DNA of 64,000 nt from Imbricaverruca yamaguchii (Eukaryota; Arthropoda; Thecostraca; Neoverrucidae), in the NCBI GenBank assembly GCA_034440575.1, contig JAOTOL010001646.1, forward strand, positions 2,821,501 to 2,885,500, given 5' to 3'. A program made the translations under genes and the position numbers. The notes under the pieces are model-generated. The model was given only the letters and a program-made list of their open reading frames with translations, was not told the DNA's origin and made no database searches. This document shows, one piece after another, positions 1 to 64,000 of the stretch (its first letter is position 1; every line of letters begins with the position of its first letter).

Positions 1-770
1 TACCCTGACCCCGACTACTGTACGACAGTGTGACTAAGATTGGCATGTACATGGTGCCTGGATATGCGTGTTTTACTGGTTACCCTGACCCCGACTACTG
101 TACGACAGTGTGACTAAGATTGGCATGTACATGGTGCCTGGATATGCGTGTTTTACTAGTTACCCTGACCCCGACTACTGTACGACAGTGTGACTAAGAT
201 TGGCATGTACATGGTGCCTGGATATGCGTGTTTTACTGGTTACCCTGACCGACTACTGTACGACAGTGTGACTAAGATTGGCATGTACATGGTGCCTGGA
301 TATGCGTGTTTTACTGGTTACCCTGCTTTGGTTACCCTGACCCCGACTACTGTACGACAGTGTGACTAAGATTGGCATGTACATGGTGCCTGGATATGCG
401 TGTTTTACTAGTTACCCTGACCCCGACTACTGTACGACAGTGTGACTAAGATTGGCATGTACATGGCGCCTGGATATGCGTGTTTTACTGGTTACCCTGA
501 CCGACTACTGTACGACAGTGTGACTAAGATTGGCATAACATGGTGCCTGGATATGCGTGTTTTACTGGTTACCCTGACCCCGACTACTGTACGACAGTGT
601 GACTAAGATTGGAATGCACATGGTGTCCGAAGGGCGTGGGTTGCTGGCTACACTGATTGACCGCTGCACGACAGGGCAGTGGCCGGCCAGAGTGTCTAAG
701 ATTGGCATGTACATTGGCCCGGAGGTGCGTGTGCTGCTGGTCATACTGACTGACTGACCGCTGCACGACA
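1..770. repeat. 80-bp minisatellite upstream of a TRAPPC10 exon
   Basis: An 80-bp unit starting TACCCTGACCCCGACTACTG repeats head to tail about seven times to roughly position 600, with small indels (some units read GACCGACTACTG). It then decays into two diverged units up to the exon at about 777. Every unit contains a TGTACGACAG-TGTGAC core that resembles the CTGCACGACAG-GGCAG sequence just before the exon, so the array probably grew from the 3' end of the intron. It lies inside a TRAPPC10 intron; no coding potential is seen in it. Confidence 0.9.
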
Positions 771-776
771 GGGCAG

Positions 777-3700
777 CGTGGTGAGACTGCAGTGTTCGCG
801 GGGTCTGACCATGCGTCGGCCGGACGACGCTGGCGCCGCCTGGACGGACGAACTGGTACTGAAGGTGCCGCCGCTGGCCGCCTTCGAGAGTGTGTCGCTG
901 GCGGTGTCTGTGCTGTCGCAGCTGACCCACGTCAAGGACGCCGTCAGTCTCCTCCACAAGGTAGGTGCGCACCGTCACCGGGTTGTTGATGTGCTTGATA
1001 GTGATGTTAGCTATTGGTGGTGTTTTGCTCTACCTCTAGCTACCACGGTGCACCACCTGAGGGTGATGATGTATTTTAGAACTCCAGGAGTGTGGCTATC
1101 TCATAAGGTTGGCTCACTAGCGACTAGTTCTTTGTGTGAACACATTCAGGTTTTTTCCCTGGACCAATATTTATAGCCAATGTTTATTGACTATTGGTAG
1201 TGCCCTTACAAATAGTCCAAACCAATAGTCAATGGTTTAAGTTGCAAATGCCCACCAATTCTTTGGATGATCTAGGAATTCCCTAAAGAAGGCGTAATTT
1301 TGAGAGGCCGCTAGTTATCCGGAGGGCGCCTCGTTCAGACAATTTCGAAGGAAGCTCCGTCCACATGGATTGCATTCCGACCTCCCGAGTGGCGTCTTTT
1401 TGATCAGTCTTTCGAAATCGGAGGAGGTTACACGCTAATCTCCCAGGGGCGCCATTCGTGCCCTAGTGCGTGGACTCTTGCCTCTTTGCCCCCTTGGATT
1501 TTTACCTGCTCTAATGCCCCCTTACCGGTTGCGCCGCCCCGGAACCATTTTTTACCAGTGAAATGACCGTGATCATTACTGCTGTTTAGTGTAGATGGCT
1601 ATTGTGAAATACAAATGTGTAAGACCTTTCCGTGTACTATGGCAAAAATACATTTAACTGTTCCAAATTCCTAGGTGGATTTTGGAACAGGTATTAGGTA
1701 GTGGAATACTGTCAGGGTATTTTTGTATGAGATTTGATTGGGACCCCTTCCCAATCCATTGACCATTGACTCCAATGGAGTCATATCATATAGCCTTCCG
1801 AGCTGCCCTCCCCAGCAGCAATGCTTATGTGAAAAGGAGGAACAGAAGCGATAGCAAATACCGTATGCCAGTATTTGAACCCTAAGTCGTCGATTTCTAC
1901 AAAGAGGAATAGTTTGAGCATCAAATGTTTAGCCATATCTAGGTATTTTATCAAGTTCGTTAGACCATTCCGGAAGACTAATGCGACGAGCTTCTCAATT
2001 GGAGCACAAGCGCATACGATGGTTCACCTGGCTGATACTTCACTTGGTCTAGGTTCAGCTGACAGTCATTGGCATTGGATACCAAGGAAAGCCTCGAAAA
2101 TTCCACACTGCACAATCAGATATGGCTCTTGAGGAACATCGCGGCATTCAGAGGTGTCACTTGAGAGGTGCAAATGTTTATTTTAATAGATCCGCATATC
2201 GTTCCATCGATAGGTAAGTCGTTAAATATGGGTATATACCACGTACCTTTCAAATGCTCCACTTTCAGTTAGTTTATGACTCTTTTTGCACACATATCTA
2301 AGGAGTATAACTACATGAATGCGTAGCTGCGCTTGAGTTCTGGGGAATACAAACCAAGGTATCCGTGTAAGTAAAGACAGCCTAATGTATTCCAGGTGAA
2401 AATTGTCTGTCCGTGGAGCTCAACTCCCATCGAGGCGGAGCTATATTTCCTCCTGCCGTTTTCTGCCAGCTTCAAACTCCATACAGCGAATGTCCGGAAG
2501 TTTATACAGGTAAGGCCGTCTTCGCTTGATGCGTTGGGTGTGAAGTTTTCCTAACTTCTATGTGATTTGTTGAAGGGTACGTGCTGTTGTTGCAGCGTAT
2601 TTATGATACAAAAAGTGTTCTCAGGAACAACTGAAATCACTTCCAGTCTCATTTGCCATTGAATTGCCGGACCAATTGATGCGAACCTTCTTTAGCTCTT
2701 TCCATAATTATTTTCTTCCTTGCCGGAAGTCTTCTGCCTTGCAAATTACGTAGACATGTATGTAGGTGCCCACTCACTACTTAGAACCTTAATTTGAAAC
2801 GCACAACTGGTGCCTTAGAAGTTGCATCCATGAATGTAATGCGTGATAATCAGCGATATGCTGCGTGTTTGGTCTTCCCTTTGTCTGCAATGTGCCCCTC
2901 ACCACATCTGCAACAACTGTCATTTGTTCTTGTTCAGTCGCTTCAGATGGAATATGCAAAAGTATTGGGCACCGCTACTAATGTACAGAGTGTTTAGTAA
3001 AGTATTTGACAAAATATTTGGCACCGCGACGTGCAACTAGCCCGTTGGTTGTATGGGCGCTGCATGACCGATGTAGTCGATGTACCCCTAAACTCCAATA
3101 AACAACCAACCAGCCCGCTGGTTGTATGTCACCAGTCACGTGACCGGCCGTGCTCCGTGGCGCCTGGCGGCGACAGCCGACCCGCCGCCCGTGCTGACCT
3201 CGCCCCTGCGTCGGCAGGTGGTGATGCACGGCCTGAACGCGGCCGAGTTCGAGCTGAGCGAGCCCGGCGTCAGCGTCGTCAACGACGCGCCGCTGACGCT
3301 GACGTCACTGAACGCCGCTGGACAGCGACTGGTGGGTGCCGCCGCCTCCGCCGCCGCCGCACACGCCGCACACGCCAGTCGGCTGTTCTGTAGGGCCGCC
3401 AGCTGTGCTGTAGGGCCGCCAGCTGCCGCTGCAGGGCCGCCAGCTGTGCTGTAGGGCCGCCAGCTGCCGCTGTAGGGCCGTCAGCTGCCGCTGTATGGCA
3501 GCCAGCTGCACTGTAGGGCTGCCAGCTGCACTGTAGGGCCGCCAGCTGCCGCTGCGGTGCCGCTCCGACTCGAACGGATGGCGGGTGACGTGAAAACCGT
3601 GCGGACATAAAAACTAATCGCGTTTGGTGTGCATACTGCTGCCCCGATAGCTCAGTTGGCTGGAGCGCTGGCCTACGCTGGTCCCCACTGTCCTGGCAAC

Positions 3701-6700
3701 ACAGGGTTCGAATCGCTTCATGCGCTCGCATTTAGCTCCCGGCTGGGAGGGTCAACTGGCAACCGGTCCGATAAGGTCGGAGACAAACTACCGGGCGAAC
3801 GTATCGGTGCGTTGACGGCATGTTAAACTTTCGGTTAAAAGTCTGTCGTTGAACTGCAATTCATGGATCGGGTGGTGGGGCTAGAGTCCACGCAACAGGC
3901 TCTGCTTAGCAAGGGAACACTGGCTCACACAGCCACCCGAACAAGGACTTGAATTATATTTCTTGTTGCTGTATGCTAGTAATACTTGTTGCTGTGGACT
4001 GGTATTCGTATTGCTAAAAACATTAAGCAATGATTCATGTCGCTTTTCTGGGAAAACATGAAGTGCGGTGTGAGTTTTCTTTGAATGAAGTGTGCCAAGT
4101 TTTCACCTCAGCAGGTTTGCAGACGGATCAACGGGAGAAAATTCACGTCCAGGGAGGACAGCACAAAGACTGAGAGTGACCTGTTTTCAGACGGTGTCGA
4201 GTGACCGAAGCGTCTCCTACCTCTGGGAGATGGGCATGGCCGAGGGCGTGCCGCCGGTGCGCGTGCAGTTCTGTGTCGACTACCGCGCCGTCGACGCCGA
4301 CGGCAGACAGCGCTTCAAGTTCGAGTTCACCGTGGCCGACTACAAGGTGGGTTCACAGCACGTCTGCATCTCGTGGGACACCGGCTGCAAGGTGGGCTAG
4401 TAGCACGTCTGCATCTCGTGGGACACCGGCTGCAAGGTGGGCTAGTAGCACGTCTGCATCTCGTGGGACACCGGCTGCAAGGTGGGCTAGTAGTACATCT
4501 GCATCTCGTGGGACACCGGCTGCAAGGTGGGCTAGTAGCACGTCTGGATCTCGTGGGACACCGGCTGCAAGGTGGGCTAGCGACACGTCTGCATCTCGTG
4601 GAATAACGGCTACATGGTGTGCCAGGCCCAGGGACGGATCCAAGGGAGGGAAGCGAAGGAGGCGATGCCTTGGGATCCGAAAGGCGCTCCTCAGACTGGA
4701 GGAATGCACCCTACCTCCGTTGAATTGTTCAGCCGAATGCGTTTATCCAGGACACTGGTGTGTACCCCTTCAAATTTGCTTGATTGGTAGCGCCACTCCA
4801 GACACCACGGGCTCAGGCAGGCGCCCCATCAGAATTATGCCCCCCCCTCCCCGGTAAAATCTTGCATTCATCAGTGCCCAGATGTGTGACCATCTGCGAA
4901 GCCGTTTCGCACTAAAGTACACAGGTCTGCTTCCTCGTAATACGCCGCATACAAACTCGGCATTGACAGACTTTGCGCCGACTTCACTTCCGAGGACCGC
5001 GCGGTGTCCCATCCACCCCGCACGGAGTGAAGGGCATGTCGCGCGCTCCACCAATGTATCCGTTGGTGGAGCTTTTCTGTGACAGGTGACACGATAGTGT
5101 TTGCATTCTGTGACGGTGAACTCCGTCCTGTCCTGCGGCGTAATCTCGTGACAGTTCTCGCTGTTCCGGTGTGACTTGGGTGGTTTCGATCACGTTCCCG
5201 GTCATAGCCGTCGCCGGGCGTTGAATGTTGGGAAGGGCAAATCATGCTTATTGTCCCAGTTTCAGCCATTTCTTCTCATAAGAAGCGAAGAGTCGTTGGA
5301 TTTAAGCTGCGGTGTTTTGAGGTTCGGGAAGTCTGTCTCAGGTGGCGACGCGCCGCCTCAGACATGGACGCACCGGCGCCCCACCCCACGCCCCAGCTGT
5401 TGCCATCAAGTTTACTTCCGAAGTCAGGATCGCTTGGTCTGACTTCCAGATTTCCGACTAGATGACGTCCCAGGCGTAGATGTTGATGTACATCTTCAGG
5501 GTTTGTGCATAAACAAGCTGTTACCAGTCCAAAAACTTGTCATATCAGGTAACTGGACCGACTGTTTGTTTATTCATATAGTAAATTCGTCCCATCTCCG
5601 GTTTAAAAGTTTTCAGATCAACGTAATTAGTATGGCCTGACTCCGCCTTTGGGATGTCACGACGACTACTTCCCGCTAATGTACGCATGAAACCGCCTTA
5701 TGCAGACTGCGAACCGACCACACACGCTACTCACCAATACTTGGGAAGAGAGAGGAGGAACCTCTGCAGGAGAGAGAGACCAAAATACCCTCACTGTCTG
5801 GAAGACATTACGGTGCGACATGTGCTTTTCTCATGCCAGCACTTCTCAAGGGAGCGAGGGTTGCTCTACGGAAACAGGATCAGACATCTAACAGTTCGCG
5901 ACGTGCTAGCAGATGACTCGAAGATCGTTTATTCTGGTAACACGTTCAGGTACTTGAGAGTGATTGGATATCAAGCCATACACTCACCTATGAAATAACA
6001 GAATCCTCTGGAGTGGGCAACTCCATAGGATTCTGACATGCTAAATATTCGTTGTGGGCGCTAAGTTATCACATTTTTGGTCCAAGCGCCCTAAAACACA
6101 AATAACTAACTAACTGAAGTGTCTTGCTAAACCTCTCACCACAGGCTGGCTGACCCATCATTACCTGTTGGCAGACGCTGTTCAGTGTCCTGCTCAACCT
6201 CTCACCACAGGCTGGCTGACCCGCCACTACCTGTTGACAGATGCTGTACAGTGTCGTGCTCAGCCTCTCACCACAGGCTGACCCGCCACTACCTGTTGAC
6301 AGATGCTGTTCAGTGTCCTGCTCAGCCTCTCACCACAGGCTGACCCGCCACTACCTGTTGACAGACGCTGTTCAGTGTCCTGGTCAGCCTCTCACCACAG
6401 GCTGACCCGCCACTACCTGTTGACAGACGCTGTTCAGTGTCCTGCTCAGCCTCTCACCACAGGCTGACCGGCCACTACCTGTTGGCAGACGCTGTACAGT
6501 GTCTGCTCAGCCTCTCACCACAGGCTGACCCGCCACTACCTGTTGGCAGACGCTGTTCAGTGTCCTGCTCAGCCTCTCACCACAGGCTGACCCACCCTCT
6601 CGCCTTTCGTGTTGCCTCTCACCCAGGTGACCCGCCACTACCTGTTGGCAGACGCTGTTCAGTGTCGTGCTCAGCCTCTCACCACAGGCTGACCCGCCAC

Positions 6701-8900
6701 TACCTGTTGACAGACGCTGTTCAGTGTCGTGCTCAGCCTCTCACCACAGGCTGACCCGCCACTACCTGTTGGCAGACGCTGTTCAGCGTGTCGTGCCGGA
6801 TAGAGCCGGTGAAGGGAGCCGAGTTCTGCAGGTCGGGCTCCATCTGTCAGCTGTGCGTGACGGTGACGCAGGAGGACGGCGACACCGACCTGCGGGCCGT
6901 CATGTACGAGGTGCTGGCCGACCAGAACATGTGGGCCGTCTGCGGCCGCAGTTCAGGTCAGTCGCCGCCGCCGCCGCCGCCGCCGCTGCCCGGGTCGTGG
7001 TAGTGGTGGCGCTGGCGCGGGCATGGCGTCGTGCGAGTACAGGTGTCGTGCCGTGTTGGAAATGGCATCTTATGCTGCGATACGAAATGTTGCAATTCGA
7101 TGTGCCATACAGTTATCACGCCATCGGGCCATCGGCCCCGATGTGTCATACCGCGTCGTCGGGCAGTGTGAAGGCTTAAGACCTAAGGGCGGATCCAACC
7201 GGTCACTTTTTTTTTGGTGGCAAGCTTCCGATGGTCGTCAGATTCCCTTCCCATCCCACACAAAAATGTATTGGCCGGTTTTCACAGCAAGGCTGCGAGA
7301 CAATGTTGAGCGGATGTTGGACGGCTACGCTCCGCGCTCCCGGAGGAAGAACATTTTTGGTTGCTTTGTTTTGGAGAGAGCCTAGATATGTGTCTCCTTT
7401 CAGTTTTTTTGTGGTATGAGTATAGGAAGCGTGTGTAGCAGAGTACAGTCTGTTATGGACGAGGACGTCTCATTTCTGACCATGCGCTGCTCCCAGGTGT
7501 TACCCACCGACCTGTATCGCCTTGTTTGTGAGGGCAGGTGTGCTCGACATGGGCCCCGACCCGCGGCACACTACAGCTGAGTAGATCGTGTCTGACCATG
7601 CGCTGCTCCCAGGTGTTACCCACCGACCTGTATCGCCTTGTTTGTGAGGGCAGGTGTGCTCGACATGGGCCCCGACCCGCGGCACACGATACAGCTGGGT
7701 AGATCGTGTCTACCCATGCGCTGCTCCCAGGTGTTACCCACCGACCTGTATCGCCTTGTTTGTGAGGGCAGGTGTGCTCGACATGGGCCCCGACCCGCGG
7801 CACACGTACAGCTGGGTAGATCGTGTCTACCCATGCGCTGCTCCCAGGTGTTACCCACCGACCTGTATCGCCTTGTTTGTGAGGGCAGGTGTGCTCGACA
7901 TGGGCCCCGACGCGCGGCACACGATACAGCTGGAGGTGATGCCGCTGACGGGCGGCTTCCTGCCGCTGCCCACCGTCCGCCTGAGCCGGTACATACCGGC
8001 CAACAAAGGTCAGCTGGCGACAGGGCAGCGCAGCCGATCGTGTCTATCTCATGTTGTGTCAGCAGATCGTGTTGCGCATGAGTCGGGTCGAGCGCGGTGT
8101 TATTCCTGATCATTTACCGCCGGGAAAAGGGGCGGGGATGACCGAGTGGTAGTGTTGGGCTCTGGGTACCAAAGGTCCCGGATTTGACATCCGTACCGAT
8201 CGGGGCATTTCCAAATCCCGCGGCCCATCGGCGAAGCAGTGTGGGCTGTGCCATTAGCCGTGAATGTGCATACAGTGCGTCGTGAACTACCCAATGAACA
8301 AACAAACCGTCGGGAAAGATGTTTAAAAACTGAGTTCTCTTTCATGTTTTGGACGGCGGAGTTGTCCTGTTGCAAAAGCTATTCAATGATTAGTTCGTCT
8401 GGAGTAGACGTACAACGGTGCTGAAGATGCATATATGTTAATTATTTTTCCTTGACAAATGTTCACATGTGGTTGAAGATCACATGCAGTCTGGTATTGC
8501 TAGTTCACTTCGTCATTGTTGTTATCTGAGTTTTGGGGCGCATCGACTGCGTCGGTCATGTACTGCATGCACTTAAAAACATATGCGTTCTTGTCATAAA
8601 CGTGAGTTACATTTTGTACCATGCGTTTTTAATTGTATTTTGCCGTTTCTATCTCAAATACTTCGATCATGCCATTTCTTGATCAAATATTGCAACTGCC
8701 CATGCATGGTGTGAAATAACTGGAGTGTGTGTGTTGCAGAGCCAGCTGGACGCGTACTGAACGCCGGCTCCACTCTGCCTCGTCTGGAGCCGTTCGCCGC
8801 CGGTCAAGTGTTCAGTGCCTCGCGTGGACAGCAGGTGCATGTGCTGTCCACGTCAGGGTCGTCTGGGGGCGCCGCCACCGTCGACAACTCACTGACGTAG
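777..8900 (+). CDS. TRAPPC10: TRAPPC10, C-terminal exons (gene is 5'-partial in window)
   Basis: Trafficking protein particle complex subunit 10, a TRAPPII subunit that acts with the Rab-activating core at the Golgi. Six coding exons are supported: 793 (or 777)-960, 3218-3331, 4191-4346, 6776-6956, 7889-8008 and 8740-8900. All introns are GT-AG and the phases match across every junction (0,0,0,1,1). Diagnostic C-terminal motifs are CRSGSICQL, VMYEV.ADQNMWAVCGRS, LEVMPLTGGFLPLPTVRL and LPRLEPFAAGQVFSAS, in the order known for TRAPPC10. The protein ends VDNSLT. The upstream exons for most of the protein lie outside the window. The oddity is that nearly every intron has a minisatellite touching an exon edge, several carrying copies of the splice site itself. 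The weakest points are the start of the first exon and the exact 5' edge of the second. Confidence 0.92.
793..960 (+). CDS. TRAPPC10: TRAPPC10 coding exon (first in window)
   Basis: Encodes CSRGLTMRRPDDAG... through SLLHK and ends CACAAG before GTAGGT, phase 0. Two acceptors are possible: CTGCAG ending at 792, or GGGCAG ending at 776; the second would add one base and five codons. The text DELVLKVPPLAAFESVSLAV looks like a beta-rich trafficking-subunit segment. Confidence 0.75.
3040..3110 (+). mobile_element. 5'-truncated SINE/LINE tail copy
   Basis: Contains GGGCGCTGCATGACCGATG, then GTCGATG, CCCCTAAAC and an AACAACCAACC end. This is the shared tail described for the SINEs elsewhere in the window (for example 13418-13480 on the other strand). 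No tRNA-like head precedes it, so it is a 5'-truncated insertion in a TRAPPC10 intron. Confidence 0.65.
3218..3331 (+). CDS. TRAPPC10: TRAPPC10 coding exon
   Basis: The acceptor CGTCGGCAG ends at 3217 and the donor is CTG before GTGGGT at 3332. The 38 codons (VVMHGLNAAEFELSEPG...LNAAGQRL) are phase 0 at both ends, matching the neighbouring exons. The open frame extends upstream to about 3122, so a longer exon is not excluded, but the other visible acceptor (ending 3176) is out of phase. Confidence 0.72.
3332..3560. repeat. GC-rich ~20-bp minisatellite directly after a donor site
   Basis: It begins at the GTGGGT donor of the preceding exon with a short CCGCCG run. It continues as about nine imperfect units of AGGGCCGCCAGCTGTGCTGT, alternating CTGTGCTGTA and CTGCCGCTG. 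Intronic; no gene seen. Confidence 0.85.
3641..3915 (+). mobile_element. tRNA-derived SINE, family A
   Basis: The head GCCCCGATAGCTCAGTTGG with AGCGCTGGCCT matches a tRNA 5' half (A box). GGGTTCGAATC about 50 bases later is a B box. The body (TTTAGCTCCCGGCTGGGAGG, CCGATAAGG, CGTTGACGGCATGTTAA, GGATCGGGTGGTGGGGCT) recurs in reverse at 34395-34678 and, more diverged, at 62012-62171. The long non-tRNA body shows it is a SINE, not a tRNA gene. Confidence 0.88.
4191..4346 (+). CDS. TRAPPC10: TRAPPC10 coding exon
   Basis: The acceptor CTGTTTTCAG ends at 4190 and the donor is TACAAG before GTGGGT. The 52 codons (TVSSDRSVSYLWEMG...FEFTVADYK) are phase 0 to phase 0. The V-x-Y-x-W opening and the Y/F-rich end FKFEFTVADYK fit the TRAPPC10 segment just before the conserved C-terminal Ig-like region. 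Confidence 0.85.
4347..4610. repeat. 45-bp array duplicating the exon donor site
   Basis: Starting exactly at the donor, a 45-bp unit ending CGGCTGCAAG-GTGGGCTAG repeats about five times, then fades. Each unit re-creates an AAG|GTGGGY donor at 4347, 4392, 4437, 4482, 4527 and 4572. Read through in frame, the second unit gives a TAG stop. Confidence 0.9.
4611..5653. other. TRAPPC10 intron sequence, nothing recognised
   Basis: Unique-looking intronic sequence with a short C-run near 4842. Small open frames here show no recognisable domain. No RNA gene or complete mobile element was seen. Confidence 0.5.
5654..6118 (+). mobile_element. 3' end of a Jockey-like LINE (ORF2 C-terminus and 3' UTR)
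   Basis: The reading frame to 5998 ends a retrotransposon ORF2. PHCLEDITVRHVLFSCQHF is the C-H-C cluster that follows the RNase H/thumb region in many arthropod LINEs, then LTVRDVLADD and a stop. The 3' UTR folds as GGGCGCT...AGCGCCC (6047-6090) and ends in CAAATAACTAACTAACT. This 3' structure resembles the tails of the SINEs in this window. The copy is 5'-truncated and not autonomous. Confidence 0.75.
6125..6775. repeat. ~62-bp minisatellite carrying splice acceptor plus exon start
   Basis: About eleven units of CTCACCACAGGCTGACCCGC-CACTACCTGTTGRCAG-ACGCTGTTCAGTGTC. The TTGGCAG-ACGCTGTTCAG part is identical to the real acceptor and first codons of the TRAPPC10 exon at 6776. Every unit is therefore a ready-made decoy acceptor. 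One unit near 6590-6640 is interrupted by a different CTCGCCTTTCGTG segment. Confidence 0.92.
6776..6956 (+). CDS. TRAPPC10: TRAPPC10 coding exon
   Basis: The acceptor TGTTGGCAG ends at 6775; this site keeps phase 0 with the previous exon, whereas the nearer GTTCAG at 6786 does not. It encodes TLFSVSCRIEPVKGAEFCRS...MWAVCGRSS and ends in TCAG before GTCAG, phase 1. It is rich in cysteines, as in the family. A CCG trinucleotide run follows the donor at 6962. Confidence 0.9.
6957..7469. other. TRAPPC10 intron, no feature beyond a CCG run
   Basis: Opens with a (CCG)n tract at 6962-6987. The rest is unique sequence with T-runs near 7206 and 7404. No gene or element recognised. Confidence 0.5.
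7470..7888. repeat. 116-118-bp array duplicating the intron/exon junction
   Basis: Three complete extra copies of the junction precede the real exon. Each has TGTTTGTGAGGGCAG-GTGTGCTCGACATGGGCC and continues through CGGCACACGATACAGCTGG. That is the acceptor plus the first 42-43 coding bases of the exon at 7889. Copies of the exon start lie at 7538, 7654 and 7772; each then meets GTAGATC, a donor-like end. Confidence 0.93.
7889..8008 (+). CDS. TRAPPC10: TRAPPC10 coding exon
   Basis: The 120-nt exon starts in phase 1 (completing a glycine codon). It encodes VLDMGPDARHTIQLEVMPL, then TGGFLPLPTVRLSRYIPANK, and ends AAAG before GTCAG. EVMPL.GGFLPLP.VRL is one of the best conserved strings of TRAPPC10. 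Its first 43 bases occur three more times upstream. Confidence 0.93.
8129..8305 (+). mobile_element. tRNA-derived SINE, family B
   Basis: The head GGGGCGGGGATGACCGAGTG resembles a type II (Leu/Ser-like) tRNA. The body (AATCCCGCGGCCCATCGGCG, AGTGTGGGCTGTGCCATTAG, CCGTGAATGTGCATA) is shared with 36786-36967. Near-identical flanks ACCGCCGGGAAA before and ACCGTCGGGAAA after are a likely target-site duplication with one mismatch. It lies in the last TRAPPC10 intron. Confidence 0.88.
8530..8570 (-). mobile_element. Short SINE/LINE tail fragment
   Basis: GGGGCGCATCGACTGCGTCG-GTCAT is the reverse of the shared tail motif ATGACCGAAGCAGTCGATGC. Only the tail core remains. Confidence 0.5.
8740..8900 (+). 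CDS. TRAPPC10: TRAPPC10 terminal coding exon
   Basis: The acceptor GTGTGTTGCAG ends at 8739; phase 1 matches the previous exon. It encodes EPAGRVLNAGSTLPRLEPFA, then AGQVFSASRGQQVHVLS and ends VDNSLT with TAG at 8898-8900. LPRLEPFAAGQVF is the family's conserved terminal motif. Confidence 0.92.
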
Positions 8901-9360
8901 ATCCGACCGGGTCATGGCGCCCTGTCGCCGTCACTGCCCCCTATACCGCCGCCACCGCCACAACTACCGCCGCCACCACCGCCGCCGCCACCATCGCCGT
9001 TACAACCACCGCCGCCGCCACCGTCGACAACTCACTGACGTAGATCCGACCGGGTCATAGCGCCCTGTCGCCGTCACTGCCCCATACACCGCCGCCACCA
9101 CCACAACCATCACTACCACCACCAACACCGCCACAACGACCCACTACCACCACCAACACCGCCACAACCACCACTACCTGGTAGTGGTGGTAGTGACAAC
9201 CACCACCACCTCCACCGCCGCCGCCACCACTACCACCACCAACACCGCTACCACCACTGTCAATACTATGATCGCCACCGCTGCTTAGGGTAACGTAACC
9301 ACCGTCATCACCGTCATCGCCGCCGCCGCCACCGCCGCCGCTGCTCAGGCTGATGTGTCA
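8901..9360 (+). repeat. TRAPPC10 3' UTR with duplicated stop region and ACC repeats
   Basis: The stretch CACCGTCGACAACTCACTGA-CGTAG plus the following 40 or so bases (8877 onward) recurs almost exactly at 9018-9085, so the coding end and stop codon are duplicated in tandem. Between and after are (CCR)n and (ACC)n runs with a CACTACCTGGTAGTG palindrome near 9172. No clear AATAAA was found within this stretch. Confidence 0.75.
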
Positions 9361-11161
9361 GTGTGCCTGAGTATCGCCTGAGTATCTGAGTATCTGAGTA
9401 TCCCTTCCCAGTGTATGAATTTCTGGGTGCCGATCAGGGTGCCATGTCGTTAAGCGGTGTGTTAAGTTAAGCTGTGAGTTAAGCGGTGACGTTTCACGGT
9501 GACCGGTGGCAGTTTAATCTGAAGAGTGTTGGCCAGCCTCATGCAGCTGTTGAATGCGGCAAATACTATCGTGTCCGCTTGTTACCCGCGAATGCCACAC
9601 AGCTGGGTGGCGCGCCAGAATGTCTGATAACCTGTACCATCCATTGTTTTGTGCAAGTCGAGACTTGTGCTGCTGGTTGCGTTATTTTTTTTAACAAACG
9701 TGCGTTGGAAAATGAACAAACATGTCCGCCTTGCTGCCGTTTTGGATGGCGCGTTAGGGATGGGTGCTGGGTCCTCTGCTGAACGAGTGTCGGCCTGTTG
9801 TCCGTTGCCTAGCGAGTGTTGGCGGCTGATTGCCTGCTCCTGACAAGTCTCACGACTGACCAAGTTCTGACCGTGGCCTGTTGACTAATGAGTAGTAGCT
9901 GTTGTCTGTTAAGCTATACCATGACCGGAAGAGTGTTGGCCGAGTGTTCACCTGGAACATGTACAGGTTGAAGAAATGGTTTTTGTCATACAGAATAATA
10001 TATCCTCAGGATTTTTATCTTGAATGGCAAGAAAGGTGGCTTTCTGATATAGAATTATCAACAATGCTGCTCACAATGAACTAACTCAAATGTATTGCTC
10101 TTCCACAAGTCACCCAGAGAGAGATTGGTTCTTTTTCCTCCCGCTGTTTGCTCTAGTAATGCAAACGTTGGACTACTAAATAGTTATTTTGGGCTTAGGG
10201 GCGCTTCGACTGCTTCGGTCATACAGCGTACTAAATAGTTCATGCATTGCATTACTGTCGAATGGAGCTTACAGCTGCATTCTCCATCTGATTTTTTTTC
10301 CTTTGCGTTAATGTCAGTGAGACTCATTTAACATATGTCCTTTGACATCTGGAAGTATCAAGAACAAAATGGCATGTTTTATCTCTACAAGCAAGGTGTT
10401 GGTATTTACTCTGCGCTCAGCAGCATTGTGCTATTTTGTGCTCGCGTCGTTTGTCCAAACATGCCAAGAGTGATGTTTGTATTAGTTCGTTATTTTTTAA
10501 TATTTAATATGATGATTTGTTTCCTGAACTGGCTGCATGTGTACCTCGTTGTGCGTCAATCCGGCGAATGCTCTCGCTAGATTTCGCCTCACCGAACTAC
10601 GCTACCTGTGTCCGCCTATAAGTGGCTATTTACGACAATTTAGCCTTAAGCGTGTTGGGCCCTTGAGCCCACCTGCCTTTGTGCGCTTCCGACGTCCAAG
10701 TGGGGGTGCTGCGTTTCCGCGGGCCGCATTCGTTGTTCGCCACATGGTTCATTCTCAGCACCAACGGGAGTCTGTTGCGTGACGAAAAAGCCGACAGATT
10801 CACCGTAGTCTTTGCTGGTCAGCGCCATTGTACGAGCGGTGAAAGCGTGGAGCCCGTGAACGTGGTGCAAAACTGCTTCCTGTCGGTTTATCGGGACACG
10901 TCTCGTGCTGCCTTCACGTACAGAAGCCAGTTGCCACGTTGTAAGAATACAACTGTCATAGCACGCGCCATTGATGCTCATGGAAGCTGTGAACTCTGCT
11001 GAGACACCCAACGAACATCGAGCGGAGTCTGTGTCCCCGTATCTGTTTAATACAACGAAGAATGGCTCTTAAGTGCTCCTGGGTTTTAGACATTGCGTGA
11101 GGCGAAATGTACGACCCTCAATATACAAGGAGGTGCTGGGTTTACATCAGAAGTAGCGTTA
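9361..11161. other. Intergenic sequence downstream of TRAPPC10
   Basis: AT-richer, mostly unique-looking. A tail fragment of the SINE/LINE family sits at 10190-10230 (GGGCTTAGGGGCGCTTCGAC, reverse orientation). Small open frames at about 10540-11010 on both strands show no recognisable motif. Confidence 0.5.
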
Positions 11162-11257
11162 GGGATTATGCTATATTACTCAACGTTTCGGCCAGGGGCC
11201 ATCGTCAGGAGTGACGATGGCCCCTGGCCGAAACATTGAGTAATATAGCATAATCCC
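11162..11257. repeat. Near-perfect 46-bp inverted repeat (fold-back hairpin)
   Basis: The arms 11162-11207 and 11212-11257 differ at a single base (AACG versus the complement of CATT) and are separated by GGAG. The arms contain CGTTTCGGCCAGGGGCCATC-GTC. The whole could extrude as a long cruciform. It looks like a fold-back/MITE-type insertion; no target-site duplication is clear. Confidence 0.9.
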
Positions 11258-12179
11258 CGTATCTGGTATTGTCGGGCCAGGCCCGGCTGAGGGCTGGTAT
11301 TCGCAAGGGTGGGCTGTTCAATGGCATACGAGCCCGGTAGGGAGTCGTTTGCCTCCCATGGTCCGTCGTAGCCTGGCATGGACACGACGCAATTTACGAT
11401 TTACGCCTTCCGGCTTCCGCAGACTAAATTGGAATGCATAACAATAGACGAACAGGTATTCAAATTTCCGCATACAAACTGTCACTGGGGCTAGGCCGTA
11501 ATGTCAGCGGCATGGGCAGTACAAGAGTATAAAATAGCGTCTGAATTATTGTGCCACGATCCATAACGTTGCCAAATAACGTGGCCGACTGCAATGTGCT
11601 CTGGACTAGTCATCACATCAGATGGGCGGCGGAAAAAGATCCATTTCAGTAAAGTAGCAGTCCCTGTTAGTGAGCGTTTGCTGGCGTGAAACATGTATTC
11701 AAGTCATCTGCTGGTGAAAGGAACAACCATTGATTCCACTCAGTGTCACGGGAACGTCCAAGATCGTGGGCATGGCTTTAAGACGTCAATAAAGGGAAAC
11801 GAGCTGTCATGAGTGAACTGGGCGTGGGATAAGGAGCACCTGCGATTGGCCTGCTCTGAATGCGCGTGCTACCTGAAACTGAGAACCCGTCTGGCGAGCC
11901 AATACAATCTACTTTGACACCGACGCGCGTGAAAGACCATGCGAGCGATGCGAGATCAAAGTACAAAGCGTGACACCGATCTGAACACTGTATTGCATCA
12001 GAATGTGTTTCCGCACTCCAGGAACCGCCAACCACCGGACAACACGCGATCACACGCAATCACACACACACACACCGCGACAGCTGGTATCATCTTTAAA
12101 GTTCTTCCCCCACCCACGGATGGCATCCAGCCTCGTTTGCAGTGATAATATCACAATTTGCCTGCACGCGAATCTAACA

Positions 12180-12550
12180 CTGCACTAGCCTCGGTTTGGT
12201 GCGACCCCAGGGAACGCCAATGCGTTTGGCTCCACGTGGTGCCATCCTGGCCTGACCGATCATAGAGGACACTATCCGGGCCTGACCTGACCTCTGGCGG
12301 ATCTCAATGGACCTTAGATGGAACCACTCAAGCCTGATCTGATCTCGGACATAACAACTCTTGCCTGACGACCTCGGATGGAACTGCTCAGACCTGATCT
12401 GACCTCGGGCAGATCTCAATGGACCTCAGATGGAACCACTCAAGCCTGATCTGATCTCAGCCTTAGCAACTCTGGCCTGAATTGACCTCGGATGAAACTG
12501 CCCAGACCTGATCTGGCCTCAGCCGGAACTAGCTGAGCACGGTCTGACCC
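12180..12550. repeat. Degenerate GACCTCGGATGGAACTGCTC array
   Basis: Imperfect alternating units of about 30 and 60 bp built from GACCTCGGATGGAACTGCTC, AGACCTGATCTGACCTC and AGATCTCAATGGACCTCAG. Diverged and probably old. It lies immediately downstream of the small minus-strand open frame that ends at 12563. Confidence 0.75.
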
Positions 12551-12562
12551 GAAGACACCTGG

Positions 12563-12799
12563 TCACACGTCCCGAGCACCATCAGCGCCCTGTGGCGGTG
12601 ATGTGTGGCCACCGGTCCCCTCGTCCCACTGGTGGTGGTGAGGCGGCGCGGCGCCCCGTAGAGCCAGCAGGCGGTCCATGTCCGCCTCGGCCGAGCGGGA
12701 GCGGTAGCGCCTCACGTTCGGTCTGAGCGTGGCCACGCCCACCGCCACCACCACGCCCAGGGCAACCCACTTGAGCACCCGGACCGAAACGAACTGCAT
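12563..12799 (-). CDS. Candidate 78-aa single-pass membrane protein
   Basis: Not recognised. The frame starts at ATG 12797-12799 (MQFVSVRVLKWVALG), preceded by GTGCCGCAG, which could also be a splice acceptor. Residues 9-24 (KWVALGVVVAVGVATL) form one hydrophobic helix. A basic segment RPNVRRYRSRS follows, then an acidic/hydrophobic turn and a His/Pro/Gly-rich tail. A short N-terminus, one helix and an Arg-rich flank resemble small mitochondrial inner/outer membrane proteins. It stands in a GC- and CpG-rich block unlike its flanks, which favours real coding. A fortuitous frame is possible. Confidence 0.35.
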   Translation of the reverse strand: MQFVSVRVLKWVALGVVVAVGVATLRPNVRRYRSRSAEADMDRLLALRGAAPPHHHQWDEGTGGHTSPPQGADGARDV

Positions 12800-13417
12800 C
12801 TGCGGCACCAGAACACCACCATCGCGTCAGACTGTTCCCGTACGGGTCAGTTCTCGTCCTACTGCCTGGCTTTGCCGACTAGCAACAGGCCGGTACATAG
12901 GCTCTCACTTATCATTGTTCATTCTGTTACGATAAAGTGACGCCAACTTTAAAATGCACGCGTTGTTGGAAACCGAAACCTGATCGTGGTTCCCTGAACA
13001 TATAAAGTGGAAGTATTTCACACGTTGGGCATGGTACGGTTACGGTACACGATTCACCAGTGCTGATACCCAGTTGGGTAGCACGTGACGAGCCACAGGT
13101 AGCTGTCATGTCAGCTGCTGACCACATCCGGTAAAATGACGTCCAAGACAAAGCATGTCCGAATTGGAACCAGATCACACGAGACATCTGTACAGGGTTA
13201 AAATATTGGTTTTTCATTAGGTGTGATGTCGAAATGAGCATAGCAGGATGTCGAAATTTGACATGTAATTAGTGTAATTTAAAATGTTTTTGATGTCATT
13301 CAGACCAAAATTTGAGTTCATGGTGTAGGTGATTATGACTGGACCATTATCATTTGTTTTAAGATTCATAATTTCAGAAAAGATGTATTCGGGATAAGGA
13401 TAATAATAGCTATGATG

Positions 13418-13480
13418 AACTGGTTGGTTGGTTATTTGGGCTTAGGGGCGCATCGACTGCTTCGGTCATACAGCGCCCAC
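13418..13480 (-). mobile_element. 5'-truncated SINE/LINE tail copy
   Basis: GGTTGGTTATTTGGGCTTAG followed by GGGCGCATCGACTGCTTCGG and TCATACAGCGCCCA. In reverse this is the clearest example of the shared tail: a GGGCGC...GCGCCC stem, CTAAGCCCAAATAACC and an AACC end. Confidence 0.75.
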
Positions 13481-14940
13481 ATGATGAACTGGTATTGTAT
13501 CCCATACCACATGGGTCATCCCTTTACCCGAAATTGCATTGCAAAATGTTCGTGTAACGTTCCATATTGAGGGCATGCATATGCTATTTATAAACGAGAT
13601 ACTGTTACAAAGGAGATATAAATACTTCATATCAATGAGCAGGATGCTGATACTTCTTAGAGAAGGATGTCGATTGAGTGTTCAGGAAGTGGTATATTCA
13701 GAAGGTGGAATAATTTATCACTGAGCAACTTTGATACGCCTGCATATTGTTTTCAATGCAGGGCTTCATTACTTGTTGAATAAGGGCTTAAGGAGTGATG
13801 GATGATACCTGGTTTCAGGATACTGGGTAGACTATCTGAAATAGAAGAGGCTCTGTGATACGGTTTCAGATTTCCTGACCATAGGTGATTGGTGCACCCC
13901 AACTATGGCATATTTGAATTGTTGAAGGGCATCAGGATGTCTTCAGTTGAGTTCATGTTGGCTTCATAATCAGCAGCTAGTAAGCAGGGATGTCACAAAA
14001 GCCATAGACAGGGAGGTCGATTGAACTTTCATTAGGTGGTATTTTCCACCCATTTTCTTGAAAAATTTCACACTGCATCTGTACTCCTCATTTCCTCAGG
14101 ACTTGCCAACAGTGATACTCCAGAGTTTTCGTGGTTTAGTATAATAGGCAGCACGGGGTTTAACTTTTAGTTCTCATCGAAACCATTTAGTCGTTGGCAA
14201 TCAACAGATCACAGCCTGCATGGCTGATGCAATCACAGTCAACTGGTATTGGTCAGTTCCTTTGGCGACCTCCAGATTATATGCAGTATACACACACATT
14301 TGAATCACTAAATTAACCAATCTTAAACAAACACTTCACATCAATCACAGCATGGTAGTGAAGGCATCACTTTTCAAACTGGCTACGTCATGCATGGCAG
14401 TTAGTCTTTACTCACGTACTGGGGAGCATTCTGCTAGTTATTTTGTCTTTAGGATGCGTCGATTGCTGATGCAATGCTGCGCCGAACCGTGGATCTGATT
14501 CTCAATTCTCACAATTCGAGCACCATTCATACTCACTTCAGGACCCAGGGATTGTCCACTTTTCCTCTTGCGCGGACGAATATTCCTCACTGATATGTGA
14601 AGAATATCCGTCATTCGTATGCCCGAGTATCATCCATACTCACTGATACGTGGGGGACCCACCCTCCATGTTCCCGGGCATCATCCATACTCATCAATAT
14701 GTGGGGAGTAACCGTGTAGTTACCCTTCATGTACCGAGAGGTCACTCGCGCCACTCTTCGATGCTAAGTGTGCCTGATTTCAATGTGGCAGTGAAGGACT
14801 TCTCGCCCCACTCTGCCGTCGGGGGCTAGGTTGTGGGTAACAGTGACTCAACTTAATCTGGTGGTAGCTAAGGCGGATGTGCTGATACACCACCTCTTTA
14901 TGCTGGCGGAGACTAAGTTGACAGCCTACGCGGGCTGAGT
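13481..14940. other. Intergenic, nothing recognised
   Basis: Unique-looking AT-rich sequence. A degraded tail fragment may lie near 14440-14500 (TTAGGATGCGTCGATTGC). A loose direct repeat of ATACTCACTGATATGTG-like text occurs at 14540-14720. Parts of 13200-13740 recur at 15365-15590 (GTCGAAATGAGCA, AGAAGGATGTCGA, GTTCAGGAAGTGGTATATTC), so this is probably a diverged interspersed repeat. Confidence 0.5.
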
Positions 14941-14991
14941 AGCAACTCACCTCACTGGCGGTATTAGCGGCGGCCGATGTGCCCCAGCTCT

Positions 14992-15146
14992 CTACACCGG
15001 CGGCGCGGGCGCAGCGGGAGGCGGAGCTGACTGTGGCTGGAGCTGCCTGATGAAGCTCGGCCGCCAGATGTAGAAGCCGCTGAGCACGCCCAGCACGGTG
15101 GCCACTGCCAGCTGCGTCCGTGACAGCCCGGCCGGCCTCCTGATCA
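14992..15146 (-). CDS. PIGBOS1: PIGBOS1-like mitochondrial microprotein, last exon
   Basis: The 51-residue product reads (M)IRRPAGLSRTQLAVATVLG, then VLSGFYIWRPSFIRQLQPQ and a Pro/Ala-rich tail, stop TAG at 14992-14994. The pattern short basic N-terminus RR, Q-L-x-x-A-T-V-L-G, G-x-Y-I-x-x-P-x-F is that of PIGBOS1, a 54-residue outer-mitochondrial-membrane protein at ER contacts that modulates the unfolded-protein response. The exon starts after TTTCAG (15147-15152) with TG, so the A of the ATG would come from an upstream exon. An in-frame TGA at 15166-15168, with no ATG after it, supports splicing. The first exon was not located and the polypyrimidine tract is weak. GTG initiation is an alternative. 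Confidence 0.58.
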
Positions 15147-16154
15147 CTGAAACGGCGCCACCTTCTCACCGCTCTCTCGCACCACCGTCGCACGGTCAGG
15201 TCAGGACCTGCTCGGCCAGGTCCGGTCACGGTGCTCTGGTCGTCGGGTCACACTGTCTCGGCCTGCATTACGTGGCGGCGAGGTCGCATGGCGTGCCATC
15301 GGGTTATACTTCGTGGTCACGTCGCTCACGGCAGTGTAGGCTACAAAGACTAGGGCGGTGCCAGTAACACGGTTAAAATAATGTTTTTTTTTTTCGTTAG
15401 GCGTGTGATGTCGAAACGAGCACCGAATGATGTCGAAATATGCCGTGGAATTAGTGTCATTTAAAATGCTTCTGATGCCTCAGACTGAAATTCGAGCTGA
15501 TGGTATAGGTTCTAAGGAGCAGGATACCGATAGTTCTTGGAGAAGGATGTCGAATGAGTGTTCAGAAAGTGGTATATTCCACCCTATTCACCAGCACTCT
15601 ATCATTGCAGTAAGATGAGGGATAATTCAGCGTCAGTGTTCTCAATGTGATGTCCCACTGTTCCTCTCTATCCGCTGCGGTAGCTGGGCCACACCAGAGC
15701 CGAAGCTGCCAACACCCTTCAAGTCCAGACAAGTCCCAAACCTGAACCAACACGCCACCAACAGGCTTCACGTGACGGTGCACGCGCCGCTGAGGAATAG
15801 TAGGATCGGCGCCACGCCCGTACCGGAAGGCGGCCCAGCCGCCCTGCACTGGCACCGATGACCAGCATCTTCTCCCGGGCGTGGCCCGTGAGTCGGCAGA
15901 GGGATTGTCACCGCTGACGCTTTGTCGCCGAGTAAAAGCTGATCCAACTGGCAGCCGAGAGACGCAGCTCAGCCGACTCGGGACGGAGATCGGCGTCAGA
16001 ACGGTGCGCCGACAAGGTCAGAGGAGCTCGCTCCGCGCCGCGCGAGCTGCCGCAGCCGCGTGCGTGACTAGCCAAACGACGGCCGCCCGCGGACGCAGGC
16101 GGTACCCGTCGATACCCGCAGCCCTCGGCCGACCTGCCGCATATCACAGCAGTC
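15147..16154. other. GC-rich block and intergenic sequence between PIGBOS1-like exon and SLC30A9
   Basis: 15153-15360 is CpG-rich and may hold the promoter or first exon of the minus-strand microprotein. 15365-15590 is the diverged repeat also seen near 13200-13740. 15640-16150 is CpG-rich 3' flank of SLC30A9; no convincing polyadenylation signal was found. Confidence 0.45.
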
Positions 16155-17855
16155 TCAGAGAATCTCCAGGTCTATATGCCTGATCTGTGGGAATGCCTTT
16201 CTCAGTTCTGACTCGATCCGGTCGATCTCAGCGCCCATCATGTCGACGATGGCCTCCCCGTGGCGCAGCAGGTAGCGCTCCACGTCGGCGCCGTCCAGCG
16301 ACGCCGCCTCGCTCGCCAGCACGTCCGAGTCCTGACGCGCCAGGTACTTCTTGGTGAGCTCGCGACCGTCGAAGTCCACCTCGGCCTTGTAGCGCACCAG
16401 GCCGTTGCCCATGTCGATGCCCTTGACGTCGTGGATGCCGCGGATCATGACGTCCTCTTCGAGGCGCAGGTTGATCCGTTCCAGCTCCTCCTGGCGGATC
16501 GACTGGCCGACCAGCGTGTGCGCGTTCGTGTAGATGATGAAGGTGGCCACGGTGCCGAGCAGGCCCCCGATCACCATGGAGCCGCACGCGTCCCACACCA
16601 TGTTGCCGGTGACGGAGCTGAGCGTCATGCTGGCGCCCGCCACGAACACGCCCACCACGGCCGCCATGTCCTCCAGCAGCACCACGTTGACGGACGGGTC
16701 GCGACCCTGCGCCACGTACTGCCAAAACGAGCAGCCCTGGCGGCGCGAGTTGAGCGCGATGTTGCGCGCCGCCAGCACCAGCGTCACCGTCTCCGAGACG
16801 AGCGCCGCCGCCAGCACGCAGTAGGCGATGAAGAAGTCGCCGAGCGGCGCCGGCGAGTACAGCGCGTGGAAGCCGTGGAAGAAGGCGACGCCGCTGCCCA
16901 GGCAGAAGATGCCGACGCCCGAGATGAGCGACGCCACGTGGCGCACGTTGCTGTAGCCGTACGGGTGGTCCAGGTTGGCGCGCTGCGTCGACTTGTGGAT
17001 GCCCATGGCCAGGATCACCTGGTTGGCCGTGTCGGCGATCGAGTGCAGCGTCTCGGCGAACAGACTGCTAGAGCCGGTGAAGGCAAACGCGGCGCCCTTG
17101 CCGACCGCATTCATGGCGTTGATGCCGACGGCGGTGAGCACGACATGCGTCGACCCCTTCAGGTTCTCCTCCTCCACTTCGGAGTAGTAGGGCCGCTTGC
17201 GCTGGCCGCGCCGGTAGTCCTTCAGCACCTTCTTGACAGAGAAGAGCGCCTGCTGGTGTGTGCGCCACGCCAGCTCCCGCTTGCGCCGCTCGTCCTCCAG
17301 CTGCTGCATACTGCCCCACTTGCGGATGGCGGTCTGCTCCACCTCGGCGCGCCAGTAGACGCGTATCGGCGGCTCGTTCTCGAACGGCGACCGGCGTGTG
17401 GTGCTGCCCAGCGGCTCCAGGTCGCCCGCCTTCAGCAGGTACTCCTCGGTGGCGCGCACCGCCGTGATGAAGTTCCGGTCGGTGGGCCGGCGACCCTTCA
17501 CGACCGACACCGGTGGCGTGCGTGGCTGCGTCCGCCCCGGCTCGGGCTCTGGCGCCTTGCGAGCAGGCACGACCAGCGCCGGTGCTTCCCCGGCGCGGGG
17601 CACCGAGATATCCGCAGGCGGATCTCCACTGGAGGAGGCGGGCGGTGACGGCGCCGGCGCCGGCGGCGGAGGAGGCCCACTGACGCCACCCTCACTGCGG
17701 GAGGTGGGCGGCGGCCGTAAGGGAGGCGGCTCGCTCGCGCCGCCCCCGCTGGAGGCGGCTCGCAGTGCGGCCGGCAGCCACACCGGCTGGCGGCGCAGCA
17801 TCGACGCGCAGCCGCGCACGCACATCAGTCTCGCCGCCGCCGCCGCCAGAGGCAT
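16155..17855 (-). CDS. SLC30A9: SLC30A9 (ZnT9) mitochondrial proton-coupled zinc antiporter
   Basis: Exports zinc from the mitochondrial matrix in exchange for protons; CDF family. The frame is open from 17930, but ATG 17853-17855 is preferred: it opens a mitochondrial presequence (MPLAAAAARLMCVRG...MLRRQPVWLPAALRAASS) and gives 566 residues, very close to the human length. A Pro-rich linker is followed (residues about 125-215) by the family-specific N-terminal domain (FITAVRATEEYLLKAGDLEP, RRSPFENEPPIRVYWRAEVE). The six-helix CDF core spans about 237-450, with HSIAD in TM2 and LLEDMAAVVGVF in TM5; the ED replaces HxxxD, as is usual for this subfamily. The C-terminal domain ends FPQIRHIDLEIL. 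The whole gene is a single uninterrupted reading frame, in contrast to intron-bearing TRAPPC10. No frame damage is seen. Confidence 0.95.
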   Translation of the reverse strand: MPLAAAAARLMCVRGCASMLRRQPVWLPAALRAASSGGGASEPPPLRPPPTSRSEGGVSGPPPPPAPAPSPPASSSGDPPADISVPRAGEAPALVVPARKAPEPEPGRTQPRTPPVSVVKGRRPTDRNFITAVRATEEYLLKAGDLEPLGSTTRRSPFENEPPIRVYWRAEVEQTAIRKWGSMQQLEDERRKRELAWRTHQQALFSVKKVLKDYRRGQRKRPYYSEVEEENLKGSTHVVLTAVGINAMNAVGKGAAFAFTGSSSLFAETLHSIADTANQVILAMGIHKSTQRANLDHPYGYSNVRHVASLISGVGIFCLGSGVAFFHGFHALYSPAPLGDFFIAYCVLAAALVSETVTLVLAARNIALNSRRQGCSFWQYVAQGRDPSVNVVLLEDMAAVVGVFVAGASMTLSSVTGNMVWDACGSMVIGGLLGTVATFIIYTNAHTLVGQSIRQEELERINLRLEEDVMIRGIHDVKGIDMGNGLVRYKAEVDFDGRELTKKYLARQDSDVLASEAASLDGADVERYLLRHGEAIVDMMGAEIDRIESELRKAFPQIRHIDLEIL

Positions 17856-18149
17856 CTGCCGGCACAGAAGGACGGCATCAGCGGGCCGCCCCCTCCGCGC
17901 GCGCTCTGCCCGGCCGACGACGTAGCCCACCAGCTGACCTCACCGACGGTGACAACGACGCTGACCACAGCCGCCTCACTAGCATCCGGTGGACTAGCGT
18001 ACATGTGGAGCACGCCAGCCATGCCTGCGCCCGAATACCAACCAGCTGTCCGATGCCAATAAGAAAACACAGGACGGAGTCAGGTTTGGAAGTGTGAAGT
18101 TTTTCTGAGGTGCGGCCATCTTTGGGCGAAGTGTCTCCTTTCTCCACCA

Positions 18150-21100
18150 TAGGTATGTCTAACTAATATCCACATCTATGCATTCATTTGCACATTTTGT
18201 GCAATAGAAGCAAAAGGAAACATTTGCATATGCACTTGATCTGATGAGTTGAGCATGCAGGTGTCATACATTGATGCCAAAGCAACATAGTGTACACTTT
18301 TTTAATTGGCATGTGTGTCCCAGTGGCTTCTCTTGCAGTGGGTGCATGCCTCAAGATAGCCTCCAATGTAGTGACATTGGTAGAATTAGAAATAAAAATG
18401 ATTATGGGCAAGTGCAGAATATTCACAGGAGCAAAATTACATTCTGTTAGTTTCAATTCAGTCACTGCATGCCATGTCAGGTGTTCTTACTTTGAGGACC
18501 AGAGTTTCACGACAGACAAATATATAAGCATTAAAGAACACTTTTTTTTAACATTCAAGAGTGTACAAGTTAAGGCTGGACAAAATATGAATCCATTAGA
18601 GAAATACTAATCCCAACAATTTGGGAGGGTGAAATGCACTGATTCCCAGGCATTCTGTCAAGATGCATGACACTGATTCATATGTCCTCTGTGAGGGTGT
18701 GAATTACCAATTCCCATTTCCTCTGGGAGGGAGCAAGACACTATTTCCCAGATACAACACCAAACAATTAATCATCCCCTTCCTCCCTGCAACCTTGGAT
18801 CAAACCTTGATGGCCCTTGCTTGAGACGATATGGGGGAGAGAGCAAGATAGAGAAAGAGAAAGAAAGATAAGAAGAAAAGACAGGGAGAGAGGGATAGAG
18901 ATAGAGATAGAGAAAAAGGAGAGAGAGCTAACTTGGAGCATAACTCACCTACTCTGGACCAAGAAATAATTAAATGCCATTAAGTTGACCAGTCATAAAC
19001 TTCTCAATTGTACAGGATGAACAAAAGCCACAGGGGTCTGTCTGGGCTAAGCCCACAAAGATAAAGCACTATAAGATGAGAAAAGCATCAACAAAATATC
19101 ACAGGCACTGCCATACCAGAGTTTCAAGGAAATCATCTAACCTGATGCACTACCATGGTCAGTCCCATCCGGAGCACACACACAAAGGAAGGTGCCAAAC
19201 CCACCACCATGCACACTTGCTACCAGCAAAATCCCCATTCATCAGCATGATAAGACATAAAAGATTAGTGCAACTATGAGCCACAAGGGCCCTTCTTGGT
19301 TGCACTCTGTACACTGAACCAGTTGCCCACCAAATCTGTCAATCAGCCCTCCCTGTAACACTGAAAAGCAAGCCCTCTATTTTTTCTTATAATGATTGTC
19401 TATGCTGTTTTTAAAGATGTTCAATGTGCTGCTACTGACGATGTTTTCTGGCAGCTGGTTCCAGTGTTCCACTACCCTGTTGGTGAAGAAAGTTTGCCTT
19501 AACCTTGTTCTGCTGTGGTTAATTTTAATTTTGAATTTATGACCTCTAATTGCATCATTTCTGTTAAATTCAAAGATTTTCCCAAGGTATCCCCTCTCCA
19601 GACCATTGACAAATTTAAAGACCTGGATGAGATCTCCTCTCAGCCTTCTGTATCTAAGTGAAAACATATTCAATTTCTTCAATCTTACCTCATATGCCAG
19701 GTTGCTTATGCCATTAACCATTTTTGTAGCCCTCTTTTGCACTCTCTCTAAAAGCCAACAATCTTTTTCATAGCTAGGAGACCAAGCTTGGATGCAGTAT
19801 TCCAAATGTGGCCTGACGTATGCACAGTAAAGCTTCCTGATCACTTCCTCACTTCTGTATGATACATTCCTGTTTATTGCCCCGAGCATTCTCAGTGCCT
19901 TCTTCCTGGCTTCCTTGGTCTGTTCTGATGCCCCCAGTTTTGTGTTTAGAATAACACCTAAATCCTTCTCCTGTTGAGTCACTGATAGGACTTGGCCATC
20001 CATCAAGTATGGAGCCTTCATATGCTGCTTACCTACATGCATGATTTTGCACTTATCAAAATTAAATTTCATTTGCCATTCTTCGGACCACTTTGCAAGT
20101 TCGTCTAAGTCTTTTTGCAGCGAGATATGCTCATCCTGACCTGTTATTGCCCTAAAGACCTTCAAATCATCCACAAATTTCAAAACTTTACTGCTTAGGC
20201 CACTTTCAATGTTATTTACAAATATAATGAACAGTAATGGCCCTAGTACTGACCCCTGGGGGACTTCACTAAGAACATTTTGCCATGATGACTTTGTACC
20301 ATTTAGCATCACTCTTTGCTGTCTATCTGAAAGCCACAACTCTATCCATTTTAAGATGCTACCTGCAATACCATGGGACTGAAGCTGTATGTAATCTTCC
20401 AATGTAAACACTGATTTGAACTGCTTGCTCAGCTCCTCAACCATCTCACTATCCTCACCCAATGTAGTCCTGTTTACTTCCAGTGGACCAATTGTGCTAG
20501 AAACTTTACTCAGCTTGTAGAAACTAAAGAACTTTTTACTGTCCCCATTACAGTTTCTAGCTAAATCCAGTTATTTTGCTTGCTTTGCTTCTCTGGTGCA
20601 AACTCTAAATGCAGTTTTCATAGCCTTAATTGCTTTTATCATGTCTGGTGTAAGCCATGCTGGCTTTCCTACCCTTCTTTTGCATCTTTGCTTTTGGGGG
20701 ACATGTCTAATCTGAGTTAACTTCAAGTAAGATTTGAACCTTTCCCACATTTCACAGGCATTTAAATTGGAGAATTCTTCTTCCCATCTGATGGCACTTA
20801 AAGCCGCTCTCATGCCGTCAAAGTCTGCTCTGTTGAAACTTGGAACCTTTACCAAATTATCCTTGATAATTTCCCCTACATGTGCCTTGAATCTAACTAT
20901 GTTATGGTCACTTTTTCCCAGAGTTTCGCCTACAGTCATGTCTTGAACCAAGTCACTTAAATCCGAGAATACAAGGTCCAAGAATGAACCATGCCTGGTG
21001 GGTTCCGATACAAACTGGTATAAGAACAGGTCCTCTTCAAGGCATTTCCTAAACATTTTGCATGATGGGGAGCCAACACCAGCATTTTTGTAACCTTTTA

Positions 21101-22860
21101 GATTAAAGTCACAGAGAATAAGGCACTTCCTCTTAAAGTTTCTACTGATTTCCTCACAAATCACCTTGTCAACCTCCAGTTGCTGAGAATGTGGCAGGGT
21201 TCCTGATCGGTAGAAAGCTCCTATCCTAAGAGTATTGCTGTTGCCTTTTCCCACAGTGACATCAAGCCAAATGGACTCCACAGACACATTTTTATCCCCA
21301 CCTGCTACTTTTTGAGAACTGAATAAGCTATTCATATAGAGCATTACACCACCCCCTTTCATTGCTGGACCCCTATTGCATGAAAACATATTGTATCCCT
21401 GGATCTCATAGTCCTGTAAGTTATCTCCAAAATACCCTTCACTGACCCATGCCTCTGTAATGCAAACAAAATCTGGTTCCTCCTCAGCAACATAACACTT
21501 GAACTCATCAAATTTGGAACAGATACTCTGAGCATTAAACATCATACACTTAACAAATGCTCCATAACCACCTTTGGCTTTTTCATATTGAGGAGTTCTT
21601 TTATCACTAGATGAACTACAACTCTGTCCCCTTGAGTTGCTGCTGTCCCTATTTGCAGACTTTGACATTCTATTGCCTTGGCTGACACTATTGGAATATT
21701 CCTGAGTTGGCAATGCAATTTCATCCCTCCCCACCCCATTTCCTAGTTTCCCTGAAGGACATGCTCATATACTTTGCCTAACACATGGACCCCCTTCTCA
21801 GAAAAGTGCAAGCCATCCCTCTGATCCAAGACCTTGCATCATCAATTCCAATCCAACCACTCAATTCCACATTATGCCATATTATCTTAGTCTAGGTTAG
21901 GCTAGATTACTTTATGCTTTGTAAATTATTCACTCATTCATATGCAATTTCTGAACTCTTGATTATAAGCAGAACACTGCAATGAGCAGAACACCCAGCA
22001 AATATGAGTAGACAAACATGCCACAGCCATGTGCAGGTTATGCCACATATCAGTGTAATTTAGTCTTGCCATGTGTGGTTTGTGCTCCAGCATCTCACAT
22101 AATTATTAAACTTTCTCTTGAGGACAGTCACTCAAGCTTATAATTTTTCCAACATGGTGTCAAAGGAATTCTAGCACCACAAGATTCATAAATTCATTCT
22201 CGAAGCATCAAAGCTTTATAAGCCACCATTTAAATCCCATGATGGTCAGTCAGACACTATTGAGGTGCAAGCAGACAAGCCACGGCCATGATGATCCCAT
22301 TAAGGTATGCAAATGTTTGCAGAATTTTCATGAAATACTGTTTATATCAAAGCACATTTCCTCTGTATCTTGCTTATGCCATCATTAATTTCATCAACCA
22401 CCACTGACTTAAAAGTAATAATTTGTGAATAAAAATAAATGGTTGCATTATCTTCACATTAAAAAAAAAACATTGAAACAAAGAATTCCAAAGAATTAAA
22501 TTTTACCTTCATCTCCAAATTTACCACAAACTTGTTAAATCAAGTTACCTTAATCTCCAAATTTACCATATTTCCTACCTACTTGAAACTGGCATCATTG
22601 TAAATAGGTACCCACTTATCTAGGTAACCTACCTATCTAGGTAGGTACCTACCAAGGTACCTACCTACCATTAATATCTATTCTCTATGTAACATTACTT
22701 GATGTTGGCTCACTATCTTGGAGGATGCATCCATTAACACAAACAAAATCTGCTGTAAAACCACCATCCACCTTGATCATGAATGGCAGCAAAAATATAT
22801 CCATTAGGCACCACTGTAAAACAATATAGTATAAAGTCATAAAGTCATAAAGTTAAAAAG
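18150..22860. other. AT-rich, CpG-depleted tract
   Basis: From about 18150 to 22860 CpG is strikingly rare (about three CpGs between 18181 and 19200), in contrast to both flanks. It contains a GA-rich run (18840-18925), the CR1-like LINE and a direct-repeat stretch of ACCTACCTATCTAGGTAGGT near 22610-22670. No host gene recognised. Confidence 0.75.
19377..21840 (-). mobile_element. CR1-like non-LTR retrotransposon, internally deleted
   Basis: Read on the minus strand. 21840-21743 encodes the end of ORF1 (VLDQRDGLHFSEKGVHVL, a D..H esterase-type motif), stop TAG. 21734-20574 is the ORF2 endonuclease: FNAQSICSKFDEFK, ITEAWV, ILCDFNLKG, LGKSDHNIV. A single in-frame TAA (20571-20573) follows, then the frame continues unchanged to 19377. 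The reverse transcriptase part keeps the end of motif B to the thumb (VPQGSVLGPLLFIIF, FVDDLKVF, DLGVILNTKLG, RPHLEYCIQAWSP). The first part of the RT domain is missing: the text jumps from FKSVFTLED to YIQLQSHGIAG. The YADD/FADD-type box reads FVDD. It is therefore a dead copy that could only move if helped by an intact relative. Confidence 0.92.
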
Positions 22861-23720
<860 letters not shown>

Positions 23721-24388
23721 AAAAATAAAGTATACCACCACCCATTTCACTAATCAGTTCTTGATGTCACTACATCCAAGGATTTTGAGATAATCACAAA
23801 ACGCTGTCACACGGTGATAAAACAGTCAGCACATGAGTGCTCCATACTATAAGTAGGTTTCTTAGGTATTAAATCACACCTATGAGCAAATATCCATCGC
23901 TCGGCTCACTTTGTATGCCTCCAAACTGAAGAAGTTGGACTAATTTTTTGGTAGCATGGATCTTGATTAAACTTCAGATGCTTAGACAGTAAATTCACAG
24001 CTAAGTGAGGAAACCGAAACGAGAGGTAGCAATCTTACATAATCAAACTGCACACGCTGCAAGGAAGGATCATCACCGGAACTTCAGGTCTCGCAGGTAT
24101 AGGGGAAAAATAGAGCGAATAGAACTTGCATAATATTCAGCATAAATTAGCAACGAAAAGTAAGTGCCATTCTTATGAATATTTAAATCACTCTTTCTCA
24201 GTGTCGCTGCTGGTCACAAGTGCTGAACACACACACATCAGGAAATAACAACATGCCTCCCTGTTCCTCTGCAAGTATCGTGAATAATATCACCTCTATC
24301 AAATGACGCAACAGTGACTGCCAGATGACAAAATCAGTGCTCTGGTTACAATCAAGGTGAAGTTCCAAGAGATACCGTATTTCCCCAG
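23721..24388. other. Non-coding flank of the 24.4-kb exon
   Basis: Unique-looking sequence with normal CpG content. It would be the 3' UTR and downstream flank if the minus-strand exon at 24389-24790 is real. No element recognised. Confidence 0.45.
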
Positions 24389-24790
24389 TTATTTGACTGG
24401 ATCAGATTGCAGCGAGTAGACTACGGGAGCGTTTGCAGCTCGGATAATAATTTCTGTGATGACGGAACATTTTCCGCCCGGCGTCCGAACCTCACAGCCG
24501 TATTCTGTCAGTTTTCCAAATATCGAACACATATAGTGCTCTTGTGAGTCAAATGTGGTGGCCGTACTGCACACTCCGCACCCTTGCTCGCATCGCCAGT
24601 ATTCTTGGAGTAAGGTCAGGAGCGGTTTACGAGGTTTAGATGGATCTAGTAAACATTTCATTCCTCTGGGATGATCAGCCCAATAAAATACCGATGTCGT
24701 CTCGCTGTCGGCATGTGTCGAGGCGAGCTTGGCATCTCGTTTACGGTTGCCGACACGGGGCAGTTCTCGACCCGACATCGGCATACTGAC
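24389..24790 (-). CDS. Candidate terminal exon, cysteine-rich protein
   Basis: Not recognised. After an acceptor TTGATATTCCAG the frame runs 133 codons to TAA at 24389-24391: VSMPMSGRELPRVGNRKRD, a hydrophilic linker, then PRGMKCLLDP and a C-terminal domain with seven cysteines (KCLL, RCEQGCGVCS, MCSIF, GCEV, GKCS) ending VVYSLQSDPVK. The cysteine spacing suggests a disulfide-bonded extracellular module. It does not match the spätzle, IL-17 or trunk patterns I know. Upstream exons were not found. An in-frame open stretch upstream of the acceptor to 24889 is taken as intron. Confidence 0.45.
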   Translation of the reverse strand, partial: VSMPMSGRELPRVGNRKRDAKLASTHADSETTSVFYWADHPRGMKCLLDPSKPRKPLLTLLQEYWRCEQGCGVCSTATTFDSQEHYMCSIFGKLTEYGCEVRTPGGKCSVITEIIIRAANAPVVYSLQSDPVK

Positions 24791-25439
24791 CTGGAATATC
24801 AAACACTGGTGTTGATTTCCGAATATTATTAGAATGCGGGACAAAATGCATGAACGCGATGAGCAACCCCACATTGATTGGGGGCACACTATTAGGTCCC
24901 ATGTTAAAAGTTGAAATTATTGGAGGTGGCAAAGCGAACATTGAGGGGGGAATTCCCTATTTCACTCCCCAGCCGATAACGGACCCCTGGTGCCTCGACA
25001 GCAGCCCGACATCGGCCTCACGTCGGCTGAACCGCAACACCCGACATCACGCAGCTTCATTCAAGAAATGTGCAAAGTATCTAACATTCTACACACACGC
25101 ACAAGCAACGGAATGGTAGTCAAGGCTGTCTGCGAAGATCATGAACTACCATTCACCCATTTGACCGATAGAGGGTTCTGGAATCGAATTTGTATTGGCC
25201 ATTCGGTAAGCATTCGGTCAACGGATGGATTTACTTTAAACGTCTCCGTGTCATTCCATATCTCCAGACCCCGGGAATACTCATGTCCAATGCCGATGAA
25301 AATCTGTATTTCGACCCAAGGACCGAAAGGTCCAGGAGAGGATAAGTTGACACCAATTCAGAAGACCTACCGGGGCCTATAGTTGAGGCCCGGTCAAAAC
25401 ACTGGATGGGTAAGGGCTTGTCTGATTGGGGTGCGGTCA
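24791..25439. other. Sequence with open frames but no recognised gene
   Basis: A plus-strand open frame spans 24990-25382 (for example GFWNRICIGHSVSIRSTDGF) but has no domain that I can name and no clear splice context. Treated as uncertain. Confidence 0.3.
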
Positions 25440-25870
25440 TGTCATGTCTTGTCTTATGCGCAAAAGTACGTGAACGCAAATGTACGTAAGCGCAAATGTA
25501 CGCCAGCGTAACAGTACCTAAACGTAAAATAATGCAAGAGGAAATGTACGTATGAGCCAATGTACGTACCTTTAGGCTTACGTGCCTTTGCGTGCACATT
25601 TGGTGAGGTGCATGTCCCTTACGTACATTTGCTCTTAGGTACATTTGCGCATATGTACATTTGCGCATGCGTACAATTGTCATACGTGCATTTGCGCATA
25701 CGTACATTTAGCCTTGCTTACATTTGCGTTTACGTACATTTGTGCTTACGTACATTTGCGCATACGTACTTTTGCGCATACATACGCGCATACGTAAATT
25801 TGCGCTTACATACATTTGCGCATACGTGCTTTTGTGCATATGTACATTTGCCATACGTACATTTGTCCGG
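25440..25870. repeat. Degenerate TTTGCGCATACGTACA array
   Basis: About 25 imperfect 14-18-bp units built from the two palindromes GCGC and TACGTA (TTTGCGCATACGTACAT and variants). Alternating purine-pyrimidine text is prone to Z-DNA or cruciforms. The coding-looking readings (YVHLRLRTFAH...) are by-products of the repeat. Confidence 0.88.
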
Positions 25871-26246
25871 TTACCGGGACATATACAATATACACTTCAA
25901 TGAACTTCATGATCATGTATATTCTCAATATCTGTTTGATTTAGAGAATCAAATGTAAAGTCAAACTGGAAAATGTGTGCATTGTTTAGAAGGCTTTCAA
26001 AATGATATTTCCACAAACTGAACTATATGAGCTTCCTTGCCTATAATCGTTGTGATCAACGCAACGCACGCACAGTTATTTTTTTAGCACTAAGTATTTT
26101 CGTAACATTTTAATGGATAAGTCGTTCAGCCAAAGCTTCATGCTTGAGTTCATTTTAACGTGTATTGACAAACATAACATAATACTTGCACTTAGTCCTA
26201 ACCTATCGTGGGCGTCATCAGACTGGCATCCTCTGAGTTCCCTGCA

Positions 26247-27090
26247 TTAACCCATCCCGTCTCGGGGGAGTCCTTCAACCATCCCCCATCAGGCTTATCG
26301 CGGATGGCGGACGAACGGCGCGCGACAGTGCGCCCAAATTTGGCATACATTTTTCCACATCAATTTGACATGCCGATTAAAAATTTGTAGGTCAGGTCGT
26401 CTAAGGTCAATAAGTTAGTCAAGGTCAAGTGAGGTCACCTCCAAAAAAGTTCAACCAGTCGTCACGCTTTAACGGATACAGATATTTTAATGAAACTTTC
26501 AGCGTTTGCTTATCTTTACGGATGCAACAAAACGTAGGAGGGGAATTTTTCATTTTATTTTCGCTTTCGACTATGTATAAATTGTGCGTATTTGCCAAAT
26601 TTCAGTTCAAATAGAGGATTCTGGCTAAAGTAAGCATTTTTATGAAGGCAAGTTGACTTCCAACAACGTTTCTCGGTCTGCTCTACCCATTGGAAAAGGA
26701 AAATTAAAGAAAACTTGAAAATTAAAGATTTTGAAATGAAGAAGAAATTTTTGTTTTGGGGGGGAGGCAAAAAAGTTATATCCCTGGTCGATTTCGCTGT
26801 CCTTTTCTCATTCCAAATACATTTTGTTTTTTTCATATATCCCCAAAAATGAACTCCCCACTGTCAAAAACATAATGTAAGTCGTGAAAAGTCGTGAAAA
26901 TCTAGCCCCTGGTGACGTCACTTTTGGGGGTAAATTGTTTCGAAGGGTGGACCCTGACCCTACTCGTTGAGCGCTTTCTGATGGCACCACTTTCGCTTTC
27001 ATGCGATGCCTAGTTTGGATTTGAGAGGGGGTCTTCAACCGCCCCCCCCCACCCCCCCCGAGACGGGGCGTAAGGATTTGACCGGAAAGA
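26247..27090. mobile_element. Unclassified 0.84-kb nonautonomous element, copy 1
   Basis: It shares its whole length with 44796-45619. It begins TTAACCCATCCCGTCTCGGG and ends CCGAGACGGGGCGTAAGGAT, so CCCCGTCTCGGGGG is inverted near both ends. GTCTTCAACCGCCCCC-like text lies just inside each end. The interior is AT-rich without a gene (CAAATTTGGCATAC, AGTTAGTCAAGGTCAAG, TGGTGACGTCACTTTTG). No target-site duplication was identified, so the class is uncertain. Confidence 0.85.
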
Positions 27091-27594
27091 CGGCGCGGGC
27101 TAAGATAATGATTATAATTATGCACATATTTGTTCAAAACTGGCTTACTGTGCGCACCATTGATTCTTGTGTATTTATTTCAACATCACCTGCTTTGATG
27201 AAGCATATCGTACAATCTCGATAGGAGCCGTGGTCCTACATGAGGTTATTACATTGCTTGATATTATGGCGCATGCGGCATCCGGGACTCAAAGTTCCTG
27301 GAACATGTCATGCGGGAACTTCCCACATTCCACGCGCGCTTCGTGAGATGTACTTTTCCACGGACTTCCCGATGAGGTTGCTTGACGTGTTTTCTAGTGT
27401 GAGAAAGCGTGAGCAATCAAGCGTCACAGCGAAAAGTGAATGTGCGTCTTGCACATAATGTACGTTTTGTTGGCGCTACTGTAGAACTCAACGGAGCCGG
27501 CGGAATGAGTAAGCCACGACGTTGCCACCCATGCGGAGCTCGTTTTAGCATACACGGATATAGAGGCAAACACTGGAGTTATTTTATGATGCAT
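27091..27594. other. Intergenic, nothing recognised
   Basis: Mixed sequence without repeats or motifs I can name. Short open frames only. Confidence 0.45.
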
Positions 27595-27745
27595 CCAACC
27601 GCAGGGTCATGAGCGCCGCCAACCGCGCACGCCGGTTGGTCGTAGGTGGACTCAGTAATCCCGCCAGTTGTTGGATTCGAACCCACGATCTTACGGCCCA
27701 GGGTCCGACTCCCTCCCTACCAACAGAGCAACCGCGTCCCTCAGT
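27595..27745 (-). mobile_element. tRNA-derived SINE, family D
   Basis: Read in reverse: a tRNA-like head GCGGTTGCTCTGTTGGTAG, B box GGGTTCGAATCC, then CGACCAACCGGCGTG, GGTTGGCGGCGCTCATGACC and an ATAAAATAAC end. The body and tail after the head are homologous to family C (38949-39111) although the tRNA head differs. Confidence 0.8.
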
Positions 27746-28989
27746 ACATATAACGGGAAGTGTTTGGTGTGTGTATATTATTAGAGTGATCGATGCAAAA
27801 TGTTTCATGTGATAACGTGATGCTCTGGATCAGTGACGAAAGTGAGTATTTACCGGCTCATAAGCTCAGGTTGGTGCGTTTGTGCTCATAGTTAGATGCG
27901 TGCATGTGGTTTAAGTGTGTCATGGCGCATCGTACTCATCCTAGACGAGATTATCGTACTCATCGGGCTCGAATTATTCCACCTGATGCCGAGCCCAGTC
28001 AGCATGCAGCCTTGTCACCCTTCCGGGACGCGTCCTTTAAACCGCCAGCCATCCTTTACACCCCGAGGGAGGCTACAGGGATCGACTCCCCCTCCCCGCC
28101 CCCACCTTCTCGTCGACAGCCCGAACCGGGTCAGGTGGGGCGGCCCAGCCGAGGTGACCACTTGCCGGCGGCCGGCCGCCGACGCCCCGCCCCCTGGACA
28201 CGCGGCCCGCTGGCCAGTGGTCGGCGTTCTCTGGCTGGCCAGCGGGCAGTGTGCGGGCGCGGCCCAGCGCCAGCGCGCGCCGACCGCCGACCGGCGCCCG
28301 CGGACCCGAATGGCGGCTTCACTGGGCGGGAGGCACCGCCGCACGTGTGTGGCGTCCAGACTGACTGGCAAAGCGAGGCCCTGTTATCGCTACGGCACGA
28401 ACAGTTGCGAGTTTGGTGAGGAAGGCAACCTAAGACCATAAGACCTTGCGGCAATGCGAGTCTGGGACCTTGCAAAGCGCACTTATCTACCCGAGCGAAA
28501 ACACGAGATGGTCAAGGCTCATGCTATTCAATAATGGTCTTCAGAAGCAGAGATGTATGCAGCGCTTGCTTATTTTCCACTCGGAGATTTTGTGACGACA
28601 AATAAATAGTCTGTGAAACCTGCTGAGTGGTTATACCGGTTTCTAGTAGTTTGGTAATTGTCTTGTATATGTGTTTTCACTATGTAAACGATCAGGTAGA
28701 AATTTGTGGCGATTATACACTCGTATTTTAATACCCGAGGCCTGGGAACACTCCTATCAGATAATTCTGTTATCAGAGAACAAGATAACATAATTTGAAA
28801 GAAACTGAGTGGAAATGCACGGGCTTGAATGAAGTGATGTGTGTGGAATAATATGCACAGTAAAGGGAGATAATATAGAAATTTCCCCTTACTTCACTTT
28901 ATTTCTGTGTTAGGATGTCTTACTTCTGTGTTAGGATGTCACACATGGTGACAAATATCAAGAGCAAGAGTGAAGAGTTGTTGGTTGTT
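27746..28989. other. Intergenic with a CpG-rich block at 28010-28400
   Basis: 28010-28400 is very GC- and CpG-rich (GGCCGGCCGCCGACGCCCCG, GGCGCGGCCCAGCGCCAGCG) and could be a promoter or first exon. The short frame beginning MAASLGGRHRRTCVA at 28310 is unsupported. The remainder is AT-rich with no feature. Confidence 0.45.
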
Positions 28990-30002
28990 GCCACGACCAC
29001 CCAGGCGACAGACACCGGTGGTCCGCCGGCCAGCAGTCGCAGGCGACAGACACCGGTGGTGGCCCGCCGGCCAGCAGTCTCAGGCGACAGACACCGGTGG
29101 TGGTCCGCCGGCCAGCAGTCTCAGGCGACAGACACCGGTGGTCCGCCGGCCAGCAGTCTCAGGCGACAGACACCGGTGGTCCGCCGGCCAGCAGTGGCAG
29201 ACGACAGACACCGGTGGCCGCCGGCCAGCAGTGCAGGCGACAGACACCGGTGCCCGCCGGCCAGCAGTGCAGGCGACAGACACGTGCCCGCCGGCCAGAG
29301 GCAGGCAGACACCGGTGGTGGCCCGCCGGCCAGCAGTCGCAGGCGACAGACACCGGTGGCCCGCCGGCCAGCAGTCGCAGGCGACAGACACCGGTGGTCC
29401 GCCGGCCAGCAGTCTCAGGCGACAGACACCGGTGGTCCGCCGGCCAGCAGTCGCAGGCGACAGACACCGGTGGTCCGCCGGCCAGCAGTGGCAGGCGACA
29501 GACACCGGTGGCGTAGGCACAGACACCGTGCCGCCGGCCAGCAGTCAGGCGACAGAAGGTGGCCCGCCGGCCAGCAGTCGCAGGCGACAGACACCGGTGT
29601 CCCGCCGGCCAGGCAGGCGACAGACACCGAGACAAACGGCCGGGTCAGGCGACAGACACCGGTGGTCCGCCGGCCAGCAGTGGCAGGCGACAGACGCCGG
29701 TGTCCCGCCGGCCAGCAGTGGCAGGAGACAGACACCGGTGGTGGTCCGCCGGCCAGCAGTCTCAGGCGACAGACACCGGTGGCCCGCCGGCCAGCAGTGG
29801 CAGGCGACAGACACCGGTGGTGGTCCGCCGGCCAGCAGTGGCAGGCGACAGACACCGGTGGTCCGCCGGCCAGCAGTCGCAGGCGACAGACACCGGTGGT
29901 CCGCCGGCCAGCAGTCGCAGGCGACAGACACCGGTGGCCCGCCGGCCAGCAGTCGCAGGCGACAGACACCGGTGGCCCGCCGGCCAGCAGTCGCAGGCGC
30001 GC
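28990..30002. repeat. 38-41-bp minisatellite GACAGACACCGGTGGTCCGC
   Basis: About 25 units of GACAGACACCGGTGGTCCGC-CGGCCAGCAGTCGCAGGC. Length variation comes from GGTGG versus GGTGGTGG. Units near 29500-29660 are truncated or scrambled. All six frames stay open over long distances because the unit lacks stops; no gene is inferred. Confidence 0.95.
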
Positions 30003-31199
30003 GTGCGGTGCCGCAGCACGACGCGCCGGCAGAGGCCCGGAGTCCCCGGTAACTCCCCGTCGCCAGCCCATTTCCCATCGCTCATTTTTCAGTGGGAGTT
30101 GTTCAGGAGCCTGGAGCGGCTCCAGAAGCCCGATCTGGATGGGACCAACTCGGTTGGCAAAAGAGGGCAGAACAAAACCAAACCTAATTTTCAAAAATCG
30201 ATCGCATTGTAGCTTATGATGAACGAGGTGGTTTAAAAAAAAAATATTGGTGTCATGCAATGTGCGAACACTTCTAGAAAACTCAGGTTGATACCATTTT
30301 GTGGGACGAAATATATCGTTTTTTAACGGGAATTTGGTGGTCCGGAATGCTCTTCCCCTTGAATTTGCCGCCGGCAGAAGTGCCACCCACCCAATTTGTG
30401 AATTACTCCAGATATGTACACATATGTTCTGCCGTGCCTTCGCTATTTTCGTCGTATCCCAGACTGGTATAAGTGCTGTGCGACAAGTTGCCACTGTGTA
30501 AATGGATCTGAAATGAAGAAAATATAGAAAAGTACTGAAGAAAGGGGCCCGCCAAACGCGCTGTAAGACTTCTATCTGCTTCTTTGCGTTTTTTTATCCC
30601 CCCCCCCCTAAAAGAATCCTTGCTGCGCCACTAGCGCATCATATATAGTGGAGTGTGACAGGAGTAATGCGGAACTGCCTAGCTTTCCTGGACGGCAACG
30701 CCACCGATATTGTTGTTTGGGATAGCCTGTTCATTCCCCTTAATGATATAAAGAATATATCTGAAAACAGCTGACATTCAGGAAAAGCATTCCTTGTTCC
30801 ACGCTACCTGTGTAGTGAAGACGTGTCGTGCCTGTGTCACGGTGCCAGTTTTCAACCACGGCATCGGCAGCATGCATTGTTTACCGCCGGCTTCCCTACG
30901 GCAGTGTGTCACGCTGTCACGTCACGTCGGCTGTTTTCTCTGCGCTCCTCTCCTTGAGCGGTGCCGCCGCCGGCCGCCCGGCGTCCGCGTGCGCAGAGCG
31001 GACGCGCAAGGCCGACACAAAAAGGCGGCACCTCCGCACTTCCGCGACCGCCGCCGGCCAGCGACGACCCTGACCCAGATCGGCTCGGCGAGCCGGGCGC
31101 GCCGGGTAGCGCCGCGCGCTCGGCCGGCCGCGTCGGGTGTTCCCGGCGTCCGGCCCTGGGCGGCCGGTCCCAGCTGCCAGGGCCGCGGCTACAGGCCGT
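30003..31199. other. Intergenic; CpG-rich block at 30950-31200
   Basis: 30003-30780 is unremarkable apart from a C-run at 30599 followed by AATCCTTGCTGCGCCACTAG, which resembles a decayed transposon end. 30950-31200 is very CpG-rich and runs directly into the heptamer array. Confidence 0.45.
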
Positions 31200-31670
31200 C
31201 CAGCCTAGCGGCCGTCCACCGTCCGCCGTCCACCGTCTGCCGTCCACCGTCCACCGTCCACCGTCCACCGTCCACCGTCCACCGTCCACCGTCCACCGTC
31301 CACCGTCCACCGTCCACCGTCCACCGTCCACCGTCCACCGTCCGCCGTCCACCGTCCACCGTCCACCGTCCGCCGTCCACCGTCCACCGTCCACCGTCCA
31401 CCGTCCACCGTCCACCGTCCACCGTCCACCGTCCACCGTCCACCGTCCACCGTCCACCGTCCACCGTCCACCGTCCGCCGTCCACCGTCCACCGTCCACC
31501 GTCCACCGTCCACCGTCCACCGTCCACCGTCCACCGTCCGCCGTCCACCGTCCACCGTCCACCGTCCACCGTCCACCGTCCACCGTCTACCGTCCGCGTC
31601 CACCGTCCACAGTCCACCGTCCGCCGTCCACCGTCCAACGTCCACCGTCCGCCGTCCACCGTCCGCCGGA
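31200..31670. repeat. CCACCGT heptamer satellite
   Basis: About 65 tandem copies of the 7-bp unit CCACCGT, with sporadic CCGCCGT variants. Because 7 is not a multiple of 3, every frame repeats each 21 bp, giving the apparent HRPPSTV and DGGRWTV peptides. Not a telomere motif. Confidence 0.96.
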
Positions 31671-31939
31671 TCGTCGCAGCCTCGTGCCGTCTGTTTATTC
31701 CCGCCCGTCATGAGCACGGAACCGTGTCACGGTATACAGGGTCACGACCTTGTGCGGCCGGCGTGCCTCCTGCTACGTCCGCGCCTGGCGGCCGCAGCCG
31801 GCTCTGTTTGCGGCCGCGGCAGCGACGATGGATGATGGCGTGCCAGCCACTTCTGACACTGGCGGCACGTGTACCGGACGGCACGTGGTCCGACCGTCCG
31901 AGCAGCTTGGCGCTGGGCTGGGCTTCCTTCGTCCCCACC

Positions 31940-32945
31940 ACAGATTGAAGCTGTACATGGCTTCTCTTTCACTCCACACTGAAGCCACCTACGGCTGCAC
32001 CTGCACCCTACACTGAAGCTATACCCACTGCTGCACTTCCACTCCACAATGAAGCTATCCACGGCTCCGCTTCTACCCTACACTGAAGCTATACCCACGG
32101 CTGCACTTCCACCCCACACTGAAGCTATATCCACGGCTCCACTTCCACTCCACACTGAAGCTATCCATGGCTATACTTACATCCTACACTGAAGCTATAC
32201 CCACGGCTGCACTTCCACCCTACACTGAAGCTATACCCACTGCTGCACTTCCACCCTACACTGAAGCTTCCACCCACTGGCTAGTACTTCCACCCTACAC
32301 TGAAGCTATACCCACGGCTGCACTTCCACCCTACACTGAAGCTATACCCACGGCTGCACTTCCACCCTACACTGAAGCTATATCCACGGCTCCACTTCCA
32401 CCCTACACTGAAGCTATACCCACGGCTGCACTTCCATCCCACACTGAAGCTATACCCACGGCTGCACTTCCACCCTACACTGAAGCTATACCCACGGCTA
32501 TACTTCCACCCACACTGAAGCTGAGCACTTCCACCCCACACTGAAGCTATACCCACGGCTGCACTTCCACCCTACACTGAAGCTATACCCACGGCTATAC
32601 TTCCACTCCTACACTGAAGCTATACCCACTATCCCTCACACTGAAGCTATACCCACGGCTGCACTTCCACCCCACACTGAAGCTATACCCACGGCTGCAC
32701 TTCCACTCCACACTGAAGCTATACCCACGGCTATACTTTCATCCTACACTGAAGCTATACCCACTTACCCACGGCTGCACTTCCACCCTACACTGAAGCT
32801 ATACCCACGGCTATGCACTTCCACTCTACACTGAAGCTATACCCACGGCTGCACTTCCACCCTACACTGAAGCTATACCCACGGCTATACTTTCACCCTA
32901 CACTGAAGCTACCCACGACTGCACTTCCACCCCACATCGAAGCTG
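31940..32945. repeat. 36-bp minisatellite (CACTGAAGCTATACCCACGG)
   Basis: About 27 units of CCCTACACTGAAGCTATACC-CACGGCTGCACTTCCA, with frequent CCCCACACTG and GGCTATACTT variants and some deleted units. The 12-codon period keeps one frame open (YTEAIPTAALPP) but no start or gene context is seen. Confidence 0.95.
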
Positions 32946-33635
32946 CCCACGACTTTCTTATGTTGCTACTTAGTGCTCCTTAGTGAGCTCACGACCCGCC
33001 CAGTGCACGTGACATCGACAGTTTCAGATCTGCCAATACGAAAGACGTAGCGACTTTCGAAGACATCGCCCCAGAAACAAAGCACCAAACTGCAACCTGA
33101 TGGCCTTTCCATCCACTTATTAATGTCATATCACAGGCAAGGTTGAAACGATGCTCTAAAAGAGAGATTCTTAACTGGCAGCGTCCCTCAGCATATGAGG
33201 CCGATTGTCATGCGGCACGCATGCAAAGGGAAGACGAGTGCACAGCAACGTATGTGCACATAAAGTTGTCTCTCGGGGACGGTATTTGATATGTGCTATT
33301 TACGAGAGCGGTGAGGTCCAAGATATAGAGAGGATGTGAGCCACTGCACTAAGATATCAGGGTGAGAGAAATGAGGCGACCGTTTACCGTGGCATCTGGT
33401 TGGAGCGGACGGACCGATATCCCGGCACCACACCGACACCGTTTGTCCTATGACTGACGTAGTGGTGCCCACAGGCAGCGAGTCATATAGCTTGAATGTA
33501 AAAAGGTATGCGCACATCGGTTGCCGACCTGCCTGGAATTGCTGAGCTGTCGTGCACCAACGTGGACGATGAGCTGCTTTATCCGCGCAGAGGTCATCAA
33601 CCACGGTGAGCGGACTTAAGACGCCTGTCCACTAA
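32946..33635. other. Spacer between minisatellites, nothing recognised
   Basis: Unique-looking. A minus-strand open frame of about 100 codons at 33296-33604 has no recognisable domain. Confidence 0.45.
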
Positions 33636-34195
33636 GGTGAACGGACTAACACCTGCCCACCATGATGAGTAGACTTCAACACCTGTCCACCATGGTGAGC
33701 GGACTTCAACACCTGTCCACCATGGTGAGCGGACTTCAACACCTGTCCACCATGGTGAGTGGACTTTAGCATCTGTCCACCATGGTGAGCGGACTTCAAC
33801 ACCTGTCCACCATGGTGAGTGGACTTCAGCACCTGTCCACCATGGTGAGCGGACTTCAACACCTGTCCACCATGGTGAGTGGACTTTAGCATCTGTCCAC
33901 CATGGTGAGCGGACTTCAACACCTGTCCACCATGGTGAGTGGACTTCAACACCTGTCCACCATGGTGAGCGGACTTCAACACCTGTCCACCATGGTGAGT
34001 GGACTTCAACACCTGTCCACCATGGTGAGCGGACTTCAACACCTGTCCACCATGGTGAGCGGACTTCAACACCTGTCCACCATGGTGAGCGGACTTCAAC
34101 ACCTGTCCACTAAGGTGAGCGGACTTCAACACCTGTCCACCATGGTGAGCGGACTTCAGCACCTGTCCACCATGGTGAGCGGACTTGTCCAGTCG
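33636..34195. repeat. 30-bp minisatellite CATGGTGAGCGGACTTCAAC
   Basis: Nineteen or so very regular units of CATGGTGAGCGGACTTCAAC-ACCTGTCCAC. Each unit contains ATGGTGAG, a donor-like sequence, and CACCATGG, a Kozak-like start on the opposite reading. The low divergence implies recent expansion. Confidence 0.96.
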
Positions 34196-34394
34196 ACAGA
34201 CACCTGTCGAGTATAACTTGCCAATGAAGTTGGACGAGGAGTTGGCAAATGTTCACTGAAATGCAACGTTTACCTTCTGTTATGCATGTTTTTTAGCTCG
34301 AACGTCGCGAGAATTTGCTTGCTAGCTTTTCAACAGAAATATCCTTGCATATTTTTTTTTAAAATTTAATCCGAGTTGTTCTTGGGTTGGCTTT

Positions 34395-34678
34395 AGAAAC
34401 TAGGGTTCTATTGCTAAGCAGAGCTTAATGCGTGACCCCCAGCCCCACCACCCGATCCATGAATTCAACGGCAGAATTTTGATGGAAAGCTTAACGTGCC
34501 GTCAACGCACCGACACGGCCGCCCGGTAGCTGGTCCCCGGCCTTATCGGGCCAGCCGCCAACTGACACTCCCGGCCGGGAGCTAAACGCGAGCGCGCGAA
34601 GCGACCCGAACCCCGTGTTGCCAGGACGGGGGAGACCAGTGCAGGCCAGTGCCCTAACCAACTGAGCCACGGGGGCGG
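34395..34678 (-). mobile_element. tRNA-derived SINE, family A
   Basis: In reverse it starts GCCGCCCCCGTGGCTCAGTT and carries the same body as 3641-3915 (GGTCGCTTCGCGCGCTCGCG, CCGATAAGGCCGGGG, CGTTGACGGCACGTTAA, GGATCGGGTGGTGGGGCT). It ends in CTTAGCAATAGAACCCTAG. The two copies define the family's full length of about 280 bp. Confidence 0.88.
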
Positions 34679-35039
34679 CACGTAAGCGGCAAATAAGTCA
34701 GGATCATCCACAATGCTTACAGCCAGTTTTCTTGGTAAGTATCACAGCGATCGACGTCCACATGGAAACTACCCTTTTCATTTCGAACACCTTCGTTCTA
34801 ACAGTATGCAGTCGAATGTTCTCTGTAAGGTTCAGTGAGTGGTAATTTACTACCTTAACAATGAATCGCCTAGTTCGGAGTCCAATGAAGAGCAACAGAA
34901 AATCTCGAGCCAGTCCAATTTGCACAACTTTTTCACGAATAAGCTCACGACTATCCAATCCATCCTGTTATGTCAATGTCTCGAGTGTCTGATGGCAACA
35001 TTTTGGATATTATGAGAATGCAACATGTATGTGTGGTCT
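34679..35039. other. Intergenic, nothing recognised
   Basis: Unique sequence with a minus-strand open frame (34704-34958) that lacks recognisable motifs. Confidence 0.4.
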
Positions 35040-35345
35040 CAAGGTATGTGCAGGTGATCTTCGTGCCGCCTCCCGTCTAATCTGCCGTGGTGTATGGTCA
35101 TGTGATCTTGGTGCCGCCTTCTGTCTGATCTGCCGTGGTGTATGGTCATGTGATCTTCGTGCCGCCTCCTGTTTGATCTGCTGTGGTGTATGGTCATGTG
35201 ATCTTGGTGCCGCCTTCTGTCTGATCTGCTGTGGTGTATGTGTATGTGGTCTTGATGCCGCCTCCTGTTTGATCTGCTGTGGTGTATGGTCATGTGATCT
35301 TGGTTCCGCCTCCTGTCTGTTATGCCGTGGTGTATGTGTATGTAA
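35040..35345. repeat. 48-bp minisatellite (GTGGTGTATGGTCATGTGAT)
   Basis: Six units of ATCTTGGTGCCGCCTCCTGT-CTGATCTGCTGTGGTGTATG-GTCATGTG with a few substitutions; two units carry GTGTATGTG in place of GGTCATGTG. Confidence 0.9.
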
Positions 35346-35434
35346 TCACCGAGTAAAGACAGGCGGTGACCTCGACGACGGCCGGCGGCCGAGCGAAACA
35401 ATCGGAACAGCCGAACGGACGCCTACAGCCCACC

Positions 35435-35930
35435 CCTGGCGGTCATGACCAAACTATGACTAGCTCCACTGGTGGTCATTACCAAACTATGGCTCCCCTG
35501 GCGGTCATGACCAAACTATGGCTCCCTTGATGGTCATGACCAAACTATGACTAGCTCCACTGGTGGTCATGACCCAAACTATGGCTCCCCTGGTGGTCAT
35601 GACCAAACTATGACTAGCTCCACTGGTGGTCATGACCAAACTATGGCTCCCTTAGTGGTCATGACCAAACTATGACTAGCTCCACTGGTGGTCATGACCA
35701 AACTATGGCTCCCCTGGTGGTCATTACCAAACTATGACTAGCTCCACTGGTGGTCATGACCAAACTATGACTAGCTCCACTGGTGGTCATGACCAAACTA
35801 TGGCTCCCCTGTGGTCATGACCAATATATAGCTTTTTTGTGGTCATGAGTAAACTATAGCTCCCTCTGATGGGCATTAGGAAACTGCAACTCCCTCTCTG
35901 ATAATCATGACAACATGGCAGCTTGATATC
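35435..35930. repeat. Alternating 28/33-bp minisatellite (GGTCATGACCAAACTATG)
   Basis: The core CTGGTGGTCATGACCAAACT-ATG alternates with either GCTCCC or ACTAGCTCCA, giving about 15 units that decay after 35820. GGTCATGACC is itself a palindrome. Confidence 0.92.
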
Positions 35931-35939
35931 CGATGGTCA

Positions 35940-36180
35940 TGGCCTCTCTCTCACTCACTCTCACTCTCACTCACTAACTCACTAACTCACCCACTCACAC
36001 AATCGCTTGCTCACTCACTAGCTCACTCATTCGCTCACTAACTAACTCACTCTCTCTTTTTCTCTCTCCCTTTCTCTACCTCTATCTCTCTCTCTCTCTT
36101 TCTTTCACTCTCACTCACTCTCTATCTTACTCTTTCTCGCTCTCACTCCAACCCTCACTCTCACTCTCACTCTCACTCAC
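35940..36180. repeat. TCAC/TCTC pyrimidine-rich simple repeat
   Basis: A (CTCACTCA)n and (TC)n tract with interruptions. A polypyrimidine strand of this length can form triplex DNA. No gene. Confidence 0.95.
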
Positions 36181-36214
36181 TGATAATAACCAAATCACAG
36201 CTCCATCTGCTCGT

Positions 36215-36725
36215 CATGCCCAGACTGCAGCTTTGACCATGTTGCAGCGTCCCTCCGATTGCCTTGACCATGTTGCATCGTCCCTCTGATTGTCTTGGCC
36301 ATGTTGCAGCGTCCCTCCGATTGCCTTGACCATGCTGCAGCGTCCCTCCGATTTCCTTGATCATGCTGCAGCGTCCCTCTGATTGTCTTGGCCATGTTGC
36401 AGCGTCCCTCCGATTGCCTTGACCATGCTGCAGCGTCCCTCCGATTGCCTTGACCATGCTGCAGCGTCCCTCCGATTGCCTTGACCATGTTGCATCGTCC
36501 CTCTGATTGTCTTGGCCATGCTGCAGCGTCCCTCCGATTGCCTTGACCATGCTGCAGCGTCCCTCCGATTGCCTTGACCATGCTGCAGCGTCCCTCCGAT
36601 TTCCTTGACCATGCTGCAGCGTCCCTCCGATTGCCTTGACCATGCTGCAGCGTCCCTCCGATTGCCTTGACCATGCTGCAGCGTCCCTCCGATTGCCTTG
36701 ACCATGCTGCAGCGTCGCTCTGACA
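36215..36725. repeat. 31-bp minisatellite (CTTGACCATGCTGCAGCGTC)
   Basis: About 16 units of GCCTTGACCATGCTGCAGCG-TCCCTCCGATT; variants carry GTTGCA, TTGCATCG or TTTCC. The 31-bp period makes each frame cycle over three units, creating long but meaningless open frames. Confidence 0.95.
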
Positions 36726-36785
36726 GGCGCGGCTGAGCTGCAGCTCTGGTCTCGTGGTCACAACTGCTCGTGTTTAGTCGGCCTC

Positions 36786-36967
36786 AGGGGGGCGGGGATG
36801 GCCGAGTGGTTAAGGTGTCGGGCTATGGGTGCCAAAGGTCCCGGGTTCGACTCTAGCGCCACTCAGGACATTTCCCAATCCCGCGGCCCACCGGCGAAAC
36901 AGTGTGGGCGGCGCCATTAGCCGTGAATGTGCATAAAGTGTGTCGTGAACCAACCAATAAACAAAAA
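36786..36967 (+). mobile_element. tRNA-derived SINE, family B, with perfect 12-bp TSD
   Basis: The head GGGCGGGGATGGCCGAGTGG-TTAAGG and B box GGGTTCGACTC are tRNA-like; the body matches 8129-8305 and it ends in GTGTCGTGAACCAACCAATA. TTAGTCGGCCTC flanks it on both sides (36774-36785 and 36968-36979), which fixes both element ends and marks a fairly recent insertion. Confidence 0.93.
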
Positions 36968-36979
36968 TTAGTCGGCCTC

Positions 36980-38454
36980 TGGCGGCGGATAAGGCCGCTC
37001 CGGTCAGCCTCTTCACTCCGGGCCCATCGGTCGACCTAGTTCACACACGTCCCGGCTGTCTTCACGGCACGCTGGGTGCAGAGGGGTCGGGGCGGGGCTG
37101 GTCACCAGGCATCCGGGACTGGACCCGTACATCGGACTTGTAACCAGAAAACACGAGAGCACTGCAGAAGGAGCCCGCAAAGTCCTTCAAAAGGAAAGGG
37201 AACTTTAAGTCATAAAGCAGTCCTGTGTGATCTGTGTGCAATTCTGGATGTTCATTTGCGCATTAAGTCGCGCACCCTATGATTGAATATATTTGATGGA
37301 GAACAGTCGCCTCCAGTGCCTACATTCAGCTGCACTTCAACTGCGGCCATACGATTGATGAAGCGTGGCCAGACGAAATCCGCCTCACGGGATAGCGACA
37401 GTGCTGAAGCTGGACATGTTGGAGCCGACGTCGGACGCCTTCGCTCTCACCAAGCTGTAGTGCAGCGTCATCACGATGGTGCTGAAATCAGTCAAAGCCG
37501 GCAGCCGGCAGCTAGAAGGTCAAGGCAACTCGCGCACCACCCGCAGTTGCTGCTTTGCATACATAAATCCTGGCTGAATGGCATTCTGCGTTATCATTAC
37601 TGTTCCCATGTCATAGAGATCAGGAAAGGTAGTGTCTTAGCCAGTTACCTTCCAGGGGATTGGTGAAAGCGTATGAAGTGAATGGAGTGTTTCGCATAAT
37701 TTGCGTCTCGTGGGACAAAATGCTAGCAAGGAAGCAAGGAAATAATACACGACTTACCAAATATGGTTGGCGATTGAAGGTCGTCGAGCGGTGGCCGACT
37801 TTTATATCCACGCACTCCTGGATTTCGACACGGCTGGCGCCGACTTCAACCTGTTCTGTGGTGTAACTTCCAATTCATACTTCTAAACAAGTGCAATGCG
37901 TACCGTGTAGCACAATACACAATTACAAATCAGCTGAACAGTGAAATGCTATGCTATGAAATGCTAGCTGTCTGTGCTCGATCTCATGCGGTCCGTGCTG
38001 GCGGTGCTATTAATTACACCATGAGATAGCGCTCAAGTGGCAGGTCTCAGAAGTTACGCCCTCTCCAATTGATTCAAATTGAACATAGTCGTATTGATTA
38101 TGCTCGCATGATGAGGTTGCGGCTTATTTGTTTCGGGTTCAAATAATGTGATCGTTTTGAGGAACAACACCTATTGTCAATGTTCGCAAAGCATTTATTT
38201 ACGGAGATGATGGTTGCCATTTTATATCGACTATTCGAGTAGCCCCTCCTCGTGTAGTAGCAGGTGCTTGTTTTTGACGTGTGGAATCTGAGTGCCGGAA
38301 ATGTTTCCAAGTGAATGTCATTGACAATTATCATAGGCTGGGTTTCACTGCACTGCAAAGGCAAAAGCAGTGGGAGCACTTCGTGGATATGTTTTGATTT
38401 CCATTTCGCATGCCTTTTCTTGGATGTTTTGATAGCCTTCAAATGGCACCATGG
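36980..38454. other. Intergenic, nothing recognised
   Basis: No repeat array, conserved frame or RNA gene seen. Open frames on both strands at 37283-37666 and 38098-38463 have no identifiable domains. Confidence 0.45.
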
Positions 38455-38523
38455 CACTCCCATTGCACCCGCGAATGATCAACTCTGGTCAAAGCGTCCT
38501 AAAGTTCAAATAACCAACTAACT
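38455..38523 (+). mobile_element. LINE 3'-end fragment
   Basis: GGTCAAAGCGTCCTAAAGTT-CAAATAACCAACTAACT matches the 3' terminus of the LINE at 5654-6118 (GGTCCAAGCGCCCTAAAACA then CAAATAACTAACTAACT). Only the tail is recognisable. Confidence 0.6.
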
Positions 38524-38878
38524 CCCATGGCATTCTCCGTGTCAGATAAGGTACGGAGACCATAAATGCCGCATTGATGCACTATTACAAAATGGACAAG
38601 AACTGTGTTCTCATCCGATCTCTGAAGAGGCTTCGAGTTTTATCTCACAACACTACTTTGACATTCGGAGAACTTCAGCAAACTTTGACAACGTAAAAAT
38701 ATACTGCGCCTAGTCCTGATTTGATTTATAATAACATGCTGAATAATTTACACCATCGTTCACCGTGTGCGGTTAGAAAGAAATGTATTTAATACCACAT
38801 GGACAAGCGGCGATTATCACGATAGCTGACGCAAAGCCATCGCAATCCCGATAAAAAATGAGGGAAGGGCGGGCAGGG

Positions 38879-38914
38879 CATGGACCTGTGTATCCACTGA
38901 TACACAGGTCCATG
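38879..38914. repeat. Perfect 16-bp inverted repeat hairpin
   Basis: CATGGACCTGTGTATC and its exact reverse complement GATACACAGGTCCATG flank a CACT loop. It lies 35 bp upstream of a SINE. The function is unknown; it is too compact to be a terminator-like signal in an animal genome. Confidence 0.85.
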
Positions 38915-38948
38915 TCCCACACATCCAATTTTTCGAAGTTACCTGAAA

Positions 38949-39111
38949 GGGGACGAGTGGTCTAGGGGTAAGTTGCTCGTCTCACAATCGAAAGGTTGTG
39001 GGTTCGAGTCTCGCCTGTCGCTACTCTTCGCCCGCGACCAATCGGCGTGAGAGATTGGCGGCGCTACATGACTGAACGGTCGACGTGTCGTAAAACCAGT
39101 AACCAACCAAC
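38949..39111 (+). mobile_element. tRNA-derived SINE, family C, with TSD
   Basis: The head GGGGACGAGTGGTCTAGGGG-TAAGTTG (A box) and GGGTTCGAGTC (B box) precede the body CGACCAATCGGCGTGAGAG and the tail GGCGCTACATGACTGAACGG-TCGACGTGTCG, ending CCAGTAACCAACCAACC. The flanks CGAAGTTACCTGAAA (38934-38948) and CGAAGTTACCAGAAA (39112-39126) are a 15-bp target-site duplication with one mismatch. Confidence 0.94.
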
Positions 39112-39299
39112 CGAAGTTACCAGAAAACATGGTAAATATTTTACTCACTTTGGACCTTCGCTGCGCCCTGATACTTGCCCATATTCAATGTGGTTTTCAT
39201 CACACCTGAAGCACAACTGATCATCTTATAATGATGCACACTGTTGTGCGCGAAGCTTTCATTCATTGACAACACACTTTCACAATAATATTTTACCGT

Positions 39300-39890
39300 G
39301 AAAAGGTGTACGACACAGCGTTGCATCACGCGATTCTCACAAAAAAATTAGATGCGAAATTTTAGGGTATTGGTAACTTCATTGCTAGCTTTATTCGGGA
39401 TCGTTCCTTCCGTGTGAAAGTTGGTTGTGCCTACTCCAAAACGTATCAACAGCGAAGGCGGAGTACCGCAAGAATCTGCTTTGATTATGATTTTGTTTTG
39501 TATTTTGATCAATAACATATGTGAAGTAGTGTCTGCGACACTGGGCAAATGTCTCTTTGTTCATGCTTTTGCAGTGCGAGTCTCTTCGTTAGGGACCGAT
39601 GGTTTGAAGGACCATTTGCTGGATATTATATTTAGTATTATATCGGACAACTTATTGAGCAGCTAGCCAAACATCACACGAAGATTTGTCATGCCTTCCA
39701 TTCCGTGTCTCATTTTCATCAATCCGGTACTATACATACCTCGCAAGAAGTCAACAAGTACGAACTTTGGTGGATTTCTGAGTAATCATGAGTGGAATAT
39801 ATTGGCAATGTGTGTGTTGTCGTCTGCCCTTCCCTGCAGGTTGGGTTCTACATCTCTGGCACGCGTGCGACATTCGCTCTAGTTTGTTTA
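39300..39890 (+). pseudogene. Decayed Jockey-like LINE reverse transcriptase
   Basis: The conceptual reading EKVYDTALHHAILTKKLDA, stop, then FIASFIRDRSFRVKVG and (other frame) GGVPQESALIMILFCILINN follows the order of RT motifs A and B of Jockey-type elements. A later stretch (NILAMCVLSS...RLGSTSLARVRHSL) looks like the thumb region. Stops and frame changes show that it is dead. It differs from the CR1-like copy at 19-22 kb. Confidence 0.68.
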
Positions 39891-40868
39891 TGCTGGAGCC
39901 ATTTGCTGAGGCGTCTCACCTTTGTTAATTGTACGTGTACCGCGCGTCCTTCCTTCATTGATATGTGAAGATAGCGAGTATTATGGATTGCGTAGTCAGA
40001 TGATTTTTTTCCTCGCTCTCAATGTTAGGCATGCTCCATCGAGTTTGAGTAGGACATGTTCTTGGATAAGCCTGAGGTAGGTAAGGTTTTTAGCAATCCT
40101 GACGTCAGAACTACCTTCTTGTGACTGTTTGCGACGAACTTGAAATGATTATGCATATTCCCAAATCATCATAGTATGAAAGAAGGCTTAATAGGTGTTA
40201 ATTTATTGCAAAATATTACAGGCCTATTTATGTTTACAAAGCTCAGGCTTCGTCACGACAAGCTATTCCGCCGGTACGTCGACTGAACGGCATCTTTAAC
40301 TCTGCATGAATAATATTGATCGTCTCGGTAATCACCGCTAGTCCATGTGAGATTAAATACATTTAAAATCGCTACGGTGAGCCATGGTGTAAATTCTCTA
40401 GCATGTCATTACGACACAATTAGGACTAGGTGCAGTGTTTTAAAAGTTATCAAAGCTTGTTGAAGTTCTCCGAATGTAAGAGTGTCGTTTTAAACTAGAA
40501 TGAATTACGTGAAAAGTAAGCCGGCTTGCGCTCTTCGCACTACCTTTCTCATTTAAATCTCGGACTTTGGCGTCCTTCGCGCCAGCGTTTCTCCCAAGAA
40601 TTTTCCAAAACTTCTCCGACTTCTAATGGGTCTGTCAATTGTCCGTTAGTTACTAAAACAGGCGTTCACATAGTCAGGATCCGACCATTAAGTCGATGAA
40701 TGCGCCGTCACCCGTCTAAGGCAGGAGTATGTCTATTTATATTGCTTATGCTTTTTCTTGTCCATGAGCAGCGCGTCGTGTTTTGCATACTTTGCTTTGC
40801 GTTCGCCTTATGACGTCATGTTTCATAAGGTTTGGTGAGGTGTATTGTTTGTCGAAGGATCTAATGGC
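39891..40868. other. Intergenic, nothing recognised
   Basis: Unique-looking. It probably includes unrecognised remnants of the LINE fragments on either side. Confidence 0.4.
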
Positions 40869-41760
40869 CTATTTGCTTTCCTTGATACCAGTCTTGCACG
40901 CATCCGTCCACCACTGGACTGGGATATGCCGAGGGTTTGATGAAGTAAGCGGAATAAAAGATGTTTTTGCCGACGAAACTATGTTTGATGTGATGTGATG
41001 TGTTAGAATGTTACCGTCGTCTCCTTCGAGCGTGTTGCAGCCAAATTCTATATGTTTTATTGGGGAATGTGCGCTCCTGGATGGGAAAATTGATGTTGAG
41101 ACATATTGGGAAGTGATCACTACATCCTGGGGTGCTGTCAACATTCCACGATAATCTGTCAGCAATGCCTGGGAAGCAGCTGGATTGGTCGGTCGCCGAA
41201 CTAGAGCCTTAGGTGAAAAATGCATGCAATGTTCGGTATTTAAAGAAATGAAGCTGTGTCCGTGAAAGCAATTACATAGCTGCCTGTCCTTCCCGCTGAA
41301 TGATGCGCATTCCCAGACCGCACTGCGACAATTGATATCACCGAGGAGCATGACCAGGGGAAGGAAGCTGTCGTCAAAGTGTGTCCATGCCCCTGACAGG
41401 GAGGTCCCCAAACGGTGGTAAAGGCATGGGAAACTAAGATAGCCTATATTCTACCGAGACCGATGCGAACGGCTACAGTCTGCAGTTTGGTATTTGTTAT
41501 GAGCATCTTAAGGGAGCCGAGATGTGCATGCGAAATGCAACACCATCGTGCGACAGTGTTGATGACGGTAGGCCACGGATGACGGTAGGCCACGGCAGAC
41601 AGTAGTGTAATGATGTACGGTCATACGGTCATACGGTCATACGGTCATACGGTCATGCGGTCATACGGTCATACGGTCATACGATCGCGCATCTGAAAGT
41701 TTGATCTCCTGCACGCACACAACCGGAGGCATGCTTATGATAAATGCATCTACAAATCAA
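40869..41760 (-). pseudogene. Decayed LINE endonuclease fragment
   Basis: On the minus strand: a CVQEIKLSDARSY-like start near 41720 (cf. QETKL of AP endonucleases), LPLVMLLGDINCRSAVWE (the GDxN motif), FISLNTEHCMHFSPK, a partly kept fold, then QWWTDACKTGIKES, which follows the endonuclease in Jockey-type ORF2. Frameshifts and an octamer array interrupt the N-terminal part. Opposite in orientation to the RT fragment at 39.3 kb, so they are separate insertions. Confidence 0.65.
41605..41690. repeat. ACGGTCAT octamer microsatellite
   Basis: About ten direct copies of ACGGTCAT (one ACGGTCATG variant) inside the LINE endonuclease remnant, evidently expanded after insertion. Confidence 0.93.
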
Positions 41761-44700
41761 TAGAATTCGCCCTAAATCTACTCATGCTCCATTGTGAGGC
41801 CTTAGAGTCCGTGGTCTATTGTGATGGGCAGTGCCATGTTTGTTATGCTTGGGATTCCAGAGTACATATATGCATGGTGATATAAATGGATGCAATGATG
41901 TGAAGACTGGGAGTGACTAGGAGACAAATGGGTGCGATTTATATTTGGTTTCCGTCCTCCGTCCGAGCGAGGGGACCGCCGGCGACTTTCGGAGATCTCT
42001 CCATCTCTGGTTTCAGAGGCAATGCATACTATATGTAAACACTGACTTTGCACGCTTCCCACAGTACCTTGCAACTTTGACGTTATGATTTTGTTGACCT
42101 GGTAAGGCAGTTGAAAAGGGGTGGAATGGTGACCACTGATCGCTCTAATAACACATCAGTAGCACCTATGGACAAACGTTCCAGCACTGTTGAGCATCCC
42201 TGACACACTGCGATCGCAGCCTTGCACGCATGAGTGCGCACCAGAAGGGTCACTTTTACTCCTCCTGCTCCTCCTCATCCATACACCTTCCATGGGATAT
42301 TAACGGTCTTGAAGTTTTGGTAATCGGCGGTGGGACACGGCCGTGACACCGCAAATTAAACCGAAATCATGAGCCATTACTCGGCGCGCGGACCTTGGAG
42401 GCACATTGGCGGTCGGCGAGCGGAACATGCACGTCCCCTTACTGGAGCCGGCGCGTCGTCGGTGTGGCCCAGGCGTCGACCGCACGGGTCAGTTGCGGCG
42501 TACAGTTGCGCTATCCAGAACGCGCCGGTTTTGCGGTGCATGATCGTCACGGCCTGTTGCAGAGCAATGGCAGAACTTGCGCGCCGAACAGTACGGCTGG
42601 ACTTGACTGCATACGGTGTGTGCCGGCGAAACTGGCTTCTGTGCGCTCAACTTACCGGTCATGCAGTTGTCAATACGAATTAAATGAGCAACACATATGA
42701 TGAAAACACGCCGGCCTCTTAAAAACAAAGGAAGATGCACGTGAGCGAACGTCTAATATTCTGAGATGGTAGAAAAGCGTTTGAGCTCCCTTGAAACACA
42801 CACTTTGCATCTGCCAAGGGTTAGGAGACTAACCGGCGCCAGAATCTAAGCGATGCTCCTGATTGCTAAGTTCCATTATGCCAGACACTGCCCGCATACA
42901 TTCGACACAATGGACAATGCCGCTGGCGTCCCCGCGGTGTTAGCGAATAATACCGGGTATAGAATTAAGCCGATTTAACGCATGACACTTGCTCAGTCTC
43001 AGGTGTACATCCTGCGCAGCATTGGCCTGCCGACGTCGTGGCTACCCTGCCCAGCTCCCGAGCAGAGGGTGGCCAAACTCGCTCCAGTCGGCGATAAAGC
43101 GGAGCTGTCTGATCCGTACCACGCCCGACAGTGGTACCCGGAGCCTTGAAACACTTCTTCGAGTTCCGGTCGGCCGGCTGCTTCGCGCCTGCACTGCTGG
43201 AGCTCGCGCTGTGCAGCGACACAATTGAGAGGCTGGCGTTCTGCTGCCGACTTTGCATAGCTTCTGCCGCCGGCCGCCGCCGCCTGATTTGATCGCAGAC
43301 AGCCCGCTCACAGCCTTGACTGTCAGCCTCGTCGCAGAGCAACAGTCGCCGTCTCGGCCGAAGGCAGCTCTGGTCTGACAGGAAAGGTGCGGCCCAGCGT
43401 CTGGACTACCACTCTGATCGTCCATCATTGTGACGGCAGTGCCAGAATAGTATTGCACTGTAGGTACTTCTTGTATTTGTGACGCGTATCGGCAGCTCAA
43501 CACACACGAACACCATGCTTCAAGCGTGGAACTTCCCATGGTTTTGGTGGGGCTTGAGCAGGGATGTAGCCAGGATCTTCTTCTTAAGATCGTCTACCTG
43601 ACTCCACCAAAATGTGAGGAAAGAGATAGGCTATCGGCGCGCTTTGCGCGCTGAAAATCTCTGGTTTTGGTTGTGAAAATCTCAAAAGTTCTTGTGTCAT
43701 CCGGTGTGTTTTTGGTTGCCGGAGGGAGGGGTCGCTGGAACGCGACCCCTCCCTCTTGGCTGCTTCTCTGAGTCTGAGTCCCACCATCTTTGCCCGCGCC
43801 CCACCAACTTCTTGCTCCTCTAGCATATGACCCTGTGAGGTGGGCCCCACGAACCACTTTATCAGTACTCAATGCCGTCATGCATTTGCCGCACGAATTA
43901 TTTCCAAGCTTCTCCATCCATGCCATGACTGGTAGCTTTGTTAACGTGGAGCTTTATATTTCGATAATTTCTCCGACATTCGTATCACTCTGAGCTGACC
44001 CTGCCGACAGTCGCTCTGGACCACTCCACATCGATACTCACCCCGAGTCGTCACGGGTCGGCGGTCGCTCCGGACAGCTCCGGGCAGTGACCTTCGGCCG
44101 CTGTGGGTCGCTCCGGATAGACACTCGCCCGGAATCGCGTCTTCCCGACGTGCACGAGACTCCGCGGCGACTCTGGACGGCTCTGGCACGCCCCCTTCCT
44201 GGGGGCCGCTGCGGGGAGCTCTGTTTCAGCACCATCCCTGAGCCGCCACCCCGGCTATCTTCAGCGCTGTCTTCCCGGCGTGCCCAAGGTGCGCTTCTCA
44301 CGTCACGGAAGCGATCGGCGGCCACTGCGCAAAACCGCCGACATTGGCGCACTTCCGGATCGGAGGCGCGGCGCGGCGCTGAAGCCTGCCGGCGGTGTTC
44401 TGGCGAAGGTCCGACCCTGGCGACTGCCGGTACGCACGCTCGCCGCCAGGTCCGCACACTGAAGGAGGTCGTTACATTTCGAATATGACACTGTTTGGTG
44501 TTTTCATCTGAATGCATGTGAGGCCTCATTAGTGGCGCAGCCAGCGACACCCTAAACAATGTGAAAATGTGACTCAAAACGCGCAAAACGTGACGAAAAT
44601 TTAAGGTTTTAAGTGGTGAGAATCTCAATATTTTTCGTTTCATTAAGTGTACTTTGTAGTGTTGGGGGGGGGGGGGGTAACCGACCCATAATGAAAGTTA

Positions 44701-44795
44701 AAGTGAAATACTAGTAATGATTCAAGGAAGTTTTTTTTTCAAGCCCGTGCTCCATAATACAACATAACGGCAGGTTGAATGTCGTTTATTGTTCC
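41761..44795. other. Intergenic; two CpG-rich blocks
   Basis: 42300-42660, 42970-43420 and especially 44000-44490 are CpG-rich and could contain promoters or unrecognised exons, but no frame has a domain I can name. 43565-43700 carries TGTAGCCAGGATCTTCTTCT and CGGCGCGCTTTGCGCGC. A similar but diverged combination recurs at 49222-49330 (GTAGCCAGGATTTTCTTAAG, GGCGCGCGAAGC), so this is an old interspersed repeat. Confidence 0.45.
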
Positions 44796-45619
44796 TTAAC
44801 CCGCCCCGTCTCGGGGGTCTTCAACCGGCCCCCCTCAGGTTTTTCGCGGATAGTGGACGAACGACTTGCGGCAGCGCACCCAAATTTGGCATACCTTTTT
44901 CCACATCAATTTGGCATGACATTCCAAAATGGTGAAGTTAGGTCATCTGGGGTCAATGAGTTAGTCAAGGTCAAGTGAGGTTACCTCCAAAAAAGTTCAA
45001 CCCGTCGACACGCTTTAACGGATACATATATGTTAATGAAACTTTCAGTGTTTGCTTACCTTTACGAATGCAACAGAACGTACGAGTTGATTTTTTTTTC
45101 GTTTTTGACTACATATAAATTTTGCGTATTTGCTAGATTACAGTTCAAATAGAGGATTCTGGCTAAAGTAAGCTTTTTTATTAGGACAAGTTGACTTTCA
45201 ACAACGTTTATCGGTCTGCTCTACCCATTGGAAAATGAAAATTAAGGAAAACTTAAAAACTCAAAATTTTGAACTTTCCAAAAAATACATTTGTATTTTT
45301 GGGGGCCAAAAAAATTATGGCCCTGGTCGATTTCGCTGTCCTTTTTTCATTCCAAATCAATCTTGTTTTTTATATATCCCCCAAAATGAACTCTCCAGAG
45401 TCAAAAACATAATGTAAGTCTGGAAAAGTCGTGAAAATCTATCCCCCTGGTGACGTCACTTTTGAGGGAACTTGTTTTGGAGGGGGTCCCGGACCCTACT
45501 CGTCGAGCGCTTTCCGATGACACCTTTTTCGTTTTCGTGCGATGCTTAGTTTGGATTTTAGAGGGAGTCTTCAACCGCCCCCCTCCCGAGACGGGGTGGG
45601 AGGATTTGACCGGAAAGAA
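44796..45619. mobile_element. Unclassified 0.82-kb nonautonomous element, copy 2
   Basis: Collinear with 26247-27090. The same start (TTAACCCGCCCCGTCTCGGG), the same end (CCCGAGACGGGGTGGGAGGAT) and the same interior landmarks are present. The two copies differ by scattered substitutions and small indels, so they are independent insertions of one family. Confidence 0.87.
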
Positions 45620-46230
45620 AAAGTTGCAGCGCAGCACGCTGGCCACCATCGGATCGGATCTACGCCGTCCACAGACGTCACCATGTCTTCCCCGGGATGT
45701 GACTAATGCAATGGGATATATTTCATGATTCAGTGAGGGATGTGATTGTATGGGCAGCGGCCCCAGCAGTCACATCCCACAACCATTTTGAAGTCGATTC
45801 TTTCCATGCAACGCTTGTAGAGTTAATGTTAAACTAATCCAAAGTTGAGCAGCTGCTTCCTCTGTTCTCTCCGGCTCCTACGCCCATGAATCCTCTCTGT
45901 GGGCATGCACATGAATATTGCAAAATATTCAGTCGGAGATGCCCTCAGAATTCTCATCATTCCGAAGATTATTCCATGGAATAGAATGCACTTGATACCT
46001 ACCGAACAGTGCAACGTTAAAAGCCAAGCCGAAGAACGGGTATTCCATGCTTTACAAAAAAATGATCGTGTACAAGTATATATGTACCCATGCTAATGAG
46101 AGTATCTCAGACAATACGGAGCTGCTTGTGCGTATCATCTGAAGTTTTCCAAGATACTTGGTTTTGCAATGCACTATCCTATACAAATTGAGGGGAACTT
46201 GGCATTACGGTGTGGCATTCAGAACGATGA
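45620..46230. other. Intergenic, nothing recognised
   Basis: No repeats or domains seen. Short open frames only. Confidence 0.4.
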
Positions 46231-46394
46231 TATTGGTTGGTTATTGGTTTTACGACACATCGACCGTTGAGTCATGCGGCGTCGCCAATCTCTCACACCG
46301 ATTAGTTGCGGGCGAAGAATAGCGACAGGTGAAACTCGAGCCCACATCCTTTCGATTGTGAGACGAGCAGCTTACCCCTAGACTACTCGTCCCC
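46231..46394 (-). mobile_element. tRNA-derived SINE, family C, with perfect 10-bp TSD
   Basis: Reverse-oriented copy of the 38949-39111 element (164 versus 163 bp). AGAACGATGA flanks it exactly on both sides (46221-46230 and 46395-46404). The tRNA-like head (GGGGACGAGTAGTCTAGGGG) and B box are intact, indicating a young insertion. Confidence 0.95.
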
Positions 46395-46404
46395 AGAACG
46401 ATGA

Positions 46405-47599
46405 CATGAAACTCACTGAGTTCAGTTGTCTTCATTTTTCTTTACTGGCTTCCCGCCTCGTGGTAATGTCACCCACTCTGGTTTTGGAGACGAGAAAAGG
46501 AACGGAAGGAATATGGGTGGGTGGGTGGAATGCGTGGATAACAATCGGGGAACACATTTGGAAAAGCAAGCCTCAGGCAACGCTTCAGTATTATATTTAG
46601 TCCACTCCCATGCTGTTTTAAAACGTTGTTTTAGTCATGTTTTATGTTGTCTTGCCGTTGGTATATTCCTCTTGGGAGAGTTGCACGACAGTAAGCGTTT
46701 CAGAGACTCTTTGTTCGTTTTTTTTTGTCTTTGCGCTTTGCACTGTTCTCAATTTTTCCATTTTGTCATCGGATATTTAGAGGTTGGGGAAGAGGCCAGT
46801 AGAAGAAAGCAAGTAGAAGCTCGTGGAGTGTGTGCTGGTTGTCGCTGGGTATATTGGCGACATGGGTGGAGAACCGTTTGCAAAGTCGGTGTGGCCGAGG
46901 CTGTGAAGAAGGAAGGATTTCCCCAAGGTGTACTCCCCACATTTTTAAAAACTGTCCGGATTTAACCAATTGTTTCTTTGGAAGTTTCCACAAAAATAGT
47001 GGTCGGATGTACCTATGATGTGCCATTTTGTGTCTTGAAGGAATATTCGCGCCTGTCAGGTGTCCGCAGTAGGAGCCAAGTTAGGAGTTCTCCATTGGGC
47101 CTTTCCTCGACATAATTTTGTCTCTCCCAACTGACAAGAAATTCTGGAGATCGATTTGAAGCCTGACAGGCACTTCTGGAATTGTATAAGGCCCCTGGAG
47201 CTTAGGAGGGTTTCCGGGGTCCGAGAGGTCCCTTGAAACTTAAGAGGAAGCTAGTACTCGAAAGCCCTTTGTCCATTGGCTACGCTCATGGGCCAGTGTG
47301 GTGCTGCCAGGATGGCAAGTGCCAAACAAGCTATGACACCTGTCCATGTATTGTGTTTAATAAAGGCGATTGGGAACGGAAAATTCGATTTGATGAGTCA
47401 GTTGCGTAAGGTCAGTGCTAATTTCGGCTTATAATGGACCGATGCAGCTATGCTTGTAAGATGCGCGGCGTAAACTATCGCATGGCGTCACATGGCATGC
47501 ACCTTAGCTTTGTGTCCTCACGAGAAACGGAGATATAAAATGTTTTGACACGCCATTTTTTTATGAAAACCCGTCATGTTGAGTTCAGAGTTACCTGAA
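46405..47599. other. Intergenic, nothing recognised
   Basis: A plus-strand open frame (46426-46965) includes a hydrophobic, cysteine-rich stretch but no domain I recognise; codon use looks non-coding. Confidence 0.4.
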
Positions 47600-47754
47600 A
47601 TTAAAGGTGGTGCAAATTTCGGGCCATGTTTGTTGAGGGCTTTCCGTTGATACCCGGTTAGCGTTCGTGCACAGCTTAGTTTGGAAGTTAGAGGGGGTCT
47701 TTAACAACACTCTCCTCCTCCCGAGACGGGGTGTAAGGATCCAACCGGAGAGAT
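47600..47754. mobile_element. Unclassified element, copy 3 (3' fragment)
   Basis: GTTGAGGGCTTTCCGTTGAT, CTTAGTTTGGAAGTTAGAGG-GGGTCTTTAACAAC and CCGAGACGGGGTGTAAGGAT match the last 150 bp of the elements at 26247-27090 and 44796-45619. Confidence 0.75.
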
Positions 47755-50097
47755 GATTTAAGTCTGAATCGCTTCCCAAGTTGATGTGAGCTTATATGTA
47801 CAAAGTGCTACGGACGTGCTGAACCATGAACATTCACTAATTATTAAAAATATGACACACAAATTTGAAATGGCTTCAACAAGACTCTTCGAACAGTATG
47901 AAGGCGGCGTGCCTCTGCTTGTTAGGAAAATATAAATTGTCATCGCCCGAGCGGCAACAACGAAAGCTTACCTATATATCAACCGGCGGACACCTTCCAG
48001 CTAGCCAGGCACATGCCACTAAAATAGTCGGACAGCTAGCCAGCTGAGGTTGAGTTTTAAGAACGATGGTATGTGATGTTGATTCCCCAGTACCCCCCCC
48101 CCCCCTCCCCGCTAAATATGTGATCAGATTTAGGCCTTTTTCACTTTTTTTCTTCAGCACACCATTTCATAGTTAGGTATCCAAATTAGGTACAAATTAG
48201 GTAGGTATCCAAATTACAAATTAGGTATCCACATGTCAAGTAATACCGTGGGTACCTAATCAGCCTCGTTCCATAACGTTTCAGGACCAAGCCTGGTTTC
48301 ATTCATAACAGGACTCAATATAATAATGCTTGTCTTTGATGTCGTGGTACAGACAATGGAACAGGAACTGTCTCCAAGTTGGTGGAAAATAACCATTAAA
48401 ACATTTTTTATCGGTTCATTCTATGCAACACCATAGGGTCAAGGTTAAACTCAGCCAATGCTGAAGGGAGGCTGCTCCCTCCACCCCCTGGTTCCCACGC
48501 CATCAGGCACAAATGTATGAGAAGTGACATGACTGAGCAGCGGGACAGCGGACGACCATGATCCCGACATTTCACGGCTTGCTCATCGATCGTTAGATAG
48601 CCGGCGGATTTAATTGAACTGCTTGAGTGCGTGACGCGTCAATATACACCGGCTTTTTACTGCCTCCCTGCCTTGAGCCGGGCCGGCCTGACCTCGCCGG
48701 CGCCTGTGTCACCCGAGCGGGGAGGTTGCCGCTCTCGCGCGCGCGCCGCTCACGCCCGCCCGACCCGGCCGCCTCCCATCCGCCGCGCTGGGAGCCTCAG
48801 CGGCCGCCGACGCGCCGACCTGGATGCTGGAGTGGCGCGGCGAGGTCACGGCGCACCGCGCCGGCCGCGCCGGCCACGTCACGTGACGACCGCCGCTTTT
48901 TGCACTTCCGTCGAGGTCTGGGCCGGCGCCGCCGGCGGCGGCGCGCGGGCCTTGGCGGCCGGCCGCCGTCGCCGGGGGCGACTCGTATCCATGAGAGGGG
49001 TTATTCGCCCTGCGCTTTCTCTTTTTATCGGGCGACCTTGCTCCACATGCGGGAAGTGCGGCGGCCGGCAGTCAAGGCCACGGGAGCGTCGCCGCACCTG
49101 GGAGACACCTGGGCGACGGGGGAGGGGACATGAGGTGGAGCGGCTGCCGGGCACCGGGTGGAGAGTCGAGGCGCTGTTTGCAGATACGGCGCATCGGCTG
49201 GACTGCTGATGTGGGGTTCACCAGCAGGGGGAGGGGTAGCCAGGATTTTCTTAAGGGGGCCAACCCAATTATTTGTACAGGAAGCGGAGACTGTTTTCGG
49301 CGCGCGAAGCTCGCCGAAAATTGTGCTTTCATGTTGTGCAAAGCTCGACATGTCTTGCCTGATCTAATGTATTTTGCTTGCGGCGGGGGAGGGAGAAGGG
49401 GTTGGGGGTCACGATAAAGAAGGCACCACTCTATCGTGACTTCATTATTATATGCAACAAGTTTGTGCAGTTTCTATTTTAATGACTCATTTGTCTCCGC
49501 CCGATCTATCCTTCAGAAGCAGAGCGGCCATGACCTTGACCTTGGATCCAGGGTGTCCTTCACACAGATTCAGGAAGCCATGCGCCAGTGGTTATGTATG
49601 CTGGCGGCACGCTTTGCTGATAGCATTAATAACGTCTAACTACGGAATCTTGAGCACAATGCACATGCATTCCATTCAATTATACTCCTTTTACCTCACA
49701 AAATGCGGATGCATGAACAGATCTGTATTTCCAGACATGTTGCAAGCTGTGATAACAGCTAAAGGATGTCGATTTGATGATTTTCCTTTCACCTGAAAAA
49801 TATCATAAATAATTTACAGTCGCCATTCTGATTCGCATATCGGTACATTCGTTGCAATCATACATATACACATGTTTCCAGCGGATTCTTGCACTGTCTC
49901 AAATAAATATATAAATATCTCGAGAACCGAGTTTGGGAGATTACAAGATTGCGTTCACCCAGGAGCATTCCGGTCAATTTGAAAGACGAGGAGCCGTCTA
50001 CATCTGCACATCTGCATACCACTGGGGAAGAGGGGAGAGCTACAGGCTGCGTCTATCACAGGTAATTCCGTCATCGCAATGGTCTCCGTCGATTCGG
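47755..50097. other. Intergenic; CpG-rich block at 48640-49210
   Basis: 48640-49210 is strongly CpG-rich (GGCCGGCCGCCGTCGCCGGG) and may be a promoter or first exon of an unseen gene; none of its frames is recognised. 49222-49330 is the GTAGCCAGGATTTTC interspersed repeat. 49430-50097 is AT-richer and lies downstream of LARP6 on its strand. Confidence 0.45.
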
Positions 50098-52584
50098 TCA
50101 GGTTTGGCCAGGGTCGGAAACGGCAGCGTTACCGGCAGCGAGAGCAGCAGCAGGCTGAGTGGCAGCGTTACCGGCAGCGAGAGCAGCAGCAGGCTGAGTG
50201 GCAGCGTTACCGGCAGGGCGCGGCTGGTGGGGTCCGGGCGCGGGGGTGGCAGCGTTACCGGCAGCGAGAGCAGCAGCAGGATGAGTGGCAGCGTTACCGG
50301 CAGCGAGAGCAGCAGCAGGCTGAGTGGCAGCGTTACCGGCAGCGAGAGCAGCAGCAGGCTGAGTGGCAGCGTTACCGGCAGCAAGAGCAGCAGCAGGCTG
50401 AGTGGCAGCGTTACCGGCAGCGAGAGCAGCAGCAGGATGAGTGGCAGCGTTACCGGCAGCGAGAGCAGCAGCAGGCTGAGTGGCAGGTTCAGTTTCGGTC
50501 GCAGCACGAGCAGTCGGCGGCGCATCAGTTGCGGTAGGAACTGCATTGGCCGTGACAGGAGTATCCATGGGTGTTGTGTGAGACGCAACAGGGGCCCCGG
50601 TAGGAGCCGTCTTGGTCACAGCAGGAACAACATCGGTTGCTGTCTTTGTCACAGCATGAGGAGCATCGGTGTCTGTCTTGGTTGCAGCGGGAGTAGCGTC
50701 GGTCTTGGTCACAATAGGAGCAGCGTCGATGGCCGGTTTAGTCGAAGCAGGAGCAGCATCAGTGGCAGATTTGGTCATATCAGGAGCTATATCAGAGACT
50801 GGTTTAGTCGAGGCAGGAGCAGCACCAGTGACATCATTTGGAGGAGGACGTGCCGTGGTTTCGGTAGGCGCAGTAGCGGGGGCAACCTTCGTCGGAGCAG
50901 CGACAGCGTCGGCACCCTTGATCTCCTCAGTAGAAACAGCGCGAGGAGCGGATTTGGCTGCTTCCTGGACAGCGGGGGATTTGTCGGTGGCAGCAGGGGC
51001 GTCACCAGAGCTCGGTTTTTTGGCGGCGGAGCAGTCAGGCGGAGCAACGATGGGCACGGCGCGGCTGGCGGGCCGGTGCAGCTTGACTGCGGCAGGCACA
51101 AACACCGGGGCGGAAACAACCGAAGCAAGATCAAAAGTGGAAATCTTCTTGGCGACAGGAGGCTCGACGGTGACCACGGCAGGAGCGGCGGCGGCGGCAG
51201 GAGCGACAGCGGGCGGCGACGTCAGCGAGACCTTCTTGACCGGACCGGAGGCGCGCGGCGGGCCGCCGAAGCCGCGCGAGCCGTCTGGCCCGCGCGGCTG
51301 GCGCGTCACGTTGTCGCGCGACATGAGAGAGCCGCGCCGGTCGACTTCCGACAGGCCGGACGCCTTGCGGCGCGCCACCCACGGACACTGGTCGGTGGTG
51401 CCCGGCGCCACGCCGCAGAACGAGTTGGACTTCTTCTGGCGGCCGGTCGGCGCCGGCTGCGGCAGCACGTTGGGCGACGAGTGCGACTTGCCGCGGTTGG
51501 ACAGGTGGTGGTCCACGGCCAGCCGGATGTCGGTGCAGGCGAACAGGCCGCCCGGCCGGGACGGCGGCGACAGACGGTGCGCGCGCAGGCCGGGCGGCAG
51601 CGGCAGCAGCGGCGGCCGGCTGCCTGAGCTGAAGCGGCGCGCCGGCGTCAGCTCGCCCTCGGTGCCCGACATCGAGCTGTTGCTCTCCATGTGGACGAGC
51701 GGGTTCTTCTTGCGCTTCTGGCGACGCTTCTTCTCGGCGGCGGGCGCGCCGGCCTCCTCGTCCTGCAGCGCGGCGACGGCGCGCGGCTCCTCCTGGCGCG
51801 ACTTCTTCTTGTTGCTCACCTTGCCGATCGGGATGATGTGCATCGTGTCGTCGCCCATGGTCTCCTTGGCGCAGCGCGCCTGCTCCTGCAGGTCGAACTC
51901 GACGACGGCGCAGTTGACGCCCTCCCAGACGATGTCCGGGTGCTTGTTGAAGGCGGCACGCACCTCGACCGGCACGTTCTGACCCGGCTTGAGCACGCGG
52001 ATGCTGCTGATGTCGCCGCAGCCGGCGAACAGCGCCGACACGGACGTGATGGTGGGGCTGTCCATGGGCAGGTTGACGGCCACCACCGTGCGGCTGGTGA
52101 CCGTCTCGTCGTGCTCGGGCAGCGGCTGCAGACGGCGCACCTTGGAGCCCTCGTCGTTGACGTCGAGCGCGGCGCTGTCGCGCACGGCGTGCGCCACCAC
52201 GCGCCAGTCGCGGCTGATGTGCTTCACGCGCTTGAAGCTGGAGATGAGCTTGATGCTGACCAGGCCCTCCTTGTTGCGCTTGACGTGCTTCAGCAGGAAG
52301 GCGTCCTTGAGCAGGTTGTCGTCGCTGAAGTAGAACTCGACCGCCTCGACGATGTGGCGCGCGGTTTCGGCGTCGGGCGGCACGAAGCTGTCGGCCTCGA
52401 CTCCGCTGTCACGCGCGTCCGACAGCGACGACTCGCCCGTCGAGAAGGGCGCGTCGTCGGCCGTCGGCAGCGCCTTGCCAGCGGGCGCGGCCTCGTCGCC
52501 GTCGGTGGAGCTGGTGCTGGCCGCCGACTGGCGGCGGTCGGCCAGCTCGGCCGGCGTCGGCATCGGCTCCGCCAGCGTCTCCAT
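50098..52584 (-). CDS. LARP6: LARP6 (La-related protein 6, acheron) with long C-terminal extension
   Basis: RNA-binding protein of the La superfamily; in animals it binds structured mRNA 5' regions (for example collagen mRNAs) and controls translation. The frame is open to 52719, but ATG 52582-52584 is preferred because of its strong context (GCGCCATGG); it gives 828 residues. From that Met: a disordered acidic N-terminus, the La motif at about 70-160 (VEAVEFYFSDDNLLKDAFLL, VSIKLISSFKRVKHIS), the RRM at about 165-255 (SRTVVAVNLPMDSPTI, CAVVEFDLQEQARCA), a basic KKRRQKRKKN stretch near 285, and a SUZ-C motif near 425-441 (VTRQPRGPDGSRGFG). LARP6 proteins normally stop soon after SUZ-C (human about 490 residues). 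Here about 390 Ala/Pro/Thr/Lys-rich residues follow, ending in a 13-residue tandem repeat. No introns in the frame. Confidence 0.95.
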   Translation of the reverse strand: METLAEPMPTPAELADRRQSAASTSSTDGDEAAPAGKALPTADDAPFSTGESSLSDARDSGVEADSFVPPDAETARHIVEAVEFYFSDDNLLKDAFLLKHVKRNKEGLVSIKLISSFKRVKHISRDWRVVAHAVRDSAALDVNDEGSKVRRLQPLPEHDETVTSRTVVAVNLPMDSPTITSVSALFAGCGDISSIRVLKPGQNVPVEVRAAFNKHPDIVWEGVNCAVVEFDLQEQARCAKETMGDDTMHIIPIGKVSNKKKSRQEEPRAVAALQDEEAGAPAAEKKRRQKRKKNPLVHMESNSSMSGTEGELTPARRFSSGSRPPLLPLPPGLRAHRLSPPSRPGGLFACTDIRLAVDHHLSNRGKSHSSPNVLPQPAPTGRQKKSNSFCGVAPGTTDQCPWVARRKASGLSEVDRRGSLMSRDNVTRQPRGPDGSRGFGGPPRASGPVKKVSLTSPPAVAPAAAAAPAVVTVEPPVAKKISTFDLASVVSAPVFVPAAVKLHRPASRAVPIVAPPDCSAAKKPSSGDAPAATDKSPAVQEAAKSAPRAVSTEEIKGADAVAAPTKVAPATAPTETTARPPPNDVTGAAPASTKPVSDIAPDMTKSATDAAPASTKPAIDAAPIVTKTDATPAATKTDTDAPHAVTKTATDVVPAVTKTAPTGAPVASHTTPMDTPVTANAVPTATDAPPTARAATETEPATQPAAALAAGNAATHPAAALAAGNAATQPAAALAAGNAATQPAAALAAGNAATQPAAALAAGNAATHPAAALAAGNAATPAPGPHQPRPAGNAATQPAAALAAGNAATQPAAALAAGNAAVSDPGQT
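50103..50485 (-). repeat. LARP6: 39-bp coding minisatellite at the LARP6 C-terminus
   Basis: About nine units of GGCAGCGTTACCGGCAGCGA-GAGCAGCAGCAGGCTGAGT. On the minus strand each encodes NAATQPAAALAAG, or NAATHPAAALAAG where GGCTGAGT reads GGATGAGT. The 39-bp unit keeps frame, and one interrupted unit (50215-50250) also stays in frame. The array lies in the last 130 codons of the protein. Confidence 0.95.
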
Positions 52585-53100
52585 GGCGCCCGCTCGGTCA
52601 GCCGGGGCCGGGGGCGCGCCGCGCGTAGTGCCGCGTGCCGCGCTGGCTCTGGGACGTGGCTGCGCGGTCCCCAGCCGTGGTCTCTGTCTGCCTGGCGCCA
52701 CACCGTGGTCCGAGTACACTGAGCCGGCCGGCCGGCCGCCGCATGCTTATGTAGGCTGACATTGGCCGAGACCTTGGCCGGCCGGCCGCCGCCGCCGCCG
52801 CCGCTGACGCTGACGCTATGATCGCTGCGGCGGCGCCCGCGCCGATGGCGGCGCAGCGCCGCCGCCGCGCTCTGCATGCCACGCTCTTGTCGCCCGGGTG
52901 TGGACGAACCTCGCCCGTCAGGTGCGAGATTGCTCCCGGTGGTGTTCTGTTTCCGCGGCGTTCCGCTCGCCGTCCAACGGATTTCCGCAAACGGTGCAGC
53001 GCAAGTGCCCAATTGTGCAGGTCAGCAACGCGGCCGACTTGCAGACCCTTCCTGGTTCCGCAAAAGGAAATCGTCACCCGTGCGGCAATGGTGTAACATG
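52585..53100 (-). promoter_or_regulatory. CpG-rich 5' flank / probable promoter of LARP6
   Basis: GC- and CpG-rich sequence immediately upstream of LARP6 with GGCCGGCCGGCCGCC tracts at 52728-52740 and 52776-52800 and a (GCC)n run. A CpG-rich 5' flank is consistent with an unmethylated promoter. No TATA box or precise start site can be assigned. Confidence 0.4.
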
Positions 53101-54826
53101 AGGCACTGAGTGCAACCGTGCGCTTTGTGTTTGGCGTCGTACTGCTATCCGGGTTCCACAAGTCATGGCAAGCCATGAAATTCCGAGAACGACATTGAAA
53201 GAGCAAAGTTCAAGTCAGGCTTTAGGTAAAGGCAGACCATGCCATTTTTTGCTTCGAAGTCCAACTCAATCATCACTAGGATATGTGCAAATTAGAGAAC
53301 CAAAGTTATCCCCCACCACGGGAGACTGTCTCGTGCTTCAATCTGCGACCGCCTCGAGTTGGCCGAGGTGGGCCCAAAAGTTATATTTTGTCGATATTTG
53401 CCAAACAGTACACCTGATCGCAACCAACCGGCATACCTGTGAAGTCGTCAATTTCACACAACTTGACGGCAAACAAAAATTGTTGGTGATAGATCTGGTC
53501 ACAAGATATGACGTGAATATTTAGCGTCTGCACGATGGTTCGCGAATTGCCGGCGGCAGCTCAACAGTTACGCAGCTGTTTGCTCTTGTATGTAGCAATA
53601 TAAACAGCGGCGTTTTTAAATTTCAAATTCGACACGGTCCACCAAGTTACAGGTGGTCCACCAGACCATCAAACAAGGTCACATCAGGACACTTCATTAA
53701 AACTGACTTCACGGGTTCGTGCGTCGTAATTGAGAAATTCAATGGGTTATAACGAAATTAGATGGTGCAATATGCTGATTAAACCATCATAATTAATATA
53801 ATAGAATTCATAGCTATTTAAAATATTTCGCCTGGATTGACCGTTTTGCGGGAACGTCATGCTGGACAATGGCTTCATTATAACCCAACGGAGGACAATG
53901 AATATTGGGTACAATGCGGAAAGAAACAGAAACTGAAGATACTACGGGCATACAAGTGAAGCGTAACACGCCTTACTTAACCATACATGGCCTCGCCTTG
54001 ACCACGACACCTTCGATATTTCTATGCATTTCTTAATTCGTATAGCAACTATGACCCCAAGTTACTTGTAACTGAATATTTCGGTCACCCTCCCTTAATA
54101 CTTAATCCTAAATCCTTGATATAATCTTCGGAACTGAAACTCGTTAGCATAGCTACTACGCAAATGATAGACACTCAGAATCGCCCTGTACACTTCAGCT
54201 ACTTTGTGGTATTTTCGGTGATCATGATGTCGGAAGGCACCTACAAGGTGAAGATGCACCTCCACAAGTGAGAAACTACGGTTGTCAATTGGAAGCTGAA
54301 GTTGTTCGTAGGTATGTTACAACTATTATCACCTTAGCTATTCATATCACAAGGCCCTTGCGATTGCCTTGCGCATGACCGCTCCGCTTCCGTAGATGCC
54401 AAAGAATTTCCAGCAACGTGCCACAGTACACAGCAAAAGGAAGTGGATTACATAGTGAGCGGCCTGTTTAAATGGCCGTTTCATCCAAACTACACGTCGG
54501 AATGGTGAACTAATTTTGTGTACCGACACTAATTTTGTGTAGATGTGATACCCTTAATAGCCCTTCATCGCTACTCACGTTAAAAAATAACTTGCCTAAT
54601 TGGGAGACACAAAAATTCAAGAAAAACTGCAATCGGTCGTCTTCGTACGGTGAGGCAGGGAACTTAATTATTTAAACAACATACGCTTCTGAACCCATTG
54701 TGGCCAACCTCACACTGCCGGGTGCATCAGCGAATCGAGAGAACAGCAGTCTCCGGTCTATTGGGCAAATGTCATAGGTGCAAGTACCCGTGGCAATAGC
54801 TACCCTAGGGCCCTGGGGCCTACATG
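53101..54826. other. Intergenic, nothing recognised
   Basis: AT-rich unique sequence. A 119-codon plus-strand open frame (53165-53524) has no recognisable domain. Confidence 0.4.
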
Positions 54827-55557
54827 CAGGGGCGTCGCCACCGAGGGGGCAGAGGGGGAAATTGCCCCCCTGCCGTGAGACTTGGGGGCGCCCCTTCCCC
54901 CCTGAAATTTGAGGAGGCCCCCAGGACGAAAAGAAGGCCCCCATGACGAAAAGGAGGCCCTCCAGGACTAAAAGGAGGCCCACCAGGACGAAAACGAAAC
55001 CCCCAGGACAAAAAGGAGGCCCTCAGGAAGAAAAAGAGGCCCCCAGGACAAAAAGAAGGTACGTCAGGACGAAAAGGAGGCCCCCAGGACGAAAAGGAGG
55101 CCCCCAGGATGGAAAGGAGGCCCTCCAGGACGAAAAGAAGGCCCTCCAGGACAAAAAGAGGCCCTCCAGGATGAAAAGGAGACCCCCAAGACGAAAAAGA
55201 GATGATACAAATTAGGGGCCTCCAGGAGGAGGCCCCAGAAATCAAGCGAGTGCCAAATATTGACACAGAGGCGCCAGGACGAAAAGGCCACCAGGACGAA
55301 AAGGAGGTCCCCATGATGAAAATGAGGCCCCCAGGACGAAAAGAATGCCCTCTAGGACGAAAAGGAGGCCCTCCAGGACGAAAAAGAGGCCCTCCAGGAC
55401 GAAAAGGAGGCCCTCCAGCCCTCAGTTTCCCATTCCCGAACCATACTAAGGGGCTAAAAACAATAGGAGGCCCTAACACAATGGAGGCCCCTTTTCGGGG
55501 AGGAGGAGGCCCCCTTTCGATCTCGCCCCCTGGAAGAATTTCGTGGCGACGCCACTG
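54827..55557. mobile_element. hAT-like nonautonomous transposon with internal tandem repeats
   Basis: The ends CAGGGGCGTCGCCAC and GTGGCGACGCCACTG are terminal inverted repeats (14 of 15 matched). The flanks CCTACATG (54819-54826) and CCTATATG (55558-55565) are an 8-bp target-site duplication with one mismatch. CAG-start ends and 8-bp duplications are hallmarks of the hAT superfamily. The interior is mostly a GA-rich array of about 18-24-bp units (CCCCAGGACGAAAAGGAGG) with no transposase. The long GPPFRPGG-type readings are repeat artefacts. Confidence 0.88.
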
Positions 55558-55565
55558 CCTATATG

Positions 55566-55789
55566 ACCTCTGACCCACAGCGCTACGCGACTATATTGGG
55601 CACACGACCGCGAAACACTTCGAAGTGATGAAAGCCAGACTGGCTCGCTGAGCTCGTGCGGCTTGCTAGTGAGTGATGCATTCGGGTCCTGCGGAAGGTT
55701 AGCGTGACCACGCTGTTCACCTCATGCGGTAGCGATGTTCCGCTAGAGTAGCTGGGAAATTGACGCAGCGCGGCCACCTAAAGATAACA
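55566..55789. other. Short spacer
   Basis: Unique sequence between the hAT-like element and the 62-bp satellite; no feature recognised. Confidence 0.4.
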
Positions 55790-57180
55790 AGTCTGCAGTA
55801 GCGCCACGTGGCTGCTCAGTCGCTGCGGGACCCGGCCACTGCGATAAACGCCTGTAGTAGCGCCACGTGGCTGCTCAGTCGCTGCGGGACCCGACCACCT
55901 GACGATAACACGCCTGTAGTAGCGCCACGTGGCTGCTCAGTCGCTGCGGGACCCGACCACCTGACGATAACACGCCTGTAGTAGCGCCACGTGGCTGCTC
56001 AGTCGCTGCGGGACCCGACCACCTGACGATAACACGTCTGTAGTAGCGCCACGTGGCTGCTATGCCGGACGACCACCTGACGATAACACGTCTGTAGTAG
56101 CGCCACGTGGCTGCTCGGCCGACCTGCTGGACCCGACCACCTGACGATGACACGTCTGTAGTAGCGCCACGTGGCTGCTCAGTCGCTGCGGGACCCGACC
56201 ACCTGACGATAACACGTCTGTAGTAGCGCCACGTGGCTGCTCAGTCGCTGCGGGACCCGACCACCTGACGATGACACGTCTGTAGTAGCGCCACGTGGCT
56301 GCTCAGTCGCTGCGGGACCAGACCACCTGACGATAACACGTCTGTAGTAGCGCCACGTGGCTGCTCAGTCGCTGCGGGACCCGACCACCTGACGATAACA
56401 CGTCTGTAGTAGCGCCACGTGGCTGCTCAGTCGCTGCGGGACCCGACCACCTGACGATAACACGTCTGTAGTAGCGCCACGTGGCTGGTCAGTCGCTGCG
56501 GGACCCGGCCGACCACCTGACGATAACACGTCTGTAGTAGCGCCACGTGGCTGCTCAGTCGCTGCGGGACCCGACCACCTGACGATAACACGTCTGTAGT
56601 AGCGCCACGTGGCTGCTCAGTCGCTGCGGGACCCGACCACCTGACGATAACACGTCTGCAGTAGCGCCACGTGGCTGGTCAGTCGCTGCGGGACCAGACC
56701 ACCTGCCGATGACACGTCTGTAGTAGCGCCACGTGGCTGGTCAGTCGCTGCGGGACCCGACCACCTGACGATAACACGTCTGTAGTAGCGCCACGTGGCT
56801 GCTCAGTCGCTGCGGGACCCGGCCGACCACCTGACGATGACACGTCTGTAGTAGCGCCACGTGGCTGGTCAGTCGCTGCGGGACCCGACCACCTGACGAT
56901 AACACGTCTGTAGTAGCGCCACGTGGCTGGTCAGTCGCTGCGGGACCCGGCCGACCACCTGACGATAACACGTCTGTAGTAGCGCCACGTGGCTGCTCAG
57001 TCGCTGCGGGACCCGACCACCTGACGATAACACGTCTGTAGTAGCGCCACGTGGCTGCTCAGTCGCTGCGGGACCCGGCCGACCACCTGACGATAACACG
57101 TCTGTAGTAGCGCCACGTGGCTGCTCAGTCGCTGCGGGACCCGGCCGGCCGACTACCTGACGATAACACGTCTGTAGTAG
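55790..57180. repeat. 62-bp satellite/minisatellite array
   Basis: About 22 units of GATAACACGTCTGTAGTAGC-GCCACGTGGCTGCTCAGTCG-CTGCGGGACCCGACCACCTG-AC. Variation is limited to GCTGCTC/GCTGGTC, GATAAC/GATGAC and a CCGGCCGACC insertion. The GCCACGTGGC palindrome (an E-box CACGTG) sits in every unit. It stops abruptly at CATTTTTTT (57181). Confidence 0.96.
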
Positions 57181-58778
57181 CATTTTTTTCTGGCCCCACT
57201 GCATTTACATGGGACACTCGACGAGCATTTTTCGGGGTCTGATGTCAAAGTTTTTAACACCCAGCGCGATTTTCGGGAGGCCGGCTCGATTTGTTTTGGC
57301 TGTAGCACGAACTCGCGTGGTTCCGTTGTACGGTGCTAGGGCCACTGTTGGAATCTTGTGACTCCAGTGCAAGTCTTGGGGGCTCCGGTACTGTTTTCGG
57401 AACTCAGGGCATTAAAAAAAAAAGTTGCTGATTTCGGGCATTCAACACTAATTTCCATTCGTCCCCAATGTGAACTTTAGGGCCAAGCACGACTTTGGAA
57501 GCCCAGGTGCGATTTTGGAGCCCCGACCCAAATTTTCTGGGTACTGCTGTCCTTTCTTCAAGGTTCTGACATACATTTTTGGTGCCCCGACAACTTTTCA
57601 AGCACCAGTGCAATTTTTCGGGACCCTGCTATATTTGCTCGAGGGTCTAGACGCGAATTTGTGTGGCCTTACACAAGTTTTGGAGGTCCAAGCGTGATTT
57701 TGTTGGACCTCCGGTACGATTTTCGGATCCCACGCTTGGTTTCGGGGCCCCACTGCCTTCATTTCGGCCCCGAACGGATTTTGTTTTGGCCTAGCAAGAT
57801 TTTTTTTTGAGGGCCAGGCGAAAATTTTCCTAGTACCAACAGAACTTTTGGAGCTTACCTCCTCTCAGCCCCTCACCCAGTTATTATAGGTCCCCAACGG
57901 GCAAACGAAGCTAAATTTCGGCACTCGAAGCGCGCCGAAATGGGGCCCTTATGGCACAACAAGGGAGTTATGGCTCCTTAACCTCTCTGGTTGTGCTTCT
58001 GCATTTGTATTATTTGCACTATTGGTACATTCTGCATATTCTACAGTTGTATGGCCTTGCTGTTTCCAGGTTGTGAGATTCCACACATCTACATGCCTTT
58101 CTTGTATCCTTTATCGCGATAAACCATTAGGTTTTGGCGATAAATATATCAGATGGGTATTTTCACTTTGGTTGACCAGTGCTCATAATGCTGTGAATTA
58201 TTTGGTTATCGCATTTCTTTTTGTCCGGACGCACTTGCGTCAAATGGTGCTCACATCGACAAATGCGGCGAGATTTGTGGTGGCGTGGTGTTGTTAACCG
58301 AGTTGGGGTTACGCCAACTTTTGATAAGATTGAGATAGTAAAGTGAAGAAACGGAGAGCTGTTTCCTGTCATGCGGAATATTGTTGTTTTTCCCTTCAAA
58401 ATTCATATCTTGGGACCGGGAGGGGGACTGAACTTGTAAGAAGTTAAGGATTGGAAGCAACAGTGTGCGCCACTTCAAGCGCAGCCCTGGTCTGGTGCCT
58501 TTTTGTGAATTTGTTGTGCGGTTTGGTCCCTTTTAGCATGCGGACGTGATTGGGATATGCGAATAATGTTGTGACGAGAAGAGGTACCCGAAGAGGAAAT
58601 TGCTGTTTTGTTTTACAATCAAGATACCAAAGCAAAATGAGCTGAGCAGCCAAGCTCAGAATAATGTGGCATTGATAATGTGTTCTGGCAGATTGTATGG
58701 GTGTAGCTAGTATCTGTTCAGATTATTTATTGATTATTACCTCACTGAAGCTGTGAAGTAATTTCTCATCAATCCATC
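57181..58778. other. Degenerate GGGGCCCC-type repeats, then unique 5' flank of SCAF8
   Basis: 57230-57850 is a loose series of 35-45-bp units built around a gene-less consensus such as GCACGATTTTCGGGGCCCC, heavily diverged. 57910-57960 has CTCGAAGCGCGCCGAAATGG, similar to the interspersed repeat at 49310. 58000-58778 is AT-rich flank of SCAF8; no promoter motif can be named. Confidence 0.5.
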
Positions 58779-58808
58779 ATGGATTTGGTCAAGGTATTCA
58801 ATGCAGAG
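58779..58808 (+). CDS. SCAF8: SCAF8 coding exon 1
   Basis: ATG GAT TTG GTC AAG... through GCA GAG, ten codons (MDLVKVFNAE), then donor GTAAGT. The short first coding exon ending after the FNxE motif is typical of the family. Confidence 0.9.
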
Positions 58809-61800
58809 GTAAGTACATCCAGAATCAGTAGTGGTGGTGGTTATTGGTTTTACGACACATTGGCCATCAAGTCATGTAGCATTACCAATCTCTCATGCCA
58901 ATTTGTTGTACAATATTTTGACTGTGAGAAGACTTACTTACCATTTCACCACCAGACTGTGTCCCATCCATAATCAATGGAAATAATATTAAGGTAACAT
59001 GGAAAAGGGTGCAGCTTTTGTTCAAAATAAAGAAAAACAATGTACCAACAGCCCACACTTGCACTGTGAACATTACAGAGTTCATCTTTAATTTAAACAG
59101 CACAACGCTATCAATTAGCTTATCATCCCTGCTAATGTTTGTTTCCTAGAGCATTCAATTTGTATTTTCATTTTGCATTGCATTATTTGTGTGATGACTC
59201 ATGAAATACTCATGACATGTATGGACTGCCTTCATGAAATAATGGTCCTGGTTTCTGGACTACATCCACTGGTTCATTATGATCTTGTATGTGTGTATAG
59301 TGGGAGCTACATGACCAATGTAGTTGATGCACCCTAGAGCCCTAATAACTAACTATATGTGTGTATAGGATGCATGTTATACTGCTTTCAAGAGTTAATG
59401 TAGCAATCTTGGATATTGGATACCTGGATTGTTGTTTTTATTATTATTTATTCATTAATTATATTTTATCATTATTATTGTTATTATTATTATTGGTTCA
59501 TGTATATTTGGATTATGAAAATGCCTGTGTGAGATCAGCATCATGTGATGAAATGTGAATTGCATTATGCTAATTTTCAGCTCACTTCACTATATGACCA
59601 GAAGCCACCAATATCCAAAGTGAAAATGACATCCCTCACAAAAGGAGCAATTCGGGCCATCAAGTTCTACAAACATGCTGTTCAAAGTGTGGAGAAGTTT
59701 CTTCAAAAGGTATGTAATAATGGGTGTTAAATGACATCGTAGTCAGTGCTCCCTTAAACCCAAATCATCAATCAATCAAACAGGTTTGTAATAAATGCAG
59801 CATATAGCTGCAGGAATGCACAACTTTTACTGGTTATCTGTGGTGTTAGCTAAATAATACATGTCAATAGGTAGCCAAAAAGGGGTATTGCCCATGTTTT
59901 ATGCTTCAATAACACTTCAATGTGTATCACAATATGATACACATTGAAGTGTGTGGTATTGAAGTGTACACCTCAATGTGGTGAAGGTATCACAATAATT
60001 GGGCCTGTGCTTTAAGAGTTTTTGGCCAGAAGAACCTATTTGATATTGAGCACTGAGAATATGCAGCCAGGCAGTGGGAATATAGTTTTCTACAATTATC
60101 AAATGTCATGTGTACTGGAGCTTAAAGCAAATATTGCAAATGTATACCCCCTTGCCCCTGCCCCATAACCTGACATGCTCACATACAGGTGAAGAAAGAA
60201 TATATAGGTGGAGAAGGGATCAAACACAGTGTGTCTAACACTGAGTTATTTAATATCTGGAGCATCATCAACATTGGAAATATAAGGTCATTCTGGATTT
60301 GGATACTGGAGGGGATGAGTGGACATGTTCATTGTGGTGTGGTCAACCAGATGACCTTGATTGGTTACCATATGGCTCCCTGGTTGTGTGGATGCCCTGC
60401 CAGTTGGCTGGAAGGATGCATGAATGGATTATCTCACAATTCTCATCTCCATAAAGCACATCCAATAATGTGAAGATAGAAAAGCTGGTATGAAATGTTA
60501 TGATAATGTATAATCATTATGCTTATGCTATTTAGGCAAGGTTTGGTGTTGTATTTCATTCCACTGAACAGTGACATCCCCTGAGTGTGACTGAACTCGA
60601 CTTTCACACTGCTTGCCGGAACTCAACTTTCATGCAGCTTGCCTGAACTCAAATGTGATTTTCCAACTCAATGTGACATTACATCAGTTATCACTGTTTT
60701 ACACACAATTTTTTCAAGTTATGAATACAATTTGATTGCAAATATTAATGTTAGTGTTTCCACTGTGTAATACCAACCTGATAGGCATCAGTGAATGCCT
60801 CAACTATAGGGATTCTTCTCAATGTAGCCACATCTACCAAAGAAGACAAATAATTATCAACAAGTGTGAAACCTGAAGAGGTTGACTCCCATGTAAATAT
60901 ATAAAGTATATATAAATTAATCATACAAATATTAATAAGTGGCTCAACAAAACTTGGGCCAATCATTCATGCTTTTGAACCTTAAGGATTTTTTGGTTGC
61001 AGTTTTTCAAGTCTAAATTCCTTCTCCCAGAATTAGACTTGTTCTTTTTAGTTTGATTTTGAGTATTTTTCATGGTATTGGCTGCAAATTTTCATTATTA
61101 TGCTGCACATAATATTATTTGTCCAACAGAATGTTTTATGGCAGTCTCCACATTCTGTTTAGCATATCCTCCTTTAAGCCATGATGACATGGACCATGAT
61201 GACATAGGAATGTTGCTGTATGACCTTTGCAGTCAATGTGCCCCCAAACTGCAATATAACATGGGCATGTTGAGAATGGGGAGGTTTCTCTGGTTGGTGC
61301 AATATGACCATAGCAGTCAAAGTGCCATAAATCCCAAATAACTGACAGGTTTCTCTAGTGACCAGATATTATGTGATCTTCCTGTCTGCAGTGCCATAGC
61401 AGCATTGGATAGTTCTGACTGTCAGGTCGGTTTTGTATGGTGTATTTTATGGGTGTTACTCATAGTGTGTGCCAATTGGTTGCATTAAATTTCTGTCAAA
61501 ATTGCTTAGCAAATAGTGGATAGAATACCGGACTGTCTGCTATGCAGGTGCATAGGATATTCATGACATTGCTACAAATTTGCAAGTATTCATGATCAAG
61601 GAACAATTTTGAACCCACACTGCAATCGCTCAGCATATAAAACTATCTCTGAAATGTTTTGACCATCTTACCTGGAAGCACCACACAGTTTCTTATGTGA
61701 CAAAATTGTATGAGAATGCATCAGTAGTGGATGTTGGGACAAAGATATTAAGCAGGTTTCCTTGCAGATGTCTGAGTAAGGCCCTTTTAGACAGTTCATT

Positions 61801-63748
61801 GCCAATCATACTAGTCAAGTAGATTTTCCAGCATGGATATCTGTTGATGAATCTTTGCATCTATAGTTTACATTAGGATCCCTATGGCATCTTGGCATGC
61901 AACTTTGTGGATTTTGTATCATCAGCTAGTAGTGGACGTTTTTTAATATGTAGAAACAGAAGAAAGTGCATGAAAAATGTAATTGTGGTAGATTTGCACC
62001 ATCAACTTTGTAGCCCTGGTAGATCAGTTGGTTAGAGTGCTGGGCTGCACAGGTCTCCTCTGTCCTGCCAAGGCAGGTTTCAAGCTGCTTCACATCCTTC
62101 CATTTAGCCCTGGCTGGGATCGCGAGTTGGCAACTGCCTGGTAAGGCTGGCTGCTCTACTTAGCAATAGAATATCTATCCATAAAGCCACACGTTAGGAA
62201 TTCGGACTGAAATTACAAAACTTCTCGACAATGTATCGATTATTGGAAAGGTCATTGCCTTGAATCAACCTGGGTAGAGCTGCATGACCACTGCAGTCGA
62301 TGTGCCCCTAAGCCCCCCCCCCCAACCTGAGTATAACTGTTTCATGCATTCTGGTGATCCACTTTGACAGCTCCTTTGCTGCATATCAACCTTTGCACAC
62401 CTACACAGCATAACACAAACATGTCTCCTATGAAAAGGGTCATGCACTAGATAACATTACTTCAGTGCTAGGTGCATTTTGTATTTGACCCTTTCTCCAC
62501 CTATGGGTGAACAGGCTGAGTGTGTTAATGATATATCATAATTCAACTTTTTTATTCTACTATGCAGGAACATTTAGCATTGTAGAAACTTGTATCTACA
62601 CTGATCTGAGCTGCATCGTCCCAGTGTTCAATACCAAACAGACTCTACTGGCCAAATGCCTCATAAACCTTGAGCTGTATGGAAGGAGACTCACATAATA
62701 ATATATGCTCGGGCCGTCAAGGGCCACCACGTCTGCTATTAGTCACAATGCTGCGGAAGCAGAACTTTTATCTCCAAAATATCAATGATTAGTCCGTGGA
62801 ACTGGTGCATTATTATCAGTAAGCATGCGTGACAAGCTCGTGGTATCTGCTCTTGCTTGCAGTGTCGACAGGAGTACAAGATCCCCGGTCTGTACGTCAT
62901 CGACTCGATCGTACGGCAGTCGCGTCACCAGTTCGGCGTGGACAGAGATGTGTTTGCGCCCAGGTTCGCCAAGAACCTTTCCATCACCTTCTACCACATC
63001 TTCAAGTGTCCGCCAGAGGATAAGGTGACTGATGTGTAGATGGGTGGTGTTTCGTGCTATTGGGAAGCTTATCCCATTTGAATGTCCATACCAGAGTTGT
63101 TTTTTTTTGTTTTGTTTTTACTGGGAAAAGGTAGTTTTTTTGTCATGACAACCAGTTTTACTGGTAAAATCAGCATAGACTTAAAAATCAGGTGAAAATG
63201 GTAATATTGATATATAACATTCTATTAGACATACAAACTGGTGTATTTGTATTTGCAAAAGGGCAATGAAAATATTTGCAGGCCCCTCACTGGTATGCAC
63301 TGGTAAAACCTTTTGACATGTTTGTTTTTGCCAGCCAGCAAATCATGTTTGGTGTTCAAAACTATCAACCTGGGTCCACAACCTATGTGTTGATTTGTGC
63401 AGGACTGAACAATACATAAACAGTAGCTGTGGGACATTCATGAATTGTTGATTGATAACCAAGGGCTGCTGCCTCTCCTGTAGTCCGGGGTCAGTATCCT
63501 GTCTGAGGCCTGTCGTGCATCCTCAGAGCAAGGTGATCCGCGTGCTGAACCTGTGGCAGAAGAACCAGGTGTTCCCGCCGGAGGTGATCCAGCCCATCTT
63601 TGACCTGGCCGACCCGGAGAGCGCCGCGTCGCGCCAGATCGAGCAGCAGATCCTGGCCAAGGAGGCGGCCGCGCCGGCGGCGCCCGTACCGGCCGCCGGC
63701 GGCGTGCAGACGACCGGCCAGGAGGCCAACACGCCCACCAGCCGACAG
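58779..63748 (+). CDS. SCAF8: SCAF4/SCAF8 homologue, first four coding exons (3'-partial)
   Basis: SR-related CTD-associated factor: it binds phosphorylated RNA polymerase II C-terminal domain and restrains premature transcription termination. Coding exons are 58779-58808, 59581-59709, 62863-63024 and 63527-63748; all junctions are phase 0 with GT-AG introns. The joined start (MDLVKVFNAE, LTSLYDQKPPISKVKM, AIKFYKHAVQSVEKFLQK, CRQEYKIPGLYVIDSIVRQS, FGVDRDVFAPRF, SKVIRVLNLWQKN) is a complete CTD-interaction domain of the SCAF type. VKxFN and YKHAVQSVEKF are nearer to SCAF8 than to SCAF4; a single invertebrate gene would be co-orthologous to both. The RRM and Arg/Ser-rich parts must lie beyond the window. 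Exons 1-2 sit in CpG-poor DNA and exons 3-4 in CpG-rich DNA. Confidence 0.94.
58835..58965 (-). mobile_element. Diverged family C SINE in SCAF8 intron 1
   Basis: GGTTATTGGTTTTACGACAC, GTCATGTAGCATTACCAATC, CTCATGCCAATTTGTTG and ACTGTGAGAAGACTTACTTACC track the 46231-46394 copy in the same orientation. CpG sites have mostly become TG/CA, and the B-box region is largely lost. It starts 26 bp after the donor. Confidence 0.75.
59294..59352 (+). mobile_element. 5'-truncated SINE/LINE tail copy
   Basis: GGGAGCTACATGACCAATGT-AGTTGATGCACCCTAGAGCC and CTAATAACTAACTA match the shared tail with CpG-to-TpG changes. Intronic. Confidence 0.65.
59581..59709 (+). CDS. SCAF8: SCAF8 coding exon 2
   Basis: The acceptor TAATTTTCAG ends at 59580 and the donor is CAAAAG before GTATGT. 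The 43 codons (LTSLYDQKPPISKVKMTSLT, KGAIRAIKFYKHAVQSVEKF, LQK) make helices 1-3 of the CTD-interaction domain. Confidence 0.95.
59912..59952. repeat. Perfect 18-bp inverted repeat hairpin in SCAF8 intron 2
   Basis: ACACTTCAATGTGTATCA and its exact complement TGATACACATTGAAGTGT flank a CAATA loop. Further TTGAAGTGTACACCTCAATG text follows. It could fold in the pre-mRNA. Confidence 0.88.
59953..62011. other. SCAF8 intron 2, nothing recognised
   Basis: AT-rich, CpG-depleted intronic sequence with some local direct repeats (GAACTCAACTTTCATGC near 60590-60650; CATGATGACAT near 61180). No additional exon fits the domain. Confidence 0.55.
62012..62171 (+). mobile_element. Diverged family A SINE in SCAF8 intron 2
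   Basis: AGCCCTGGTAGATCAGTTGG-TTAGAGTGCTGGGCTGCA is the tRNA-like head. CCATTTAGCCCTGGCTGGGA, AGTTGGCAACTGCCTGGTAA and CTACTTAGCAATAGAAT follow the 3641 and 34395 copies with a shorter body. The B box is degraded (CAGGTTTCAAGC). Confidence 0.78.
62269..62315 (+). mobile_element. 5'-truncated SINE/LINE tail copy
   Basis: GGGTAGAGCTGCATGACCAC-TGCAGTCGATGTGCCCCTAA-GCCC matches the shared tail up to the AAATAAC end, which is replaced by a C-run. Confidence 0.65.
62863..63024 (+). CDS. SCAF8: SCAF8 coding exon 3
   Basis: The acceptor CTTGCTTGCAG ends at 62862 and the donor is GATAAG before GTGACT. The 54 codons (CRQEYKIPGLYVIDSIVRQS, RHQFGVDRDVFAPRFAKN, LSITFYHIFKCPPEDK) form the most conserved core of the domain. 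Confidence 0.96.
63527..63748 (+). CDS. SCAF8: SCAF8 coding exon 4
   Basis: The acceptor GTGCATCCTCAG ends at 63526. It encodes SKVIRVLNLWQKNQVFPPEV, IQPIFDLADPES and an Ala/Pro/Gln-rich linker ending TSRQ before a likely GTAGCG donor. The open frame continues to 63853, so a longer exon is possible, but the downstream reading (ASGLGATCIAI...) does not look like the family. Confidence 0.9.
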
Positions 63749-64000
63749 GTAGCGTCACGGGCCGCCTCAGGGCTCGGGGCAACGTGTATCGCCATCGGGC
63801 TGCCCTGTCGGTCCCTGATGGCCATACTGGACTTATTCAAGATGTCGAGCTAGCTGAGGCATGAATTATCTCATGTGGGTCCACCTTCAGCTGGCCTGCA
63901 GAGCCCTATGCTCTTGACTGTAGAATGAACGTCGAGGTTAGATCAGCGCAGGAGCACACAAATGTCCAGGCATGTTTGGGCTGATGGTGATATAGCAGCA

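Follow-up and report, generated by a model that had tools for sequence, protein, structure and literature searches.

The window, by which we mean the whole 64-kb stretch of DNA analysed, carries on its forward strand exons of a TRAPPC10 gene, identified by Pfam PF12584 in the joined last exons (E 7.6e-20) and encoding a protein 72% identical to its counterpart in Pollicipes pollicipes; the host is a barnacle other than that species. Among these are exon M (772–960), exon P (4191–4346), exon Q (6776–6956), exon R (7889–8008) and the last exon, S (8740–8900), which ends at the stop codon. The gene model comprises 19 mapped exons; missing from it are the first exons, which code for about 200 residues, and one or more exons between H and I, while the start given for exon I is an alignment edge only. 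Rfam at gathering score returned no families in the window, and a PDB search with the C-terminal exons gave a single match at chance level (E 0.35).

The tandem array at exon R

Downstream of exon Q, and running into exon R, lies a single tandem array on the forward strand (7480–7933), to which TRF assigns a unit of 118 bp, 3.9 copies and 97% matches; the spacing between copies is 116, 118 and 117 bp. Three extra copies precede a functional unit. Extra copy 1 (7480–7595) has its acceptor AG at 7536–7537 and an exonic piece of 43 nt (7538–7580), extra copy 2 (7596–7713) has the AG at 7652–7653 and an in-frame piece of 45 nt (7654–7698), and extra copy 3 (7714–7830) has the AG at 7770–7771 and a piece of 44 nt (7772–7815), each piece being followed by GTAGATC. 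The functional unit (7831–7933) consists of the stretch with the true acceptor AG (7887–7888) and the initial 45 nt of exon R. The sequence-only reading had described a junction copied three extra times, acceptor, coding bases and donor-like end included, with first exonic bases at 7538, 7654, 7772 and 7889. TRF and the AG positions bear out this anatomy, and coding bases are indeed present in every copy, but their number, given as 42–43, is to be corrected to 43, 45 and 44 nt before GTAGATC.

Compared in pairs over about 103 nt, the units show 1–4 differing positions, the extra copies are 95–98% like the functional unit over 104 nt, and the differences between copies include both substitutions and indels. 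Around all four acceptors the sequence is the same for 20 nt to either side. The array had one match in the 767-Mb assembly, in a search that skipped very common words, and a copy of the junction was looked for at the exon S acceptor and not found. The array as such is not due to chance.

We consider it most probable (about 0.8) that the exon R array is a mirage, i.e. a minisatellite which came to span a splice junction by chance, through duplication, loss of the middle part and amplification, and which is near neutral, with splicing directed to 7889. The units are arranged head to tail and are of minisatellite size, each extra copy crosses the exon–intron boundary and carries an AG with 43–45 exonic nt, and the conserved protein fits only the unit that is attached to the exon: when splicing is taken to 7889, the alignment with the P. 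pollicipes protein over the joined exons of this region has 0 gaps in 153 residues. The genome is rich in tandem arrays, which make up 20.5% of 155 kb of background.

The array would have started from a short tandem duplication that reached from the intron end across exon R and its donor to about 40 nt into the next intron. The middle of the duplicate, that is the remaining exon and the donor, would subsequently have been lost, so that an acceptor, 45 exonic nt and 14 nt of the next intron remained, and the resulting 117-bp unit could then have been multiplied via slippage or unequal exchange. It should be noted that this duplication history depends on one 14-nt match: the filler of the array unit, GTAGATCGTGTCTA, is resembled at 12 of 14 positions by a stretch of the next intron (8033–8046, forward strand), a level reached in 0 of 2000 equal-length stretches from the upstream part of the gene. 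The best match of the filler upstream of the array is 8/14, and a repeat finder returned an overlapping pairing at 8026–8045 (family D2). We infer that 8033–8046 is a trace of the original, larger duplication.

Exon-edge arrays elsewhere in TRAPPC10 and in chaperonin genes

Exon R is not the only exon with such an array. On the same strand, a second exon-edge array (6118–6796; 62-bp unit, nine junction copies) overlaps the exon Q acceptor by 21 nt, a third (4336–4619; 45-bp unit) overlaps the exon P donor (AAG/GTGGG) by 11 nt, and a fourth (1–776; unit of about 80 bp), which starts about 58 bases before the window, overlaps the exon M acceptor by 5 nt. Exon-edge arrays were found at eight places in the 19 mapped TRAPPC10 exons and at eight places in 40 chaperonin (CCT) exons, and over both gene sets (8 loci, 59 exons) 16 arrays out of 76 lie across an exon edge, corresponding to about one in four of these conserved exons. 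The CCT sample derives from 66 matches, of which 40 entered the main count, 10 belong to added loci and 3 lie on contig C89 as a second copy. AG or GT is kept in 94 of 103 junction copies from 14 arrays, and in 51 of 56 when the 47-copy array at exon L is omitted; this tally leaves out C217 exon 6, because of a one-base error in register, and C89, which was regarded as a second haplotype. In 12 of 15 arrays the nearest copy resembled the working junction more closely than the other copies did on average, a count into which the two contigs of one gene and the array with the one-base register error both enter, and of the rank correlations computed none reached p 0.05; with an impure tally and such correlations, polarity of the copies was set aside as support.

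A further explanation, which we regard as tentative and somewhat against the odds, is that splice junctions favour the formation of arrays in this genome beyond what neutral overlap would give. Relative to random placement, the 16 straddling arrays at the 8 loci compare with 6.57 expected (reached in 1 of 2000 permutations), and TRAPPC10 alone has 8 against 2.23 (1 of 2000). At a stricter score, and with two CCT exon starts corrected, the numbers are 15 against 5.49 (0 of 1000) overall and 8 against 3.74 (25 of 1000) for CCT alone. Arrays more than 100 bp from exons fall below expectation, which is in part a necessary counterpart of the excess. However, TRAPPC10 was picked for one of its own arrays, and the edges of the CCT exons are HMM edges rather than annotated ones. 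The CCT genes by themselves gave 8 against 4.40 (141 of 2000), or 8 against 3.77 at the stricter score (59 of 2000), in a run where overlap with an HMM match was capped at 70 nt in the null but came to 85 nt for one counted array, and three further CCT loci with 10 exons contributed one array and none that straddles. Bias is also opposed by the copy numbers of 40-mers made of 20 intronic and 20 exonic nt at TRAPPC10 junctions: only 4 of 36 had copies within 2.5 kb, which is rarer than among intron 40-mers (1229 of 4780), the frequency for exon-interior 40-mers (2 of 218) being lower still. The notion that junctions are richer in copies than introns was rejected on these counts, and the junction excess shows only against placement that avoids exons.

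Splicing across the exon R array

If the exon R array is a minisatellite that spans its junction by chance, the spliceosome would be expected to go to 7889, because no other acceptor leads into an exon of full length that ends in a good donor; what follows each of the three upstream ones is a piece no longer than 45 nt, with a very poor donor. Splicing probably uses 7889 only, and the three extra exon starts are probably harmless, so that the array would be tolerated as close to neutral, perhaps at the price of low-level mis-splicing. As a counterpoint, 7538 could be chosen if the splicing machinery settles on the first good AG it meets.

The extra copies might instead be put to use, with acceptor 7772 (adding 39 codons) or micro-exon 2 (adding 15 codons) giving a TRAPPC10 variant whose ratio is tuned by copy number, but we find this improbable. 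As the 20 nt to either side are the same at every acceptor, the sequence does not in itself forbid use of the upstream ones, and both the 117-nt extension from 7772 and the 45-nt micro-exon 2 are in frame and open. Nevertheless, the earlier proposal of functional decoy micro-exons is weakened by their donors, CTGG/GTAGAT twice (1.07 and 1.07) and CTGA/GTAGAT once (−2.70), which all score below each of 23 real donors from the same genome (lowest 1.49; true donor of exon R 8.84), the real donors being scored leave-one-out and the decoys by the full matrix. Moreover, with lengths of 43, 45 and 44 nt only one of the three micro-exons keeps the frame, copies 1 and 3 being out of it, use of the acceptor at 7538 would lead to a stop and of that at 7654 to a frameshift, and the P. 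pollicipes protein is without such an insert.

Considerably more doubtful is a chain of re-splicing, in which use of an upstream acceptor would rebuild a donor at AG/GT and splicing would proceed copy by copy to 7889, yielding a normal mRNA. All four junctions read GGCAG/GTGTGC, with a donor score of 7.86 that exceeds 12 of 23 real donors, the rebuilt TCAG/GTGTGC scores 6.76 and exceeds 9 of 23, and the copies are spaced at 116–118 nt. Against such a chain, exons starting with GT are found at 4 of 9 acceptors with arrays versus 4 of 13 among the other acceptors of TRAPPC10 (Fisher p 0.66), showing no clear enrichment in tallies made by eye, in which moving exon G, whose array appears only at a lower TRF score, would give 5 of 10 versus 3 of 12. 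Were the chain real, splice junctions would be free to multiply without change to the protein. An artefact, whereby the assembler or read correction multiplied one junction, would suit the 95–98% likeness of the extra copies to the functional unit but is very unlikely, as the copies differ by substitutions and indels, arrays of this kind occur in further genes as well, and one CCT array is present on two contigs, C89 and C1012, seemingly two haplotypes of a single gene, with six extra units each.

Relation to known systems and meaning

In recursive (ratchet) splice sites an acceptor AG is immediately followed by a donor-like GT, and a minisatellite in a human interferon-induced transcript reportedly supplies several splice donor sites that were shown to be in use. 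The exon R array has in common with the former the AG directly before a donor-like GT, and with the latter the placement of splice sites inside the repeat unit. It differs from the former in its near-identical tandem copies and from the latter in that an acceptor and coding bases are copied rather than donors in use, and in both comparisons the barnacle case is known from sequence.

The closest likeness is to the mirages of amphioxus, minisatellites across an exon–intron boundary which, in the portions of PMC3087553 and PMC3902484 consulted, are reported for Adh3, the globin genes BflGb6 and BflGb9, TnC and PGBD5, with units of 10–160 bp on either side of the exon and AG/GT in many units. The barnacle array likewise consists of tandem units over an exon–intron boundary, adjoins the working junction and holds AG/GT in its units. 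Judged against those same portions, it differs in that its host is an arthropod, that several exons of one gene carry arrays, and that its unit also has a piece seemingly from the following intron, all of this being read from genomic DNA alone. Furthermore, amphioxus BflGb6 has two haplotypes with 6 and 3 units (PMC3087553, PMC3902484, same portions), whereas the barnacle CCT array has six extra units on both putative haplotypes and the exon R array has one match. Open-licence literature on barnacle minisatellites, as represented by titles and the start of abstracts, yielded no splice-junction minisatellites in barnacles.

The Rogers model, as cited in the consulted portion of PMC3087553, holds that introns are gained via internal tandem duplication of AG/GT segments. 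Coding sequence and splice signals are tandemly duplicated in the barnacle too, which is the kind of starting material proposed; however, as far as the model is set out there, the barnacle copies differ in lying inside an existing intron, the joined exons match the P. pollicipes protein, and no new intron is evident.

Mirages have been described in a few lancelet genes (PMC3087553 and PMC3902484, in the portions consulted), and the exon-edge arrays now found in a barnacle suggest that junction-straddling minisatellites occur in more than one animal lineage. The wider point is the commonness of exon-edge arrays in an arthropod, and in such genomes they may mislead gene prediction. They would offer a natural set of duplicated, near-identical splice sites that bears on how the spliceosome chooses among equal acceptors, and the junction copies could provide a stock from which new introns and exons arise.

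TRAPPC10 and the tandem array at exon R

The 3' part of a plus-strand TRAPPC10 gene occupies the start of the window and ends at 8900; the exons found are colinear and reach back to about 28 kb before the window start. Searching the 767-Mb assembly (1430 contigs) with a human protein sequence as the query, we mapped 19 exons, lettered A to S in gene order, whose 18 acceptors and 18 donors were set by eye at AG or GT. The reading is open through both joined stretches (A-H and J-S); the model lacks the 5'-most exons and one or more exons between H and I. The joined last exons match Pfam TRAPPC10 (E 7.6e-20). The protein of the barnacle Pollicipes pollicipes is 72% identical, whereas identity is 32-52% in the other 119 of the best 120 of 427 matches, many covering part of the query only; the host is on this basis a barnacle, of a species other than P. 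pollicipes.

At the acceptor of exon R (7889-8008) lies a plus-strand tandem array (7480-7933) of 3.9 units of 118 bp with 97% match, spaced by 116, 118 and 117 bp. Every extra unit contains the same intron end, the AG and 43, 45 and 44 exonic bases in copies 1-3, respectively. Pairs of units show 1-4 differences over about 103 positions; 20 nt either side of the junction are identical in all four copies, and at one position G of the working exon is replaced by C in each of the extra copies.

In every unit a filler, which reads GTAGATCGTGTCTA in copies 2 and 3, separates the exonic piece from the intron end; it is absent from the corresponding point of exon R itself. Within 7934-8700, the filler is matched at 12 of 14 positions by 8033-8046 in the next intron, a match equalled by none of 2000 stretches of the searched length from the upstream part of the gene. 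Over 656 bases upstream of the array the best match is 8/14, and a repeat finder independently paired the overlapping stretch 8026-8045. The simplest history that we infer would begin with a duplication covering the whole of exon R and about 40 nt past its donor; the duplicated segment would then have lost its middle, and the remaining unit would have been amplified.

The sequence-only reading saw these copies as decoy micro-exons, each closed by a donor-like GTAGATC, that might be spliced in. In a matrix built from 23 real donors (18 TRAPPC10, 5 CCT; real ones scored leave-one-out), scores of 1.07, 1.07 and -2.70 for the decoys compare with 1.49 for the lowest real donor and 8.84 for the true donor of exon R. 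Only micro-exon 2 (45 nt) keeps the frame; reading through to the true donor adds 39 codons in frame from acceptor 7772, shifts the frame from 7654 and meets a stop from 7538. Exons Q (6776-6956), R and S align to the P. pollicipes protein with no gaps over 153 residues. Given the weak decoy donors, these frame outcomes and the gap-free alignment, regular splicing to the extra copies is predicted to be unlikely.

Exon-edge arrays in TRAPPC10 and the CCT genes

At periods of 8 or more, tandem arrays make up 15.3% of window positions 1-64000 and 20.5% of a 155-kb sample from elsewhere on the contig (16 stretches), so some overlap with junctions is to be expected. One array of 39-bp units (50122-50486) lies inside the open frame of a minus-strand La and SUZ-C ORF (50098-52746), which we take to be LARP6-like. 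The minus strand also carries a cation efflux family ORF open over 594 codons (16155-17939) and retrotransposon pieces (19377-21764) with a reverse transcriptase match and a weak endonuclease match.

In TRAPPC10, an ascertained gene picked through one of its own arrays, 8 of 32 arrays straddle exon edges versus 2.23 expected (1/2000 permutations). The straddled edges are six acceptors (exons D, G, L, M, Q and R) and two donors (F and P); the exon G array was detected at a lower TRF score only, and the overlap with the exon is just 5-6 nt at F, L and M. The array at the exon Q acceptor (6118-6796, plus strand, 62-bp unit) holds nine further junction copies, all nine with the AG kept. Exon L is preceded by a 2-kb array of about 42-bp units (L002:6823-8801), where 43 of 47 copies keep the AG, and which, on sequence grounds, would therefore present dozens of potential acceptors.

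To get outside this ascertained gene, CCT chaperonin genes were chosen by Pfam match alone (seven stretches, six genes, 40 exons). Here, 8 of 44 arrays straddle versus 4.40 expected (141/2000 permutations); a stricter score gives 8 of 35 versus 3.77 (59/2000), and correction of two exon starts gives 8 versus 3.74 (25/1000). Examples include one extra copy of roughly the last 50 nt of an exon plus its donor, variants of GAG/GTAAG repeated in a 23-bp unit, and a 76-bp unit comprising an acceptor and about 45 coding nt. Three further CCT stretches (10 exons) contained one array and none that straddled, and thus loci differ.

One CCT array occurs on both C89 and C1012, contigs that resemble two haplotypes of a single gene; it has six extra units on each, with no copy-number change, and differs between them by substitutions and small indels. 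Its presence on both speaks against a general assembly artefact. Judged by exon spacing, C89 (L027) has about 9 kb more sequence in one intron than C1012 (L026).

Possible array birth at junctions and likeness to mirages

Junctions may conceivably be favoured birthplaces of arrays in this genome, a reading we hold tentatively and consider somewhat less probable than its converse. Straddling arrays are in about 2.7-fold excess over exon-avoiding random placement (15 versus 5.49), to which TRAPPC10 contributes 7 versus 1.82; the CCT share (8 versus 3.74), however, is less firm. Among 40-mers, those at junctions have copies less frequently than intron ones and more frequently than exon-interior ones. 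A reading in which an AG/GT at each copy would let the spliceosome splice on from copy to copy is given a low probability. This junction scores 7.86 as a donor, above 12 of the 23 real ones; exons with acceptor arrays show no clear enrichment for a GT start (4/9 versus 4/13 of the other TRAPPC10 acceptors, p 0.66).

In amphioxus, minisatellite-like duplications of exon-intron boundaries are named mirages and are described at either edge of an exon, their units measuring 10-160 bp (PMC3087553, PMC3902484). Among the papers listed in our literature searches, none was a report of such arrays from an arthropod. The exon R array shares with mirages its tandem units of minisatellite size and a unit that spans the exon-intron boundary with the splice signal, and only its exon-attached unit fits the conserved protein; on these features it belongs with the mirages, here in an arthropod.
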